Positions 1 through 64,000 of a stretch of DNA of 64,000 nucleotides are shown here, piece after piece (position 1 is the stretch's first letter; each line of letters starts with the position of its first letter). The notes beneath the pieces were generated by a model. It did no database searches, was not told the DNA's origin, and saw only the letters and a program-made list of their open reading frames with translations. The DNA lies in contig JAHCIT010000001.1 of the NCBI GenBank assembly GCA_026129095.1, positions 248,245 to 312,244 of the forward strand, given 5' to 3'. The DNA is from Deltaproteobacteria bacterium. Its GTDB lineage: Bacteria; JAGRBM01; JAHCIT01. The translations under genes and the position numbers were made by a program.

Positions 1-1
1 C

Positions 2-289
2 TTCAGGAGCCGGGGTGTGCTCCAGGCCCCGTTTTTCGTGCTGGTGCGGGCCAACATGCCGGCCCTGCTCATCGAACTGGGATTTCTGACCAACGAGACG
101 GATGCCACTTCGTTCCGGAATGAGGCTTACCTCAAGCGGCTTGGCCGTGGAATCTGCCGGGGGATTCTCGACTACGGAAGCGAATGGCCCCGTAAGCTGG
201 ATCTGGGCCCCCGCAAGCGGATGACCGGCGACCGGAAGGAACCGAAGGGCGGGACAGCTTCACCGGGTAAGGAGCGGAAACCGGTGTAA
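2..289 (+). CDS. N-acetylmuramoyl-L-alanine amidase, C-terminal part (5' end outside window)
   Basis: Open reading frame entering from the left edge; the start codon is not in the window. The visible part carries the closing motif of the Amidase_3 family: a Pro-Ala-Leu-Leu-Ile-Glu-Leu-Gly-Phe-Leu-Thr-Asn-Glu stretch (bases about 57-100), whose Glu is a catalytic residue in AmiA/B/C enzymes, followed by the final helix with a Tyr-Leu-Lys-Arg-Leu core. About 35 basic, Pro/Gly-rich residues follow the domain and look disordered. Family members are periplasmic zinc enzymes that cut the amide between MurNAc and the stem peptide during cell separation. The N-terminal domains cannot be seen, so assignment to a particular Ami subtype is not possible. 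Confidence 0.85.
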   Translation, partial: FRSRGVLQAPFFVLVRANMPALLIELGFLTNETDATSFRNEAYLKRLGRGICRGILDYGSEWPRKLDLGPRKRMTGDRKEPKGGTASPGKERKPV

Positions 290-299
290 CTGAGGCCGT

Positions 300-328
300 T
301 CTCCTCCTCACCAAAAGTTTCCTATAAT
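300..328 (+). promoter_or_regulatory. Possible sigma-70 promoter for the diiron-protein operon
   Basis: A perfect TATAAT lies at 323-328 in an otherwise GC-rich 170-base gap, about 130 bases upstream of the next start codon. The -35 region at the expected spacing (near 299-304, TTCTCC) is a poor match, so this is only a candidate. Confidence 0.3.
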
Positions 329-459
329 TTGCAGCATTAAGCATTCGCGCCGGACTTAGGCTCCGTTTCGCCGCACCGGATCTCCGTCAGAATCCGGAAC
401 CCTTCTGACTTGCCGCCTTCGACCACGTCTCCTATGCCTAGGTAGCCTGAGGAGGCTCC

Positions 460-1413
460 ATGAACCTCGACCGGATGCTGGACAAATGCCAAAAAGGCCA
501 ATGGAACGTCAACGATTTTGACTGGACGCAGAAGCCTGCATCGCTGTCAAGATTTGACGAGATGGAAGCCTGTCAGGCGTTCACCAATCTCATCTATATC
601 GAACGGATCGCAGCTGCAGCGTTCCTTGAGTTCGCCAAGCAGGCAGCCGACCCCACGGAGAAGGCGATCTTCGGGACGTTTTATGACGATGAAATCCGCC
701 ATGCCGAAGCCATGTGGCATCTCGCCAAGTATTTCGACGTTCACCAGTACCGCATCTACACGCCTGACCCGAACCTCGTGAAGTTTGTCCGCGCCATGAG
801 CGAAATGATCAATGGCATCTCGCCAGAATTCGCCTCGGCAATGGTCACGGCCGGCGAACTGGTGCTGGACGTGGCCCTGCTCCGCTCGGTGAATGACTAT
901 ATCGAAGATCCGCTTTCCCGTGCTGTCATCGAAAAGGTGAACCAGGACGAATCCCGCCACATCGCGATGGACTTCTACCTGTGCGAGAAATACGGCCAAG
1001 AGGCGGGCGAGCCGCCGTCCCTGAAGGATTTTTTCGATACGATGAGCAACCCGACCCTCGTTTCCGGCATGTACTGGGCCACCGTGGCGCTTTCGGAAAT
1101 GTTCGGCCGGATTCAGGCAATCATGGACCCGGCAGGGACGCGCTTTATCGAAGCTCAGCGGCGGTTCGCCATGCTGGGCGAGAAGAATCCCAAGATCGCC
1201 GCCAACCGGAACTATGCGGCGGTCCTCAGGATCAACACCGTTTCACAGGATTTCTTCGGAGGCCTCCGGCGGATCATGCAGCTGCTACGCGTCGGCCTGT
1301 TCCGCGAGATGAAGGAAGCCGAAAAACGTGGAGAAAAGCGCAAGGCTCCCAGGCAATCCGCAGGACATGATCCGGTGAAAACCGCCGTCGATCTCCTGGA
1401 AGAGATGAACTGA
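460..1413 (+). CDS. Ferritin-like diiron protein
   Basis: Protein of 317 residues, preceded by a strong Shine-Dalgarno (GAGGAGG just upstream of the ATG). The helical pattern with Glu48, the Glu78-Ile-Arg-His81 pair, Glu133 and the Glu164-Ser-Arg-His167 pair is the ligand set of a four-helix-bundle diiron carboxylate centre (ferritin / ribonucleotide reductase R2 / AurF type). The second half, from about residue 185, is less recognisable and ends in a basic tail. Members of this superfamily oxidise substrates with O2 or store iron; which applies here cannot be told from sequence. Two small genes follow on the same strand after 52 and 13 bases, suggesting one operon. No export signal, so probably cytoplasmic. 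Confidence 0.75.
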   Translation: MNLDRMLDKCQKGQWNVNDFDWTQKPASLSRFDEMEACQAFTNLIYIERIAAAAFLEFAKQAADPTEKAIFGTFYDDEIRHAEAMWHLAKYFDVHQYRIYTPDPNLVKFVRAMSEMINGISPEFASAMVTAGELVLDVALLRSVNDYIEDPLSRAVIEKVNQDESRHIAMDFYLCEKYGQEAGEPPSLKDFFDTMSNPTLVSGMYWATVALSEMFGRIQAIMDPAGTRFIEAQRRFAMLGEKNPKIAANRNYAAVLRINTVSQDFFGGLRRIMQLLRVGLFREMKEAEKRGEKRKAPRQSAGHDPVKTAVDLLEEMN

Positions 1414-1424
1414 TGTCTCCCTGG

Positions 1425-1446
1425 CCCCGGTAGCCCCAGCCGGGGG
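1425..1446 (+). terminator. Weak GC hairpin between genes
   Basis: CCCCGG (1425-1430) can pair with CCGGGG (1440-1445) around a 9-base loop, just after the diiron-protein stop. Only three T residues follow, so it is more likely an attenuating or mRNA-stabilising hairpin than a full terminator. Confidence 0.25.
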
Positions 1447-1465
1447 TTTCAGCTAGAAGCCACAC

Positions 1466-1861
1466 ATGATTAACCGAGATCCGATCAAACTTTCTGCCGA
1501 AGGCCCTGCCAGTGCCACCCGGCTGCATGAAATACTGAATGACCCCGGCCGTCTGCCGGAGTGGTCTTCGCTGGCGGCAAAGGTGAACTCCGTCACCGGC
1601 GACACGGTGGAGGCCGAAGCTCCCGGCGGCTCACGGACGATCTCATATGAATACGAGCCGGCCCGCAGCCATCTCGTCATTCGGACCAAGCGGGATACCT
1701 TTCCCCAGCAGTTCAGCTTCGAGTTCCGTGACCAGAGCGGCAAGGTACGAATCGATGCCGAAATCTTCCCCGGCGGCGAAATCACCGACGATGCCCGCGC
1801 TGAACTCCGTAAATCAGTCGAGGCCGACCTCGCCCGCCTGATCCAGAAAGCCAGGGGCTGA
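1466..1861 (+). CDS. SRPBCC (START/Bet v1-like) family protein, putative
   Basis: Protein of 131 residues, cytoplasmic, no Cys. The layout is that of a small helix-grip fold: an N-terminal strand, a short helix with a Leu-Pro-Glu-Trp motif (about residues 30-33, common in polyketide cyclase/SRPBCC proteins), a run of alternating strands, and a long C-terminal helix rich in Glu, Arg and Ala. SRPBCC proteins bind hydrophobic ligands; no ligand can be named. It lies between the diiron protein and a small membrane protein in an apparent operon. The family call is a fold-level guess. Confidence 0.5.
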   Translation: MINRDPIKLSAEGPASATRLHEILNDPGRLPEWSSLAAKVNSVTGDTVEAEAPGGSRTISYEYEPARSHLVIRTKRDTFPQQFSFEFRDQSGKVRIDAEIFPGGEITDDARAELRKSVEADLARLIQKARG

Positions 1862-1874
1862 CACCCCTCGTTCC

Positions 1875-2363
1875 ATGAACGGATGGCCCCGGTCCCGGCG
1901 TTTCGCCGTGGTTATGGCTGCCGCCGCCGTGGGCGCGTCCGGACTGTATTCATTCGTCATCACACCGGCCATGTTCGCCAGGGTCCCGAACCCCGCCAGA
2001 GGGGAGATGCTGGCGGCGGTGTTTCCGTACTATTTCCTCGTGATGGCCATGCTGTCACTAGCCGTCATGATGTCCGTCGCTATCTGGCAGAAGGCCGGAA
2101 CCGCCATCCGGATCTGCGCCGGCATTGCGTCAGTCCTGGCTCTTTTCAACTGGCTTTATGCCGGGCCGGTACTCCGGGCACTTGGCGAGGAAATCCGTTC
2201 AGGGAATCTCACCGACCCGGGCCACCCTGTCCGCCAGGCATTTGGCCGCTGGCATGGAATCTCCCAATCCGGAAACCTGACGATGATTCTCTGCTTTATC
2301 ATCGTGTCGATACTGGCGTTCAGGGAGCGGCCCCCGGCCCCTGTTCAGGCCGAAGACCAGTAG
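1875..2363 (+). CDS. Four-helix membrane protein, DUF4149-like (TMEM205-like)
   Basis: Protein of 162 residues with four predicted membrane segments (about residues 10-32, 48-70, 77-98 and 134-150). The Phe-Val-Ile-Thr-Pro-Ala-Met-Phe motif after the first segment and the Gly-Glu-Met-Leu-Ala-Ala-Val-Phe-Pro-Tyr-Tyr turn into the second are typical of the DUF4149 family, and the His-Gly-Ile-Ser-Gln before the last helix is also shared. Function of the family is unknown. The last 44 bases overlap the 3' end of the convergent gene on the other strand. It starts 13 bases after the SRPBCC-like gene. Confidence 0.65.
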   Translation: MNGWPRSRRFAVVMAAAAVGASGLYSFVITPAMFARVPNPARGEMLAAVFPYYFLVMAMLSLAVMMSVAIWQKAGTAIRICAGIASVLALFNWLYAGPVLRALGEEIRSGNLTDPGHPVRQAFGRWHGISQSGNLTMILCFIIVSILAFRERPPAPVQAEDQ

Positions 2364-2859
2364 CTTCTGCCGCTTTCTCAGGAAGCGACTCCAGATAGTG
2401 AACGCCCTTCCGGATGCGCTCCAGCGTGGCTTCAGCGCCAGCTATCTCGCTGCCCGTCCGGTTCCCCGTGCGACGGGCTTCGGCGAGTGCATCTTCAGTC
2501 TCTTGGGCCATTTCCCGGTACCGGTGCAGAAGGCGCCGCCGCTCCTGTTCGTACCGTTCCTTCATCCCCGGAACGGTGGATGACTGCACTTCCCTCATGG
2601 CCATAGCCACTTGATCCGGTCCGACCTCGCCGCCACCCCAAGCCGACCAGATCAGCCGGGTCTCGGGGTGCTTCCAGGGCGCATAATCCTCGACCACCTG
2701 ACGGCTCCACTCGGGCCGGGCATCGCCCATCCACCAGTAAAACCCGAAAGCCGCGCCTAGAATAAACAGGCAGACAATCGTGATCCAGAACCGGATCCGG
2801 AAGAACCAGTCCTTCAGGGCCGTCCAGAACGGACGTTTTTTCCGCAAGCTGCCAGCCAT
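2320..2859 (-). CDS. Single-pass membrane protein with coiled-coil domain, function unknown
   Basis: Protein of 179 residues not recognised as a named family. It has a basic N-terminus, one membrane helix (about residues 25-45) containing Phe-Tyr-Trp-Trp at its outer end, a short Trp-rich segment, and then a charged helical region (about residues 90-165) with heptad-like Glu/Arg/Ala content. A bitopic protein with a periplasmic coiled coil is the simplest reading. It sits downstream of no other gene on its strand within 50 bases; its 3' end overlaps the convergent DUF4149-like gene by 44 bases. Confidence 0.55.
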   Translation of the reverse strand: MAGSLRKKRPFWTALKDWFFRIRFWITIVCLFILGAAFGFYWWMGDARPEWSRQVVEDYAPWKHPETRLIWSAWGGGEVGPDQVAMAMREVQSSTVPGMKERYEQERRRLLHRYREMAQETEDALAEARRTGNRTGSEIAGAEATLERIRKGVHYLESLPEKAAEATGLRPEQGPGAAP

Positions 2860-2912
2860 GACGAAGAAGCGTAACAGGCAAGGGCGCTATGGTGGCAAGC
2901 CCTGCCAGACGA

Positions 2913-4010
2913 TCAGGCAGCGGCCCTAGAGACTGGCTTTACCGGCACGAGTCCGTTCTCCCAGAAACCCGGTACAGGCTCACGGCATCCCGGGCATTCG
3001 CCTCCCCTGCCAAGACGGTTTTCCAGAACCCGAAACCCGGTCCGCCGGATGACTGTTTCGCCACACCGGTGACAACGGGTGTCTTCCCAGTTGCCGACCT
3101 GCCCGGGCAGATTGCCGGGATAGATGAACCTGAGGCCCGCCTTGACCGCAATCTCCGCCGCCCGGACAAGGTGCCGGGGACCGGTGCGGACGTGGTCCTG
3201 CATGTGGTAGTCCGGGTGATAGGCCGTCACATGCCAGGGAATCAGCGGTGAAACCGACGCGATGAACTCCGTCAGACCGGTGAGTTCCTCGTCGGAATCG
3301 TTCCAGCCGGGGACGAGTAGCGTGACGATTTCGACCCAGAACCCCCGGTCAACCAGACTGGAAATCGTCTCCAGCACATGGTCCAGCCGGCCGCCCAGTT
3401 CACGGTAGTTCTTCTGCGAAAAGGCCTTGAGGTCTACCTTGTAGATATCGCAGTGGGGCTTCAGGAAATCGAGGACTTCCGGCGTCGCATTCCCGTTGGA
3501 AACGAACCCCGTGGCGAGCCCACGCGCACGGGCCGCCTTGAATACATCAACCGCCCACTCGGCAGTGATCAGCGGTTCGTTGTAGGTGGAAACCACGACG
3601 CGGGAACCGGCCCTGATGGCGATATCGGCAATTTCATCCGGCGTTACCTCCTCGGGTTCCACTCCTGCCACCGGATCGCGAAGCGCCTGCGAAGTCACCC
3701 AGTTCTGGCAGTAAGCGCACTTGAAGTCGCACCCGAGCATTCCGAAGGAGAGTGCTTTAACGCCCGGAAACGCGTGAAAATACGGCTTCTTCTCTATAGG
3801 GTCATTCTGGATGCCTGCCGCATAACCCCACGGAACATGGAGCTTTCCGCCCTCCATCCAACGGACCTTGCAGACGCCGCGCATGCCGTCCTTCAGGATG
3901 CACCGGTGCCCGCAGGCAACGCACCGGAGGCGCCCGTTCGATTCCGGCAGCGCCAGCGGGGTTTCCGTAGTGGACAACCGGTGTAGGTGTTGCTCCAGCG
4001 ATTCACTCAT
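2913..4010 (-). CDS. amrS: AmmeMemoRadiSam-type radical SAM enzyme (AmrS)
   Basis: Protein of 365 residues. The radical SAM cluster motif is Cys94-x3-Cys98-x2-Cys101 within a Gly-Cys-Asp-Phe-Lys-Cys-Ala-Tyr-Cys-Gln-Asn-Trp stretch characteristic of AmrS. The N-terminal part carries four Cys (30, 33, 37, 47), also typical, and the C-terminus adds a zinc-ribbon-like pair of Cys-x2-Cys motifs. Family members occur with AMMECR1 and Memo domains in the AmmeMemoRadiSam system, whose reaction is not firmly established. Neither partner gene is visible within this window, so it is an orphan here. Leftward gene, downstream of the terminator that ends the lipoprotein operon, so it probably has its own promoter in the 150-base gap. 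Confidence 0.85.
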   Translation of the reverse strand: MSESLEQHLHRLSTTETPLALPESNGRLRCVACGHRCILKDGMRGVCKVRWMEGGKLHVPWGYAAGIQNDPIEKKPYFHAFPGVKALSFGMLGCDFKCAYCQNWVTSQALRDPVAGVEPEEVTPDEIADIAIRAGSRVVVSTYNEPLITAEWAVDVFKAARARGLATGFVSNGNATPEVLDFLKPHCDIYKVDLKAFSQKNYRELGGRLDHVLETISSLVDRGFWVEIVTLLVPGWNDSDEELTGLTEFIASVSPLIPWHVTAYHPDYHMQDHVRTGPRHLVRAAEIAVKAGLRFIYPGNLPGQVGNWEDTRCHRCGETVIRRTGFRVLENRLGRGGECPGCREPVPGFWENGLVPVKPVSRAAA

Positions 4011-4157
4011 AGCCGGTGATTAGAGTAGCCACGAATGGCTGGGGGGAAAGAGAAAAGAAAACCATGGGGTGGCCCCGAGGGGTTTGCGAACCGTCTTTCC
4101 CCTTGTCCCTGCTTCGGGAGAAAGCCCTGAAACTATTGGCTTTTCAGCCGGATGGAG

Positions 4158-4187
4158 AAAAAAACGGGCGGCCAGCAGGCCGCCCGT
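4158..4187 (-). terminator. Rho-independent terminator of the DUF4382-like lipoprotein operon
   Basis: On the minus strand a 10-base-pair stem (ACGGGCGGCC with GGCCGCCCGT, loop TGCT) is followed by seven T residues (A run at 4158-4164 on the plus strand). It lies 24 bases after the stop codon of the upstream leftward gene. The stem-loop and the TTATCAGG beside it recur near 7198-7228. Confidence 0.85.
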
Positions 4188-4210
4188 CTCATTATCAGGC
4201 TGGACGAGGA

Positions 4211-5122
4211 TCAATCGTCTTCGCCATCGTCGTGGTCATCACCGAATTCGCCGGAGGCCTCAACCGCATCCTTGATCGAGTCAAGGATATCGCACTCATC
4301 CGTCGAATCGTTGATCGTGACATGGCCGGTTTCGTCAGCCACCAGATCACCATCAATGATGCATTCACCAACGCCAACGCTGGCGAACCAGGCGTTCACG
4401 TCGAGTTCCACGATCAGGTTGTTCAGTGTCGCGGCATCAATGGCTGCTCCATCCACGTTCTCAAACTCGACCTCCTCGTCGAAGTCCAGGGCGAGATCGA
4501 ACGTGTAGTCGGTGGAGTCATAGTTGAACGATCCGGCCGCCACCAGCGTGTTGCCGAGAATCGGGTCTTCCGTATCTACGAGTTCCTCCTCGTCGTCCTC
4601 GTCCACCGAGTCGAACTTGATCTTGATCTTGTTATAGACGAGCGGCGGGAGCAGCAGATCAGCCAGAGACGGTGTCGAGGTTCCGGTCATGAGATCAACG
4701 ACGTAGGGGCCGGTCACGCGGACCCGTGGGCCATCATCGTCATCCTCTTCCGATTCCTTGCATGTGACGTTTTCCGGCAGGGTAACAGCCCCAAGGTCGG
4801 CACAGGTAGTGCCCTCCGGGAGCTCGATATCAATGGTACGGATCGAGACAGAAGCGGAGTTCACATAGAACACGGTTCCGTCACTGCCATGACCTTCGTA
4901 ATCGACCTCGCCGTCGCCGTCATCGTCGTCTGCCTCGTCACCGTCGCTCTGGACGGTAATGGCATTGGTCGTGGCGGCCGCCGGTGCCGATGCGGACGAG
5001 GTCGCACGGATGATGATTCCGCCGCCGATCCCGCTGGCATCGGCTCCGCCGCCGGTGCTTCCACAGGCAGCGAGTGAGAGTGCGGCCAGAAGGGCCAGTG
5101 ATGTCTGTATCGTGGTTTTCAT
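4211..5122 (-). CDS. Acidic DUF4382-like lipoprotein A
   Basis: Protein of 303 residues with a classical lipoprotein signal: basic start, hydrophobic core and the lipobox Leu-Ala-Ala-Cys near residue 20. The start at 5122 is chosen over a TTG at 5137 because the Shine-Dalgarno AGGAG lies between them, 7 bases before this ATG. The mature part is very rich in Asp and Glu, with several runs of four or five. Segments such as Gly-Pro-Tyr-Val-Val-Asp-Leu, Tyr-Asn-Lys-Ile-Lys-Ile and Asp-Val-Asn-x-Trp-Phe are shared with the next gene upstream, and the layout resembles DUF4382 lipoproteins (secreted beta-sandwich proteins of unknown role). Last gene of the regulator-lipoprotein operon. Confidence 0.7.
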   Translation of the reverse strand: MKTTIQTSLALLAALSLAACGSTGGGADASGIGGGIIIRATSSASAPAAATTNAITVQSDGDEADDDDGDGEVDYEGHGSDGTVFYVNSASVSIRTIDIELPEGTTCADLGAVTLPENVTCKESEEDDDDGPRVRVTGPYVVDLMTGTSTPSLADLLLPPLVYNKIKIKFDSVDEDDEEELVDTEDPILGNTLVAAGSFNYDSTDYTFDLALDFDEEVEFENVDGAAIDAATLNNLIVELDVNAWFASVGVGECIIDGDLVADETGHVTINDSTDECDILDSIKDAVEASGEFGDDHDDGEDD

Positions 5123-5132
5123 GAATATCTCC

Positions 5133-5152
5133 TTCAAAAGATGTCTTTTGAA
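5133..5152 (-). promoter_or_regulatory. Inverted repeat abutting the ribosome binding site of lipoprotein A
   Basis: TTCAAAAG and CTTTTGAA flank four bases; in the mRNA this forms an 8-base-pair hairpin whose last GAA is the first part of the GAAGGAG ribosome binding site of the gene starting at 5122. It could tune translation or stability, or act as a DNA operator between the two lipoprotein genes. Confidence 0.4.
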
Positions 5153-5218
5153 TGTGTCTAGGGGTTGTGGTTTCGGGTTTATTGCGCGCGTTCCGGAACA
5201 GGGACAGGGACTATCAGC

Positions 5219-6106
5219 TCAGTCATCGTCATCCTCGATCTCTTCGTGATCGAGGTCGCCGGACTGTTCGATATTGTCTTTAAGGGCTTCTTCCACGTCC
5301 TCGCAGTCGCCTTCCAGGTCGGCCGCGAAGTTGATTGGCTCTACAACTGGATCCAGTTCCTCAATGCAGTCACCGATCGGCAGGTCTGTGAACCACCTGT
5401 TCACATCCAGGTTAAGGATGATCCGGTCCAGGGCACCGTCAGTAATACTGATGCCCGCCGGGTTCTCGAACTCCGGTTCGACGTCGAAGTCGAAAGGCAT
5501 GAGGTAGGAATAGACCGGGTCGTCAGTGGTTTCGGGAGTTTCGTTTGGAATCCGGATCGTACCGGCCGCATAAAGGGTGTGTCCTACAAGAGGGTGATCC
5601 GGCGGCAGATTGAGTCCGGAGGACTCCCCGAACCGGATCTTCACCTTCTTGTAGGTACCGGGCGGGACGGTAAGCTCGCCGCTCTCGGGAATCGAGGCGC
5701 CAAGGATCAGATCCACCATGAACGGTCCTTCGATGAGTATCCGGTCGTCTTCACAGGATACCGGGGACAGGAATTCGTAGTTTCCGAACATCTCGCAACC
5801 GGTGCCATCAGGAAGCTCGATCTCGATGAACTCCACATTTGCATAGCCCTCATTGACCGTGAGGATCGCACCACTGCCGTCTTCCCCCTCGGGGCCGTCG
5901 TCATCATCGTCACTGCTGTAGATATCGGCTGAGGCGGCGCTGGCCGCCACAATCGGCGTACCGGCCGGACCTGAAGAAACGGCCTGGACGGTGATCGTGG
6001 CGCCATTGCCGGTCTTCACGCCACCGGTCTCTCCGGCGCATCCGGTATCGCCGGAAGCAACGGCAAGGACTGCGGCCATCGTGATGAACAGTCGGAAGGA
6101 TCTCAT
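5219..6106 (-). CDS. Acidic DUF4382-like lipoprotein B
   Basis: Protein of 295 residues, paralogue of the gene at 4211-5122. It has a short basic N-terminus, a hydrophobic stretch and a Gly-Asp-Thr-Gly-Cys site near residue 23 that could be a lipobox, though it is less canonical than in its paralogue. Shared landmarks are Gly-Pro-Phe-Met-Val-Asp-Leu, Tyr-Lys-Lys-Val-Lys-Ile-Arg-Phe, Gly-His-Thr-Leu-Tyr-Ala-Ala-Gly, Asp-Phe-Asp-x-Glu-x-Glu-Phe-Glu-Asn and Leu-Asp-Val-Asn-Arg-Trp-Phe. Asp/Glu runs occur near residues 66-75 and at the C-terminus. The start codon overlaps the stop of the upstream TIGR02147 gene (ATGA), implying translational coupling. Confidence 0.7.
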   Translation of the reverse strand: MRSFRLFITMAAVLAVASGDTGCAGETGGVKTGNGATITVQAVSSGPAGTPIVAASAASADIYSSDDDDDGPEGEDGSGAILTVNEGYANVEFIEIELPDGTGCEMFGNYEFLSPVSCEDDRILIEGPFMVDLILGASIPESGELTVPPGTYKKVKIRFGESSGLNLPPDHPLVGHTLYAAGTIRIPNETPETTDDPVYSYLMPFDFDVEPEFENPAGISITDGALDRIILNLDVNRWFTDLPIGDCIEELDPVVEPINFAADLEGDCEDVEEALKDNIEQSGDLDHEEIEDDDD

Positions 6107-6972
6107 TTCTTGCTCCTCTGCTGGCGGGTCACAGGCACTGCCTGAAACCCGATGAAATAAACGTCCCGCGGTTCGCTGGAATCAGCGGGAGGCACGAGCT
6201 GGCTGAGGATTTCGTCCTGGAAAGCCGAAATCCGCCGACCGAGTTCTTCGTACTGGCTGCGCGTCAGGTTCACGGTCACCGACGTCACATACCGCTCCTC
6301 CTGTGGAAGCCCGTCCAGGCTGGCCAGAGCGTTTTCCAGCATCCGCCGGTGGTAGTTGCGGACCGCGAGGGATGACACCGAGGACGGAGTCTCAAGCGTG
6401 TTGTGGGCAGCTTTCAGGACACCGTTTCCCTCCCGGACGAGCAAGCCGGTATCGAGGAGAATGCGAAGGGCCCGCTCGATGTCGTACGGTTTCACCGGCG
6501 GGTGCAGCCGCCGGGCGATCCACGCCGGGTCTTCCTGGAAATCCGGATGGCGGACCATCTCCCGGACCGGGAGTGCCCACCAGAGCGAGTAGGCCTCGTA
6601 GTGGGCCTTCTCCATTTGCTTGCGCCCGTCGGTGTGCTTCCGGTACCGGCGCAGGCGCCCGTAGTAGTAGTTGCGTTCCTCATCTGTCTTCGCCTGGGAG
6701 AGCATCACGAGGGCCCCGAAATCCGCCTTTTCCTTTGCGTCGAGTCCCAGGCCCTTTGCGAACTTCTCGATGGAATCGGTAGCGAGATTGCGGTCGCCGT
6801 CCAGAACATGCTTGAGCAGACTCGGCGTATTGAACCCGGCCCGCCGGGCAAACCAGCGGTAGGAAAAGCCGCGCTGATTGGCCTTGAGATAGCTGACCAT
6901 GGCCTTCAGGAATTCGCGGTAGTTCTCGAAATCCGCCGGCTGGGGTCGCTCTTGTGTTGTTCTCGCTTCCAC
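6103..6972 (-). CDS. TIGR02147 / DUF4423 family regulator-like protein
   Basis: Protein of 289 residues, GTG start. It matches the TIGR02147 pattern: an N-terminal segment of the type Tyr-Arg-Glu-Phe-Leu-Lys, a helix-turn-helix-like region with Phe-Ala-Arg-Arg-Ala-Gly-Phe and Leu-Leu-Lys-His-Val-Leu-Asp-Gly-Asp-Arg-Asn-Leu (about residues 40-65), a central Arg/Tyr-rich helix, and a winged-helix-like segment with Leu-Leu-Asp-Thr-Gly-Leu-Leu. The family is expanded in Fibrobacter and present in Bdellovibrio-like bacteria, often beside lipoprotein genes; its biochemical role is inferred to be DNA binding. First gene of the operon with the two lipoproteins. No clear ribosome binding site precedes the GTG. 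Confidence 0.75.
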   Translation of the reverse strand: MEARTTQERPQPADFENYREFLKAMVSYLKANQRGFSYRWFARRAGFNTPSLLKHVLDGDRNLATDSIEKFAKGLGLDAKEKADFGALVMLSQAKTDEERNYYYGRLRRYRKHTDGRKQMEKAHYEAYSLWWALPVREMVRHPDFQEDPAWIARRLHPPVKPYDIERALRILLDTGLLVREGNGVLKAAHNTLETPSSVSSLAVRNYHRRMLENALASLDGLPQEERYVTSVTVNLTRSQYEELGRRISAFQDEILSQLVPPADSSEPRDVYFIGFQAVPVTRQQRSKK

Positions 6973-6987
6973 GAAAGCATGATGACC

Positions 6988-7053
6988 ACTTATTTTTAAA
7001 AATAAAGTGATTTTGATAAGTTATATCTAGTAATCGTTCTCAAATACGAGAAC
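6988..7053 (-). promoter_or_regulatory. AT-rich promoter region with two inverted repeats
   Basis: The 80 bases upstream of the TIGR02147 gene are much more AT-rich than the surroundings. At 7036-7053 GTTCTC and GAGAAC flank a 6-base spacer as a perfect inverted repeat. At 6988-7010 a nearly perfect inverted repeat (CACTTATTTTT against its complement with one extra base) lies 16 bases before the start codon. Either could be an operator for autoregulation. The rest of the 271-base gap up to ppdK shows no gene. Confidence 0.45.
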
Positions 7054-7197
7054 ACATGATGTGAAATGGTACACGGAATCAGCTGGGCTCGACACTGTAG
7101 GCAATGTGGATAGAAATGGATTCCCCAGTCACCAGAGGGAGTTAGCCACAAGTGGTAACGATAGCGGAGCTGGTGAGGTTTGGATTGGAACGGATCA

Positions 7198-7217
7198 GGG
7201 CGGCCAGCAGGCCGCCC
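7198..7217 (-). terminator. Hairpin downstream of ppdK (second copy of the 4166-4185 stem-loop)
   Basis: GGGCGGCC and GGCCGCCC pair around a 4-base loop, 26 bases after the ppdK stop on the minus strand. There is no U-tract, so termination is less certain than at 4158. The stem-loop and the nearby TTATCAGG are the same as downstream of lipoprotein A, which suggests a repeated intergenic element. Confidence 0.45.
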
Positions 7218-7243
7218 ATCCCGTTATCAGGCCGGTGAACTGG

Positions 7244-10011
<2,768 letters not shown>

Positions 10012-10015
<4 letters not shown>

Positions 10016-11355
10016 GACAGTTTCTCGCCGAGGTAGTCGATGATCCCGCTGGCTGCGACGCGTTCCTGCTTCATCGTGTCGCGGTCGCGCACGGTGACGG
10101 TGCCGTCCTTCACCGAATCGGCGTCTACCGTGATGCCGAACGGCGTTCCGATCTCGTCCTGCCGGCGGTAACGCTTGCCGATCGAGCCGGAGAGATCATA
10201 GTCCACGTTCCACCGCTTCTTGAGGTCGCGGTACAGCCTGTCGGCCATCTCCGGCATGCCGTCCTTCTTCGTCAGCGGAAAGACGGCCGCCTTCACCGGC
10301 GCGATCCGGGGGTGGAACCGCATGACGATGCGGGTTTCGGGCTGGCCCTTCTCGTCCGGCGCGGTGTCCTCGGCGTAGGCGTCCACGAGGAACGCCAGCG
10401 TCCCGCGGTCGGCCCCGGCCGACGGCTCGATCACGTAGGGAACGAACCGCTCGCGGGACTGCGGGTCGGTGTATTCGAGCGACTTGCCCGAGAACTGCTG
10501 GTGCTGCCTGAGGTCGAAATCCGTCCGGTTGGCGATCCCCTCCAGTTCCGACCAGCCGAAGGGGAAAAGATACTCCACGTCCGAGCAGCCCCGCGCATAG
10601 TGCGCCAGTTCGTCCGCCTCATGGGCCCGCAGGCGCAGGTTTTCCTTCCGGATACCCAGGTTCACGTACCAGTTGAACCGGGCATCCTTCCAGTAGTTGT
10701 ACCACTCCTCGTCCGAGCCCGGCTTGCAGAAGAACTCGATCTCCATCTGCTCGAACTCGCGCACCCGGAAGGTGAACTGCTTGGGCGTGATCTCGTTCCG
10801 GAAGCTCTTGCCGATCTGCGCGATCCCGAACGGGATCTTCTGCCGCGAGGTCTCCAGCACGTTCTTGAAATTGACGAAGATCCCCTGCGCCGTCTCCGGC
10901 CGGAGGTAAACCTGCGCGGCGGTGTCCTCCATCGGGCCCACGAAGGTCTTGAACATCAGGTTGAACTTGCGCGCCTCGGTGAGCTGGCACTCATCGTGCT
11001 GGCCGGGGGCCTTGCTCGGCTTCTTCGGGCACTGGGATTCGGCCAGGTGATCCTCGCGGAACCGGCCCTTGCAGGTCTTGCAGTCCACCATCGGGTCGCT
11101 GAAGCCCGACACGTGCCCCGACGCCTCCCAGACGCGGGGGTGCATGAGGATCGAGCAGTCCACCCCGGCCATGTCGTCCCGCTCGGTGACGGTGCTCCGC
11201 CACCACTCGCGCTTGACGTTGTTCTTGAGCTCCACGCCCACGGGGCCGTAGTCCCAGCAGCCGTTCAGGCCGCCGTAGATCTCCGACGACTGGAACACGA
11301 ACCCCCGCCGCTTGGCGAGGGAGACGATCTTCTCCATGGTGACGGTCTGGGACAC
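10012..11355 (-). CDS. glyS: Glycyl-tRNA synthetase, homodimeric class II type
   Basis: Protein of 447 residues matching the alpha2-type GlyRS (GlyQS), not the alpha2beta2 type of many proteobacteria. Visible motifs include the N-terminal Gly-Phe-Val-Phe-Gln-Ser-Ser-Glu-Ile-Tyr-Gly-Gly, class II motif 2 around Gly-Lys-Ser-Phe-Arg-Asn-Glu-Ile with Phe-x-Met/Gln-x-Glu-Ile-Glu-Phe, and motif 3 in Pro-Ser-Ala-Gly-Ala-Asp-Arg. A Cys-x2-Cys...Cys insert sits near residues 93-122. The anticodon-binding domain closes the protein. An ATG six codons inside (Met-Glu-Lys-Ile-Val) is an equally possible start. Overlaps ppdK by four bases. Confidence 0.93.
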
Positions 11356-11517
11356 TTTTTTGACGGTTCCTTGCTCGGTTTGGAGTCAGAAATGGCCCGC
11401 CTGCCGCTCACGGCCGGACGGGGACCGGTATCTGTCCCGAAGGGTGAGGCAAATCAAGGGGTTGGGGGAGGGCGGGAAGGGTGGCCGAAACCCATACGAA
11501 ATGGCAGATTTCGGGGG

Positions 11518-12324
11518 ATGCCCAAAGAGCGCCGCCACTGGACCCGTGAGGAGTTGATTCTTGCGTTCAACCTGTACTGCCGGATGTCGTTCGGGCGGCT
11601 GCACCGGGGGAATCCGGAGATCATCGCTCTTTCACAGCGGATTGGACGTACGCCCAGTTCCGTCGCCATGAAAGCCTGTAACTTTGCCAGTCTCGACCCC
11701 ATGCACCGGGAGAGGGGCGTCAAGGGGCTCACAGGGGCGAGTGAAATGGACCGGGCCATTTGGGCGGAGTTCCACCAGAATTGGGAAAAGTTGGCCTTCG
11801 AGAGCCAGCGGCAGCTTGCAGATTTGCCGCCAGCAGCGACGATGGCAGATCAAGAAGGCCTCTATTTCCCCAAGGGAGAAACCGAAAAAAGCGTCACGGT
11901 CCGAGTGCGGCTCGTTCAAGGATTTTTCCGCGAATCGGTGCTCTCCAGCTATCGGAACGAATGCGCGTTCTGCCGTATCCAGCCGGGCCAACTCCTGAAC
12001 GCCAGTCATATCGTTCCGTGGAAGGATAACGTCGAAAAGCGGGCCGACCCGACGAATGGCCTCGCCCTCTGTGCGCTCCATGACCGAGCCTTCGACCGGG
12101 GGCTGATGACCTTGGACGACGGGCTCAACATAGTGGTGGCGAAGGAGTTGAAGCAGGTGAAGAACCCCTCACCGGTCCACAAGGCGGCCCTAATCGACCT
12201 CGAAGGGGAACCGCTCCGAAAGCCCGAAAGGTTCGCACCCGATCCGGATGCCCTCGACTTCCACCGAAATAGCATCTTCGGGAAAATCTCCAACGACCCG
12301 GAAGATGAACTCATTGTTCAATAA
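11518..12324 (+). CDS. HNH endonuclease
   Basis: Protein of about 268 residues. The open frame extends far upstream, antisense to glyS, but the real start is taken at the ATG at 11518 because the conserved region begins here (Trp-Thr-Arg-Glu-Glu-Leu-Ile-Leu-Ala-Phe). The N-terminal part, with Gly-Arg-Thr-Pro-Ser-Ser-Val-Ala-Met-Lys and Phe-Ala-Ser-Leu-Asp-Pro, is typical of a family of putative restriction-type HNH proteins. The nuclease motif follows: Cys-x2-Cys, Ala-Ser-His-Ile-Val-Pro-Trp, Asn-Gly-Leu-Ala-Leu-Cys-x2-His-Asp-x2-Phe-Asp-Arg-Gly. No methyltransferase is nearby, so it is either a modification-dependent nuclease or an orphan. Confidence 0.8.
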   Translation: MPKERRHWTREELILAFNLYCRMSFGRLHRGNPEIIALSQRIGRTPSSVAMKACNFASLDPMHRERGVKGLTGASEMDRAIWAEFHQNWEKLAFESQRQLADLPPAATMADQEGLYFPKGETEKSVTVRVRLVQGFFRESVLSSYRNECAFCRIQPGQLLNASHIVPWKDNVEKRADPTNGLALCALHDRAFDRGLMTLDDGLNIVVAKELKQVKNPSPVHKAALIDLEGEPLRKPERFAPDPDALDFHRNSIFGKISNDPEDELIVQ

Positions 12325-12436
12325 ATCCTGCGCCGTCCTGGCCAAGCTCCCCCTTCAGATCAAGCTCGGTTGAAACCGCAGCGCTAGACACCGGTTTACG
12401 GCCTAGCCAGGTACGACTGCAGGGGAAGCTTTCACC

Positions 12437-12721
12437 ATGAAAATCATCCTTGAAATAGACAGTTTGGATTTGGCGCAAATCACCAGCGGGTTAGAGGCCC
12501 GCCGGGATGCTTGGAAGCGAACCCTAGACTATTTGCGTGGCATAGACCCTTGCGACGACTTCTTGATTGAAGAGTGCAAAGACGCCAGTGAGGCAGAGGC
12601 GATCTACAAGGATTACGATAGGATTTTGTCCGACTTGTACCATCAGGAAACAAGCTACCGCCAGCAAACGGGCCGGGTAATTGGTCAACTGTTATCGTCA
12701 TTCATGGCAGAGCACCGATAA
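12437..12721 (+). CDS. Small conserved-looking protein, function unknown
   Basis: Protein of 94 residues, acidic and helical, with no membrane segment. Features are an N-terminal Glu-Ile-Asp-Ser-Leu-Asp-Leu-Ala-Gln-Ile strand/helix, a Gly-Leu-Glu-Ala-Arg-x2-Ala-Trp-x2-Thr motif, an Ile-Glu-Glu-Cys pair and a Tyr-rich helix. A GGGGAA stretch about 14 bases before the ATG may be the ribosome binding site. Base composition is less GC-rich than its neighbours, consistent with acquisition together with the HNH gene 112 bases upstream. I do not recognise the family. Confidence 0.5.
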   Translation: MKIILEIDSLDLAQITSGLEARRDAWKRTLDYLRGIDPCDDFLIEECKDASEAEAIYKDYDRILSDLYHQETSYRQQTGRVIGQLLSSFMAEHR

Positions 12722-12782
12722 CAGAAGAAGCCTCAATCTCATTTCCGCCCTTCCTCCCCCTCCGCTACACTCCCCCTCTCCC

Positions 12783-13673
12783 ATGCCCGAACCCGTCACC
12801 ATCACCGCCCGCGACGGCTGGCTCCTGAAGGGCGACCTGCACGAGCCCTCCGGCTCCGCACGGGGGACGGTGCTGGCCGGCCATGCGATGATGGCCAACC
12901 GCCGGAGCCTTGACCGGCCGCCGGGGGAGGGACTGGTGGCGACGCTCGTCCGGGGCGGGCTGCGCGTCGTGACGGTGGACGTGCGCGGCCACGGGGAGAG
13001 CGGGCCGCTGCCGCCCGAGGGCGGCGCCTACAGCTACGACGACATCGTGGAGAAGGACATTCCGGCGGCGGTGGAGTTCGTCCGCACGCGGTTTCCCGGC
13101 AAGGCGGCGCTCCTCGGCCACTCGCTCGTGGGCCACGCGGCGCTCGCCTGGCTCAGCGGGCCGGAGGCGGCGGGAACGGGCGGACTTTCCGCGATCGCCG
13201 CCTACGCGCCGAACGCGTGGCTGAAGTCATGCGAGCCGGACGAAAAACGGTGGCAGGCGAAGCTCGCCCAGCTCCGGATGTGGGAGCAGATGTCGCAGGC
13301 GAAGGGATATTTCCCCGCCCGGCAGATGAAGATCGGCTCGGATGACGTGTCGGGGCCCTATATCCGGCAGTTCGTCCAGTGGGCCAGCGAGGACCGCTGG
13401 GTGTCGCTCGCGGGGCGGGACTACCGGGCCGGGCTCGCCACGCTCCGGATACCACTGCTGGTGGCCGTGGGGGCGGGCGACCGGATGCTCTGCGTGCCCG
13501 GATGCTGCGAGCGGTTTCTCTCGCCGGTCCCGGGTGAGCGGATCACCTGGTGGCTCGTCTCGGAGGCGGGCGGCTTCGGCCTCGACGCCGACCACATGCC
13601 GCTCGTGACCGACGCCCGCGCCCGCCCGCTGTGGGAACGCACGGCGGACTGGCTCCGGGACCGGCTGGGGTGA
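12783..13673 (+). CDS. Alpha/beta hydrolase
   Basis: Protein of 296 residues. The fold markers are an N-terminal beta-hairpin with Arg-Asp-Gly-Trp-Leu-Leu, the oxyanion-hole region Gly-His-Ala-Met-Met, the strand Val-Val-Thr-Val-Asp-Val-Arg-Gly-His-Gly-Glu-Ser, and the nucleophile elbow Gly-His-Ser-Leu-Val-Gly near residues 106-111. A late Asp (Val-Gly-Ala-Gly-Asp-Arg) and a His (Asp-Ala-Asp-His-Met-Pro) complete a Ser-Asp-His triad. Substrate unknown. The frame is open further upstream, but this ATG is where homology-like sequence begins; it follows a pyrimidine-rich stretch with no ribosome binding site. Confidence 0.75.
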   Translation: MPEPVTITARDGWLLKGDLHEPSGSARGTVLAGHAMMANRRSLDRPPGEGLVATLVRGGLRVVTVDVRGHGESGPLPPEGGAYSYDDIVEKDIPAAVEFVRTRFPGKAALLGHSLVGHAALAWLSGPEAAGTGGLSAIAAYAPNAWLKSCEPDEKRWQAKLAQLRMWEQMSQAKGYFPARQMKIGSDDVSGPYIRQFVQWASEDRWVSLAGRDYRAGLATLRIPLLVAVGAGDRMLCVPGCCERFLSPVPGERITWWLVSEAGGFGLDADHMPLVTDARARPLWERTADWLRDRLG

Positions 13674-13681
13674 GGGCGGCC

Positions 13682-14017
13682 GTGAAACTACCCAACGGTG
13701 ACCGGGCAATTATCGACATCCGCAAGCTGACCGGATACTGCCTGAATCCGGACCACCCCACCGGAAAACACAAGGCGAGGCAGTTCGAAGTCGCCGCCGG
13801 AATAACCGCACAAAACGCCGGCTCCCTGCGGGACGCCCTCGCGAAGGCGGCCTTTGAGCGTGAAGCCATTACCGTCAAGACCAACGAATACGGCGTCTTT
13901 TACCAGATCGACCTTGATTTTCCGGGTCCAGCCGGACCGGTCCGGGTCCGCTCGGCATGGATCATCAACCGGGGCGAGAATGACCCGCGGCTTGTGACCT
14001 GTTTCGTCCTCCGGTAG
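13682..14017 (+). CDS. DUF6883-like protein
   Basis: Protein of about 111 residues, GTG start; an in-frame GTG at 13670 overlapping the hydrolase stop is an alternative. Recognisable family landmarks are Leu-Pro-Asn-Gly-Asp-Arg-Ala, Gly-Tyr-Cys-Leu-Asn-Pro-Asp-His-Pro-x-Gly-Lys-His-Lys-Ala-Arg, Asn-Glu-Tyr-Gly-x3-Tyr and Val-Arg-Ser-Ala-Trp-Ile-Ile-x-Arg-Gly-Glu. In other genomes this domain occurs as a stand-alone protein or at the end of larger, toxin-like proteins, commonly with DUF4926 next to it, as here (10-base gap). The conserved His, Lys, Arg and Asp/Glu residues would suit a small enzyme or nuclease, which is inference only. Confidence 0.7.
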   Translation: MKLPNGDRAIIDIRKLTGYCLNPDHPTGKHKARQFEVAAGITAQNAGSLRDALAKAAFEREAITVKTNEYGVFYQIDLDFPGPAGPVRVRSAWIINRGENDPRLVTCFVLR

Positions 14018-14027
14018 AATTGCCCTC

Positions 14028-14252
14028 ATGAGTGAGCCCATCAGAGAACTGGACGCTGTCGCACTGGCCGAGCCAATCCCCGGCCAGAATCTCCAGCGCG
14101 GCCATGTGGGCACGGTGGTTCATCAATATCCGGACGGGACGCTGGAAGTGGAATTCAGTGATTCTCGGGGCGTCGCCTACGCCTTTGCCACAGTCCAGCC
14201 GGATCTGCTTATCCGTCTTTACAATGAGCCCCCGAGGGCCAGGGCTGTATAG
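14028..14252 (+). CDS. DUF4926 domain protein
   Basis: Protein of 74 residues. It matches the DUF4926 layout: Ile-Arg-Glu-Leu-Asp-x-Val-Ala-Leu, a Pro-containing turn, Leu-x-Arg-Gly-His-Val-Gly-Thr-Val-Val-His, Gly-Thr-Leu-Glu-Val-Glu-Phe-Ser-Asp and a closing strand, i.e. a small SH3-like barrel. Located 10 bases downstream of the DUF6883-like gene, so co-transcribed; such pairing recalls a toxin and its immunity or binding partner, unproven. Its end is 14 bases from the convergent acyl-CoA dehydrogenase stop. Confidence 0.75.
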   Translation: MSEPIRELDAVALAEPIPGQNLQRGHVGTVVHQYPDGTLEVEFSDSRGVAYAFATVQPDLLIRLYNEPPRARAV

Positions 14253-14266
14253 CGGCCACTCCCCGT

Positions 14267-15436
14267 TCAGATCGCAAACCTTTTGACGAGGTTCCTGGCG
14301 ATGAGGGTTTTCAGCACCTCGTTGGAGCCCTCGCCGATCAGCATGAGCGGGGCGTCGCGGTAGAGCCGCTCGATCTCGAACTCCTCGGAAAATCCGTAGC
14401 CGCCGTGGATCCGCATGGCCTCGAGCGCGTGGCGGGCGCAGGCCTCCGAGGCGAACAGCTTCGCCATGCTGGCCTCGAGGTCGCACCGCTCGCCGCGGTC
14501 CTTCTTCTTTGCGGCGTTCCAGACGAGCAGCTCGGCTGCCTCAAGATCGGTGGCCATGTCGGCAAGCTTGGCGCCCACGAGCTGGTGCTGCCAGATGGGC
14601 TTGCCGAAGGTCTCGCGCTCCTGCGCGTATTTCACGGCCGCCGTGAAGGCCGCCCGGAGCACGCCCACGCTGCGGGAAGCCACGTTGATGCGCCCGAGCT
14701 CCAGCCCGTTCATCACCTGCAGGAACCCCCTGCCCTCCCATTCGGGTCCGCCCACGAGGTTCGATGCCGGTACCGGGAAATCCTCGAAGGTGAGTTCCGA
14801 GGTCGGAACGCCACGCAGACCCAGCTTGGGGATGTTCTTCGACACCCGGAAGCCCGCATGGCCCTTTTCGATGATGAACCCGCTGATGCCGGCGTGCGGC
14901 GGATCTGACTGCGGGTTGGTCTTCGCCAGCAGGAAGAAGGCGTTTCCGTCGGAATTGGTGATCCACATTTTCGCGCCGTTGACGCGGTAGACGTCGCCGT
15001 CGCGGATCGCCTTCGTGCGCATGGAGGCGACGTCGCTGCCCCCGTGGGCCTCCGACAGGGCGAGCCCGCCGCGCAGTTCGCCCGTGGCCATCCTGGGCAG
15101 CCACCGCCGTTTCTGCTCATCGGTACCGAAGGTTTTTACCGAATGGGCCATCATCGTCTGCGTGTTGAGCATCGACGACAGCGTCATCCAGCAGGCGGCA
15201 AGCTCGGCCACCACCAGCGCATAGGTGGAGGTGTCCCAGCCAAGGCCCCCGTATTCGGCAGGGATGGTGGCGCCGAACAGGCCCAGTTTCCTGAAGCCCT
15301 CCAGCGCCTCGTGCGGGTATTCGTCGTTGTGGTCCCAGCGCGAGACGTGCGGCCGGATATCCTTCTCCAGCCACCGGCGCACCGAGTCCAGTATCTGCGT
15401 CTGCTCGCTGTCGGGTTCGATGGGCATGGACGCCAA
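14267..15436 (-). CDS. Acyl-CoA dehydrogenase
   Basis: Protein of 389 residues, standard length. Oxidises acyl-CoA to enoyl-CoA with FAD. Visible are the N-terminal helical domain, Ala-Leu-Ser-Glu-x-His-Gly-Gly-Ser-Asp (FAD/substrate site), Trp-Ile-Thr-Asn in the beta domain, and the C-terminal Ile-His-Gly-Gly-Tyr-Gly-Phe followed by Tyr-Arg-Asp-Ala and Gly-Glu-Gly-Ser-Asn-Glu, where the catalytic Glu of short/medium-chain enzymes is expected. The TTG at 15436 has an AAGG six bases upstream; an ATG nine bases inside is the alternative start. One base separates it from the upstream nitronate monooxygenase gene, so they form an operon. Confidence 0.9.
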   Translation of the reverse strand: MASMPIEPDSEQTQILDSVRRWLEKDIRPHVSRWDHNDEYPHEALEGFRKLGLFGATIPAEYGGLGWDTSTYALVVAELAACWMTLSSMLNTQTMMAHSVKTFGTDEQKRRWLPRMATGELRGGLALSEAHGGSDVASMRTKAIRDGDVYRVNGAKMWITNSDGNAFFLLAKTNPQSDPPHAGISGFIIEKGHAGFRVSKNIPKLGLRGVPTSELTFEDFPVPASNLVGGPEWEGRGFLQVMNGLELGRINVASRSVGVLRAAFTAAVKYAQERETFGKPIWQHQLVGAKLADMATDLEAAELLVWNAAKKKDRGERCDLEASMAKLFASEACARHALEAMRIHGGYGFSEEFEIERLYRDAPLMLIGEGSNEVLKTLIARNLVKRFAI

Positions 15437-15437
15437 C

Positions 15438-16981
<1,544 letters not shown>

Positions 16982-17042
16982 ACGCGATCCTGCCCGAACC
17001 CGCATACCCTCTTTCCGACGGGGAAGTAGGGCCGTCATCTCC

Positions 17043-17855
17043 ATGACCGCACCCACGCCGTCCGACCTGAAGCATTATCTCGCCTTCGCCAGCGAGACTG
17101 GCCGCGCTGCGGGCCAGCTCATCCGTGAAAAACTGCGCGAACAGAAAACTTTCCGGTCCAAAAGCGCCGAAACGGATCTCGTGACGGAGACCGATCTGGC
17201 GGCCGAACGGCTCATCGTCGCTGCCATCGGGAAGAGCTTCCCCGGCCATTCGATCCTCGGCGAAGAAGGAACCGGGGACCGGCACTCCGGGGCCGGCTAC
17301 CAGTCCGGTTACTGCTGGGTCATTGATCCCATTGACGGGACCACGAACTTCGCCCATGGGCACCCCATTGTGGGCTGCTCGATCGGCCTGACGTGGAACG
17401 GCGAGCCAGTGGCCGGTTGCGTGAATTGTCCGGGGCTCAACGAGGAGTTCCTTGCTGCCAAGGGGCTCGGTGCGACGCTGAATGGCGAGCCGATCCGGGT
17501 TTCCGGCGTGCCCACCCTGTCCCGGTCCCTCCTCGCCACCGGGCTGCCCTATGACCGGCGTGAACGGGCCGACCATTACCTCGCCCGCTGGAAAAAGTTC
17601 CTGATGGTGTCACACGAAATCAGGCGGCTGGGGTCGGCCTCCATCGACCTGTGCTGGGTCGCCGCCGGCCGCGTGGACGGTTACTGGGAGGAAAACCTCA
17701 AGCCCTGGGATATCGCCGCCGGCATCATCATCGTCCGCGAGGCGGGCGGAATGGTTACCGGTTTTGCGGGCGAACCGCACGACCTGAACGGCCGGGAGAC
17801 ACTGGCCACCAACGGCCTCATCCATTCGGAGATGTCAGCCCTCCTAAAGGGCTGA
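17043..17855 (+). CDS. suhB: Inositol monophosphatase family protein
   Basis: Protein of 270 residues, typical length. It carries the three metal-binding motifs of the family: Gly-Glu-Glu-Gly-Thr-Gly (about residues 75-80), Asp-Pro-Ile-Asp-Gly-Thr-Thr-Asn-Phe-Ala-His-Gly (about 98-109) and Trp-Asp-Ile-Ala-Ala-Gly (about 222-227). The reaction is Mg-dependent hydrolysis of inositol-1-phosphate or a related sugar phosphate; SuhB-type members also act in transcription antitermination. An ATG at 17043 begins the conserved region, the upstream open frame being antisense shadow. Ends five bases from the convergent gshB stop. Confidence 0.88.
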   Translation: MTAPTPSDLKHYLAFASETGRAAGQLIREKLREQKTFRSKSAETDLVTETDLAAERLIVAAIGKSFPGHSILGEEGTGDRHSGAGYQSGYCWVIDPIDGTTNFAHGHPIVGCSIGLTWNGEPVAGCVNCPGLNEEFLAAKGLGATLNGEPIRVSGVPTLSRSLLATGLPYDRRERADHYLARWKKFLMVSHEIRRLGSASIDLCWVAAGRVDGYWEENLKPWDIAAGIIIVREAGGMVTGFAGEPHDLNGRETLATNGLIHSEMSALLKG

Positions 17856-17859
17856 AACC

Positions 17860-18819
17860 TTATCCGAGAATATCCGCCAGTTCGGCGAGGATCTTCCCTG
17901 AATGGGAGACTCCTGAAAATGCCTCCAGTTCGACAAGCCCGGTTGGCGAGGTGACGTTGATCTCGGTCAGATATCCGCCAATTACATCAAGACCAACGAA
18001 AAAAAGTCCGTGTTCGAGGAGCGATGGTGCCAGTGCGTCGATCAGTTCCCGTTCACGCGGTGTAATGCGTGCCGGTTCCGCCTTCCCACCGGCGGCCAGA
18101 TTCGACCGGGCCTCACCCCGGCTGGCAACGCGATTGATCGCTCCAAGCGGAATGCCGTTCCAGAGGAGTATCCGCTTGTCGCCCTTTTTCACCGCCGGGA
18201 GAAATCTTTGCGCCATCACGGGACGTGTTCCGCGCCGGGTGATCTCTTCCCAGATGACGCCGTGGTTCTCCCCCTTCAGGTCCCATATGTAGACGCTCCG
18301 TCCTGCAAACCCGTCCAGCGGCTTCAGCACGATCCGTCCGCCCTGCTCCCGGCAGAACGCATCGATATCATCCCGCCGTGCAGTCACCAGTGTCGGAGGC
18401 ATCCAGTCCGCGAAGTTGAGGGCGAAGAGTTTTTCGCTGGCAGCGCGGATACCCTCCGGCTCATTGATTACCGGTGCCCTGGAGTAGTCCAGCATCCACA
18501 GGGCCTGGAAATACTGCTGGTCAACCGGTGGATCCTTGCGCATCAGGATTACATCCACCTCGCTGCTCCTGACTGTCACCGGCTTACCACGTACCTTCCA
18601 GAATGATGTCTCCGGGCGGGTGCGGGTGCCCTGCCGGATCACCACTTCGGTCAGGCAGAGCTTCAGCTCCGGCCCCTGCAACGAAAGCCCACCTGTTTCA
18701 CAAACAAGTGTCCGATGGCCCATCCTGGAGGCGGTCTCCAGGAGTTGAAGCGTTGTATCGTGAAATGGCACCAGTGTGTGCACAGGATCGATAATGGCTG
18801 CGATGATAAGCTTGCCCAT
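17860..18819 (-). CDS. gshB: Glutathione synthetase
   Basis: Protein of 319 residues, similar to bacterial GshB. It begins with the strand-loop Ile-Ile-Ala-Ala-Ile-Ile-Asp-Pro-Val and contains Leu-Met-Arg-Lys-Asp-Pro-Pro-Val-Asp, Val-Ile-Asn-Glu-Pro-Glu-Gly-Ile-Arg, the ATP-grasp Ile-Val-Leu-Lys-Pro-Leu-Asp-Gly-Phe-Ala-Gly, and the closing Ile-Asn-Val-Thr-Ser-Pro-Thr-Gly. It joins gamma-glutamylcysteine and glycine using ATP. The start is placed by homology; the 20 in-frame residues before it do not look like GshB. Divergent from the TetR-type gene, sharing a 107-base promoter region. No gshA is visible here. Confidence 0.87.
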   Translation of the reverse strand: MGKLIIAAIIDPVHTLVPFHDTTLQLLETASRMGHRTLVCETGGLSLQGPELKLCLTEVVIRQGTRTRPETSFWKVRGKPVTVRSSEVDVILMRKDPPVDQQYFQALWMLDYSRAPVINEPEGIRAASEKLFALNFADWMPPTLVTARRDDIDAFCREQGGRIVLKPLDGFAGRSVYIWDLKGENHGVIWEEITRRGTRPVMAQRFLPAVKKGDKRILLWNGIPLGAINRVASRGEARSNLAAGGKAEPARITPRERELIDALAPSLLEHGLFFVGLDVIGGYLTEINVTSPTGLVELEAFSGVSHSGKILAELADILG

Positions 18820-18874
18820 AAGCAGGGAAGAACCTGTCCCGGCACGCCTCACAGGGCAAGACAGATAAAAACTG

Positions 18875-18886
18875 GACACTGTTGTC
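18875..18886. promoter_or_regulatory. Candidate operator between gshB and the TetR gene
   Basis: GACACTGTTGTC has GACA/TGTC arms around four bases. It lies about 40 bases before the TetR start and 56 bases from the divergent gshB start, a usual place for a TetR-family autoregulatory site. Similar but better palindromes occur at 38309 and 48156. Confidence 0.35.
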
Positions 18887-18926
18887 TAGGTTGACTGAAC
18901 CCGTTAGGTTGGGCCGGTTTACGTTT

Positions 18927-19538
18927 ATGGCCCCGCAGCTTTCACCCCAGATGCAGGAACACCGCCAGAAGCGGCTTCTTACGGTCGCCATGGAGGTGTT
19001 TGCCGAAAAGGGATATCACGATACGTCGGTGGACGATATCCTAGAACGGGCAGAGATCGCCCGTGGCACCTTTTACCGGTATTTCGACAACAAGCGGGAC
19101 TGTTTCGCACAGGCGCTCGACTACTTCTTCGAGCAGATGATGAACTTCATCCGTCCGCTCGACATTTCCGAACTATCGCTTGAGCAGTACCAGTCACTGT
19201 TCCGGACCCTGAGCCGGTCAGTTCTGAATAACCCCGGCAACCGGAAGTTCACCCGGCTGGTGCTTCTGGAAGCGCCGACGCTGGGCACCGACTTCCGCGA
19301 CCGGATTGACCGCTTTTTCGACAGCCTTGTCAATCTCGTCGCCGCCTACATCCGCAAGGCGGTCGACAAGGGACGAATCGCCCCGATCGATCCCGTGTCG
19401 GCGGCCCACGGAGTTTTGGGGCTCGGAAAAGAGGCCCTGCTGCTCTGGTACCGGAACGACCCAGCCAAACCGGGGGTCGATACCCTGATAGAAAACCTGC
19501 TCCAGCTCGCCTTCTTCGGAATGATGCCGAGAAAATAG
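18927..19538 (+). CDS. TetR/AcrR family transcriptional regulator
   Basis: Protein of 203 residues. The N-terminal DNA-binding domain is clear: Ala-Met-Glu-Val-Phe-Ala-Glu-Lys-Gly-Tyr-His-Asp-Thr-Ser-Val-Asp-Asp-Ile, then Ile-Ala-Arg-Gly-Thr-Phe-Tyr-Arg-Tyr-Phe-Asp-Asn-Lys as the recognition helix. The C-terminal ligand-binding part is all-helical and not assignable to a ligand. The ATG at 18927 is preferred to the frame's earlier start because the domain begins here. Divergent from gshB, so glutathione synthesis is one possible target. Confidence 0.88.
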   Translation: MAPQLSPQMQEHRQKRLLTVAMEVFAEKGYHDTSVDDILERAEIARGTFYRYFDNKRDCFAQALDYFFEQMMNFIRPLDISELSLEQYQSLFRTLSRSVLNNPGNRKFTRLVLLEAPTLGTDFRDRIDRFFDSLVNLVAAYIRKAVDKGRIAPIDPVSAAHGVLGLGKEALLLWYRNDPAKPGVDTLIENLLQLAFFGMMPRK

Positions 19539-19541
19539 ATC

Positions 19542-20948
19542 CTACAGGGCCACTTCATCGTTCCGGCGGGCGATGACCGCTTCAATGCCGAGATCGGTCT
19601 TCAGTGCTTTTGAAAGTCCATTCAGTGCACTGGATTCCCCATGAACCAGGGCGACTGTTCGGGGAGTCTTGCCCAGTTCCTTTACATAACGGACCAGATC
19701 TCCCTGATCGCCGTGGCCGGAAAACACGTCGAGGTGGTCCAATTCAGCGCAGACCGGAACCTGTTCGCCGAAGATACGCAGCTCCTTCGCGCCATTGACC
19801 AGCGCCGACCCCCGTGTGCCCTGCGCCTGAAAACCGACAATCAGTATCTTGGTGGAAGGATCCGCCATCCGGTTTGCCAGATGATGCAGAATCCGGCCGC
19901 CCGAGACCATTCCGCTTCCGGCGATGATAATCGCGGGCCCCTTCACGTTGTTCAGTTCCTTGGAATCTCCGACCGTTTGCGTGATGTGAAGCGACTTCCA
20001 GCCTTTCACACCCTTGCCATGCCCGAGCATCCGGGCGATTTCAGCATTGTGTTCGTCCTCGTAGCGGGCATACAGGCGCGTCACGTCGCTGGCCATCGGA
20101 GAATCAATGTAAACCGGCGTGGGGGGAATGCGCCCGGTCAGTTCAAGTTCTTCGATGAGATACAGGAGATGCTGGGTCCGGCCAAGCGCGAAAGAGGGTA
20201 TCAGGATCACCCGCTTGTTCTGGTGTGCATCCTGGATATGCCGCTCCAGCCAGTCACGAGGGTCTGTCTCCTCATGGTGACGGTCTCCATAGGTTGATTC
20301 GAGGCAAAGCAGATCGAGAGCATTGGAAAGCTCCACCCTGGCAGGCGGGTCCATGAACTTGAGGTCGTAACGGCCCAGATCGCCGGAGAAAAGCAGCCGC
20401 TTTGTGCCCCCAGGCGCATCAAATTCGATATACGCCTGTGCAGAACCGACAATGTGCCCGGCCGGATGAAACGTCACCCGGACGCCGGGAATTACTTCCT
20501 TCGGTTCCCCATATGGAACGCCCCGGAGGTACCGGATCACCGCTTCGGCATCACTCCGCGTGTAAAGCGGCAGCGCAGGCTGGTGGCGCGAATAGCCCCG
20601 GCGGTTTACGAAACGGGCCTCTTCCTCCTGCAGATAACCCGCATCGGGCAGCAGGATATCGCACAGGTCGACAGTCGCCGGGGTCGCATAAAAGAACCCC
20701 TTGTAACCGAGCAGATTGAGACGGGGGATAAACCCGGAATGATCGATATGGCTGTGGGTGACAATGACCGCCTTCAGTTCACGGACCGGGAAATCGAGTT
20801 TCGCCCAGTTCAGGTCCTTTATATCCCGCCCACCCTGGAAAAGCCCGCAGTCCACCAGCACCAGTCCCTTGTGTGTGTGGATCAGGAACTTCGATCCCGT
20901 GACGGTGCCGGCTCCACCCAGAAAACGGACTTTGGGAGCAAATGACAT
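19542..20948 (-). CDS. Metallo-beta-lactamase / beta-CASP family ribonuclease
   Basis: Protein of 468 residues. The metallo-beta-lactamase motif Thr-His-Ser-His-Ile-Asp-His-Ser-Gly (about residues 60-68) and the Pro-Ala-Gly-His-Ile-Val-Gly-Ser and Phe-Ser-Gly-Asp-Leu-Gly-Arg motifs are followed by a beta-CASP domain with Glu-Ser-Thr-Tyr-Gly-Asp-Arg, Pro-Ser-Phe-Ala-Leu-Gly-Arg, Gly-Ser-Gly-Met-Val-Ser-Gly-Gly-Arg and Phe-Ser-Gly-His-Gly-Asp. These mark the Ysh1/CPSF73-like RNA-processing exonuclease/endonuclease group. The N-terminal 83 residues of the longer open frame are discarded; the ATG at 20948 opens the conserved domain. Followed upstream, on the same strand, by a second metallo-beta-lactamase-fold gene 13 bases away. 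Confidence 0.88.
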   Translation of the reverse strand: MSFAPKVRFLGGAGTVTGSKFLIHTHKGLVLVDCGLFQGGRDIKDLNWAKLDFPVRELKAVIVTHSHIDHSGFIPRLNLLGYKGFFYATPATVDLCDILLPDAGYLQEEEARFVNRRGYSRHQPALPLYTRSDAEAVIRYLRGVPYGEPKEVIPGVRVTFHPAGHIVGSAQAYIEFDAPGGTKRLLFSGDLGRYDLKFMDPPARVELSNALDLLCLESTYGDRHHEETDPRDWLERHIQDAHQNKRVILIPSFALGRTQHLLYLIEELELTGRIPPTPVYIDSPMASDVTRLYARYEDEHNAEIARMLGHGKGVKGWKSLHITQTVGDSKELNNVKGPAIIIAGSGMVSGGRILHHLANRMADPSTKILIVGFQAQGTRGSALVNGAKELRIFGEQVPVCAELDHLDVFSGHGDQGDLVRYVKELGKTPRTVALVHGESSALNGLSKALKTDLGIEAVIARRNDEVAL

Positions 20949-20961
20949 GGTGATCCTTTCG

Positions 20962-21858
20962 TTACTCGACCAGTTCCGGATACTGCGGAAGCTCACGGAC
21001 CAGTTCCGGCTCGTGAGAGGGCCAGATATGAATCTCCGGAACACGGGCTGAAAGCTCCCGTATTTCAAGAATAGTCTGCCATGCCCGCTTGCGATCTTCG
21101 TCAGCCGACCGTCCGTATAGAACCCCCTTGGGCGCCGGGAGCCGGTAGTTGTCACGGATATACACGCCATCGCCCGCAAGGAGCGCCCGGCCCGACGCAA
21201 GATGTATCAGCGCACCCAGAGAGCCAGTGCAGTGTCCCGGCAGATCAACCAGATAGATACTTCCGTCGTTCATTAGATCCCATGTCGAGATAAACGGCCC
21301 CAATTTGGGTCCCTTCCCCAGCGGCGCCTCCCGCGTCCGTCCCCCTGGCAGATCGGCAGGGTTCAACCCCCGCAGATGCCGTCTCCAGCTCCGGGCAAGC
21401 CTGAATACACCGGGCCCTACCACGACGTCTGCATCCGGGAAGCGGTCAATATCTCCCGTGTGGTCGAAGTGATGGTGCGAATAAATGACGGTTCCGATAT
21501 CCGCTGGATCCACGCCTGCGGCCTTCAGCCGGGAAGCGGCGTCTTCACCCCGTATCACCTCAGGCAGCATCCCCATCAGCTTTGCCACAGGTACAAGCGG
21601 AGCAAGTCTGGATCGCCCCGGTGCGGCGAGAAACGCCGGCAGGCCGAGATCGAACAGTATTTTTCGCGCAGGATGCTCGATCAGGAAGGCGAGCGACGGA
21701 ATGCGAATGGTACCCGGCGGGCTGCCTTCGCACATGTACTGCCGTGCCACCGGTATAAATCCGGTAGAGATAATTCCCACGCGGACGGATGATTCTCCGG
21801 CAGGCGGCGGCCAGCCGTACCAGGGAACCGCAACTTCAGGGGATGACGTCACAGGCAT
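20962..21858 (-). CDS. Metallo-beta-lactamase-fold hydrolase (lactonase-like)
   Basis: Protein of 298 residues. The zinc motif His-His-His-Phe-Asp-His-Thr-Gly-Asp is in Tyr-Ser-His-His-His-Phe-Asp-His, followed by Leu-Pro-Gly-His-Cys-Thr-Gly-Ser and Leu-Leu-Ala-Gly-Asp-Gly-Val-Tyr, and a late His in Trp-Pro-Ser-His-Glu-Pro. This set is like quorum-quenching lactonases and related hydrolases; substrate unknown. The ATG at 21858 lies right behind a TATACT box and between two TGACGTCA palindromes; a longer start at 21885 is possible. Probably co-transcribed with the beta-CASP gene downstream. Confidence 0.8.
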   Translation of the reverse strand: MPVTSSPEVAVPWYGWPPPAGESSVRVGIISTGFIPVARQYMCEGSPPGTIRIPSLAFLIEHPARKILFDLGLPAFLAAPGRSRLAPLVPVAKLMGMLPEVIRGEDAASRLKAAGVDPADIGTVIYSHHHFDHTGDIDRFPDADVVVGPGVFRLARSWRRHLRGLNPADLPGGRTREAPLGKGPKLGPFISTWDLMNDGSIYLVDLPGHCTGSLGALIHLASGRALLAGDGVYIRDNYRLPAPKGVLYGRSADEDRKRAWQTILEIRELSARVPEIHIWPSHEPELVRELPQYPELVE

Positions 21859-21885
21859 CTCGCGACAGTATAACCGTGACGTCAC
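21844..21885 (-). promoter_or_regulatory. Promoter with paired TGACGTCA operators
   Basis: TGACGTCA at 21844-21851 and GTGACGTCAC at 21876-21885 are perfect palindromes whose centres are 33 bases apart (three helical turns). Between them, on the minus strand, is TATACT about eight bases before the ATG at 21858, so the transcript may be nearly leaderless. The upstream palindrome would sit between -35 and -10, a repressor-like position. Confidence 0.45.
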
Positions 21886-21915
21886 CGAGGGGAAGAAGGT
21901 GCAGGTGTTTTGCCT

Positions 21916-23468
<1,553 letters not shown>

Positions 23469-23537
23469 AGCATCAACAATCAAGCCTAGAAACCCCGCCT
23501 CCCAAGGGCAAATGCGGGAGCCGGATGGCGGGAAGAG

Positions 23538-24722
23538 CTAAACCACTTCCCCTGCCGCGTGGGCCGACGCCCAGGCCCAGTGAAAGTTGTAGCCCCCAAG
23601 CCAGCCCGTGACATCCACCACTTCTCCGATGAAATAGAGTCCCTTCACCCGGCGGGCCTCCATCGTCTTGGAAGACAGTTCCGCCGTCGAGACACCTCCA
23701 GCGGTCACTTCGGCCTTCGCGTGGCCTTCGGTTCCCGCTGGTTTCACGCTCCAAGCCTGAAAAGCGTCCTCTACAGCCTTCAGTTCCCGGTCCGGACTGT
23801 CAGCGAGCCGTTTCGAGGGAAGCTGATGCAGATCGAACCATCGGTCCACCAGCCGTTTCGGCAGCAGCATGGCCAATGCATTTCTTGCTTCGGTGCGGTT
23901 CCCCTTCAAGCGCTCTGCCTTCAGCCAGTCCAGAAGATCGAGTTCGGGCAACAGACGGATCTGCAACGCCTCGCCCGGCAGCCAGTAGCTCGATATCTGC
24001 AGGATGGCCGGGCCACTCAGCCCCTTGTGGGTAAAAAGAATCTGCTCGCGGAATGTTTTCCCGCAGCAGGAGACTTCCGCCGGAGCCGAGAGGCCGGTGA
24101 GGTCTCCGAACTTTTCCAGATCGTCCCGTGACCAGACGAACGGAACCAGCGCGGGGCGGGGCTCCACAACCGCAAGCCCGAACTGCCGGGCAATCCGGTA
24201 ACCCAGATCCGATGCACCCAGTTTCTCAAAGGAAAGCCCGCCGGTGGCGACAACGAGTGATTCGCACGGAAATTCGCCGATACTCGCCAGCACCTTGAAC
24301 CCGCCGCCTTCCCGCAGCGTGACAGCGCTGATCTTGGTCCTTACATGTACCGTCACACCGGCACGCTCACATTCCGCCAGAAGCAGCTCGCGAACCTCCC
24401 TCGCCGTGCCGTCGCAGAACAGTTGGCCGAGCTTCTTCTCGTGATAGGGGGTGCCATGCCGGCCAAGAAGTTCGATGAAATCCGAAGGGGTAAATCTCGC
24501 AAGTGCCGAACGGCTGAAATCGGGATTCTCCGACAGGAAATGCTCCGGCCTCACGTCCAGATTGGTAAAGTTGCACCGGCCGCCGCCGGAGATGAGTATC
24601 TTGCGGCCGGGTTCATCCATGTGTTCCAGAACAGCCACCCTGCGGCCCCGCCCACCCGCAACAGCCGCGCAGAATAGCCCCGCCGCCCCGCCGCCCAGAA
24701 TCACCACATCCGGCTGGACCAT
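23538..24722 (-). CDS. BaiN / HI0933-type NAD(P)/FAD-dependent oxidoreductase
   Basis: Protein of 394 residues. The Rossmann FAD motif is Leu-Gly-Gly-Gly-Ala-Ala-Gly-Leu near residue 8, followed by Gly-Arg-Lys-Ile-Leu-Ile-Ser-Gly-Gly-Gly-Arg-Cys-Asn-Phe-Thr-Asn, the signature of the HI0933/BaiN family. The C-terminus has Val-Thr-Ala-Gly-Gly-Val and Gly-Glu-Val-Val-Asp-Val-Thr-Gly-Trp-Leu-Gly-Gly-Tyr-Asn-Phe, also diagnostic. Physiological role unknown in most bacteria. The start is the ATG that opens the FAD motif; four bases separate it from the upstream sua5-like gene. Confidence 0.88.
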   Translation of the reverse strand: MVQPDVVILGGGAAGLFCAAVAGGRGRRVAVLEHMDEPGRKILISGGGRCNFTNLDVRPEHFLSENPDFSRSALARFTPSDFIELLGRHGTPYHEKKLGQLFCDGTAREVRELLLAECERAGVTVHVRTKISAVTLREGGGFKVLASIGEFPCESLVVATGGLSFEKLGASDLGYRIARQFGLAVVEPRPALVPFVWSRDDLEKFGDLTGLSAPAEVSCCGKTFREQILFTHKGLSGPAILQISSYWLPGEALQIRLLPELDLLDWLKAERLKGNRTEARNALAMLLPKRLVDRWFDLHQLPSKRLADSPDRELKAVEDAFQAWSVKPAGTEGHAKAEVTAGGVSTAELSSKTMEARRVKGLYFIGEVVDVTGWLGGYNFHWAWASAHAAGEVV

Positions 24723-24726
24723 TCTG

Positions 24727-25695
24727 TCAGCGCCCGCCTGCCGCCCGGCAAAGCCGGTCACGAACAGCGGCGTCGAGCCCGCTGTCCAGCGGTAACGTGA
24801 CAACGGCCACATCAAAACCCTGCACATCCACTTCGCGCAGCCAGCTGTATAGCGTTCTTGCCCGGCCTTCCGGACTTTTTTCTACCGGCAGGAGAACCAC
24901 ACTTTCGGGAACCGGCTCCGGGCCCGCACCAAGCCATGCACAGACTCTCTGACCCTGAAGGAGATGTGCTTCTGCCACTTCCTGTGCCTTGCCTCGCCCG
25001 GCGATCACGATTCTCGCCCGTGGCGCGTAATGAGACTCCAGCATTCCTGGGGCGCGGACCTGGGACTTTTCGTTCCCGGTCTTTACCGGACTGCCGAGTT
25101 CCCGCTCGATGTCCGTTGCCGCAATACCGCCGGGCCTCAGGATTATGGGAACATCGGAAGACAGATCGACAATCGTGGATTCAATGCCAACTGCACACGG
25201 TCCGCCATCCAGCACGAAATCCACTTCCATCCCAAGGTCTGCCCGAACATGTGCTGCCGTTGTGGGGCTTACCTTCCCAAAACGGTTCGCTGACGGCGCG
25301 GCGATACCACTTCCAAAAGCATCCAGAAGCATCAGCGCGGCCGGGTGCGCTGGAATACGTATCGCGACGGTCTCCTGACCACCGGTTATCTCCAGCGAGA
25401 TGCGAGGATGGCGCTTCAGTACCAAGGTGAGTGGCCCCGGCCAGAACCGGCGTGCCAGTCTTTCAGCAGCCTCAGGAACCTTTAAAGCCCAATCTTCAAG
25501 CTTTGTGCTGCTGCCAATATGCACGATGAGGGGATGATCCGCAGGCCGGCCTTTCACGGCAAACACCTTGCGAATGGCGGCAGGATTCAACGCATCAGCA
25601 CCCAGGCCATATACCGTCTCCGTCGGAAAGGCCACCAGCCCGCCTCCCTTCAGGACGGAAACCGCACGGGCAATATCGGTGGCAGATGGGGTCAT
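24727..25695 (-). CDS. L-threonylcarbamoyladenylate synthase (Sua5/YwlC type)
   Basis: Protein of about 322 residues, with both the YrdC-like domain and the C-terminal Sua5 domain. It makes threonylcarbamoyl-AMP for the t6A37 tRNA modification. Visible are Phe-Pro-Thr-Glu-Thr-Val-Tyr-Gly-Leu-Gly-Ala-Asp, Val-Lys-Gly-Arg-Pro, Trp-Pro-Gly-Pro-Leu-Thr, Ala-Pro-Ser-Ala-Asn and Gly-Ile-Glu-Ser-Thr-Ile, plus the linker Arg-Ala-Pro-Gly-Met-Leu-Glu-Ser-His-Tyr-Ala-Pro. The ATG at 25695 has AGGAG five bases upstream; an ATG 15 bases earlier is the alternative. Divergent from the acetolactate decarboxylase gene and in operon with the BaiN-like gene. Confidence 0.88.
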   Translation of the reverse strand: MTPSATDIARAVSVLKGGGLVAFPTETVYGLGADALNPAAIRKVFAVKGRPADHPLIVHIGSSTKLEDWALKVPEAAERLARRFWPGPLTLVLKRHPRISLEITGGQETVAIRIPAHPAALMLLDAFGSGIAAPSANRFGKVSPTTAAHVRADLGMEVDFVLDGGPCAVGIESTIVDLSSDVPIILRPGGIAATDIERELGSPVKTGNEKSQVRAPGMLESHYAPRARIVIAGRGKAQEVAEAHLLQGQRVCAWLGAGPEPVPESVVLLPVEKSPEGRARTLYSWLREVDVQGFDVAVVTLPLDSGLDAAVRDRLCRAAGGR

Positions 25696-25759
25696 GGCTC
25701 CTGCCGCCATAGAGCGACCCGCACCTCCGGTGCAAACCGTCTGTGCTAGGGTTGTCACC

Positions 25760-26524
25760 ATGAAACGGCCCCTTTTGCTGTTAGTCTTTCTGCTTGCAGG
25801 GTGTGCCTCCCATCCGGGAATAACTGCCAAAAATCCCGCCGGATGCATCTCGGATGAAATCGTCCAGATTGGCACCTTTGGAGCTCTTCTGGCCGGCGCA
25901 CTGGAGGGAACGGTCTCCTACGGCGAAATCCGTCAGTTTGGCAATTTCGGAGTCGGCACGTTCAACGGGCTTGACGGCGAAATGCTCGCCGACCGGGGAC
26001 ATTTCGTCCAGATACGGGCTGATGGCCGGGCCTATCCCGTCGCCGATTCGCAACGAACTCCATTCGCCACGGTCAAATGCTTCCAACCGGACCTGACGGC
26101 AGAACTGGGAGCGCAGCCGGACTGGCAGGAGTTCCAGAAAGCGCTTGATGCACTGATCCCGGCTCCAAACCTCCCGGTGGCTGTCAGGATCCGGGGCCGG
26201 TTCCGGTATGTGAAAGCCCGCAGTGTCGCCAGAAAACTGAAGCCCTATCCGCCGCTTACCGAAATCATCCGAACCCAGCCTGAATTCGAACATCGGGACG
26301 CAGAAGGCCTTATGGCCGGATTCTGGTTCCCTTCTTATCTCTCCGGAATCAACCTTCCCGGCTGGCACCTGCATTTTCTCAATTCGGAAGAAGCGGAAGG
26401 CGGGCATGTGCTCGAAGCGGTCCCGCTGGCCGTTACCGTAGAGATCGACACTGCCTCCGGCCTGCGTGTTCTTTTTCCTTCCAGCGGCGAATTCCACGAG
26501 GTGATCCTGGGGGAAGAGAGATAG
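25760..26524 (+). CDS. Alpha-acetolactate decarboxylase with lipoprotein signal
   Basis: Protein of 254 residues. The mature part has the family motifs: Gly-Asn-Phe-Gly-Val-Gly-Thr-Phe-Asn-Gly-Leu-Asp-Gly-Glu-Met, and Gly-Ile-Asn-Leu-Pro-Gly-Trp-His-Leu-His-Phe-Leu with Gly-Gly-His-Val-Leu-Glu, giving the His-x-His and His zinc ligands. These enzymes convert alpha-acetolactate to acetoin (budA/alsD). Unusually, the N-terminus is a lipoprotein signal: Lys-Arg, a run of Leu and Phe, and Leu-Ala-Gly-Cys at residues 13-16. The protein would thus sit in the periplasm or on the outer membrane. No acetolactate synthase is nearby. ATG preceded by no strong ribosome binding site. Confidence 0.88.
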   Translation: MKRPLLLLVFLLAGCASHPGITAKNPAGCISDEIVQIGTFGALLAGALEGTVSYGEIRQFGNFGVGTFNGLDGEMLADRGHFVQIRADGRAYPVADSQRTPFATVKCFQPDLTAELGAQPDWQEFQKALDALIPAPNLPVAVRIRGRFRYVKARSVARKLKPYPPLTEIIRTQPEFEHRDAEGLMAGFWFPSYLSGINLPGWHLHFLNSEEAEGGHVLEAVPLAVTVEIDTASGLRVLFPSSGEFHEVILGEER

Positions 26525-26625
26525 CCGGACACCGTTTGACCCCTGCCTTGCCCCCGGTCTATCGCAGCATCCTGAGCAGCGGGCTTCATGGTGGGGCCTG
26601 CGTGCCGAAGTCATTAAGGATACAT

Positions 26626-27096
26626 ATGGCCCATTTCTATGCCCCAGTCCGGTTCAAGGCCGACCATGTCCTCGAATTTCGCCCCACGCGGCATACGCAC
26701 GAATGGGAAGTGACGTTCGTCTTCAAGGGGCCGATCAATGAAACCAACGGTGTCATCATTAACCTGCTGGAAGTGAAACAGGCACTCGACCCCCTGGTCC
26801 GCCGGATCGAAGGGACATTCCTGAACGGCCACGCGGAACTGCTCGCCGCCCCTCCGCCGATCTGTGTGGCTGCCGAGATACCCACCTGCGAGAATCTGGC
26901 CCGGTTTTTCTACTGGTATATGGTGGCAGGCGACCATGATCTCGTGTTTCCCGATCGCGTGGTACTGGAACAGGTTCGGGTCCAGCTTGAAGAACTGGGC
27001 CGGCCAGCCAATGGCGAGAGGGGCTACGCTATCGTGGACGTATCGGATTTCCTGCCGGAACTTCTTCGCCGCCGCCATCTCCAGGTGGCCCGATAG
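26626..27096 (+). CDS. 6-pyruvoyl-tetrahydropterin synthase / QueD-like protein lacking the usual Cys
   Basis: Protein of 156 residues, ATG with AAGGA upstream. The fold markers are Phe-Lys-Ala-Asp-His near the start, His-Thr-His-Glu-Trp-Glu-Val, Ile-Ile-Asn-Leu-Leu-Glu-Val-Lys and Pro-Thr-Cys-Glu-Asn-Leu-Ala. The three zinc His (14, 23 and 25) are kept, but the catalytic Cys, four residues before the second zinc His in QueD, is Arg here. Adjacent queC (16 bases downstream) supports a link to 7-deazaguanine/queuosine synthesis, in which QueD makes carboxytetrahydropterin. Loss of the Cys suggests a changed reaction or a different catalytic residue. An insert near residues 70-82 makes it longer than E. 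coli QueD. Confidence 0.72.
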   Translation: MAHFYAPVRFKADHVLEFRPTRHTHEWEVTFVFKGPINETNGVIINLLEVKQALDPLVRRIEGTFLNGHAELLAAPPPICVAAEIPTCENLARFFYWYMVAGDHDLVFPDRVVLEQVRVQLEELGRPANGERGYAIVDVSDFLPELLRRRHLQVAR

Positions 27097-27111
27097 GTTC
27101 ATTTTCCTGTC

Positions 27112-27801
27112 GTGAAACCGAAAGCCGTCGTGCTGCTCTCCGGGGGGCTCGATTCGGCCACCGTACTCGCTATCGCAAGGGCCAATGGATTTGATCCGGT
27201 CGCTCTGACCATCCGTTACGGCCAACGGCATGAGCACGAAATCGAAGCCGCCCGCCGCGTCGCCGCCGCCCAGGGAATCTCCCGGCACGAACTGGTGGAA
27301 TTCGATCTAAGGCCATTCGGCGGTTCTGCACTCACTGACCGGTCGATAGAAGTTCCCAAAGGGCGCGTGACCAGCGGCATGGCTTCCGAGATTCCCGTTA
27401 CCTACGTCCCGGCACGCAATACCATCTTCCTGTCATTTGCGTTGGGGCTTGCTGAAGCGTCTGGGGCCCGGGATATCTATGCCGGGATGAACGCCGTTGA
27501 CTACTCCGGCTACCCCGACTGCCGACCCGAATTCGTCGAGGAGTTCGAAAGGCTGGCGAACCTGGCCACCCGCGCTGGCGTACAGGGGGAGCGCTTCCAC
27601 GTGCATGCGCCGCTTATCCGGCTCCATAAGCATGAGATCATCCGGCACGGGCTGGAACTGGGGGTTGATTATTCATTAACCCATTCCTGCTATGACCCCA
27701 ATTCCGAAGGGGCAGCCTGCGGGCGGTGCGATTCCTGCCTGCTCCGTCTGGAGGGATTCCGCCAAGCGGGAGTTCCCGACCCGGTTCGATACGTCCGGTA
27801 G
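27112..27801 (+). CDS. queC: 7-cyano-7-deazaguanine synthase
   Basis: Protein of 229 residues, GTG start. It converts carboxy-deazaguanine to preQ0 using ATP and ammonia. The PP-loop [10 protein letters not shown] is near the N-terminus, Tyr-Val-Pro-Ala-Arg-Asn follows in the middle, and the C-terminal zinc site is Ser-Cys-Tyr...Ala-Cys-Gly-Arg-Cys-Asp-Ser-Cys. Length and motifs are canonical. It follows the QueD-like gene by 16 bases. queE is not in the window. Confidence 0.94.
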
Positions 27802-27953
27802 CTGTTACTCCGTCCGCTGTTTCACATCGCCACAAAGACGCGGCGCATTAATTAAGTCAGAACTGGCGAAAGACACCGCGATTTCCGTGCTTTGGGCACT
27901 ATCCCAACTGTTCAATTCCACTTAGAATAATCGCTGATAGAGATAATTGTGTC

Positions 27954-30900
27954 GTGAAGTTCCGGGTGAGCACAGAATTTCTGGCGGGTGTGGCGCTGCT
28001 TGTCATAGCTACCGCCCCCTATGTTGTCTCGCAGATCATCGAGCCAGAAGATTTTGACGGCGACACGATCAGTGACATCGAGGAAGGCCGTTATCTCCCC
28101 GGCGGGCCACGGGACACGGATGGCGACGGGATTCCCGATTACGCCGATCTCGATTCTGACAATGATACCATTGCCGACATCATCGAGGCCGGTCGTTCAG
28201 ACATCAACCTGCCTCCGGTAAATACCGATCTACTTCCGCAGTTCAACGACAATCTGCCCGACTACATCGATATCGATTCGGACAACGACAGCATCCATGA
28301 CGCGGATGAAGCCTGGCCGCAAGGAACGCTACCGCCTGCCCTTGAAGACCAGCACTCGGCTTCCCAGCTTGCTGACAGCGAACGAAACCCGCTGGTTCCC
28401 AACGACATCACGCCATATCCGGACGGAATCCCGGACGTCCACGACCTGGATTCCGATGGCGACGGGATTCCCGACTACGTCGAGGCCGGCCTCGACATCA
28501 ACCCCTTCACACTGCCGGTTGATACTGATGACGATGGCATCCCGGACTTCCGGGATCTCGATTCCAATGGGGACGGTATCCCCGATATCCTGGCCTGGGA
28601 CAGCGACGGAGATGGAATTCCGAACTATGCGGACTCCGACCCGAAAGACGGCCCCCTTGGAGACTGGGATGATGACAGTATTACCAACGCCGAGGAGGGG
28701 GCGATCCATATCCGGAGCCCGTCCGGGATATGGGTGCTCCAGCCGGGCGGCAGGGATACTGATGGAGACGGAACGCCCGACTACAGGGATTCTGACTCCG
28801 ATAATGATGGCCTTTCAGACAAGATCGAAAAAGGATCGGTTGGCCTCCTGACCGTACCCAGACGCAGCCGCGGGCTCCCCTGGCCGCACGACTACCTCAT
28901 ACCGGATCTGGATGATGACGGAGCAATGGACGGTCTCGACGCCGGCCCCAGCCAGGCCGGACCGGAGTTTTTCACTGAGGGACAGGGCCGTTTTGACAGG
29001 GACTGGGACAATGACGGGATATCGGATGGAGAGGAAGGGCTGGGTGATTTTAATGGCAACAACACCCCAGACTGGATGGAGTCAGGCGCTTCCCTCATCT
29101 GGGACTCCGATGGCGACGGCCGGTGGGCCTGGGATGATGCGGATTCCGACGGCGACGGCATCCCTGATTCGGTCGAAGCAGGACTGACCATCCCTCTCCC
29201 GCATGGCCCGGGCGATATCAGAGGCACCATTCTGGCAGCCGGCAATTTCATAGCAGATGCCTGTCCGCCCACGTTTGCCGATCCCTACAACTTCACCAAT
29301 CCATACAAGCGCGACACTGATGGCGGCGGGATCCCCGACGGTCTGGAAGACCTGAATGGCAACGGCTGCTATGAACCGTGGCTGGGCGAAACCGATCCGA
29401 ACGATCCGACCGACGACGCATCCTTTAACGATCCGGACAACGACGGCCTCGACACTTCGATCGAAATCGGACTTGGCCTCGATCCGTTTGACAGCGACAC
29501 GGACGATGACGGTTTTACAGATGGGGAAGAAAACGGTCTGGATACGGTCGGTGTCCTCCTCCGGAACGGGAGCTCGGTATCCCAGGCGGGTTGGGGTCCA
29601 CAGTTCGCCGATATCGACCACGACGGAATTATCAATGGAAAGGACCTGGATGCGGACGGCGACGGCATCCCCGATTCTCTGGAAGGCTGCTTTACCCTGG
29701 AGCACTTTGCAGCCAATCCCGGCAAATATTACGGCCCCGACGGCATCCCTGATACCGGACCCGGCCAAGGCGGAACCTGGTTCCTCGGTAACCCGGATTT
29801 TCATTTTGCACCGCCCAACTGCACGCGAACCCATTTCCTGAAAGCGGATACGGATGGCGGCGGCATCAGCGATGGGCTCGAAGACAAGAACCGGGACGGA
29901 GTGATCAACGACGGGGAAACCGATCCACTCAACCGGTTTGATGACCTGGTGATCGATCAGGATGGCGATGGACTCTCGGCCCAACTGGAACTGCAACTGG
30001 GGACTTCCGATACCGATCTCGATTCCGACGATGACGGGATATCCGATGCCGATGAATACCGTATTTTCCTGACCAATCCTGCACACCCGGATACCGATGG
30101 CGACGGAATTTATGACGGCACCGAACTCGGCCTGACACTGGCGAACATCATTCCGGCACAGGGTGAAATCGGCGGCACCGACATCTCCCGCGGGTTCTTT
30201 ATTCCTGATGCTGACCCCACAACCGTCACAAATCCACTGAATTCGGATACGGACGGCGGCGGGATCCCTGATGGATCAGAGGACTTCAATCGCAACGGAC
30301 TTTATGAGCCCCATCTGGGAGAGACCGACCCAAACAATCCATTCGACGATGGTACCGCGCTCGATTGCGATGGAGACGGACTGCCGGATGCAGGCGAAAT
30401 AATCGTCGGCTTGAACGCCGGACTGACGCTGGCCCAGGCGGAGGCCCTCGCGTTCGATGCCGACAGCGATGATGACGGCCTGATTGACAGCTTGGAATCG
30501 TTTCAGGATACCGATGGCGATGGAAACATCGGCATTCTGGATCCGGATTCCGATGATGATGGCATAAATGATGGTGTGGAGCGGGGTGTCACTGGTCCGG
30601 TACCTCCGGTGTTGTCGCTTTCGCCCGGATGCCCCGGAGTGCTCAGTGACTACAAAGGAACCAATACTCTTTCTGCCAACTTCAAGATTGACGAAGATCC
30701 TTTAACCGTCACCAATATGCTCAACCCCGACACGGACGGTGGTGGAAAGCCTGACGGGAATGAGGATTTCAACCGGAATGGCAAGGTCGATTTCGGCGAG
30801 ACTGATCCGCTCAATCCCGCCGACGATGGTCCTGGTCCCAATGACGTCGATGGCGACGGACTGTCAGATAACCTGGAGTATCTGCTGTATTTCACCAATC

Positions 30901-33900
30901 CGCTGGATGCGGATACCGACGACGACGGGATAGGTGACGGGCGGGAAGTCTATGTTACCCTGACCAGTCCTATTAATCCGGATACTGATTCAGACGGTAT
31001 CCTTGACGGCACGGAGTTGGGATTGACCGTACCGGATTTCCCGGCACACACCAGCATGGCCATATTCGTCCCGGATGCTGATCCTTCCACAGTCACAGAC
31101 CCCAAGAGCCGCGATACCGATGAGGGGGGGCGGCCTGATGGGCAGGAGGACATCAATCGCAACGGCCGGTGGGATCCAGGGGAGACCAACCCTCTCGATC
31201 CGTCTGACGACAACGACCCGATAGAAGACCCCGCCGCCGACAGTGACGGGGACGGACTGGCCGATTTTATCGAGATCGCGCTGGGGCTCGACCCCAATGA
31301 CACAGATACGGACGACGACGGCCTGCTTGATGGCGAGGAAAATGGCGGACTCAGCGTTACCGTTTATCTCCGGAATGGTACGCCCGTCACCGTCAATTCG
31401 TTCCAGGTCGGGCGGGATGTCGATATCGATGGGATCATCAACGGCAAGGACCTGGATTCCGATGGCGACGGGATCCGGGATTCGGTCGAGGCCTGTATCA
31501 GTCTTGAGGAACTCCTTTCGGACCCAGCCCGCTACGACGGCAAGGACGGCATTCGCGATACCGGTCCCGGCCAGGATGGGACCTGGTGGGACGGGAATCC
31601 GGATTTTGTTTTCGCTCCAGAGGATTGCACCAACACCCATTTTCTCCGGGCGGATACCGACGGCGGTGGCATCAGTGATGGACTCGAAGACAGCTCCCAC
31701 GACGGCGTCTGGGATGAGGGCGAAACCGACCCCCTAGACCCTGCTGACGACACCATCTTTGGCGGTGGCGTGGACAACGATGGGGACGGCTTAACTGCCA
31801 CACAAGAGGCCCTGATCGGCACCAGCGACAACGACATCGATTCGGATGATGACGGCATTTCCGACGGCGCCGAGGTGCTGATCTACCTGACCAATCCACT
31901 GTCGCCGGATACCGACGGCGACGGCATTTTCGACGGAACCGAGGTCGGCGTTACGGCACCGTTCCCATCCGTGGATGGCATACTGGGGACCGACATTTCA
32001 CGCGGCTTCTTTGTTCCCGACGAGGATCCAGACACCACTACCGATCCCCGGAACCGGGACACCGATGGCGGCGGCCGTGCGGACGGTGCAGAAGATTTCA
32101 ACCGGAACGGAAAGATTGACGATGGAGAAACCGATCCGAACAATCCTGCAGATGATGCCCTTCTGGCTGATTGCGATGGAGACGGCCTGCCGGATATTTT
32201 TGAAGAACAGCTCATTGTCACCATTGCGGCAACATACGGCATTGATCCGGCAACACTCGTAACCCTTCCACTGGATGCGGATTTCGATGATGACGGCATT
32301 CCGGACGGGCTCGAAAGTTTCCTTGATACGGACGGAGACGGATTGCCCGGCGTACTGGATCCCGATTCGGACAACGACGGGCTTCCGGACGGACTGGAAT
32401 CCGGGGTGATTTTTGGCGTTGCCCCACCTTCGCCGGTCCCCTTCGGCTGTGCGCCAGCGGCCGGGACCAACACACTTTCTCCCAATTTTATCCCGGATAT
32501 GGACCCGCTGACCAAAACTGACCGGCTGGTTGCTGATACCGATGGCGGCGGCGTGGTGGATGGCGCCGAGGACACCAACCGGAACGGGCGAGTGGATTTT
32601 GGGGAAACAGATCCTCTGAACCCACTGGATGATTTCGGTCAGGGGGATAGTGACGGAGACGGCCTGTCGGACGCATACGAGCTGGCGCACGGACTGAATC
32701 CCTTCGATGCTGATACTGACGACGACGGGATTTCAGACGGCCGGGAGGTGTTGATCCTGAATACCAATCCGGCCAACCGAGACACCGATGCCGATGGAAT
32801 CCAGGACGGCACCGAACGTGGCCTTACGGTTCCGGATTTTCCCGGCGACACGAACATGGCCATATTCGTTCCCGATGCCGATCCTTCGACCCGGACCAGC
32901 GCACGTAATCCGGATACGGATGGTGGCGGACTGTCCGATGGCCTTGAGGACCTGAACCGGAATGGGCGGCTCGATATTTTCGAGACCGACCCGCTTGACC
33001 CGCTTGATGATGGCCCCGGCGGCAACCCCAATGCTGACCGCGATGGGGATGGCCTTACGCTGGCCCAGGAGCAGACACTGGGAACCAGCGATTTCGATCG
33101 CGACAGCGATGACGACGGCATTTCCGATGGCGATGAGGTGAATATCTACGGAACCAATCCGCTGTTGTGGGATTCCGACAGTGACGGCCTTTTCGACGGA
33201 ACTGAAGTAGGTATCGTCACGCCAATTGCCGCAACGGCACAATATCTGGGTACCAATCTGATTACGGGACACTTCCGCGCTGATCTGGACCCACTGACAG
33301 TTACCGATCCACTGAATCCGGATACCGATGGCGGAGGCCGGCCCGATGGGCTCGAAGACATCAACCGCAATGGCCGCATCGACGTTGGCGAAACCGACCC
33401 CAATAACCCCGCCGATGATAACATCATAGTGATAGATCCCTCACAGGACAGCGATGGAGACGGAATCCCGGATGCCATCGAAGTCCAGTTCCGGACGAAC
33501 TATCTCAGTCCCGATTCGGACAATGATGGCATCAACGACTATATCGAGGTGGGCGCACCGGCGACGATCATTCAAGGCAATCCGCTGTACCTGAAGCCCC
33601 CTGATACCGATGGCGATGGCATAATTGATGCTTTAGACCGGGATTCTGATAATGATGGGCTATTGGACGGCGAGGAAGATCGAAACGGAAACGGTGTCGT
33701 CGATCCGGGTGAAACCGACCGGCTGAACCCTGACACCGATCGTGGCGGCGTCAGCGATGGCCAGGAAATCCGTGCAGGCACCGATCCCCTGAACCCCCGG
33801 GACGACGGTGTGCGATTACGGTCAGGCTGCACAGGCGGCTCGACTGATTACGCCCTCATCCTGTTCCTGCTCTCCATCCCGCTTGCGAGTATGATCCGCA

Positions 33901-33932
33901 AACGCCGCACGGGAGGCCCGGCCGCCGCTTGA
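27954..33932 (+). CDS. Giant secreted TSP3-repeat (calcium-binding) surface protein with C-terminal sorting-like tail
   Basis: Protein of 1992 residues, GTG start. A signal peptide (about residues 1-26, with Val-Ala-Leu-Leu-Val-Ile-Ala) is followed by a body made of dozens of Asp-x-Asp-x-Asp-Gly-x-x-Asp units, the thrombospondin type 3 calcium-binding pattern (Asp-Thr-Asp-Gly-Asp-Gly-Ile-Pro-Asp and variants). From about residue 493 to 1820 a four-module block is present twice, plus an extra copy of one module. The end is Ser-Gly-Cys-Thr-Gly-Gly, a hydrophobic segment of about 18 residues and Arg-Lys-Arg-Arg, like Cys-containing CTERM tails (MYXO-/SYNERG-type) processed by sorting proteases. 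Probably an elongated surface stalk or matrix protein stabilised by calcium. Its stop overlaps the start of the TSP3/OmpA-like gene. Confidence 0.85.
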   Translation: MKFRVSTEFLAGVALLVIATAPYVVSQIIEPEDFDGDTISDIEEGRYLPGGPRDTDGDGIPDYADLDSDNDTIADIIEAGRSDINLPPVNTDLLPQFNDNLPDYIDIDSDNDSIHDADEAWPQGTLPPALEDQHSASQLADSERNPLVPNDITPYPDGIPDVHDLDSDGDGIPDYVEAGLDINPFTLPVDTDDDGIPDFRDLDSNGDGIPDILAWDSDGDGIPNYADSDPKDGPLGDWDDDSITNAEEGAIHIRSPSGIWVLQPGGRDTDGDGTPDYRDSDSDNDGLSDKIEKGSVGLLTVPRRSRGLPWPHDYLIPDLDDDGAMDGLDAGPSQAGPEFFTEGQGRFDRDWDNDGISDGEEGLGDFNGNNTPDWMESGASLIWDSDGDGRWAWDDADSDGDGIPDSVEAGLTIPLPHGPGDIRGTILAAGNFIADACPPTFADPYNFTNPYKRDTDGGGIPDGLEDLNGNGCYEPWLGETDPNDPTDDASFNDPDNDGLDTSIEIGLGLDPFDSDTDDDGFTDGEENGLDTVGVLLRNGSSVSQAGWGPQFADIDHDGIINGKDLDADGDGIPDSLEGCFTLEHFAANPGKYYGPDGIPDTGPGQGGTWFLGNPDFHFAPPNCTRTHFLKADTDGGGISDGLEDKNRDGVINDGETDPLNRFDDLVIDQDGDGLSAQLELQLGTSDTDLDSDDDGISDADEYRIFLTNPAHPDTDGDGIYDGTELGLTLANIIPAQGEIGGTDISRGFFIPDADPTTVTNPLNSDTDGGGIPDGSEDFNRNGLYEPHLGETDPNNPFDDGTALDCDGDGLPDAGEIIVGLNAGLTLAQAEALAFDADSDDDGLIDSLESFQDTDGDGNIGILDPDSDDDGINDGVERGVTGPVPPVLSLSPGCPGVLSDYKGTNTLSANFKIDEDPLTVTNMLNPDTDGGGKPDGNEDFNRNGKVDFGETDPLNPADDGPGPNDVDGDGLSDNLEYLLYFTNPLDADTDDDGIGDGREVYVTLTSPINPDTDSDGILDGTELGLTVPDFPAHTSMAIFVPDADPSTVTDPKSRDTDEGGRPDGQEDINRNGRWDPGETNPLDPSDDNDPIEDPAADSDGDGLADFIEIALGLDPNDTDTDDDGLLDGEENGGLSVTVYLRNGTPVTVNSFQVGRDVDIDGIINGKDLDSDGDGIRDSVEACISLEELLSDPARYDGKDGIRDTGPGQDGTWWDGNPDFVFAPEDCTNTHFLRADTDGGGISDGLEDSSHDGVWDEGETDPLDPADDTIFGGGVDNDGDGLTATQEALIGTSDNDIDSDDDGISDGAEVLIYLTNPLSPDTDGDGIFDGTEVGVTAPFPSVDGILGTDISRGFFVPDEDPDTTTDPRNRDTDGGGRADGAEDFNRNGKIDDGETDPNNPADDALLADCDGDGLPDIFEEQLIVTIAATYGIDPATLVTLPLDADFDDDGIPDGLESFLDTDGDGLPGVLDPDSDNDGLPDGLESGVIFGVAPPSPVPFGCAPAAGTNTLSPNFIPDMDPLTKTDRLVADTDGGGVVDGAEDTNRNGRVDFGETDPLNPLDDFGQGDSDGDGLSDAYELAHGLNPFDADTDDDGISDGREVLILNTNPANRDTDADGIQDGTERGLTVPDFPGDTNMAIFVPDADPSTRTSARNPDTDGGGLSDGLEDLNRNGRLDIFETDPLDPLDDGPGGNPNADRDGDGLTLAQEQTLGTSDFDRDSDDDGISDGDEVNIYGTNPLLWDSDSDGLFDGTEVGIVTPIAATAQYLGTNLITGHFRADLDPLTVTDPLNPDTDGGGRPDGLEDINRNGRIDVGETDPNNPADDNIIVIDPSQDSDGDGIPDAIEVQFRTNYLSPDSDNDGINDYIEVGAPATIIQGNPLYLKPPDTDGDGIIDALDRDSDNDGLLDGEEDRNGNGVVDPGETDRLNPDTDRGGVSDGQEIRAGTDPLNPRDDGVRLRSGCTGGSTDYALILFLLSIPLASMIRKRRTGGPAAA
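29430..33420 (+). repeat. Long-period protein-coding repeat: modules A-B-C-D, A'-B'-C'-D', B''
   Basis: Within the giant gene the order of distinguishable modules is A (29430), B (29955), C (30363), D (30843), A' (31239), B' (31773), C' (32169), D' (32646) and a further B-type module (33036). Corresponding starts are 1803-1818 bases apart, about 603 codons. Shared marks include Ile-Asn-Gly-Lys-Asp-Leu with Asp-Thr-Gly-Pro-Gly-Gln (A), Leu-Gly-Thr-Ser-Asp with Asp-Ile-Ser-Arg-Gly-Phe-Phe (B), Cys-Asp-Gly-Asp-Gly-Leu-Pro-Asp (C) and Met-Ala-Ile-Phe-Val-Pro-Asp-Ala-Asp (D). DNA identity is moderate, so the duplication is old or has been under selection. Confidence 0.85.
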
Positions 33933-35788
33933 ACACGCTGTACATGCGGTCCCGGCTCGGATCGCTTCTAACGTTTGCCCTGTTACTGGTATCCCTGAAC
34001 GGAACGGCCCAACCGGCCGGCCCATCCGGTGATGCGGCCATCACGCGGCCCAGTGCCTCGACTCACGGTCTCCTGGAACTTTCCGGTCCAAAACCTCTGG
34101 AACCGTGGGAATTCAATGCCACATTATTCTTTAATCACGCCGGAAGGCCCTCGACCGAATTCCAGAATGCCGCCGGTACGCAGACCTTCCGTTACCTGGA
34201 AAGTCTCTCGACCACCCACTTTGGAGCGGCGGCCGGCCTCCCCTTTCACCTGTCGGCTGATATCACGTTTCCATACCATTTCAGCTCCAAGGGAGAGGAT
34301 ATCAACGGAGCCGCTCTTTCCGGCGGCACCCCCGGCGACATGCGGATCGGCATAAGCTGGGGAGCACAGCCTCCCGGCGAATACGAGTGGCCGGTCATGC
34401 TCCGGGCGATGGTGAGCCTCCCCACCGGAGACTCCAGCCGACTTCTGGGTGAAAAGCTGATGTTTTTTGAACCTCAGGTCATTACAGGCGGCAGCTCACG
34501 CCGCCTATGGTGGACGGCCCAAGCCGGCCTGAGGCTTCGCAAGACAAACCGCATTGGTGATTTCGAAAACGGCCAGCAGGTTACATGGGGCATAGGTGCC
34601 TATACACCCGTATACCGAATCCCCTTGGATCTTGGAGCCGAATGGACCGGCGCAGCCAATTTGTCCGGAACAACCGGGGCCAGTGGGATCACCAGCGTCG
34701 CCCGGGTACAGGCAGTTTACTGGGCCACTCTCGCTTCTTCCGTACTTGTTTATTTCGGTGGTGACCCGGGACTGAAAGGTTTTGGAGCTCCCAAATACGA
34801 GTTCGGCGCAGGTATCCGGTGGAGTTCAAACCCCCGATGGCGGGACCGGGACGGTGATGGTTTCGATGATTTCCGGGACCAGTGTCCGGACAAGGCAGAG
34901 GACTTTGACGGGTTCGAGGATCACGACGGGTGCCCGGAGCCGGACAACGACGGCGACCGGATTCCCGACACAATCGACAAATGTCCCAATGAGCCAGAGG
35001 ACTATGACGGATGGGAGGATGAAGATGGGTGTCCGGACCCGGACAACGACGGCGACGGGATTCTTGATGCCGACGACAAATGCCCCAACGACCCGGAAGA
35101 TTTCGACGGCTTCCAGGATGAAGATGGTTGCCCCGATTGGGACAATGATGGCGATGGCATCCTTGATGTGGATGACAAATGCCCCAATGAACCCGAGGAC
35201 CGCGACGGCTTTGAAGACAAGGATGGCTGTCCCGATCCCGATAATGACGGCGACGGGATTCCAGACGTGGACGATCTGTGTCCTGACGAACCCGAAGATT
35301 TCAACCGGTTTGAGGACCACGATGGGTGTCCGGAAGGCGGCAAACCATATAAGCCGAAACCTAAACCCCGTCCGCCGGTGACGTTCTTTGGCGACGAAGA
35401 CGAAACACCTGCATCCCGGCGGCCGGGATCTCCTGCACCTGTTTTTGGCACCAAACTGGTTGACTCACCCTATCAGTTTGCGCCTGGCTCGGCGGAACTG
35501 AACCGGGGCATGCGTGAACTGATGGAAGATCTCATCATTCTGCTCAAGAGCAATGCCGAGCTGGTCCTGATCGTCGAGGTCTATGCCGACCCGGTCACGC
35601 CAGTGAAAGAACGTGAAACGCTTGTCCGGCGGCGCCGGGATTCGGTTCGTGACTACCTGCTTTTCGACCGGGGAGCGGATCCCAAGCGGGTCGAAATCGT
35701 GGAGATCGCCCAGCCCCAGCTCAAGGGTGCCTCTCCCACTGGCGAGGTCCGCAATATCCAGATGTACGTAAGCCTCAGCAAGCCATAG
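33929..35788 (+). CDS. Outer-membrane barrel with TSP3 repeats and OmpA-like C-terminal domain
   Basis: Protein of 619 residues. It starts at a TTG overlapping the previous stop (TTGA), with GGGAGG 12 bases upstream; ATG at 33944 is an alternative. A signal peptide is followed by about 270 residues with alternating aromatic/hydrophobic pattern and Gly turns typical of an outer-membrane barrel. Then come five TSP3 units with paired Cys of the type Cys-Pro-x4-Glu-Asp-x-Asp-Gly-x-Glu-Asp-x-Asp-Gly-Cys-Pro. A Pro/Lys linker leads to an OmpA-like domain (Phe-Ala-Pro-Gly-Ser-Ala-Glu-Leu at about 512) that lacks the usual Asn-x2-Leu-Ser-x2-Arg-Ala motif. Likely the outer-membrane partner of the giant protein encoded just upstream. 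Confidence 0.82.
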   Translation: MNTLYMRSRLGSLLTFALLLVSLNGTAQPAGPSGDAAITRPSASTHGLLELSGPKPLEPWEFNATLFFNHAGRPSTEFQNAAGTQTFRYLESLSTTHFGAAAGLPFHLSADITFPYHFSSKGEDINGAALSGGTPGDMRIGISWGAQPPGEYEWPVMLRAMVSLPTGDSSRLLGEKLMFFEPQVITGGSSRRLWWTAQAGLRLRKTNRIGDFENGQQVTWGIGAYTPVYRIPLDLGAEWTGAANLSGTTGASGITSVARVQAVYWATLASSVLVYFGGDPGLKGFGAPKYEFGAGIRWSSNPRWRDRDGDGFDDFRDQCPDKAEDFDGFEDHDGCPEPDNDGDRIPDTIDKCPNEPEDYDGWEDEDGCPDPDNDGDGILDADDKCPNDPEDFDGFQDEDGCPDWDNDGDGILDVDDKCPNEPEDRDGFEDKDGCPDPDNDGDGIPDVDDLCPDEPEDFNRFEDHDGCPEGGKPYKPKPKPRPPVTFFGDEDETPASRRPGSPAPVFGTKLVDSPYQFAPGSAELNRGMRELMEDLIILLKSNAELVLIVEVYADPVTPVKERETLVRRRRDSVRDYLLFDRGADPKRVEIVEIAQPQLKGASPTGEVRNIQMYVSLSKP

Positions 35789-35811
35789 TTTGCATGGCCC
35801 AATCGCACCGT

Positions 35812-36285
35812 TCAGCCGACTAGGTTGTCGAATGCATCAATCACTTCGCGGGGAGCCTGGACAAGTTCGATCAGTACGCCCTCGCCACAGAGAGGCTGCT
35901 CTACGCTTCCCTTCGGATGAATAAAGCAGACGTCGAAACCGGCCGCGCCTTTGCGTATGCCTCCCGGCGTGAAGCGCATTCCCTGTCCTGAAAGCCATTC
36001 GACCGCCTTCGGCAGGTCATCCACCCAGAGGCCAATATGGTTGAGGGCGGGATCATGGACCGCAGGTTTTTTCATGGGATCCACCGGCTGCATCAGATCC
36101 ACTTCGACCTTGAACGGACCACGTCCGGCGACGGTAATATCCTCGTCGACATTTTCCTTTTCGCTGCGATAGGTCCCCGTAACCGGGAGCCCCAGCGTAT
36201 CAACCCAGAGTTTTTTCAGCCGGGCCTTGTCTGTTCCACCAACAGCGATCTGCTGCAACCCCAGAATCCGGAATGGACGTTCCAT
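35812..36285 (-). CDS. VOC (glyoxalase/lactoylglutathione lyase-like) family protein
   Basis: Protein of 157 residues. The paired beta-alpha-beta3 units of the vicinal-oxygen-chelate fold show in Gly-Leu-Gln-Gln-Ile-Ala-Val-Gly with Leu-Trp-Val-Asp-Thr-Leu-Gly-Leu and in Asn-His-Ile-Gly-Leu-Trp-Val-Asp-Asp. Possible metal ligands are His in Leu-Asn-His-Ile and Glu in Leu-Ile-Glu-Leu near the end. The ATG at 36285 is chosen because GAGG lies about 10 bases upstream, while the earlier ATG at 36306 has none. It could be a methylmalonyl-CoA epimerase-like or glyoxalase-like enzyme; substrate not assignable. Confidence 0.72.
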
Positions 36286-36351
36286 GATTACGACTACCTC
36301 ATTCATGGGAATACCGGCCAACTACTAGCCGAGACTGTTGTTAAATTTTAG

Positions 36352-36428
36352 TGGCGGGCCCGGAGGGACTCGAACCCCCGGCCTTCTGGTTCGAAGCCAG
36401 ACGCTCTATCCAGCTGAGCTACGGGCCC
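36352..36428 (-). tRNA. tRNA-Arg (anticodon TCG), CCA encoded
   Basis: On the minus strand a full cloverleaf folds: acceptor stem GGGCCCG/CGGGCCC, D-arm GCTC...GAGC, anticodon stem TCTGG/CCAGA with loop CTTCGAA (anticodon TCG), a short variable loop, and T-arm GGGGG-TTCGAGT-CCCTC. The discriminator is G and CCA is encoded. It reads CGA (and possibly other CGN) codons. Confidence 0.95.
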
Positions 36429-36489
36429 GGAAAACACCGGCGAGTTGTAGCACGCTGGCCGCTTCCGGCAGAAATCACCCGCCAAACGG

Positions 36490-36519
36490 ACCGGCCCCGT
36501 CCATCGGGACAGGGCCGGT
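36490..36519 (-). terminator. GC-rich hairpin downstream of rpsD
   Basis: ACCGGCCC and GGGCCGGT pair around a central region that can form further pairs, about 30 bases after the rpsD stop on the minus strand. Only a short T-rich stretch follows, so it may be a weak terminator or a processing site ahead of the tRNA. Confidence 0.45.
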
Positions 36520-36549
36520 AGCACGATCATTCCCTCGACGGGGAATGGC

Positions 36550-37161
36550 TCAGCGCGAATAAAGCTCGACGATCATATGCTCCTGAACGGGAAGCGGGAT
36601 GTCTTCGCGGCGCGGCACGGCAACCAGCGAACCGCCCGGCAGCCCCTGATCAAATGCATAGTAGGCAGGCGGAGCACCGGCGTGGTTTTCCACTGTCTGC
36701 TTGACGAACTCCTTGGCCTTGGACTTGTCCTTTACCGTCACCTTGTCGCCGGGTTTCAAGGTGAAGTTGGGCTTGTCCACCTTCTTGCCGTTCACGAGCA
36801 CATGGCCGTGCAGCACAAGCTGGCGCGCAGCCGACAGGGTCGGCGCCAGATAGAGACGGTACACGGCCACATCAAGACGGCGTTCCAGAAGGGCCAGCAG
36901 GTTTTCGCCCGTGTTCCCCTTCAGGTGACTCGCCTTGATATAGGTATTGAAAAACTGGGCTTCGCGAAGGCCGTAGTAGGCCCGAAGCTTCTGCTTCTCA
37001 CGAAGCTGGAGACCGAAGTTGGAAGTCTTGCGGCGCTGCATCCTGGGCCCGTGCTGCCCCGGTGCATAGGCACGGCGCAGTGACGGACACTTGGGGCTTC
37101 CCCAGATGCAGCTTCCGAGCGTACGGCACAGACGGTGCCGCCCGGTGGCGTTCTTGGACAT
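36550..37161 (-). CDS. rpsD: 30S ribosomal protein S4
   Basis: Protein of 203 residues, normal length. Conserved marks are Tyr-Ala-Pro-Gly-Gln-His-Gly-Pro, Gln-Leu-Arg-Glu-Lys-Gln-Lys-Leu-Arg-Ala-Tyr-Tyr-Gly, Leu-Glu-Arg-Arg-Leu-Asp-Val-Ala-Val-Tyr-Arg-Leu and the S4 RNA-binding domain Ala-Arg-Gln-Leu-Val-Leu-His-Gly-His-Val-Leu-Val-Asn-Gly. The N-terminus is shortened compared with zinc-binding S4: His9, Cys12, Cys18 and Cys25 stand where four Cys are expected. The gene stands alone, not in the usual rpsM-rpsK-rpsD-rpoA operon, with a tRNA downstream and a divergent pentapeptide gene upstream. Confidence 0.95.
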   Translation of the reverse strand: MSKNATGRHRLCRTLGSCIWGSPKCPSLRRAYAPGQHGPRMQRRKTSNFGLQLREKQKLRAYYGLREAQFFNTYIKASHLKGNTGENLLALLERRLDVAVYRLYLAPTLSAARQLVLHGHVLVNGKKVDKPNFTLKPGDKVTVKDKSKAKEFVKQTVENHAGAPPAYYAFDQGLPGGSLVAVPRREDIPLPVQEHMIVELYSR

Positions 37162-37348
37162 CGTTCAAACACTCCCTTGCGCGTTGGTGAACACCGCCGG
37201 ATATCGCCTTCTTCGGACAGAAGCCGCTTCCGGGGCGGGCGGCCCCGCTTATTTTCTGCAGAATCCATCTGCCGATTGGGCCGCCGGAAGTTATGTCGGG
37301 CGCGACCATAGACAGTCGGGGGAAGGGAGTAAAGGTATCCTCACCAAA

Positions 37349-37402
37349 TCTCATTTTGGACTGTCTCAATTTGAGAATCTATCCCTATTTCTCATTTTGG
37401 GA
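37349..37402 (+). promoter_or_regulatory. Three repeated 13-base elements, candidate activator (UAS) sites
   Basis: TCTCATTTTGGAC (37349), TCTCAATTTGAGA (37364, a perfect inverted repeat) and TCTCATTTTGGGA (37390) fall in a 378-base intergenic region that holds no gene. They are centred about 101, 127 and 142 bases upstream of the start point predicted for the sigma-54-like promoter at 37471, the usual place for enhancer-binding-protein sites. Confidence 0.55.
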
Positions 37403-37470
37403 CACACTACCACACCCGCTAAAACCAGCTAACTATTTGAAATTAAAACATAAATACCGGTTTATTCGTC

Positions 37471-37486
37471 TGGCACACCCCATGCG
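37471..37486 (+). promoter_or_regulatory. Sigma-54-like promoter of the pentapeptide lipoprotein gene
   Basis: TGGCACACCCCATGCG matches the -24/-12 consensus TGGCAYRNNNNTTGCW with the essential GG and GC at correct spacing and mismatches only at two less conserved positions. Transcription would begin near 37497, about 43 bases before the ATG at 37540. Three repeated elements lie upstream at enhancer distance. Confidence 0.6.
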
Positions 37487-37539
37487 TTAGCACCACAGAA
37501 CCGGAGGGCGTCCCCGCTCCGGCAGAGGGAAAGACAACC

Positions 37540-38208
37540 ATGACACTCAGCCGCCACAAAATGAAAGCGATCTTCGGACTTACGATAGGGCTCGTCCTCG
37601 CCACTGGATGCGCCCGCCCCGTACCCCGGAGCATGGTGTCCGGCACCTGGCTGCCGCCCGCTCAGGGCCGCGAGGACTCCCGCGCCCGGGCTGCTGCCGA
37701 CGAAGCAATCGCCCGAAACCTGCCCGGCATCAACCTCTCGCGCCAGACGGTTGTTGCCGGCACCTGGCCGCAGGCCAAGGCCGTGCTCGGTGAGTTCACC
37801 TTCGCCAATATCCCAATGTCGACCTTCGACGAATCGACTCTCGTTCAGGCCCGGTTTGTCCGGACCGATTTACGGCAAAGCTCCTTTCAGAGCGCCGACC
37901 TGCGCTGGGCAAACTTTGCCCGCGCCGAACTTGAACTCGTCCGTTTCGACAACGCCAATCTCGCCAAGGCGACCCTGCGCGGAGCAAACCTCCGCCGGGC
38001 CGTGCTCTCCGGAGCTGACCTTCGGGGCGCGGATCTCCGCGGAGCTGATCTCACGGGCGCCATCCTCACCGGCACGAACCTTGGCCGGGCGGATCTTACG
38101 GGCGCCATCCTCACCGGTGCGGTGCTCCAGGACGTGAACATGTCCGGCGCCAAGATCGGTGCCCGCACGGTGGGCGAACACACAGTAATTACGACCGCGT
38201 CCCGCTAA
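37540..38208 (+). CDS. Pentapeptide-repeat lipoprotein
   Basis: Protein of 222 residues. A lipoprotein signal ends at Leu-Ala-Thr-Gly-Cys24. Residues 31-85 include an Ala/Arg-rich helix, and residues about 86-206 are tandem pentapeptides of the type Ala-Asp/Asn-Leu-x-x (for example Gly-Ala-Asp-Leu-Arg), which fold as a right-handed quadrilateral beta-helix. The repeats also show at DNA level, with GGCGCCATCCTCACCGG occurring twice. Pentapeptide proteins have diverse roles; an exported lipidated one is likely structural or binding. It lies behind a sigma-54-like promoter and is closed by a strong terminator, so it is monocistronic. Confidence 0.88.
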
Positions 38209-38238
38209 GGACGCAACAGGTCGGTGGGCAATGGGTGG

Positions 38239-38273
38239 CTCCCCGCTTCCGTGAGGAAGCGGGGAGTTTTTTT
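38239..38273 (+). terminator. Rho-independent terminator after the pentapeptide lipoprotein gene
   Basis: A perfect 12-base-pair stem (CTCCCCGCTTCC with GGAAGCGGGGAG), loop GTGA, is followed by seven T residues, 30 bases after the stop codon. Confidence 0.95.
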
Positions 38274-38308
38274 GAGCCCAGCCAGAGATCAACTTTTTCT
38301 TGCCAAAA

Positions 38309-38322
38309 TGACACGCGTGTCA
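38309..38322. promoter_or_regulatory. Perfect palindromic operator TGACACGCGTGTCA
   Basis: A 14-base perfect palindrome 53 bases before the start of the monooxygenase gene. Size and symmetry fit a TetR-family operator. A related site (11 of 14 identical) is at 48156. Confidence 0.55.
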
Positions 38323-38374
38323 GTAATCTGGACGGCGCCTGTACTCGCGGGCGTGACGATGGAGGGTTTGCGTC

Positions 38375-39925
38375 ATGGCGGAATCAAAACGAACAAAGAC
38401 GGCGGGCCGGGGCCTGGAGACTCCCCCCAGCGATATCCCGTTCCCGTCGGTAGCGATCATCGGGTCCGGGTTCGGCGGCCTGTGCATGGCGATCAAGCTG
38501 AAAGAGGCGGGCTTTCAGGCCATCACGATCTTCGAGAAGGCGGACCGGGTAGGCGGCACCTGGCGGGACAACAGTTATCCCGGCGCGGCGTGTGATGTGC
38601 CATCGCATCTTTACTCGTTCTCGTTTGAACCGAAGTCCGACTGGTCGCGGGCGTTCCCCGAACAATCCGAAATCCTCGGCTACATCGACCACGTTGCGGA
38701 CAAATACAACTTGCGGCCGCATATCCGGTTCCGGACAGAAGTTACCGCCGCCGAGTTTGATGAAGCCAAGGGCCTCTGGCGGATCGAGACCATCACAGGT
38801 AGCTCCGAAAACAATGGCTCCAGGGGCCGTCATGAAACCCACTTTGCCCATGTGCTCGTGTCTGCCTGCGGACAGCTCAACCGGCCGGCCTATCCGGATA
38901 TTCCGGGACTCGACCGGTTCGAGGGTGTGCAGTTCCACTCGGCCCGCTGGAACCATCAACACAGTCTGAAAGGGCGCAAGGTGGCGGTGATCGGTACGGG
39001 TGCGAGCGCGATACAGTTCGTTCCGCCAGTGGCAGAGCAGGCAGGCCAGCTCCATGTCTTCCAGCGCACGCCGACATGGATCCTGCCCAAACCCGACCGG
39101 CCGTACATGAACTACGAAAAGCGGCGGTTCCGCAAGTTCCCTGCCTGGCGCGAGACCTACCGCAACTGGCTTTACTGGAGTCTGGAGGCGCGATTTGCGG
39201 CGTTGAATCAGGGAAGCGTGCTGGGCGAGATGGTCAAGCGTGCCGCCCTTGAACACCTGGATTCACAGGTAAAATGGCCGCTCCTCAAGAAAGCCCTGAC
39301 CCCTGATTACGAACTTGGATGCAAGCGCATTCTCATCTCCAATGACTACTACCCGGCAATCCAGCGGCCGAATGTGGCGCTGATCACCACGCCGGTCGAA
39401 CGGTTTACGAAAAACTCTGTTGTGGACCGGGATGGCCGGTCGTACGATGTAGACACGGTCATTTTCGGCACCGGTTTCGAGACCACCGGATTTCTCGCCC
39501 CGATACGGATCACCGGTCTTGGGGGCCAAAGTCTGAAGGAAGCCTGGAAAGACGGCGCAGAGGCTTTTCTGGGCGTCACGGTGGCGGGATTTCCCAACCT
39601 TTTCATGCTTTACGGGCCGAATACGAATCTGGGCCACAACTCGATCCTGTTCATGATCGAGTGCCAGGTTCACTACGCCATCCAGTGCATCCGGCGGCTC
39701 GTGGACCGGCGGCTCAAATACCTGCATCCCGATCCGGACCGGCAACGCGAATACAACGAATGGGTACAGGCTGAACTGAAAAAGCGCGTCTGGGCGACCG
39801 GTTGCCACAGCTGGTACGTGAATGAAAAGGGTAAAAACACAAACAACTGGCCCACCTACACCGTTTCTTACTGGCGCAAGACCCGCCAGGTGGATTTCTC
39901 GGCCTATCGAAGCGAAGCGCGGTAG
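38375..39925 (+). CDS. Flavin-containing (Baeyer-Villiger-type) monooxygenase
   Basis: Protein of 516 residues. An N-terminal FAD motif Ile-Ile-Gly-Ser-Gly-Phe-Gly-Gly (about residues 28-35), the fingerprint Phe-Glu-Gly-Val-Gln-Phe-His-Ser-Ala-Arg-Trp (the Phe-x-Gly-x3-His-x3-Trp motif of Baeyer-Villiger enzymes), and the NADPH motif Val-Ile-Gly-Thr-Gly-Ala-Ser-Ala are all present. Also typical are Gly-Gly-Thr-Trp-Arg-Asp-Asn-Ser-Tyr-Pro-Gly and Gly-Pro-Asn-Thr-Asn-Leu-Gly-His. Such enzymes insert oxygen into ketones or oxidise heteroatoms with NADPH. Substrate unknown. The gene stands alone, with the palindrome at 38309 as likely operator. Confidence 0.9.
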   Translation: MAESKRTKTAGRGLETPPSDIPFPSVAIIGSGFGGLCMAIKLKEAGFQAITIFEKADRVGGTWRDNSYPGAACDVPSHLYSFSFEPKSDWSRAFPEQSEILGYIDHVADKYNLRPHIRFRTEVTAAEFDEAKGLWRIETITGSSENNGSRGRHETHFAHVLVSACGQLNRPAYPDIPGLDRFEGVQFHSARWNHQHSLKGRKVAVIGTGASAIQFVPPVAEQAGQLHVFQRTPTWILPKPDRPYMNYEKRRFRKFPAWRETYRNWLYWSLEARFAALNQGSVLGEMVKRAALEHLDSQVKWPLLKKALTPDYELGCKRILISNDYYPAIQRPNVALITTPVERFTKNSVVDRDGRSYDVDTVIFGTGFETTGFLAPIRITGLGGQSLKEAWKDGAEAFLGVTVAGFPNLFMLYGPNTNLGHNSILFMIECQVHYAIQCIRRLVDRRLKYLHPDPDRQREYNEWVQAELKKRVWATGCHSWYVNEKGKNTNNWPTYTVSYWRKTRQVDFSAYRSEAR

Positions 39926-39956
39926 TCATATTTCCTGAAACTGCTCTATTTACAGC

Positions 39957-40035
39957 CAGTTAAGAACAGTTAATCCTTTTCTTTCTTTGCCCGGTTTGGC
40001 TGGCAACCGCAGTCTCGATATGTATACTGTATACA
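39957..40035 (+). promoter_or_regulatory. Direct repeat and GTATAC palindrome upstream of the cupredoxin-like gene
   Basis: CAGTTAA occurs twice ten bases apart (39957 and 39967), one helical turn. At 40021-40035 TGTATACTGTATACA is a perfect palindrome around one central base. Both lie in the 249-base gap before the cupredoxin-like gene and suggest two regulator-binding sites; the GTATAC core is like GntR-family operators. Confidence 0.45.
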
Positions 40036-40183
40036 GTTCTGGATAAGCACAGGCTGACTGTCCTGAAGCATCCGAACTGACGGCCCGGTCCTTGGCAATG
40101 GCGGCAGAAATCGTCTAGTTGACCAGCGGCTTGGCCGACCTCAAAAACTGCAAGGCCCCTCTTATAAAGGAGAGATGGAAACC

Positions 40184-40978
40184 ATGAGTTACAAACCCTC
40201 ACGCCGACAGTTCATGGGCCACACCGTGGCTGCTACCGCTGGCACTTTCGTGCTGATCGAGATCGCCCACCCCAACCTCAGCTGGGGACAGGAAGGCAAA
40301 TACAAGGCCGGCAAGGTGAACAATCCGGCCACGGTCGCTGGCGCGGTAACCTTCAAGGGCACGGCTCCGAAGGCGATCATGCGCGCGGTCACCGACAGCT
40401 TCGAAGTGGCGGGCAAGGAACCCCGCCAGTGGGAAGGCCTGAACCTCGGCGCGGGCAACACCGTCAAGGATGCCGTCGTGATGATCAACAAGATCCCCGA
40501 GGGCAAGGCGTTCAGCGAAGGCAAGCATGTGACCTGGGTTGAAAAGGCCGATATTCACCCGCGCTCGGAAGGCTTTGGTCTCTCCGGCCCCACGTCCGTC
40601 GATGTGGAAAACAGGGATCCGATCTTCCACTCGTGGATTCTCATGCTGGGCCGCCGGCAGGTGGCCAACGTCCCGCACCCGAACAAGGACGTGAAGCAGA
40701 TCAAGATCGACAAACCCGGCCTGTATGAAATGCGCTGTGGTCCACATCCCTGGGAGCGCGCTTTCCGTATGGTTGTACCGCACCCCTACTATGCCAACAC
40801 CAGCAAGGACGGAAAGTTCGAGATCAAGGACGTTCCGGCTGGCTCCTACGAAGCGGTGGCCTGGGCCGAGGGGTTCAATCCCAAGAAGATCCCGATTACG
40901 GTGACGGCTGGCAGCACCTCCTTTAACGTGGAGTTCACCGACGCGGATATCACCGAGGACCTGAAGAAGGGCGGCTGA
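40184..40978 (+). CDS. Tat-exported cupredoxin-like protein with C-terminal carboxypeptidase-regulatory-like domain
   Basis: Protein of about 264 residues; ATG at 40175 is an alternative (the AAGGAG is 2 bases from the first and 11 from the second ATG). The N-terminus carries a twin-arginine signal, Ser-Arg-Arg-Gln-Phe-Met, followed by an Ala-rich stretch. The middle has His in Pro-Ile-Phe-His-Ser-Trp and Cys-Gly-Pro-His in Tyr-Glu-Met-Arg-Cys-Gly-Pro-His-Pro-Trp, the order expected for a type 1 copper site (His, Cys, His), with a possible later Met. The last 60 residues (Gly-Lys-Phe-Glu-Ile-Lys-Asp-Val-Pro-Ala-Gly-Ser-Tyr) are a small transthyretin-like regulatory domain. Resembles plastocyanin-type proteins of methylamine or alkane operons. 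Likely periplasmic electron carrier; terminator follows. Confidence 0.75.
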   Translation: MSYKPSRRQFMGHTVAATAGTFVLIEIAHPNLSWGQEGKYKAGKVNNPATVAGAVTFKGTAPKAIMRAVTDSFEVAGKEPRQWEGLNLGAGNTVKDAVVMINKIPEGKAFSEGKHVTWVEKADIHPRSEGFGLSGPTSVDVENRDPIFHSWILMLGRRQVANVPHPNKDVKQIKIDKPGLYEMRCGPHPWERAFRMVVPHPYYANTSKDGKFEIKDVPAGSYEAVAWAEGFNPKKIPITVTAGSTSFNVEFTDADITEDLKKGG

Positions 40979-41011
40979 TTCCAGCCCGTTTTCCGGCTAG
41001 ACCTGTGATCA

Positions 41012-41057
41012 GGAACCACCCCGTCTCTTGGCTGAGTCGGGGCGGTTCCGTTTTTTT
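41012..41057 (+). terminator. Rho-independent terminator after the cupredoxin-like gene
   Basis: GGAACCACCCCG pairs with CGGGGCGGTTCC (one mismatch) and seven T residues follow at 41051-41057, about 35 bases after the stop codon. Confidence 0.9.
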
Positions 41058-41113
41058 GGCGGCCCCTATTTTCCTGTAGACAAGGCTACCCCGGCTTTGG
41101 TAGCAAGTGTGCC

Positions 41114-42451
41114 ATGCAAACACTTGTCTCTCGTTTGAGAACTTCTTTCGCACTGGGCGCCTTCGTGGCGCTTTTCTTTTCAATGGCTGTCAGCCCCGTC
41201 AACGCCGATGACGGGAAGGTGGGATGGAAGGATGGCTTCAGCCTGCGGACATCCACCGATACGGCAGAGTTCCGGGTAGGTGGCCGTATCCAGCTTGATT
41301 CGGCATTCATCGCAACCAGCCATGAAATGCGCGCCGCCAATGGTTCGCCCGTCACCGATCATTTTGGTTTCCGGAGAGCCCGGCTCTACATCGACATCAC
41401 CCTGCACAAGCACGTGGAGATGCGGCACGAAATCGAAACCTCCCGCGGCAACCTCCAGTTCGCCGATGCCTATGTAGGTCTCAAGGGCGGACCGGCCGGG
41501 CTCGGCCTTCGCCTCGGCCATTTCAAGGAGCCATTTGGACTCGAGGAGATGACCAGTGCCAATTTCCACCCGTTCCTGGAACGAAGTGTTGGCAACGCTT
41601 TTGCACCGGTCCGGAATCTCGGCGCCATGGTTTACATGGACAAAATCCATGACAGCAAAATTACTGCCTGGCTCGGGGTCTTTCGTACGGCCGACGACAA
41701 AGGGCTCTTCGGTGACGACATGACCGAATCGAAGGATACCGATTACAGCCTTACCGGCCGGATCACAGCCGCGCCGCTGCTAGAAAACGGCGGTGAGAAG
41801 ATATTTCATCTCGGATTCGGTTACAGCCGCCGGGAATACCACTCGAATACGACGAGTCTTTCCACACGGCCTGAGACGGGTTTCTTCTACCTGACAACTC
41901 CGGCAGGGCCCGGTACACCCCCGGTCCCGCCCGCCGCACGGGTCAATGGGACCATCCTGAATACGGGAGATATCGCTACAGCCAGCGGCAATGTACAGTG
42001 GGGGCAACTGTTCGGCTTCGAGGGGGCTGTCGGCATCGGACCGGTATCATTACGAAGCGAATACCACCTCAACATGCTCGATACGGCCACCGGGAACCGG
42101 TATTTCTATGGTTTCCATGCACTCGGGAGCGTGTTTTTGACTGGAGAGCATCACCCCTACGCACGTGGCCGGTTCGTACGCCCGAAACCCAAAACTGCCG
42201 CCTTCGATGACGGTATTGGTGCGATCGAGCTGGCGCTCCGCTATTCGCGGCTGGACCTGAACGACGGCCCGGTCACCGGGGGCCACGTCAATACGTTTGG
42301 CGTGGCACTGAACTGGTATCTGAACCCCAACACCCGCTTCGGTGCGAACTACATCCATGCCCACACATCACGCACTGGCACACCCGTTTCCGGGCAGCGG
42401 GTGCCGGGTTATGTGAATGCGGTCGTGGCCCGGTTCCAGGTGGATATCTGA
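41114..42451 (+). CDS. OprP/OprO-type phosphate-selective porin family protein
   Basis: Protein of 445 residues with a signal peptide (about 1-31, ending Val-Asn-Ala-Asp). The body shows the family features: Phe-Arg-Val-Gly-Gly-Arg-Ile-Gln-Leu-Asp, Phe-Arg-Arg-Ala-Arg-Leu, Asp-Ala-Tyr-Val-Gly-Leu, Gly-His-Phe-Lys-Glu-Pro-Phe-Gly-Leu-Glu-Glu (a conserved OprP motif) and the closing strands ending in Val-Ala-Arg-Phe-Gln-Val-Asp-Ile. A 16-strand trimeric outer-membrane barrel for anions is expected. Preceded by the terminator of the cupredoxin-like gene, so it has its own promoter, not obvious by eye. Selectivity for phosphate is not proven. Confidence 0.87.
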   Translation: MQTLVSRLRTSFALGAFVALFFSMAVSPVNADDGKVGWKDGFSLRTSTDTAEFRVGGRIQLDSAFIATSHEMRAANGSPVTDHFGFRRARLYIDITLHKHVEMRHEIETSRGNLQFADAYVGLKGGPAGLGLRLGHFKEPFGLEEMTSANFHPFLERSVGNAFAPVRNLGAMVYMDKIHDSKITAWLGVFRTADDKGLFGDDMTESKDTDYSLTGRITAAPLLENGGEKIFHLGFGYSRREYHSNTTSLSTRPETGFFYLTTPAGPGTPPVPPAARVNGTILNTGDIATASGNVQWGQLFGFEGAVGIGPVSLRSEYHLNMLDTATGNRYFYGFHALGSVFLTGEHHPYARGRFVRPKPKTAAFDDGIGAIELALRYSRLDLNDGPVTGGHVNTFGVALNWYLNPNTRFGANYIHAHTSRTGTPVSGQRVPGYVNAVVARFQVDI

Positions 42452-42532
42452 CCAAAGGCACCGGGCATCCGGGCTACTCCGGTCCCACTCCCGGCGCTAG
42501 GCTTTTGCATCACCCGCCGGGAGAGATGCCCA

Positions 42533-43150
42533 GTGCCTGCGAGCGATGACAAGAAACCGGAACTGATCGTCAGCACCGATACCCTGCGGGAAGAGCGCGT
42601 ACCTCCCGGTCAGCGCGAGACCCGTGCATGGCCTGTCCTGCACTATGGTGATGTACCCGGATTCGACAAGGCCAGATGGGATTTCCGTGTGTTCGGCGAA
42701 GTCAGCACACCCCTGAGGTTTTCGTTCGACGAATTCTTCGCGCTCCCCCGGCTACAGGTGAAGTGTGATATTCACTGCGTCACGACCTGGAGCAAGCTTG
42801 GCATGCTCTGGGAGGGAGTGCCGGTAAGGTTCCTGATGGAAAAATCCGGGGTAAAGCCCACGGCAAAATATGTTCTGGCCCACTGCGAGCAGGGGTTTAC
42901 TGCCAACATCCCGCTTTCCGACTTTACTGAGCCCGACGTGATCTGCGGAATGAAGGCAGATGGCAAGGATCTCACTCCCGAGCACGGTTACCCACTCCGT
43001 CTGCTCGTACCCAAGCTCTATTTCTGGAAATCGGCCAAATGGCTCCGGGGCATCGAGTTCCTGGAGAAAGACCAGCCCGGCTTCTGGGAACAGAACGGCT
43101 ACCACATGCGCGGTGACCCGTGGACCGAGGAACGGTACCGGACCTACTGA
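42533..43150 (+). CDS. Molybdopterin-dependent oxidoreductase (sulfite-oxidase fold, YedY-like)
   Basis: Protein of 205 residues, GTG start preceded by GGGAGAG. It is the Mo-cofactor domain alone: Asp-Phe-Arg-Val-Phe-Gly, Leu-Pro-Arg-x-Gln-Val-Lys-Cys-Asp-Ile-His-Cys-Val-Thr-Thr-Trp-Ser (Cys that ligates Mo), Gly-Tyr-Thr/Phe-type loop, and Gly-Tyr-Pro-Leu-Arg-Leu-Leu-Val-Pro. No Tat signal or dimerisation domain is present, so it appears cytoplasmic, unlike MsrP (YedY) or sulfite dehydrogenases. Lies 81 bases after the porin gene; possibly in the same transcript. Substrate unknown. Confidence 0.82.
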   Translation: MPASDDKKPELIVSTDTLREERVPPGQRETRAWPVLHYGDVPGFDKARWDFRVFGEVSTPLRFSFDEFFALPRLQVKCDIHCVTTWSKLGMLWEGVPVRFLMEKSGVKPTAKYVLAHCEQGFTANIPLSDFTEPDVICGMKADGKDLTPEHGYPLRLLVPKLYFWKSAKWLRGIEFLEKDQPGFWEQNGYHMRGDPWTEERYRTY

Positions 43151-43151
43151 A

Positions 43152-44048
43152 TCAATCGCCGTTCAGAACCCGGATCAGCGGGTAGAGCTCCGAATATGAT
43201 CCAAACCGGATACGCGGCATGGCCAGCACGTTTTCCTTTTCGGATACAAGAGGCGGGAAGCCATCCGGCCGGTGCCGGTTTATTTCCACCAGACGGTCCG
43301 CACTAACGGCCTCTTTCATACTGAACCCGATGACACCACGGTGCTTGTCGTAGCTGATGGAATCGAGTTTCCGGTAGAATGACGTCACGAACGACACTGC
43401 TTCCGACGCCGAAGGCGCCACGTAGATCAAATCCATGTCGCTGGGGCTGATAACGCCACGTTCCGACATGATGCGCATATCCTCGATCAGGCCATTCCAG
43501 ATGTCCCTTCCGCCCAGCAGAATCAGCGGAGCCAGCGGCATTTTCCCGGTCTGGATAAGGCACGCCACCTCCCACAACTCGTCACGGGTTCCGAAACCAC
43601 CCTCCCCCAGAATGAACGCCTTGGACCGGAATACGAGAAAATACTTGCGGATGAAAAAATAGTGGAAATCGACCGCCACTCCGACGTAGGGGTTAAAACT
43701 CTGCTCATGGGGAAGCGTAATCCCGCAGCCAATGGAGTAGTGGGCCGGATCCTCGCCTTTTTCTTTTGCCACCTCCCATGCTCCACGGTTGGCAGCTTCC
43801 ATCACACCGGCCGCGCCTCCAGTGACGACGCCATACCCCGCTCTTGCCAGCAGCGCACCCAGCTTGCGGTTCTCCTCGTAACTTGAATGATCGGAGGGCA
43901 GCCGGGCCGAACCGAATACCGTCACGTAGGGTTTTTCCTCATACGGAGCGAGTATCTCGTTCGCGAGCATGAATTCAGCCAGTATCCGGGTTCCCCGGAC
44001 CGGGTAGCCGGTGCCGAATTCGATGTAATTCTTCATATGTTCGCGCAT
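43152..44048 (-). CDS. LOG family protein (lysine-decarboxylase-like fold)
   Basis: Protein of 298 residues. ATG at 44048 has AAGGAG upstream (the longer frame adds 12 unlikely residues). The Rossmann-like fold has Val-Thr-Val-Phe-Gly-Ser-Ala-Arg, Val-Val-Thr-Gly-Gly-Ala-Ala-Gly-Val-Met-Glu-Ala-Ala-Asn-Arg-Gly-Ala and Glu-Gly-Gly-Phe-Gly-Thr-Arg-Asp-Glu-Leu-Trp-Glu, equivalent to the Pro-Gly-Gly-x-Gly-Thr-x2-Glu motif with the first Pro replaced. Family members hydrolyse nucleoside 5'-monophosphates (cytokinin-type LOG, PpnN). The C-terminal 90 residues exceed the minimal LOG length and are like larger bacterial members. A TATAAT lies about 55 bases upstream. Confidence 0.85.
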   Translation of the reverse strand: MREHMKNYIEFGTGYPVRGTRILAEFMLANEILAPYEEKPYVTVFGSARLPSDHSSYEENRKLGALLARAGYGVVTGGAAGVMEAANRGAWEVAKEKGEDPAHYSIGCGITLPHEQSFNPYVGVAVDFHYFFIRKYFLVFRSKAFILGEGGFGTRDELWEVACLIQTGKMPLAPLILLGGRDIWNGLIEDMRIMSERGVISPSDMDLIYVAPSASEAVSFVTSFYRKLDSISYDKHRGVIGFSMKEAVSADRLVEINRHRPDGFPPLVSEKENVLAMPRIRFGSYSELYPLIRVLNGD

Positions 44049-44104
44049 GGATGGTCTCCTTGTCTGACCCGCTGATATCACCAAAAGGCATGTGATTTCA
44101 GCCG

Positions 44105-44110
44105 ATTATA
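44105..44110 (-). promoter_or_regulatory. -10 element of the LOG-family gene
   Basis: Minus strand TATAAT about 57 bases before the ATG at 44048. The -35 region is not a good match, so the promoter is plausible but unproven. Confidence 0.35.
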
Positions 44111-44335
44111 CCCTAACGCAATGGTCAAAACCGGCTCTGGCAGGAGCAACTACGTGAAGCCTTGTGAACAGCCTTATCCGGCGGCTTCTCCCCGCCAACA
44201 GGAGGGGATATGCTCAAGATTAATTATCTGGAACGCAACATCCGCTGCCGGGATGAATACAGGCGGGTGATTGTTCTGGCCCGGGCGGTGGTTGCCTACT
44301 TGTAGCTGCTTCGGGAGGGAGAACGAATCCACGTG

Positions 44336-45043
44336 ATGTCTCGTATTCTGCCCACTATTGCCGTGCTGCTGCTGGCACCGTTGCCGCTCAATGCGGAAGG
44401 CTTTTCCCTGCTGTTTCCGGATAGCCACATCACACCCGGCCATCTGCTTCGTATCGGCGCGCAGGCTTTCGATGACGATGGCCTTGAAGAACGCCGCCCT
44501 TCGTCATCTCTGATGGAGTACGCCGATGAGCTCACGTGGGGACCGGAAGCAGGAGATGTGGAAATCTCACCTGCTTTCTCGCTGATCGGCGACAGTTTCG
44601 ATGCAGGCGAGAATGTCAGCTTCACCGGCCAGATTTTTGCCGGCATCAACGTCACTCCGATATTCCAGGTTGGCCTCTCGGCGATGTATACGAATTTCAA
44701 GGGCCGCGATCCCGTGCAGCCCGGACCGCCGCCGACACAATCAACCACTGGCGCCACTCACACGCTTCTGTTCATGCCAACCATGCGGGTGCATTTCATT
44801 TTCGACAAGGAAGCGCGTTTCGATCCCTACGTCCAGTTTGCCCTGGGTGGAGGGCGTATTTTCCCCAGGGGAGATAACGGCGGCGCGTTCGTCTTTGGCC
44901 CTGGTGGCGGGATCCGGACTTTTGTCATTCCCAAGGCAGCCCTTGATCTCCGGTTCGAATACCTGTTCGTCTACTCGCGTGAAGATTACGAATCGATGCG
45001 CTTCATGCTGGGAGCGGCTTTTCTCTACGATTGGTTGAAATAG
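44336..45043 (+). CDS. Outer-membrane beta-barrel protein, function unknown
   Basis: Protein of 235 residues; a GTG three bases earlier is an equal start, with GGGAGGGAG about 14 bases upstream. An N-terminal signal peptide ends near Leu-Asn-Ala-Glu. The mature part has amphipathic strands alternating with turns (Gly-Leu-Ser-Ala-Met-Tyr-Thr-Asn-Phe, Phe-Asp-Pro-Tyr-Val-Gln-Phe-Ala-Leu-Gly-Gly-Gly, Leu-Asp-Leu-Arg-Phe-Glu-Tyr-Leu-Phe-Val-Tyr) as in 8-strand OmpX/OmpW-size barrels, closing in Tyr-Asp-Trp-Leu-Lys. No enzyme motif is seen. Convergent with def; four bases separate the stops. The 287-base gap on its left holds only the LOG promoter. Confidence 0.7.
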   Translation: MSRILPTIAVLLLAPLPLNAEGFSLLFPDSHITPGHLLRIGAQAFDDDGLEERRPSSSLMEYADELTWGPEAGDVEISPAFSLIGDSFDAGENVSFTGQIFAGINVTPIFQVGLSAMYTNFKGRDPVQPGPPPTQSTTGATHTLLFMPTMRVHFIFDKEARFDPYVQFALGGGRIFPRGDNGGAFVFGPGGGIRTFVIPKAALDLRFEYLFVYSREDYESMRFMLGAAFLYDWLK

Positions 45044-45047
45044 CAGT

Positions 45048-45605
45048 TCAGTCTTCTGCCGGCGTCTTCAGCAGCGACGGAAGCACGTATTTCTCGAATT
45101 CGGTGACCTGCGTGATTGACCGGGTATCTTCCGTCCGGTCCAGCCACAGTATCCCGTCCAGATGATCACATTCGTGCTGGATGGCACGTGCCAGGAAACC
45201 GGACACCTCCAGATGACACCTCTCTCCGCCGGGAATCCGAAAGGTAGCCGACAAGTCTGTCCAGCGGGACACCTTGCCACGAAGACCATCGATCGAGAGA
45301 CATCCTTCCCAGTCCAGGTCACGTCCGTTTCCCGTGGGCGTCAGAACCGGGTTCACGAGGACCAGTTCACCGGTCGATTCGATGTAGGGGTACCGGGGAT
45401 TGGGCCTAATATCGAGCACAACCACGCGCACCAGCTCACCCACCTGAGGCGCCGCCAGTCCTACCCCACGCGCAGCGCGCATGGTCTCGAACATGTCCGA
45501 TATCAGTTCTTTCAGTTGCGGAGACTGAAGTTCATCCTCTGCGAGTTCACGCGAACGCTCACGCAGAAGGGGGTTACCAATCTTGAGAATCTCGCGGATG
45601 GCCAT
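45048..45605 (-). CDS. def: Peptide deformylase
   Basis: Protein of 185 residues. It removes the formyl group from nascent proteins. All three motifs are present: Gly-Val-Gly-Leu-Ala-Ala-Pro-Gln-Val-Gly (about residues 47-56), Glu-Gly-Cys-Leu-Ser-Ile (Cys metal ligand; Ile in place of the common Val) and Gln-His-Glu-Cys-Asp-His-Leu-Asp-Gly (two His ligands and catalytic Glu). Last gene of the leftward four-gene operon. No fmt is adjacent, unlike the common def-fmt pair. Confidence 0.95.
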   Translation of the reverse strand: MAIREILKIGNPLLRERSRELAEDELQSPQLKELISDMFETMRAARGVGLAAPQVGELVRVVVLDIRPNPRYPYIESTGELVLVNPVLTPTGNGRDLDWEGCLSIDGLRGKVSRWTDLSATFRIPGGERCHLEVSGFLARAIQHECDHLDGILWLDRTEDTRSITQVTEFEKYVLPSLLKTPAED

Positions 45606-45617
45606 ACCAGCAGCTTA

Positions 45618-46439
45618 CTATCTTGCCGGGGCTGTCTGGAACGAAGGCTCATCGATCTTCCGGACTGATTCGACAAACCCCCTGAACAACCGCACTTCCA
45701 GTGGCCCCGCCGGCGTACGACGGTAAAGCCAACGCTCCTTGTGGCCTTCCGTCTCGGCACGTATTTCCGGTTCGCCCACTGCCAGCATTACCGCCTCGCG
45801 GGAAAACCCTTCACGGATATCGCCACGCAGAATGGAGCCCACTGTCAGTGGCGTCCACTGGGGATTCGCCCGGATGACATCAAGTTTTGCCGTTATCTTT
45901 TCCATCGTGCTTCGCACTTCCAGATGGATATCGTTGGCGGGAACAAAGCCGGTCAATGCATCCACACGGTCCAGCCGGACATTCCATGTCACTTCAGTCC
46001 AGGCGCCATCGTGACGGACAATACCGGTACGCGAAAGCCAGCGGGTCTTGACCAGTTGCGGCGGGTCACGATCGCCGGGATGACGGAACACGGCCGCCTC
46101 CTCACGGAGCAGAGGATCGCCTTCTCCTGGCAACTGGATCACCCAGCCACGCTTCAGAATTGTCCGGGGCATCGAGTGCTCCCGCAAAACTATTTCATAC
46201 CAGGGCTGACGGCCTTCACCAAGCGCGGAACTCTTGACCCGGAACACGTCCAGATACTGGAGATCCTGAAGCGCGGGCTTCCCGAAGCCGGCTTCGGTCC
46301 GCACCTGGGTTTTCGTCAGCACGATGGCATAGTCGGCGGGCTCGGCCGCGGCAGCAGATATGAGCAGGGCATGGACCAGAAGGGTCGCCTGGCCGAACCG
46401 GATACAACTAACCCGCGAAGGTAACACTCTTCCAAACAT
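45618..46439 (-). CDS. Secreted protein with SmpA/OmlA-like C-terminal segment
   Basis: Protein of 273 residues. A signal peptide appears around residues 15-32 (Leu-Leu-Val-His-Ala-Leu-Leu-Ile-Ser-Ala-Ala-Ala-Ala-Glu), which suggests the true start may be a few residues in. The middle is beta-rich with SH3-like spacing (Val-Arg-Thr-Glu, Trp-Tyr-Glu-Ile-Val-Leu). The C-terminal portion Gly-Asp-Ile-Arg-Glu-Gly-Phe-Ser-Arg-Glu-Ala-Val-Met-Leu-Ala-Val-Gly-Glu-Pro with Glu-Arg-Trp-Leu-Tyr is like BamE/SmpA domains. No lipobox. It overlaps the upstream zinc-ribbon gene by 32 bases and precedes def by 12 bases. Function unknown; probably periplasmic. Confidence 0.6.
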   Translation of the reverse strand: MFGRVLPSRVSCIRFGQATLLVHALLISAAAAEPADYAIVLTKTQVRTEAGFGKPALQDLQYLDVFRVKSSALGEGRQPWYEIVLREHSMPRTILKRGWVIQLPGEGDPLLREEAAVFRHPGDRDPPQLVKTRWLSRTGIVRHDGAWTEVTWNVRLDRVDALTGFVPANDIHLEVRSTMEKITAKLDVIRANPQWTPLTVGSILRGDIREGFSREAVMLAVGEPEIRAETEGHKERWLYRRTPAGPLEVRLFRGFVESVRKIDEPSFQTAPAR

Positions 46440-47106
46440 GCTTTAGGTCCGACTGGAGATCCTCTACCAGCGATGGAATCGTATAAAAGACAAACTGGTA
46501 TCCCTTGCCGTTCCGGACAAGGAAATGAACAAAATACCGGAACGTAATATCCTGCGACGATACGACCTGAAACTCGACATATCGCGCAGGCTGTCCGCCG
46601 AGGACAGATTTGCGATCCTCGGAAAGCTGGAATGACGTGTACCGCGCCCTGAACTGGTTAAGGGCCAGGTCCGTAAAACCGTCCAGCGACAACGGCGTCT
46701 CCTCGACGATCAAGAGTCCGAAAGCAAAGGAGCCCTGATCGATAAATTCAAATTCGGCGGCGGGGTTCTTGATAATCTTGTCTTCCGAATCCCGCCCATT
46801 GATCTGCCACCGCCCGGAGGGAAACTCTATCCGGACTCCGCCTTCAGTGCTTTCCGCCGACACTGGACCCGCCGTCTCCAGCCGCATGGCCTGTGGAAAC
46901 GGGGCTGCCGGGGCCGTGCTCCCGGTCCGATGCTCCAGAACGCCAGAACGCCAGAGCAGAAGACCCGCAATGGCCACAATCAGGGCTCCAACCATCGCCC
47001 ATTGCAGACGGCTTACCTGATCCTGAAGCACGGTGCCGCACTTCTGGCAACGATGCGTGTCCGCCGGGTTCTCCGCACCACATTCTGGGCAAATGAGCAC
47101 TGGCAT
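46408..47106 (-). CDS. Zinc-ribbon, single-pass membrane protein with PsbP-like extracytoplasmic domain
   Basis: Protein of 232 residues. The N-terminus is a rubredoxin-type ribbon: Cys6-x2-Cys9 and Cys20-x2-Cys23 with Cys-Gly pairs. One membrane helix follows (about 36-54), then a domain of about 150 residues outside, with Phe-Pro-Ser-Gly-Arg-Trp, Tyr-Val-Glu-Phe-Gln-Val and Tyr-Gln-Phe-Val-Phe-Tyr-Thr-Ile that resemble the PsbP/DUF1795 fold. No known function for this combination. Five bases after the epimerase gene and overlapping the next gene by 32 bases, so clearly in the same operon. Confidence 0.7.
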   Translation of the reverse strand: MPVLICPECGAENPADTHRCQKCGTVLQDQVSRLQWAMVGALIVAIAGLLLWRSGVLEHRTGSTAPAAPFPQAMRLETAGPVSAESTEGGVRIEFPSGRWQINGRDSEDKIIKNPAAEFEFIDQGSFAFGLLIVEETPLSLDGFTDLALNQFRARYTSFQLSEDRKSVLGGQPARYVEFQVVSSQDITFRYFVHFLVRNGKGYQFVFYTIPSLVEDLQSDLKHVWKSVTFAG

Positions 47107-47111
47107 AACGG

Positions 47112-48104
47112 CTAATTCCTTCCAGCTTCCTGCAGCCAGAGGGCGGTCCGGGCCATACCCTCATCCAGGGTTACACGGGGCTCATAGCCGAGCAGCTTCC
47201 GGGCCTTTTCAATTGAATAAGGATACGGCCGGTTAAGAAACGCGATGGCATCGGGACTCACCTGCGGTTCACGGCCCAGCAAAACCGCCGATTTCTGCAT
47301 TATCCATGCAATCCCTTTCACAAGTGGTAATGGAACAGAGTACGGCCGGGGTGCTCCCACTGCCTTGGCAAGGCGAGTGAAATAGCTACGGAAGGTCGTG
47401 TCGGCACCGTCGGTCACGTTAAATGTCTCTCCCCACATCTCGTGCTCCAGCGCAAGAAATATCGCGTCGATGAGATTATCCACGTAGACGTGGTTCATGA
47501 TCCCCTGTCCACCGCCCGGCAGTCCAAACTGCCGCTTTCTCATCAGCTTCGCCGGCCGCACGACCCAGGGAACCGAACCTGGGCCATAAACATCTCCCGG
47601 CCGAATCACAATTACCCCGAAACGTGGCGGCTGATTGTACCGGAGTGCGGCCTCTTCGCTTTCGATCTTGGTCTGGCAATAAGGATTATTTTCGCCCCTG
47701 AGGGGCCCCGTCTCCGTGACATAAGGGGGAAACGTAAATCCATAAACCATCACGCTGGAAAGCTGGACAAACGCCTTCGCACCCGCCTCACGCGCGTTTT
47801 CACATACATTGACAGTGCCGCCCACATTGACCCTGCGGAACTCATCCATTGAACCACTCTCATGGACGATAGCCGCCGTATGAAGGACAATATCCGCTCC
47901 ACGGCACAGGTCACGGACAGCTGACGGACTCGTCACATCACCAACTACCACGTCCGCTCCGGCCTTTCGTGCCCGCACCGCTGCCGGCTCCGACATATCC
48001 AGTCCCCGGACCCGCATACCGCGCTGCAACGCCCTTTCGGCGGTCCGAAGCCCAATAAACCCGCCTATACCGGTAATGGCCAGCAGTTTCCCGTCAAGTT
48101 CCAC
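47112..48104 (-). CDS. NAD-dependent epimerase/dehydratase (extended SDR)
   Basis: Protein of 330 residues. Nucleotide motif Thr-Gly-Ile-Gly-Gly-Phe-Ile-Gly near residue 11, Asp in Gly-Leu-Asp-Met-Ser, His-Thr-Ala-Ala, the active Ser region Leu-Ser-Ser-Val-Met-Val-Tyr-Gly and Tyr-Cys-Gln-Thr-Lys (Tyr-x3-Lys). The later part with Arg-Pro-Gly-Asp-Val-Tyr-Gly-Pro-Gly and Phe-Asn-Val-Thr-Asp-Gly is typical of 3-beta-hydroxysteroid dehydrogenase-like and sugar epimerase SDRs. Substrate unknown. First gene of the operon 48104 to 45048, divergent from the secreted fusion-protein gene. Confidence 0.88.
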   Translation of the reverse strand: MELDGKLLAITGIGGFIGLRTAERALQRGMRVRGLDMSEPAAVRARKAGADVVVGDVTSPSAVRDLCRGADIVLHTAAIVHESGSMDEFRRVNVGGTVNVCENAREAGAKAFVQLSSVMVYGFTFPPYVTETGPLRGENNPYCQTKIESEEAALRYNQPPRFGVIVIRPGDVYGPGSVPWVVRPAKLMRKRQFGLPGGGQGIMNHVYVDNLIDAIFLALEHEMWGETFNVTDGADTTFRSYFTRLAKAVGAPRPYSVPLPLVKGIAWIMQKSAVLLGREPQVSPDAIAFLNRPYPYSIEKARKLLGYEPRVTLDEGMARTALWLQEAGRN

Positions 48105-48155
48105 AGCGCACTGTCATACCGCGCCCTGACGGGTGCGGCAACCATCCGGACAATG

Positions 48156-48169
48156 TGACGCCCATGTCA
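48156..48169. promoter_or_regulatory. TGAC-type imperfect palindrome in divergent promoter
   Basis: TGACGCCCATGTCA has TGAC and GTCA ends and matches TGACACGCGTGTCA at 38309 in 11 of 14 positions. It lies between the divergent epimerase and secreted-protein genes (141-base gap). Confidence 0.35.
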
Positions 48170-48244
48170 GAGCATTCACGGCCGCAGGTCTTTTTTCCTT
48201 GGTATGGACATGCATCATTCGGTATCTTGTGATGCTTCCAGCGT

Positions 48245-50323
48245 ATGCCTGTAAACAGATTTCTCCGGTTCTCAGCCATCCTTGCCACTGTTCTGGTGTT
48301 TCCCCAGATGGGTACAGCGTCAACACCATTTCTGGATGCCGGCAACCGCAAGCTGATGCCCCATGTGCTGACCGGAGCTGAGCTCGCACCACTGCAGGGC
48401 GCCCGCATCAGCCAGCTTGCCCTCTTCGCATCACTCGATGAGGGGTTTGGTCCCATCCCGTTCCAGGTTGACGAGAAGGACGCCAGCGGGCGGTTTGTCT
48501 ACCGGGGCGGCGGGCAGATGGGCAGCGACGATGGGCTTCTGGATGCCAATGACGAACTGGTATTCATGTTGAAGGACTCCGGCCCCCAGTTTCCGAAACC
48601 CTTCTGGCCAGCCGGTGTGCGCCGGGGCCTGGAAATCGAGATGACCGATTCACTGGATAGCACGCGACGTGGCTACGTCTACCTGTTGGAGTTTGAAGGC
48701 CCACCAAGGTACGCTTCGCGTGACTATATACAGTTCGATCCAAAAAACTACCGCGTGACCACAGGCAATGCGACCATGGCGGTAAACCCCAGGCATCCCG
48801 TCTCCCATGTGGAGTACCGCCTTGCCGACTCGAAGGGTCAGCTAGGCCCAAACCTGCTGGACCGGGTGAAAATACGGCCATCGGCATGGACACTGGGCGA
48901 ACTGATCCGGTTCAGCGAGACGGAAGAGACATTGAACTCCCGTATCACTGCATGGACTGATGGACCGGTGCGGGTAATTTACGAGCTGGAAAACACCTTC
49001 AAGCTGGGCCCAATCCCGCTCGTTCGCGCTTCGACCGCATGGATTTTCTACGAGCATAACTACGCCGTGCCCGTACGTGTACAGGTTCCCGGCCTGATCC
49101 GTACTTTTACCTCCAGGGTGGAGGCAGAGATCACCCTCGATTTCCGCGACATGACCGGAGCGACTTTCTCCTCGAACGTGCTCCCGCAGGGCGTGACCAT
49201 ACGGGGAGGAGAGCGTCCGGATGATGACCACCGCCGGGATATCGGCCTTGGCGGCTGGATGCTGCTCGGCCGGGGAAACCAGTCGATATACATGGAAATC
49301 GACCTGGACAAGACACTGCCCGTCAAAGTCTCACTCGTTTACTGGGACAACAAGACCGGCACACGGGCTCCGGAGTCGGTCCCTGGACAACTCCCTGAAG
49401 CCGGGTTCCGAATCCACGACTGGACCGAACTCGACCGCAGCATCTACGAATTTTATGTTGGCGTATATATACTCACCGAACCGCCCGACCAGGGCGGCAA
49501 CGGACTGTTCAAAACTATCCATACACCCCTTACGGTACGACATAGCACCGGTACTGAACCAATAGCGATTGTGGCAGGGAGCACTGTACCCCAGGAAGTA
49601 ATTTCCGCGCTGGAAGCGGCAGGGGTCAGGATTGAGCGGACAGACATTACCGGTGCCATCAGGAAAATGGCTCAGGGACCGGTTTCCCTGCTCGTAATGG
49701 ATAGTCAGCCCGAGCCGGCAGTGGTCCGGGCGATTTCGCACTCACGAATTCCGGCTGTCATCACTAGAGGAAGGGGGCAGGGTGGACTGTTCGCAGGCAT
49801 CTCGGCGGATACAGGCCCTGACCGGCTCGCCCGCGCCGTCGGAGCGATTTTCCCCAAGGGAACGCCCGTCGTGCTTATTGCCGGTCCCGGTGCAGAAAAT
49901 GCCCGCCGGGCCGAAACTTACATTACTGCTACCCGGGCGGCTGGTCTGGATGCCACTGCAGCAACAGCAAAGTCCGAGCCGGAACTTGCGGCAATTCTCA
50001 GAGACCGGCCGGTGAAGGCCATACTGGTAGGTGACGACCCCCTGTGGGACTCGGCAGCACGGTACCAAATGCTTGTCAAAACCGCCGGCTCCACGCCGGT
50101 AATTGGCACAAGCCGCCAAGCAGTACTTTCCGGAGCAGCGCTGGCTATCGCGTCCGAATTCAGTGGGGACTGGAAACGGCTGATAGACCCCTTGCTCCGC
50201 CGCCAGAAGCCGGGGGCCGAGGCCATGCCACTCCGCATATTTGTGAATCCCGATGCTATCCGGCGGACAGGGCTCACCCTTCCGCCAAGCCTGCTCCAGA
50301 TTGCCGAACGGGCCACGCCCTGA
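48245..50323 (+). CDS. Large secreted protein with ABC-type substrate-binding-like C-terminal half
   Basis: Protein of 692 residues with a signal peptide (about 1-26). Residues about 30-440 are beta-rich and not recognised. From about residue 445 the sequence is like the ABC_sub_bind (DUF534/TrpX) fold: Pro-Ile-Ala-Ile-Val-Ala-Gly at the first strand, Pro-Val-Val-Leu-Ile-Ala-Gly-Pro-Gly in the hinge lobe, Val-Lys-Ala-Ile-Leu-Val-Gly-Asp-Asp, Thr-Pro-Val-Ile-Gly-Thr-Ser, and the closing Ile-Phe-Val-Asn-Pro-Asp-Ala-Ile-Arg-Arg-Thr-Gly-Leu-Thr-Leu-Pro-Pro-Ser-Leu-Leu. No permease or ATPase is next to it. An unusual fusion; perhaps a sensor or binding protein. ATG preceded by no clear ribosome binding site. 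Confidence 0.65.
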   Translation: MPVNRFLRFSAILATVLVFPQMGTASTPFLDAGNRKLMPHVLTGAELAPLQGARISQLALFASLDEGFGPIPFQVDEKDASGRFVYRGGGQMGSDDGLLDANDELVFMLKDSGPQFPKPFWPAGVRRGLEIEMTDSLDSTRRGYVYLLEFEGPPRYASRDYIQFDPKNYRVTTGNATMAVNPRHPVSHVEYRLADSKGQLGPNLLDRVKIRPSAWTLGELIRFSETEETLNSRITAWTDGPVRVIYELENTFKLGPIPLVRASTAWIFYEHNYAVPVRVQVPGLIRTFTSRVEAEITLDFRDMTGATFSSNVLPQGVTIRGGERPDDDHRRDIGLGGWMLLGRGNQSIYMEIDLDKTLPVKVSLVYWDNKTGTRAPESVPGQLPEAGFRIHDWTELDRSIYEFYVGVYILTEPPDQGGNGLFKTIHTPLTVRHSTGTEPIAIVAGSTVPQEVISALEAAGVRIERTDITGAIRKMAQGPVSLLVMDSQPEPAVVRAISHSRIPAVITRGRGQGGLFAGISADTGPDRLARAVGAIFPKGTPVVLIAGPGAENARRAETYITATRAAGLDATAATAKSEPELAAILRDRPVKAILVGDDPLWDSAARYQMLVKTAGSTPVIGTSRQAVLSGAALAIASEFSGDWKRLIDPLLRRQKPGAEAMPLRIFVNPDAIRRTGLTLPPSLLQIAERATP

Positions 50324-50376
50324 AGCCCTCTCCCCTTGCCCACCCTACCCCGTCCGCCGTACAACGCTAGCAAGCA

Positions 50377-51009
50377 ATGATCTCCTACCTCGAAGGCAGA
50401 CTTCTTGAAGCGCATGATGACGGCCGGGCCGTGATCGTCTGTGCTGGTGTTGGTTATGGGGTTCGCATCTCCGCACGGACCCTGGAAGAGTTGCCAGCTC
50501 CGGGCGGTGAAACCCGGCTATGGATTTATACGGCAGTAAGGGAAGACGCCATCGAACTGTTTGGCTTCCACGATCCGGTAGACCGGGAACTGTTTCTGCT
50601 GCTCATTACGGTAGACAAGGTAGGGCCCAAGGCAGCCTCGGCTCTGCTATCTGGTGCCCCGGCAGGTGAGCTGGCCGCCTGGATCGCCGCCGGAGACGTG
50701 GCGAGGCTGACCACCATCAAGGGAATTGGGAAAAAACTTGCCGGAGACATCTGCCACCATCTTGGTGAAAAAGTCGGCGCATTTCTCGACCGGACAGGTC
50801 TCGCACGGGCATCCGGCATGGTTCAGAAAGCCCGGCATGGCCCCGGAACGGACGCCATATCGGCACTTGTAAACCTTGGCTACCGTGAGGCGGAGGCTGC
50901 CCGTGCAGTGCAGGCGGCAATCTCCAAACTCGGCGATGGTGCCACTACCGAAGCGGCCGTGAAGGAAGCGCTGGCGCAACTCCGCCCTGCGCGAGAAAAG
51001 TCCGCATGA
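50377..51009 (+). CDS. ruvA: Holliday junction branch migration protein RuvA
   Basis: Protein of 210 residues. The OB-fold start Met-Ile-Ser-Tyr-Leu-Glu-Gly and Leu-Phe-Gly-Phe-His-Asp, the two helix-hairpin-helix motifs (Val-Asp-Lys-Val-Gly-Pro-Lys-Ala-Ala and Ile-Lys-Gly-Ile-Gly-Lys-Lys-Leu-Ala) and the C-terminal helical domain with Leu-Val-Asn-Leu-Gly-Tyr are all present. It binds four-way junctions and loads RuvB. 21 bases before ruvB. ruvC is not adjacent. Confidence 0.95.
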   Translation: MISYLEGRLLEAHDDGRAVIVCAGVGYGVRISARTLEELPAPGGETRLWIYTAVREDAIELFGFHDPVDRELFLLLITVDKVGPKAASALLSGAPAGELAAWIAAGDVARLTTIKGIGKKLAGDICHHLGEKVGAFLDRTGLARASGMVQKARHGPGTDAISALVNLGYREAEAARAVQAAISKLGDGATTEAAVKEALAQLRPAREKSA

Positions 51010-51030
51010 AGGAAAAACTGCTTGTGACCT

Positions 51031-52089
51031 ATGGCCGGGAATGACAAACGGAACATGAAACGTCTCGTCTCGGGCGGGAAGCAGGATCCGGAAGAGATCA
51101 CCGGGAATATCGGATTGCCCGTCGGAGACGATCCGCGTCCGAAATCACTGGGAGATTATGTTGGCCAGACGGAACTGGTTTCCAACCTCCGGGTCTATCT
51201 TCAAGCGGCAAGGAACCGGGGGGAACCGCTCGACCATGTGCTGTTCTATGGCCCCCCGGGACTGGGAAAGACGACCCTCGCCCGGCTGATCGCCACTGAG
51301 ATGGGTTCCCAGCTCAAGCAGACATCAGGCCCGGCCATCCAGCACAAGGGAGAACTGGCTGGTCTCCTGACCGGGCTTGAACCGGGAGATGTACTGTTCA
51401 TTGACGAAATCCACCGCCTGAGCCGTCCAATCGAGGAGGCCCTTTACCCGGCGATGGAGGATTTTTCCTTCGACATCATGATCGGCGAGGGGCCGGGCGC
51501 ACGGAGCGTAAAACTGGATCTCCCGCGTTTTACACTCGTGGGGGCAACGACACGTTTTGGCGCCATGTCGGCACCGCTGCGGGACCGGTTCGGGATCCAG
51601 ATGCGGCTGGAATTCTATGCTGTGGAAGAGATCCAGCAGATCATTGAGCGCGGAGCCGGAATCTATAAAACCAGAATCGACCGGAACGGTGCCACCGAGA
51701 TCGCACGACGTTCCCGTGGAACCCCCCGGGTTGCCCTGCGACTCCTGCGGCGCGTCAGGGATTTCGCCGACGCCCAGAACGGGGGCATCGTGGACAGGGC
51801 ACTCGCCGACCAGGCGCTCAAGCGTCTTGATATTGATGAAATGGGACTCGACCCCCTGGATCGCCGCTATCTGGAGTTTCTCATCACCCGGTTTCAGGGC
51901 GGCCCTCGCGGCGTGGAAACCATGGCCGCGACACTCTCCGAAGAAGTCGAGACGCTGGAAGCTTCCGTGGAGCCGTTTCTTCTGAAAGAAGGGTTTATCG
52001 AACGAACTTCCCGCGGACGTGTCGCGCTGGAACGGGCCTACCGGCATCTGGGCCTAAAACCTGCCGGACCGCAGAACACGCTCTTCTGA
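51031..52089 (+). CDS. ruvB: Holliday junction branch migration ATPase RuvB
   Basis: Protein of 352 residues. Walker A [10 protein letters not shown], Walker B Phe-Ile-Asp-Glu-Ile-His-Arg, sensor 1 Val-Gly-Ala-Thr-Thr-Arg and the arginine-finger region Leu-Arg-Asp-Arg-Phe-Gly are present. An ATG 24 bases inside is an alternative start; the N-terminal 20 residues are variable. AAGGA precedes the chosen ATG. Confidence 0.96.
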
Positions 52090-52149
52090 CCGCTTTTGAT
52101 CTTGCCCCATCCGGCGGTTAACAACTGTTCCGCGAAGGAATCGTATCCA

Positions 52150-53415
52150 ATGTCCCATTCCAACGAACCCGTTCGCTCGGTCAAGGGAATGAATGATGTT
52201 CTCCCTGCCGACGCGCCCCTGTGGCAGCGGGTGGAAGCCATTTCACACGAGGTGCTTTCCAGCTTCGGCTTTCGTGAGATCCGGACCAACATCCTTGAGC
52301 CGACCAGGCTTTTCTCCCGTAGCGTGGGCGAAGCAACCGATATCGTTGAAAAGGAAATGTATACCTTCAGCGACCGGAGCGGTGAATCCCTGACCCTGCG
52401 TCCGGAAGGAACGGCCGGCGTTGTCCGGGCCTATATCGAGCACAAGCTGCACACTGAAGACCGCATTTCCAAACTCTGGTATCTGGGTCCGATGTACAGG
52501 CATGAACGGCCACAACGTGGCCGGTTCCGGCAGTTTCATCAGGTAGGTGCGGAAATCCTGGGCGGTGCCGAGCCAGCCATTGACGTTACGATCATTGCCC
52601 TGGTTGATACGCTGCTGGAGCGGCTTGGAATCCGGAAGAAAGTCTCGCTGGAAATCAGCACTCTCGGTGACATGGAATCACGAATCGCATTCCGGGCGGC
52701 CATTCAGAACCATTTCCGGCCCCTCATCGGTGGTTTCTGCGCCGATTGCCAGCGACGGATCGACACCAACCCGCTCCGGATTCTCGACTGCAAGGTCGAT
52801 ATGGACAAAACCGGCGGTGCGCCATCAGGACTCGATTTCCTGAATGATCCTTCGCGCCGCCATTTCGAAACGGTAAAGCACGGACTCGCCAGCGCCGGGG
52901 TCCGCCATATCATTAACCCCCGTATTGTCCGCGGGCTCGACTACTACTGCCATACCGTATTTGAGTTTGTTTCCCAGGAGCTGGGTGCCCAGGGGACTGT
53001 CGCAGCCGGAGGAAGATACGACGGTCTGGTGGAAGAATTGGGTGGTCCGCCCACTCCAGGCATGGGATTTGCTGCCGGTATAGAACGTCTGGTCGACCTG
53101 GCCAGAACAGCGGGATTTACGGCTGATGAGCCGGGGCCGGCTGTATTCCTGGTTTCTGTTGGTGAGAAAGCCCGCCATGAAACACAACGGCTCGCACTTG
53201 CTCTCTGCCGCGAGGGAATCCCGGCCGGAATCGATTATGGGGCGAAAAGCCTGAAAAGCCAGATGCGATATGCCGATCGCCTGAAAGCAAAGTATGTGGC
53301 CGTTCTTGGCGACAGCGAGCTGGAATCCGGCAAGACTCGCCTCAAGCTGATGTCAGACGGAACCGAACGGGAAATCAGGCTGGATAACCTGGCCGTTGAA
53401 CTCAGGAAGGGATGA
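52150..53415 (+). CDS. hisS: Histidyl-tRNA synthetase
   Basis: Protein of 421 residues. Class II motifs: Val-Lys-Gly-Met-Asn-Asp at the start, Leu-Arg-Pro-Glu-Gly-Thr-Ala, Met-Tyr-Arg-His-Glu-Arg-Pro-Gln-Arg-Gly-Arg-x-Arg-Gln-Phe-His-Gln (motif 2), the His-specific Arg-Gly-Leu-Asp-Tyr-Tyr and Gly-Gly-Arg-Tyr-Asp-Gly-Leu, and motif 3 Gly-Met-Gly-Phe-Ala-Ala-Gly-Ile-Glu-Arg. The anticodon-binding domain closes the protein. The ATG at 52150 is preferred to earlier frame positions because the conserved N-terminus begins there; AAGGAA lies upstream. Confidence 0.96.
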   Translation: MSHSNEPVRSVKGMNDVLPADAPLWQRVEAISHEVLSSFGFREIRTNILEPTRLFSRSVGEATDIVEKEMYTFSDRSGESLTLRPEGTAGVVRAYIEHKLHTEDRISKLWYLGPMYRHERPQRGRFRQFHQVGAEILGGAEPAIDVTIIALVDTLLERLGIRKKVSLEISTLGDMESRIAFRAAIQNHFRPLIGGFCADCQRRIDTNPLRILDCKVDMDKTGGAPSGLDFLNDPSRRHFETVKHGLASAGVRHIINPRIVRGLDYYCHTVFEFVSQELGAQGTVAAGGRYDGLVEELGGPPTPGMGFAAGIERLVDLARTAGFTADEPGPAVFLVSVGEKARHETQRLALALCREGIPAGIDYGAKSLKSQMRYADRLKAKYVAVLGDSELESGKTRLKLMSDGTEREIRLDNLAVELRKG

Positions 53416-53418
53416 GGC

Positions 53419-54036
53419 TCACTCTTCATCCAGCGTTGCCGCACGAGCTGGCGCCTTGGTGATGCTGTCTACGGCAGTGTCGGTCTCGCGAACAACAACA
53501 AACGCCAAGGCAATGACCGCCATGGGAAGCGCGATCCAGTGGACCGGTGAAACGCCGGCCGCAACGGCTCCAGCCAGAAACCTTATTGTCCCGCCGCCAA
53601 GCAGCATCAGCACGGTCGTCCAAGAGAGATAGCCCAACCCGATTGCGCTGGCCTTTTGCTGTTCCAGACGCCCAAGCCAGCCAGAGTGCTCTCGCCTCGC
53701 ATAGAGCCAGCCCACGCGCGACACGCCGTACAGGAGCAGCAGAACAAACAACGGCCTTGACAGGAATATGCCCATCGCCACAGCAATGTTCACCAGAACA
53801 ACAACGAGAATTACCGCGCCTGTCCTTCCGGGCGCGTCCGGTTCGGTTTCCGACAGCTTTTCATACCGGTTCAGCCCGTAACCCGCCATCGTGAACACGA
53901 TTCCGGCGACTGCCGCACGGCCGAGAGCCACGGGATTTTCCAGTTCGCCGCCAAATACCACCGGCAATAGGGTAAATGGTGCCAGCAGCCAGAAACTTCC
54001 AGGGGTGGGGCGCTGTAGCGCGGGATGTTCTGTCAT
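53419..54036 (-). CDS. Multi-pass membrane protein, UbiA-like in part
   Basis: Protein of 205 residues with about five membrane segments. The order of helices and the Ala-Gly-Tyr-Gly-Leu-Asn-Arg-x5-Glu-Thr-Glu loop after the second recall the prenyltransferase (UbiA) Asn-Asp-x3-Asp loop, but the Asp are missing and the protein is shorter than UbiA enzymes, so function is open. Located 19 bases downstream of the M3 oligopeptidase gene and convergent with hisS. Confidence 0.55.
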   Translation of the reverse strand: MTEHPALQRPTPGSFWLLAPFTLLPVVFGGELENPVALGRAAVAGIVFTMAGYGLNRYEKLSETEPDAPGRTGAVILVVVLVNIAVAMGIFLSRPLFVLLLLYGVSRVGWLYARREHSGWLGRLEQQKASAIGLGYLSWTTVLMLLGGGTIRFLAGAVAAGVSPVHWIALPMAVIALAFVVVRETDTAVDSITKAPARAATLDEE

Positions 54037-54054
54037 TTCGCCAAGAATCCCCGT

Positions 54055-56094
54055 CTACAGCAGACCCGACCGGTTCAGAAGCGCAGAAGGATCCGGTTCG
54101 CGCCCCATAAACCTCTTGTACAACTCCATCGGATCATCTGAATCGCCGCGGGAGAGCACATGCCGGCGGAATTCCCGGCCCGTTTCAGGATTGAATATTC
54201 CTTCCCGTCGGAACCGGCTGAAAGCATCTGCGTCCAGTACCTCGGCCCATTTGTACGAATAGTACCCCGCCGCATAGGCTACTGGAGATGAAAAAAGATG
54301 CGTGAAGGAAGCAATCATCGCATAGCCGGGAGGGAGATCGGACGCCGAGAAGGGTGCAAGCTGCTTTCGCGCAAACTCCACTACATCCCCGTCATGCTCT
54401 GGATCATATTTCACATGTAGCGCCAGGTCAGTCCATGCAAATCCGAGCTGCCTCATCATCGCCGCCGCGCTCCTGAAATTCCGCGCACGAGTCAGTTTAC
54501 GGAATAGCTCCTCCGGTATCGTTTCGTTCGTGCTCCAGTGACGGGCAAACAGGTCGAGCGCTTCGCGCTCCCAGCACCAGTTTTCCATGATCTGCGATGG
54601 CAGTTCGACGAAATCCCAGGCCACATGGGTTCCTGCCAGACTTCGCACCGGCACACGGCTCAACAGGTGATGCAGCAAATGTCCGAATTCGTGGAAGATC
54701 GTCTCCACTTCCGTATGGGTCAAAAGCGCAGGACGGCCATCCATGGGTGGCGTGAGATTGCCGCAGATCAGGCCCAGATGCGGCTTGAATCCGGCCAGCC
54801 CAGGTTCCCCGGTAATGAGGGCATCCATCCACGCACCGCCACGCTTGGTCTCGCGGGGAAAAAAGTCGGCATAAAAGGAACCCAGATGGGAGCCGTCGCT
54901 GTCATGAACGGCGAATGTCCGCACCGATGGATGCCAAACCGGCATTGTGTCAGTCTCCGTGATCCGGATACCGTAGAGGCGCCGGGCTATTTCAAACATC
55001 CCGGCAAGGACCCTGGGAAACGGGAAATAGGGCCTGAGTGCCTCCTCGTCGAAATCGTACAGCACCTTGCGCTGCTTCTCGGCCCAGTAACCTACGTCCC
55101 AAGGCTTGAGATCTCCGGCTCCCTTGCCCAGCATTTCCTGCCGGAAATTGCGAAGCTCCTCGTTTTCTTTCCGGAACCTGTCTTCTGTCTTTCGGCGAAG
55201 ATCTTCAACAAACAGGATGGCTCTCTCTCCGGTGCCAGCCATACGGTCTTCCAGTACATAATCGGCAAAATTTGCATAACTGAGCAGCCGGGCCTCTTCG
55301 GAACGAAGCGCAAGGATACGGGCAATAAGCGGGCGGTTATCCATGTCACCGGAGGTCGCGCGCGTCATCGCTGCCCAGTAAACCTGCTCCCGTATTTTCT
55401 CATCGTCCAGATACGTCAGCACCGCCGTCAGGCTGGGGGCCTGAAGCGTAAATCGCCAGCCCTTCTTGCCCTTGGCCTCAGCGTCGGCACGGGCAGCCCG
55501 GACCGCGCTCTCGGGAAGCCCAGCAAGCTTATCTTCGTCCTCAATCAGCATCTCAAATGCGTTGGTCGCGTCCAGAACATTCTGGCTGAATTTCGTCGTG
55601 AGCGTGGCGAGCTCCATCGCGATCTCCGACAGCCGTTTCTTCTGCTCCGTCAGCAATGCTGCACCGTGACGCCTGAACTCGTCGACGGTTTTCCTGAGAA
55701 ATCTGGCGCGCACCGGATCAAGCTCCCGGGCATCTGCCGTTCCGGCATATTCATTTAGCGCATTCCAGATGCCCCCGGAGAACAGGATGCTGGAATGAAG
55801 CTCGCTGACCGGTTCCTGAACATTGTTCCAGGCAGTTCTGAGGTCCGGAGTTGTCGCCACAGACTCCATATGCCCGGCGACTGCCATCGCGTAATCAAGC
55901 CCGCGGGTAATTTCCTCCAGTGCCTGCATCGTATTGGCGTAAGTTCGTGGCCCCGCGGATCCGGCCAAACTATTCAGGCGAGCTTTGGACTCAACCAAAC
56001 GCTGCCCGGCCGCAGCCTCCACGTGGGAGGCGTTAATCCGGTCGAACGGCACCTTGAACTGCATGTCCAGAAGCGGATTGTCACTATTATCCAT
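54055..56094 (-). CDS. M3 family oligopeptidase (oligopeptidase A-like)
   Basis: Protein of 679 residues, the usual size. The zinc motif His-Glu-Phe-Gly-His-Leu-Leu-His-His (Thr-Ile-Phe-His-Glu-Phe-Gly-His) with a downstream Glu ligand (Leu-Pro-Ser-Gln-Ile-Met-Glu-Asn-Trp) is clear, as are Gly-Tyr-Tyr-Ser-Tyr-Lys-Trp-Ala-Glu-Val near the C-terminus and Phe-Arg-x5-Pro-Glu-Thr-Gly. Cytosolic peptide degradation, including cleaved signal peptides, is the known role. No signal peptide. Divergent from the YfiR-like gene. Confidence 0.93.
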   Translation of the reverse strand: MDNSDNPLLDMQFKVPFDRINASHVEAAAGQRLVESKARLNSLAGSAGPRTYANTMQALEEITRGLDYAMAVAGHMESVATTPDLRTAWNNVQEPVSELHSSILFSGGIWNALNEYAGTADARELDPVRARFLRKTVDEFRRHGAALLTEQKKRLSEIAMELATLTTKFSQNVLDATNAFEMLIEDEDKLAGLPESAVRAARADAEAKGKKGWRFTLQAPSLTAVLTYLDDEKIREQVYWAAMTRATSGDMDNRPLIARILALRSEEARLLSYANFADYVLEDRMAGTGERAILFVEDLRRKTEDRFRKENEELRNFRQEMLGKGAGDLKPWDVGYWAEKQRKVLYDFDEEALRPYFPFPRVLAGMFEIARRLYGIRITETDTMPVWHPSVRTFAVHDSDGSHLGSFYADFFPRETKRGGAWMDALITGEPGLAGFKPHLGLICGNLTPPMDGRPALLTHTEVETIFHEFGHLLHHLLSRVPVRSLAGTHVAWDFVELPSQIMENWCWEREALDLFARHWSTNETIPEELFRKLTRARNFRSAAAMMRQLGFAWTDLALHVKYDPEHDGDVVEFARKQLAPFSASDLPPGYAMIASFTHLFSSPVAYAAGYYSYKWAEVLDADAFSRFRREGIFNPETGREFRRHVLSRGDSDDPMELYKRFMGREPDPSALLNRSGLL

Positions 56095-56306
56095 CCATCG
56101 CCTCTTCTTCCGTTCCTATATAGCACGCCACTCCGGTGGAACGAGGCAAACCGCACATCAACTTTTGGAGGGTGATTTCCGTCACGCAAAAATCGTTTAA
56201 ACGCAGCGAATATGCCGTGAGAGCCGGTTTTATTGCTTTCAATGTCTTGCGAAATCCTGGCTTCCTAATCATACTCGCACCAACCTTCTTCCAAGGGGAG
56301 CCTGTC

Positions 56307-56894
56307 ATCAAGCGATGCCTGTACATTATGGCCACCGCCTTGATGCTGGTCAGTTCACTGGTACCTCCGGCAATAAGCCAGGCCGACGAGAAAGATGATC
56401 TTTCCCCGCCACGCTTATCCCTGCTGCTTCTCCGGACGCTGGCGTATGATGCCAGGCTCAAAGTGAAGTCTCCGAGACGAATCCTCGTAACAGTGCTATT
56501 TCCCTCCGGCAGCGACACAACGGTTTGCGAGTCTGTTCGTTCCGCGCTCCAGTCCGCAGCGGCTGAAACCACGGTGTCTGGACTACCGGTCGAAATTACC
56601 CGGCATGTGTATCAGGAGCCGTCAGGACTGGGCAGTCTGCTGGAATCATCCGGCTCCAAGGTTCTGTTCGTCTGCGCCGGCCTGGAGAAGCAAGCGCCAG
56701 CCATCGTCCAGATTACACGCAAACAGGGCGCACTCACCTTTACCGGCGAAAGAAATCTCGTTACAGCGGGCGTCAGTGTCGGGCTTGTAGCCAAGGAGAC
56801 CAAACCGGTCATCGTCGTCAACTTGCCCGCAGCCAAGGCTGAAGACGCGGACTTCAGCATGGAACTACTCCGGCTTGCCGAAGTGATCCGCTAG
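56307..56894 (+). CDS. YfiR/DUF4154-like periplasmic protein
   Basis: Protein of about 195 residues. The mature region reads like YfiR/HmsC: Ile-Leu-Val-Thr-Val-Leu-Phe-Pro near the first strand, Val-Leu-Phe-Val-Cys-Ala-Gly-Leu, then Thr-Ala-Gly-Val-Ser-Val-Gly-Leu-Val, Ile-Val-Val-Asn-Leu-Pro-Ala-Ala and Phe-Ser-Met-Glu-Leu-Leu-Arg-Leu-Ala. YfiR proteins are periplasmic repressors of diguanylate cyclase partners. The start is uncertain: AAGGGGAG at 56293-56300 is 6 bases from an ATC at 56307, giving a proper basic signal-peptide start (Lys-Arg...), whereas the first ATG at 56328 lacks both. A longer GTG start at 56136 is also open. Confidence 0.6.
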   Translation: MKRCLYIMATALMLVSSLVPPAISQADEKDDLSPPRLSLLLLRTLAYDARLKVKSPRRILVTVLFPSGSDTTVCESVRSALQSAAAETTVSGLPVEITRHVYQEPSGLGSLLESSGSKVLFVCAGLEKQAPAIVQITRKQGALTFTGERNLVTAGVSVGLVAKETKPVIVVNLPAAKAEDADFSMELLRLAEVIR

Positions 56895-56902
56895 CCGATG
56901 GC

Positions 56903-58954
56903 TTATCCAGACTCACCCGTCCTGCGCCATCCATCCATCTGAAGTGACAGGTGGAAGATGAACTCCCGTGATTGCCCCGGAAGTGGTGGATGGTAGCCGT
57001 CGTATGGCTGTATGTAGACGGCGTTTTCGTTGAGCAGGTTCCGGATGCCGGCTCCAACGGAAAGGGGTGGAATAAACAACCCATCGTACCGGACGAAAAG
57101 ATTGAGAAGCGTCACTGGATCATACTTGCGTATGAGCTGGGTGCCGCCACCTGTCACCGCGCCATAGCCATAGCGGGCACTCATGAATACCAATGATGGA
57201 TTGATCGACAGGCCTTCCAAAGGCACAACACCGCCGTTGAAGGTGATCTTGTGGCCGGGAAAAGCAAGCAGCATGTCGCTACGGCCCGGAATCTGGTAGG
57301 CAGGCACACGGTTCTTCCCGGCAGTGTGATAGAAAGAATAGGTAGCACTGGCGTACACCCGGTCATGACGGAGTGAAAGCTCCGATTCCACGCCGCGTGA
57401 TCCCGTCTTGTTGAAGTTCTGGTAACTTTCCGTGCTGGTAACCGGGTCGAAGTTGTATACGATGGGCTTTTCGATGGTGATATCGAAGAAGTTGACCGAA
57501 AACAGGCCATAGCTGCCGATCTCGACGCCGCCCTCAGCTTCGAAAACATTGGTCTTTTCCTGCTGAATCGCCGGGCTCAGCTCAATGTTCTCCAGACTCG
57601 GAGACCGGAAAGCGCGGCTGTAAAGTCCTTTGAGGTAAAATGGCCCAAACGCCCTGGTAATCGCCACACGCGGAGCAAACGACGAACCGTATTGTTCGTG
57701 ATTTTCGAACCGCAGCCCTGCCGTCACATTGGCAATTTCATGCCGGAACAACCCCTGTCCGTAGACGGCAACATTCCGGTAGGTGATCGACCGGCGCCCA
57801 TTCACAAAAGAGGCCGGAAATGTCGACTGGTAACGGCTGTCTTCTGTCGCGTGGGTAAACTCAAGCATGGTCCCGGCTGTCAGGTGCAGTTCATCGGTTG
57901 CCTGCCAGGCACCTTTCAGACTCCCCTGGTACCGGTCTACGGTCCGCTCGTAATATTCCGCGGTGGCCGGGTCTCCGTCAGGGGAATTCCACGGATGCTG
58001 GCGCCGGTAATTGAACAGCGGCGTGATCGTCACTGAATCAGCAGGCTTCCATGCATAGGAAACATCCGTAAAATATGAATGGAAATCGTTATGAATTGGT
58101 GCTGGCAGAACCGCATCGAAACTGTCCTGATGCCGGGTGCTGTAGTGATCCAGCATGAAACGCAGCCGGAAGCCCTTGTACTCCCCCTTCAGGTTCACAT
58201 TGACAGGGTTAAGAAATGAGGCGTCCTCCATGTTCACGGTCGTTCCATAAAAATCGGTATAGTTGCGGTCAGAATGGACGCCACGACCCAGATGGAATGA
58301 CGCTCCCACGTAGCTGTCATCGGTCGGCTTGCCGCCAATAATTCCGGTGTAGTTGTGGCGCGCCAGGGCATCTGCCGTAGCCCCCACGTTCGCCGACACG
58401 AAGCTGCCGTCAAAGTCTGCTCCGATACGGGTTGTGACGTTGATAACAGCCAGCTCAGCGGCACCACCATACAAGGCCGATCCAGGCCCCCGGATTATCT
58501 CCACCTTTTCAATCACATCCGCCGGGAAATGCTGGCCGAACTGGGTCGTGGTGTAGGAACCCTCATTCATTTCCTGACCATCCACGAGAACCAGAATCTT
58601 GCCTTCATGGCCCCAGTTGCCGCGGAATCCGGCGCCGATGACACTGTGAACGTCCACCCCGAAATAAAATCCCGGTACCATCAGGAGTATCTCTTCCAGA
58701 TCCCGGGCTCCTGATCTCTGGATCTCCTCGCGGGTAATCAGGGTGACGACACCGGGGGTTTCGCGCCGGGTCATGGGCTTTTCGGAAGCCACAGTCGTCT
58801 CGGCCTTCAGCAGGTCTTCGAGGGAAAACTGGGTGATGTCTTCTTTTTGAGCCGCCTGAGCAGTCATTGCGGCAGTCAGGCTGGGAATCAGCAGGGCAGC
58901 CATTACCGCCTTGCCGAACGAGGAAGACCGGCTGATTGCGTTTGGGTTCTTCAA
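56903..58954 (-). CDS. TonB-dependent outer-membrane receptor
   Basis: Protein of 683 residues from a TTG at 58954 with GGAG six bases upstream; the frame is open for another 107 residues but these are not receptor-like. Signal peptide, then Ser-Leu-Glu-Asp-Leu-Leu and the plug domain: Pro-Gly-Val-Val-Thr-Leu-Ile-Thr-Arg-Glu-Glu-Ile, Leu-Val-Leu-Val-Asp-Gly-Gln and Val-Glu-Ile-Ile-Arg-Gly-Pro-Gly-Ser-Ala-Leu-Tyr-Gly-Gly. The barrel ends with Val-Gly-Ala-Gly-Ile-Arg-Asn-Leu-Leu-Asn-Glu-Asn and a long aromatic tail. Ligand unknown (siderophore, cobalamin or other). Convergent with the YfiR-like gene, eight bases between the stops. Confidence 0.92.
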   Translation of the reverse strand: MKNPNAISRSSSFGKAVMAALLIPSLTAAMTAQAAQKEDITQFSLEDLLKAETTVASEKPMTRRETPGVVTLITREEIQRSGARDLEEILLMVPGFYFGVDVHSVIGAGFRGNWGHEGKILVLVDGQEMNEGSYTTTQFGQHFPADVIEKVEIIRGPGSALYGGAAELAVINVTTRIGADFDGSFVSANVGATADALARHNYTGIIGGKPTDDSYVGASFHLGRGVHSDRNYTDFYGTTVNMEDASFLNPVNVNLKGEYKGFRLRFMLDHYSTRHQDSFDAVLPAPIHNDFHSYFTDVSYAWKPADSVTITPLFNYRRQHPWNSPDGDPATAEYYERTVDRYQGSLKGAWQATDELHLTAGTMLEFTHATEDSRYQSTFPASFVNGRRSITYRNVAVYGQGLFRHEIANVTAGLRFENHEQYGSSFAPRVAITRAFGPFYLKGLYSRAFRSPSLENIELSPAIQQEKTNVFEAEGGVEIGSYGLFSVNFFDITIEKPIVYNFDPVTSTESYQNFNKTGSRGVESELSLRHDRVYASATYSFYHTAGKNRVPAYQIPGRSDMLLAFPGHKITFNGGVVPLEGLSINPSLVFMSARYGYGAVTGGGTQLIRKYDPVTLLNLFVRYDGLFIPPLSVGAGIRNLLNENAVYIQPYDGYHPPLPGQSREFIFHLSLQMDGWRRTGESG

Positions 58955-59150
58955 AATAAGCTCCGCTATCCCTGTTCCGGGACCAGCCCCACCCGTTTTC
59001 CGAAAGCGGCCTATCCTAGAACAAAGAGCAACCCGGAGACAGAGGCCCCACTTGGGGTTTGGTGGATCACGGTATAGCATGAAGCCGGATGGAACCGCTT
59101 GGCGGCCTCTAAAAGCAGGGCCCCTCAGCGAAAGAGGAAGGAAAACCGAA

Positions 59151-60527
59151 ATGAGCACCCAGCAAATCCCGGGGATCGTCAGGAAACTCCGGACCACATT
59201 TGAAAGCGGACGGACACGCCCTCTGGAATGGCGCCTGCGGCAGCTCAAGGCCGCCGCCGCCATGATCAAGGCCAATAGTGATGAAATCGTCGACGCCCTT
59301 CACAAGGATGTGGGCAAGCCTCCCCTCGAAGCAATCATGGCTGAAGTCTCATTTATGACGCAGGAGATCGCCCTGTTCCGGAAAAAGCTCCCCCAGTGGG
59401 TCAAGCCGGAAAAAGTCTCGACACCTCTTCCCGTCCAGCCGGGACAGAGCCAGATCGTTCGCGAGCCTCTCGGTGTCATTCTGGTCATCGCCCCGTGGAA
59501 CTACCCGTTCCAGCTCACCATGTCGCCACTCATGGGAGCCATCGCCGCCGGCAACTGTGCTGTCGTGAAGCCTTCAGAAGTGACACCCAACACCTCCGCC
59601 GTGCTCGCCAAGCTGATCCCCCAGTACCTGGATCCCGACTGCGTGGCCGTGGTCGAGGGAGCCGTGGATGAAACCACCGCCCTGCTCAAGGAACAGTTCG
59701 ATTACATTTTCTATACCGGCAACGGCACAGTCGGCCGGATTGTCATGGAAGCCGCCGCCAGGCATCTGACGCCGGTGACGCTGGAACTGGGCGGCAAGAG
59801 CCCGACGCTCGTGGACAAGGATGCTGACCTCGATGTGGCAGCCCGCCGCATCGCCTGGGGCAAATTTTTCAACGCTGGCCAGACCTGCGTCGCCCCCGAC
59901 TACATCCTCGCCCATGAGTCAATCGAAAACCGGCTCGTCGACAAGCTTCGGGAGACCGTCCGCCAGTTTTACGGCGACGATCCGAAGCAGAGCAAGGACT
60001 ATGCCCGCATCGTGAACCAGCGTCACCACCAGCGGCTGATGAAGCTGATGGGAAGCGGTGATACTGTGACAGGCGGAACCGGCGATGAATCCCAGTGCTA
60101 TATTGCCCCGACCATCCTGCGAAACGTACGTGAGGATTCTCCGGTGATGCAGGACGAAATCTTCGGGCCCATCCTGCCGGTGCTCAAGGTACCGAACATG
60201 GACGCTGCGATCGAATTCGTAAACAAGAGGCCAAAGCCGCTGGCACTCTACGTCTTCTCCTCAAATGATGAAGTCCAGAAGCGCGTTATCAGCCGGACCA
60301 GTTCCGGCGGCGCGGCGATCAACCACGCCGTCGTGCATCTGTCGGTCCCCGACCTGCCGTTTGGCGGCGTGGGGCCCAGTGGCATGGGCTCATACCACGG
60401 CAAGCAGTCGTTCGATACGTTCTCGCACAGGAAATCGGTACTGAAAAAGCCCTTCGCCTTTGACGCACCGATCCTTTATCCGCCGTACACCGAAACCAAG
60501 ACCAAGTGGCTCAAGCGGCTGCTGTAG
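59151..60527 (+). CDS. Aldehyde dehydrogenase (ALDH3-like)
   Basis: Protein of 458 residues, ATG with GAGGAAGGA upstream. Motifs are Ile-Ala-Pro-Trp-Asn-Tyr-Pro-Phe-Gln, Glu-Leu-Gly-Gly-Lys-Ser-Pro, Phe-Phe-Asn-Ala-Gly-Gln-Thr-Cys-Val-Ala-Pro-Asp-Tyr (catalytic Cys) and Gly-Pro-Ser-Gly-Met-Gly-Ser-Tyr-His-Gly-Lys. Such enzymes oxidise medium/long-chain or aromatic aldehydes with NAD(P). C-terminus ends in Lys-Arg-Leu-Leu. Followed 70 bases later by an SDR gene, likely co-transcribed. Confidence 0.92.
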   Translation: MSTQQIPGIVRKLRTTFESGRTRPLEWRLRQLKAAAAMIKANSDEIVDALHKDVGKPPLEAIMAEVSFMTQEIALFRKKLPQWVKPEKVSTPLPVQPGQSQIVREPLGVILVIAPWNYPFQLTMSPLMGAIAAGNCAVVKPSEVTPNTSAVLAKLIPQYLDPDCVAVVEGAVDETTALLKEQFDYIFYTGNGTVGRIVMEAAARHLTPVTLELGGKSPTLVDKDADLDVAARRIAWGKFFNAGQTCVAPDYILAHESIENRLVDKLRETVRQFYGDDPKQSKDYARIVNQRHHQRLMKLMGSGDTVTGGTGDESQCYIAPTILRNVREDSPVMQDEIFGPILPVLKVPNMDAAIEFVNKRPKPLALYVFSSNDEVQKRVISRTSSGGAAINHAVVHLSVPDLPFGGVGPSGMGSYHGKQSFDTFSHRKSVLKKPFAFDAPILYPPYTETKTKWLKRLL

Positions 60528-60597
60528 CAGCAACCGGAACGGCTGCATTCCCGGCTGGGCCGGGATGAGTAATCCTTGTTCGCCAAAGGAGCCGGTT

Positions 60598-61305
60598 GTG
60601 AATATATCCTCCGCTTTCGTTGCTGGTGCCACCGGCTTTACCGGCCGCGAGGTGGTAAGCCAGCTAGTGCCGCGCGGTATCCGCACCATCGCCCATGTGA
60701 GACCCGATTCGTCCCGCCTGGATGGCTGGCGGGAGAGATTCGAAGGCCTGGGTGCATCCACGGACACAACTCCATGGGATACAGTCGCACTGGCAGCCAC
60801 ACTTGCCTCGCTCAAGCCTTCAATAATTTTTGCGCTGATCGGGACCACCCGCAGACGCATGGCCGAAACATCGAAAGAAGCCGCCAGCTATGAGGCCGTG
60901 GATTACGGGCTGACAAAAATGCTTCTTGATGCAGCCGTCCGGTCGGGTGCCAGTCCCCGCTTCATATACCTGTCGGCATCCGGCGTCTCGGAGCGTAACC
61001 CCACCGCCTACATGAAAGCCCGCTGGAAGGCCGAAAAGGCAATCCGTGAAAGCGGACTCCCTTATATCATTGCCCGGCCTGCTTTTATTACCGGTCAGGG
61101 GCGCGATGATTCGCGGCCGCTGGAAAAGGCCGGTTCGGCTCTGTTCGACACGGTACTTTCGGCTGCCGCACTGGTCGGGGCAGGCAAACTCCGGGACCGT
61201 TACCGGTCAATTACCAACGTGGAACTGGCCGGCGCACTAATTAAACTCGCCCTGAACCCCGAGAATGCAAACCGGATCATCGAGCGCGAAGGCCTTACGC
61301 CCTGA
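60598..61305 (+). CDS. NAD(P)-binding SDR-type protein
   Basis: Protein of 235 residues, GTG start with AAGGAG upstream. The nucleotide motif Gly-Ala-Thr-Gly-Phe-Thr-Gly-Arg (about residues 10-17) and Ser-Ala-Ser-Gly-Val-Ser identify an atypical SDR (NmrA/HTATIP2-like). No Tyr-x3-Lys in the classical place; Tyr-Met-Lys-Ala-Arg-Trp-Lys stands there, as in HTATIP2-like proteins. May be a reductase or redox sensor. Together with the aldehyde dehydrogenase, may handle an aldehyde product. Confidence 0.8.
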   Translation: MNISSAFVAGATGFTGREVVSQLVPRGIRTIAHVRPDSSRLDGWRERFEGLGASTDTTPWDTVALAATLASLKPSIIFALIGTTRRRMAETSKEAASYEAVDYGLTKMLLDAAVRSGASPRFIYLSASGVSERNPTAYMKARWKAEKAIRESGLPYIIARPAFITGQGRDDSRPLEKAGSALFDTVLSAAALVGAGKLRDRYRSITNVELAGALIKLALNPENANRIIEREGLTP

Positions 61306-61309
61306 TCCG

Positions 61310-61828
61310 TCACTCCATTCTTCCCAATTCATATTCGCCACTGCCTAACCGCAGAACGATCCGTCCATCAGGCAGTTCCACCATGAGATGTGACAGGGAT
61401 TGGGCCGCTTGGCGGCTGAACCGGGCGCCAGCGGCTCCATTCTTTACCAGACAATAAGGAACATTCCCCCGGTAATGGAGCGTTTCGGGAACAAGGAACT
61501 CTTCAGCCCCATCATATGTCCTGATGAGAATCCGCTCCGGCATGCCACCTGGCGTGCCGCCGACATCGCGGCAGGAAACCACCTGATATGGAACATCCTC
61601 GATTTGAACCGGCTTGCGTTCCCACTCGGAAACATAAATCTCCCATCCCGCCCCACCCTGCACGGGGCGCAGATGACGACGAAGAAAATCCAGCATCCGC
61701 TCATGGACGATTTCTTCACCCTCGCTCCAGAACCGGCCCTCGCGATCTATACGGATCGGAGGGTTTTCCCATCCTGAACGCGCCTCTTTTGTCTCACCAC
61801 TCTTCATGCACGCATCGCAGGGAACCAT
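61310..61828 (-). CDS. DUF1285 family protein
   Basis: Protein of 172 residues. The family's characteristic start (Pro-Ile-Arg-Ile-Asp-Arg-Glu-Gly-Arg-Phe-Trp-Ser-Glu-Gly-Glu-Glu-Ile), Leu-Arg-Arg-His-Leu, Val-Gln-Ile-Glu-Asp-Val-Pro-Tyr-Gln-Val and Val-Lys-Asn-Gly-Ala-Ala-Gly-Ala-Arg-Phe-Ser-Arg are present; these are two small beta domains. An N-terminal Cys4-x2-Cys7 is an addition. Function unknown. It lies eight bases after dtd, in the same operon. Confidence 0.75.
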   Translation of the reverse strand: MVPCDACMKSGETKEARSGWENPPIRIDREGRFWSEGEEIVHERMLDFLRRHLRPVQGGAGWEIYVSEWERKPVQIEDVPYQVVSCRDVGGTPGGMPERILIRTYDGAEEFLVPETLHYRGNVPYCLVKNGAAGARFSRQAAQSLSHLMVELPDGRIVLRLGSGEYELGRME

Positions 61829-61836
61829 CCATTCCC

Positions 61837-62286
61837 TCAGAACAGTTTGGCTGAATCAAGAAGAATCGTGAATGGTCCGTCATTCACCAGTTCCACCTGC
61901 ATATGGGCCCCAAAACGGCCTGTGGCGCAAACGGTGCCGCCTTCGCGGCATAGCTCCGCCAGCCGGTCAAACAGCGGCCGGGCATGCTCCGGCTTTGCGG
62001 CCTCTGTATAGGACGGCCGACGACCCGTACGGGCGTCTCCCAGCAACGTGAACTGGGAAATCAGCAGTATGGCACCGCCCGTCTCGCGAATACTCAAATT
62101 CGGCTTATCCTGCAGATCATTCAGTATCCGCAGGTTCAGCAGCTTCTCGCTCATCCATAGGGCATCCGCTTCTTTATCCTTTGTCGAAATCCCGATCAGG
62201 ACACACAGCCCAGGGCCAATCTCCCCTGCCATTTCGCCATCCACACAGACACATGCCCTGCTGACACGCTGCACAACTGCCCGCAT
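61837..62286 (-). CDS. dtd: D-aminoacyl-tRNA deacylase
   Basis: Protein of 149 residues, canonical size. Motifs Arg-Ala-Val-Val-Gln-Arg-Val-Ser at the start, Leu-Ile-Ser-Gln-Phe-Thr-Leu-Leu-Gly-Asp (Ser-Gln-x-Thr) and Asn-Asp-Gly-Pro-Phe-Thr-Ile-Leu-Leu-Asp-Ser (the Gly-cisPro position is followed by Phe in place of Val) are evident. It recycles D-aminoacyl-tRNA and Gly-tRNA-Ala. Start is the ATG at 62286. Confidence 0.95.
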   Translation of the reverse strand: MRAVVQRVSRACVCVDGEMAGEIGPGLCVLIGISTKDKEADALWMSEKLLNLRILNDLQDKPNLSIRETGGAILLISQFTLLGDARTGRRPSYTEAAKPEHARPLFDRLAELCREGGTVCATGRFGAHMQVELVNDGPFTILLDSAKLF

Positions 62287-62370
62287 GAATGCCGTTACTC
62301 CCCATTGTCACCCAATAGCCCTGCTTCCGCGTTCGTGCCACACTGGAAACGTACAGACCGTATTACTGCA

Positions 62371-64000
62371 ATGCTATCAGGCAGCCCTTCCATCCGCTCG
62401 ATAGAACCCGTTCAGGTCCGTGAACTGACCGGAGTCGGGATCTTCGGACCCCTCGCCCGGGTATTTTTCATAGCCGTTATCCTAGGTGGTTCCTGGCTGA
62501 CTTGGCGGCAACCGGCCGCAGGGCTCGGCCTCGCCTATAGTCCCGTGCTTGCCGGTTATGTCATGGCGGGCATGGCCTCAATCTATTATTTCCTGTGCTT
62601 CGCTGTCCGGACATTCCGGAAAGTCCCGCTATCCCCTCGAGTCGATAACTGGCTTGAATATGTCCAGGCAGCCATCGATTCCGTACTGGTTCTGGCAACC
62701 GTATACATTTCCGGCTCACAGACCACGAGTTGGGTGGTCCTGATCCTGGTACTTGCCGTCTACTATATGACCACGGCCGGCCCCCGGTTTGGAACCGGAC
62801 TGTCGGTATTTCTGGGATTCGCCTATGCGGTCATCGTTTTTCTCGAAAGCCGGCACCTTATTCCTTACGCCCCGATCCACTCACAGCCGGTTTTTCACGA
62901 GTATGTAAGTCTCGCTGTGGTCAATTTCGGGGCGGTCGGCTCGGTGGCTGGCGCCCTGATCATTGGCAACTTCGTAGGATGGGTCACTTTCCGTGCCCTC
63001 CAGCGCACACTGGAAACCGAGGTTCAGGTTTCCCGAAAATACGATGAACTGATCCACGGCATCTCGGACATCATCTGGGAATGCGGCCGTGACCAGAACT
63101 ATACCTTTGTCAGCGAAAGCGCCCGTGCCCTGCTCGGTTATGGGCCAGATGAACTGACCGGACGGAATTTCAGGTCGATCTGCAGCGCCGACGATCTGAC
63201 ACGTGTTGACGCATGGCTCAACGGAGGCAACCCAGAGAAAGGCGGGGTGCTCGACTATAGCGTCGTCGCGCGCGACCTTACACTCCACTGGATTTCAACA
63301 ACAGTCACGCCCATTTTGGATAGCGATGGACGGTTCGTGGGGTTCCGTGGAACCGCCCGCGATGTAACCAATGCGCGTATCGCCGAGGAGCGCCTGAGCC
63401 GGGCCCAGCGTTATGAGGCGGTCGCGGCACTGGCGAGCGGTATCGCCCACGACTTCAACAACCTGTTCAATGCCATCAACGGATTTGCCCAGCTGGAGCG
63501 TTTGAATGCAGCGGACGGCACAGAGCCCGCCGAAAATCTGGACGCCATCATCAAGGCTGCACGCCGGGGAACAGCCCTCACCAGCAATCTGCTCAATCTG
63601 AGCCGTCCCCAGCTTTTTCAGAAAGGGATGGTTAACCCTGCCGAGCTTCTGGAACATACCCGGCAGATCGCCCGGGCCAGCATGGGCGGGCGGATACTCA
63701 TAGACATCGATATCCGCACCCGCCGCCAGATTCTCGGAGATGAAAACCTGCTTTCCACCGTGATTCTGAACCTGTGCCTGAATGCGCGGGATGCCATTGG
63801 CTCCAGGGATGGGCGGATCCTGATGAGCGTCGACGAATCCAGGGATGGACGGCAGGTGATTATTGCGGTTGAGGATAACGGCACCGGTATCCCCCCTGAG
63901 CTGCATGAAAAGATTTTCCTCCCCTTTTACACCACCAAACCGCGCGGTTCCGGAACCGGACTGGGACTGGCCATGGCCCGCAAGATCGTCACCGAGCATG
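62371..64000 (+). CDS. Membrane-bound PAS sensor histidine kinase (3' end outside window)
   Basis: The frame from the ATG at 62371 (or GTG at 62335) is open to the right edge, at least 543 residues. The N-terminus has about five to six membrane segments (62440-63000). A PAS domain follows (Asp-Ile-Ile-Trp-Glu-Cys-Gly ... Gly-Tyr-Gly-Pro-Asp-Glu-Leu-Thr-Gly-Arg), then an H-box of the DFNN type, Ala-Ser-Gly-Ile-Ala-His-Asp-Phe-Asn-Asn-Leu, where His is phosphorylated, and an HATPase domain with N-box Asn-Leu-Cys-Leu-Asn-Ala-Arg-Asp-Ala, Asp-Asn-Gly-Thr-Gly-Ile-Pro and Gly-Ser-Gly-Thr-Gly-Leu-Gly-Leu. A receiver domain may follow outside the window. Divergent from dtd. Confidence 0.9.
   Translation, partial: MLSGSPSIRSIEPVQVRELTGVGIFGPLARVFFIAVILGGSWLTWRQPAAGLGLAYSPVLAGYVMAGMASIYYFLCFAVRTFRKVPLSPRVDNWLEYVQAAIDSVLVLATVYISGSQTTSWVVLILVLAVYYMTTAGPRFGTGLSVFLGFAYAVIVFLESRHLIPYAPIHSQPVFHEYVSLAVVNFGAVGSVAGALIIGNFVGWVTFRALQRTLETEVQVSRKYDELIHGISDIIWECGRDQNYTFVSESARALLGYGPDELTGRNFRSICSADDLTRVDAWLNGGNPEKGGVLDYSVVARDLTLHWISTTVTPILDSDGRFVGFRGTARDVTNARIAEERLSRAQRYEAVAALASGIAHDFNNLFNAINGFAQLERLNAADGTEPAENLDAIIKAARRGTALTSNLLNLSRPQLFQKGMVNPAELLEHTRQIARASMGGRILIDIDIRTRRQILGDENLLSTVILNLCLNARDAIGSRDGRILMSVDESRDGRQVIIAVEDNGTGIPPELHEKIFLPFYTTKPRGSGTGLGLAMARKIVTEH

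Follow-up and report, generated by a model that had tools for sequence, protein, structure and literature searches.

The locus described here lies in a 64-kb window (the whole stretch of DNA that was analysed), where the gene of a TIGR02147/DUF4423 regulator is followed on the reverse strand by the genes of two secreted proteins, B and A, which we call its cargos. The genes and features are as follows.

4158-4187, reverse strand: intrinsic terminator, a hairpin at 4164-4187 and then a U tract
4166-4203: direct repeat, copy 1, 38 nt, containing the terminator stem
4211-5122, reverse strand: lipoprotein A (cargo 2), 303 aa, ATG start, canonical lipobox LAAC
5018-5035, reverse strand: decayed tag of A, S30-G-I-G-G-G35, from the sequence aligned to the tag of B
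5219-6106, reverse strand: secreted protein B (cargo 1), 295 aa, with signal peptide, N-terminal tag and beta-sandwich body
6002-6022, reverse strand: tag of B, G29-V-K-T-G-N-G35 (GVKTGNG), from the sequence
6103-6972, reverse strand: TIGR02147/DUF4423 regulator, 289 aa, GTG start
6990-7005: A+T palindrome TTATTTTTAAAAATAA, from the sequence
7036-7053: candidate operator GTTCTC-N6-GAGAAC, located 64-81 bp upstream of the start of the regulator gene
7198-7235: direct repeat, copy 2, 89% identical, immediately after the stop codon of a PEP-utilising kinase gene

An earlier note on this DNA had read the three genes as an operon that ends in a strong terminator, and both points are borne out. The end of the regulator gene and the start of B have the sequence ATGA in common, A begins 96 bases after the stop codon of B (a TTG at 5137, given by the ORF lister, is a less likely start than the ATG), and the hairpin beyond A is a stable one (-36.8 kcal/mol, z -5.6) followed by a U tract. 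This terminator was absent from the output of a simple consensus scan, and no sigma-70 promoter for the operon was recognised by consensus scanning. The two secreted proteins are indeed paralogues (38% identity, E = 1.4e-35), which supports the proposal of a duplicated cargo; a tree of A and B across two genomes had no starred branch. They are also Asp/Glu-rich, as had been claimed: these residues make up 21.4% of B and 23.4% of A compared to a median of 12.4% in 111 cargos. The description of both as lipoproteins stands for A, which has a canonical L-A-A-C lipobox after its signal peptide as judged by eye. In B the lipobox is atypical (D-T-G-C, with D at -3) and our scripted secretory rule typed the protein as a signal peptidase I substrate, so its lipidation is unsure.

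The regulator is a full-length member of TIGR02147 (NCBIfam Fsuc_second, "paralog" type), well above the cut-off (E = 1.6e-55; 188.5 bits against a cut-off of 50; positions 6-270 of 272), and it matches DUF4423 (PF14394) with 115.8 bits (E = 2.2e-33; gathering cut-off 30). It comprises an XRE-like helix-turn-helix (HTH) at about residues 15-95 and a winged-helix region at about 113-281. When the AlphaFold2 model (pLDDT 89.1, pTM 0.72) was compared with known structures by VIA-align, residues 113-279 resembled CzrA (Z 8.4) and residues 15-95 resembled XRE/HigA-like proteins (Z 6-8), with lists that leave other folds possible. By sequence, the best match to a solved structure had an E of 0.01 and covered the HTH part only, and Foldseek gave no match at E <= 0.001 for the models of either the regulator or B. 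No TPR was found in the regulator by Pfam, and its model has a winged helix in the C-terminal region. The library entries for TIGR02147 and DUF4423 give neither a function nor a partner. Our literature searches did not find TIGR02147 by name or a description of a tag on its partner; DUF4423 appeared as a table entry, Bd3700, in one paper, the matches listed for the tag strings were all on other matters, and the passages searched of the F. succinogenes genome paper do not mention the module.

The pairing of regulator and secreted ORF is conserved in relatives: it is kept at the only other TIGR02147 gene of the same genome, in one order-mate, and in distant phyla, where it was found in Myxococcota, "Deltaproteobacteria", Bdellovibrionales, Fibrobacterota and others. 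A secreted ORF lay no more than 60 nt behind 104 of 133 distinct regulators compared to 75 of 555 control ORFs (odds ratio 23), counts in which loci of the same genome are not independent and for which the control rate may be too low because some of the controls, which were taken longest first from ORFs of at least 200 aa, are spurious antisense ORFs. Secretion was called by a home-made rule of hydrophobicity and cleavage site, not by SignalP, and the 133 regulators are those left from 146 entries once duplicates and entries without a stop codon or with <200 nt downstream (L013, L052 and L067 among them) had been dropped. The ATGA overlap, a start exactly at -4, was present in 53 of the 104 regulator-linked secreted ORFs and in 10 of the 75 controls. 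The strict pairing rule was failed by 29 of the 133 regulators; in about ten of these the secreted ORF is farther off or was missed by the rule, while the remaining ones are without any. L029 and L030, two named loci that are among those nearest to the window regulator, have no secreted ORF.

TIGR02147/DUF4423 is multi-copy in Fibrobacterota, as the family name implies, and is among the largest paralogous families there. Copies per genome ranged from 1 to 36, the highest numbers being 36 in a Fibrobacterota genome, 28 in one of Chitinivibrionales and 26 in one of Bdellovibrionales. For the larger sets we sampled 20 of 28 copies (G069), 20 of 36 (G076), 16 of 26 (G078), 14 of 14 (G068), 10 of 12 (G075) and 4 of 8 (G079).

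The bodies of the cargos are unrelated. The 111 cargos, a set chosen by a looser rule than the 104 and including A of the window, fall into 68 Pfam families, and an NCBIfam scan of them gave scattered repeat-type matches and no common name. When cargo class was placed on the regulator tree, it changed 9 times compared to at least 12 in 300 within-genome shuffles; this test covered 102 of 128 regulators and three tag classes set by ad hoc patterns, with "none" and "other" left out. Cargo type follows the regulator clade inside genomes, and joint duplication of the pairs can also produce this co-inheritance. Together with an adjacency far beyond chance, it strongly supports the earlier view of the secreted proteins as a dedicated cargo of the regulator.

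Three features go beyond the earlier note: the direct repeat around the operon, the palindrome that resembles an operator, and the tag. The tag, G-T-x-[TVI]-G-N-[PG] or lineage variants of it, directly follows the signal peptide in most cargos. A matrix trained on 36 cargos scored at least 3 bits in 36 of 68 held-out cargos compared to 3 of 75 control secreted ORFs, and two of these three controls are themselves linked to TIGR02147. In a profile search of seven genomes, 15 of 16 matches at E <= 1e-3 lay directly behind a TIGR02147 gene; 12 of the 15 are rows of the profile itself, leaving three linked matches and one unlinked outside it. Among 36 genomes without TIGR02147, no tag-profile match exceeded 23.7 bits. 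The tag is thus nearly restricted to neighbours of TIGR02147 genes. Tagged lipoproteins without such a neighbour were found in G067 (E = 1.1e-4) and, more weakly, in the window's own genome (L219, E = 0.0067). When tried on a phylum that had been held out, the profile recovered one of eight cargos at E <= 0.01, and two of those it missed carry GTGTGNP and GTEIGNP. Across 19 cargos the wobble bases of the tag vary with GC3; the tag is therefore kept at the protein level, and we rejected the possibility that it is a DNA or RNA element. In B it lies within a segment predicted to be disordered (residues 1-77, almost all with pLDDT <50), yet G33 is nearly invariant. Its occurrence on cargos of both the signal peptidase I and the signal peptidase II type argues against a purely lipoprotein-sorting role.

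The candidate operator GTTCTC-N6-GAGAAC recurs in the same relative place upstream of the other TIGR02147 gene of the genome and of the order-mate's copy (C508). This pattern, picked after the sequences had been seen, occurs at 12 places in the 3.67-Mb genome, and two of the 12 are upstream of the two regulators. A perfect GTTCTC palindrome inside an rpoC-like coding sequence elsewhere in the genome was taken as coincidence. Family-wide, GTnTnC-N3..7-GnAnAC was present in 11 of 134 upstream stretches, against which shuffling gave 0.7 and far stretches 3 of 134; this is only suggestive, since the patterns were derived from the very data they were tested on and a rise was also seen with one of the four controls (6 of 134). 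Perfect inverted repeats with arms of at least 7 numbered 30 in the 100 nt before the start compared to 8 between -300 and -200.

The best reading of these data, in which the anatomy is observed and the mechanism inferred, is an autoregulated module in which the regulator, or an export factor, would read the N-terminal tag of the cargo. Put more broadly, TIGR02147 genes may belong to a widespread two-part module, consisting of a DNA-binding regulator that autoregulates its operon and one or two envelope proteins whose tag is a recognition handle; we offer this tentatively, as plausible and somewhat short of probable. In this module, a cytoplasmic regulator made up of an XRE-type HTH and a winged-helix DUF4423 part would be co-translated with its secreted envelope proteins, one or two in number; at the present locus the regulator, presumably as a dimer, would bind the candidate site at 7036-7053 and control its own operon. 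The tag, in the flexible stretch after the signal peptide, could serve as the handle: most likely, the DUF4423 part of the partner regulator would bind it on cargo that has not yet been exported, or on a returning fragment, and synthesis of the cargo would thereby be tied to its own export. Translational coupling would supply the matched amounts needed for such binding. The outward job would fall to the cargo body (here a beta-sandwich and an acidic tail) and would differ from pair to pair. It could be speculated that TIGR02147 proteins are secretion-status sensors, each of which would detect, while still in the cytoplasm, the tag of the envelope protein co-translated with it and adjust that operon. 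This sharper version is possible, if doubtful. If true, a cell would run many cargo channels side by side, up to dozens of them, each monitoring itself, and TIGR02147 would be a class of one-component regulators whose ligand is the mature N-terminus of an outgoing protein. For a regulator family without a described role, the pairing and the shared tag give a testable hypothesis on the control of surface proteins, and they offer a way to annotate many secreted proteins that would otherwise be unplaced.

Alternatively, the tag might direct export or sorting and be recognised in the envelope by a common machinery, with the regulator only switching the operon on a separate cue. The position of the tag, disordered and right after the signal peptide, matches that of known envelope sorting signals (PMC5080379, PMC7217966). 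The Bacteroidetes lipoprotein export signal (LES), K-(D/E)2 or Q-A-(D/E)2, is likewise short, lies at the N-terminus of mature lipoproteins and is borne by proteins whose bodies are unrelated (PMC5080379), and in the secreted protein CsgA the disordered N-terminal segment N22 is recognised by a partner (PMC7217966). The tagged lipoprotein of G067 without a TIGR02147 link is also consistent with a common reader. However, the LES is spelled in other letters, and the tag described here goes with a single regulator family and is borne by proteins of the signal peptidase I type as well. The curli system differs as well, in that the cargo bodies are not amyloid repeats and CsgG is missing in two module-bearing genomes; with 0 matches in G068 and G070, which have 14 and 3 regulators, CsgG was rejected as the common reader. 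As the tag is nearly confined to neighbours of TIGR02147 and marks substrates of both signal peptidases, we regard envelope sorting as a somewhat unlikely explanation.

It is unlikely that the locus is an ordinary local operon whose tag is a Gly-rich flexible linker, inherited with the gene start while the bodies were swapped. Adjacent regulator-target pairs are common, the pairs are inherited together, and Gly-rich linkers are common after a lipidated Cys. On the other hand, the tag is specific (T, G-N, P/G), is kept across phyla with changing codons, and is rare in other secreted ORFs, as the control ORFs and the 36 genomes without TIGR02147 indicate.

RRNPP proteins are XRE-type cytoplasmic regulators with a C-terminal TPR sensor domain that bind an exported and re-imported peptide. 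By analogy, a clipped tag peptide might re-enter the cell and act as the ligand of the regulator, in a pheromone or self-recognition channel. An XRE-type HTH encoded beside, and overlapping, the gene of an exported partner fits this scheme, as do the short conserved tag and the large number of parallel pairs in a genome (up to 36). In contrast to RRNPP systems, the module lacks a predicted TPR sensor domain, the C-terminal region being predicted as a winged helix rather than a TPR superhelix, and the partner is a large envelope protein. Neither a processing site nor an importer was identified, and since the tag is alike between pairs, cross-talk would be expected. We consider such signalling quite improbable.

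Finally, we regard it as very improbable that the pairing reflects mobility of the operon as a toxin-antitoxin-like or accessory cassette: the 38-nt direct repeat flanks exactly this operon, its 18-nt core occurs at these two places only in the whole genome, and regulator copy numbers vary widely, but no recombinase gene was recognised among the neighbouring ORFs scanned, the repeat was not found at L011 (the L012 sequence ends about 400 nt upstream of its regulator), and no toxin domain is present in the cargo, which has a signal peptide.

Two suggestions about the secreted proteins themselves fared less well. The acidic runs of A and B (4-7 residues), which had been proposed to bind calcium or other cations, were rejected as a conserved feature: runs of at least 4 are missing in all three relatives from the same genome or order (L011, L012 A and L012 B), and calcium binding by the runs is not supported as stated. 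The proteins had also been called DUF4382-like, for which there is no support from sequence, since no Pfam model for the body, DUF4382 included, matched A, B or 8 homologues at E <= 1. The model of B is of middling confidence (pLDDT 60.5 overall, about 80 in the body), and the best fold match of its body was MbnP (7l6g; Z 6.6, 179 aligned residues, rmsd 4.5, only 6% identity), with the next entry at Z 2.7. As a separate observation, EF-hand-like loops are present at the C-terminus of three Myxococcales homologues, and A of the window contains one DxDxDGxxD stretch.

The operon described in the earlier note stands as an observation. It and the features around it are as follows:

6972 to 4211, minus strand: operon encoding the regulator, then secreted protein B, then lipoprotein A
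7036-7053, upstream of the regulator: candidate operator GTTCTC-N6-GAGAAC
2913-4010: AmmeMemoRadiSam-type radical SAM enzyme gene adjoining the operon (TIGR04337, 281 bits)
7244-10015: PEP-utilising kinase gene, neighbour of the operon

Profile matches place the regulator in the TIGR02147/DUF4423 family. Its gene shares an ATGA overlap with that of B, 96 bases separate B from A, and a hairpin with a U tract marks the operon end. A is a paralogue of B (38% identity, E 1.4e-35); the lipobox of A is canonical (LAAC) and that of B atypical (DTGC).

The two proteins had been proposed to be a dedicated cargo of the regulator (secreted proteins encoded directly behind it), and conservation of the neighbours was set beforehand as the refutation test. 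The idea was not refuted: the pair recurs in the same genome, in its order-mate and in a wider collection, and on this evidence the proposal holds, and far more widely than originally stated. The genome has two TIGR02147 genes, and the second, on contig C5, directly precedes the gene of a third A/B paralogue (27% identity). Of the three in the single order-mate compared, one precedes two A/B homologues in the same order as in the window; the others, L014 and L013, are overlapped by the starts of lipoproteins different from A and B (at L013 the sequence ends 119 nt downstream).

Scanning a collection of 84,980 species' genomes yielded 39 further loci; 16 of the genomes behind them carry up to 36 TIGR02147 copies each, and 100 more stretches were added from multi-copy genomes. 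Pairing was counted with a strict signal-peptide rule and a gap of at most 60 nt for 133 distinct regulators, each with at least 200 nt downstream, and for 555 control ORFs of at least 200 aa from the same loci. A secreted ORF lay within 60 nt behind 104 of the 133 regulators, compared to 75 of the 555 controls, and it started at exactly -4 (ATGA) in 53 of the 104 regulator followers and 10 of the 75 control followers. About 10 of the 29 regulators failing the rule are rule misses or have secreted ORFs slightly farther off; behind the rest, no secreted ORF was found as far as could be seen downstream. These include L029, which is followed by an enoyl-CoA-hydratase-like ORF (named by eye), and L030; both are among the named regulators nearest that of the window.

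The new result is that unrelated secreted proteins behind one regulator family share a tag, a short motif after the signal peptide. The 111 cargos scanned matched 68 different Pfam families (CarboxypepD_reg 21, propeller, LRR, PKD, kelch and others), and mean column identity in the all-cargo alignment was 4%. Most nevertheless carry G-T-x-[TVI]-G-N-[PG] directly past the signal peptide (e.g. GTETGNP, GTDVGNP, GTEIGNP). Fibrobacterota and Chitinivibrionales also have the variant GG..SETTNGI, and Bdellovibrionales-like genomes have (A)GG..VGNGGD or REGG..HGGD. A matrix trained by EM with 36 cargos (from the collection-scan and earlier loci) reached at least 3 bits in 36 of the 68 remaining cargos, against 3 of 75 control secreted ORFs. 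Two of these three are themselves linked to TIGR02147: one is the cargo of a different such gene, the other is encoded second in such an operon. Selection acts on the protein, since the tag codons vary, broadly following gene GC3 (19 cargos). The tag of B is G29-V-K-T-G-N-G35, within residues 1-77, which are disordered in the AlphaFold2 model; that of A has decayed to S-G-I-G-G-G. At L149, a gene at 3229-4857 behind the first cargo also begins GDKVGNGGD; this operon, like that of the window, has two cargos.

The tag is nearly confined to the neighbours of TIGR02147 genes. We searched whole genomes with a profile covering the signal peptide and the tag (38 positions). Seven genomes with 22 TIGR02147 genes gave 16 matches at E<=1e-3, 15 directly behind a TIGR02147 gene and one, in G067, elsewhere. 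As 12 of the 15 linked matches had themselves gone into the profile, the independent evidence comes to 3 linked matches and 1 unlinked. Among 36 genomes without TIGR02147, no match exceeded 23.7 bits, and 2 of 21 matches at E<=0.005 extended through the tag positions, both below 22 bits. Across five genomes (8 regulators) of a phylum that the profile does not include, the sole tag-covering match lay directly behind a regulator; two more tagged cargos, GTGTGNP and GTEIGNP, were read directly there though the profile missed both. The unlinked match in G067 is a tagged lipoprotein, L214 (G067:C167:4673-4753; GTLDTGN, long NNGEPT repeats), with no TIGR02147 gene nearby. Another tagged lipoprotein was seen in the window's own genome at L219 (G000:C1:132956-133066; GSGTGNG), behind a translation-factor-like ORF (named by eye) and with no TIGR02147 neighbour. 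Conversely, the TIGR02147 genes L168 and L170-L173 of genome G078 have no tagged secreted neighbour and fall mostly in one tree region; they are perhaps a subfamily with another role.

When three tag classes were traced on 102 tips of a tree of 128 regulators, 9 changes were needed; none of 200 global shuffles needed fewer than 39, and none of 300 within-genome shuffles fewer than 12. In one Bdellovibrionales genome, the two regulators with C-GTxTGNP cargo cluster with a regulator from Bacteriovoracaceae whose cargo is of that type too, and not with the remaining copies in their genome. This tracking is compatible with recognition of the tag, and also with plain duplication of whole pairs.

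In the regulator model (pLDDT 89.1), an XRE/HigA-type HTH at the N-terminus is followed by a winged-helix region near ArsR/SmtB proteins; the match of this region to CzrA (Z 8.4, rmsd 3.9, 87 aligned) is of a common size and indicates arrangement only. The palindrome has counterparts at equal distance (-78 to -81), GTTCTCGGAAAGAAAAC at the C5 copy and GTTCTCTACAGAGAAC in the order-mate. GTTCTCN{3,8}GARAAC occurs at 12 places in 3.67 Mb, two of them the promoters of the genome's two TIGR02147 genes. Other family members have different palindromes at -43 to -107, as would be expected were every regulator to have its own operator, although this sequence pattern is suggestive only.

In the mechanism we propose, the regulator would control its own operon through the palindrome and the cargo tag would be recognised. 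The main rival for the role of tag reader is an envelope sorting machine. A plain repressor is needed in small amounts and is seldom translationally coupled to its target; such coupling is common among proteins that bind one another. Because of this coupling, the near confinement of the tag and its presence on signal peptidase I-type as well as II-type proteins, the regulator itself is the likeliest reader.

No Pfam domain was matched in the body of A or B, and their supposed DUF4382-like nature is thus not supported. The body of B is predicted to be a beta-sandwich, whose best solved-structure match is MbnP (Z 6.6, next 2.7), at low identity and from a model of middling confidence. The suggestion that the acidic runs bind calcium or other cations also fails to find support: they differ between relatives and are therefore not a conserved site. 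Cation binding by the cargo is possible, as three Myxococcales homologues (cargos of L033, L040 and L042) have EF-hand-like C-terminal loops in place of the acidic tails of A and B, and a single DxDxDGxxD stretch occurs in A.

The radical SAM and kinase genes on either side are unrelated to the operon. A 38-nt imperfect direct repeat (89%) at 4166-4203 and 7198-7235 brackets exactly this operon, and its 18-nt core occurs at these two places only in the genome sequence searched; insertion at the kinase gene's 3' end may have brought the operon here.
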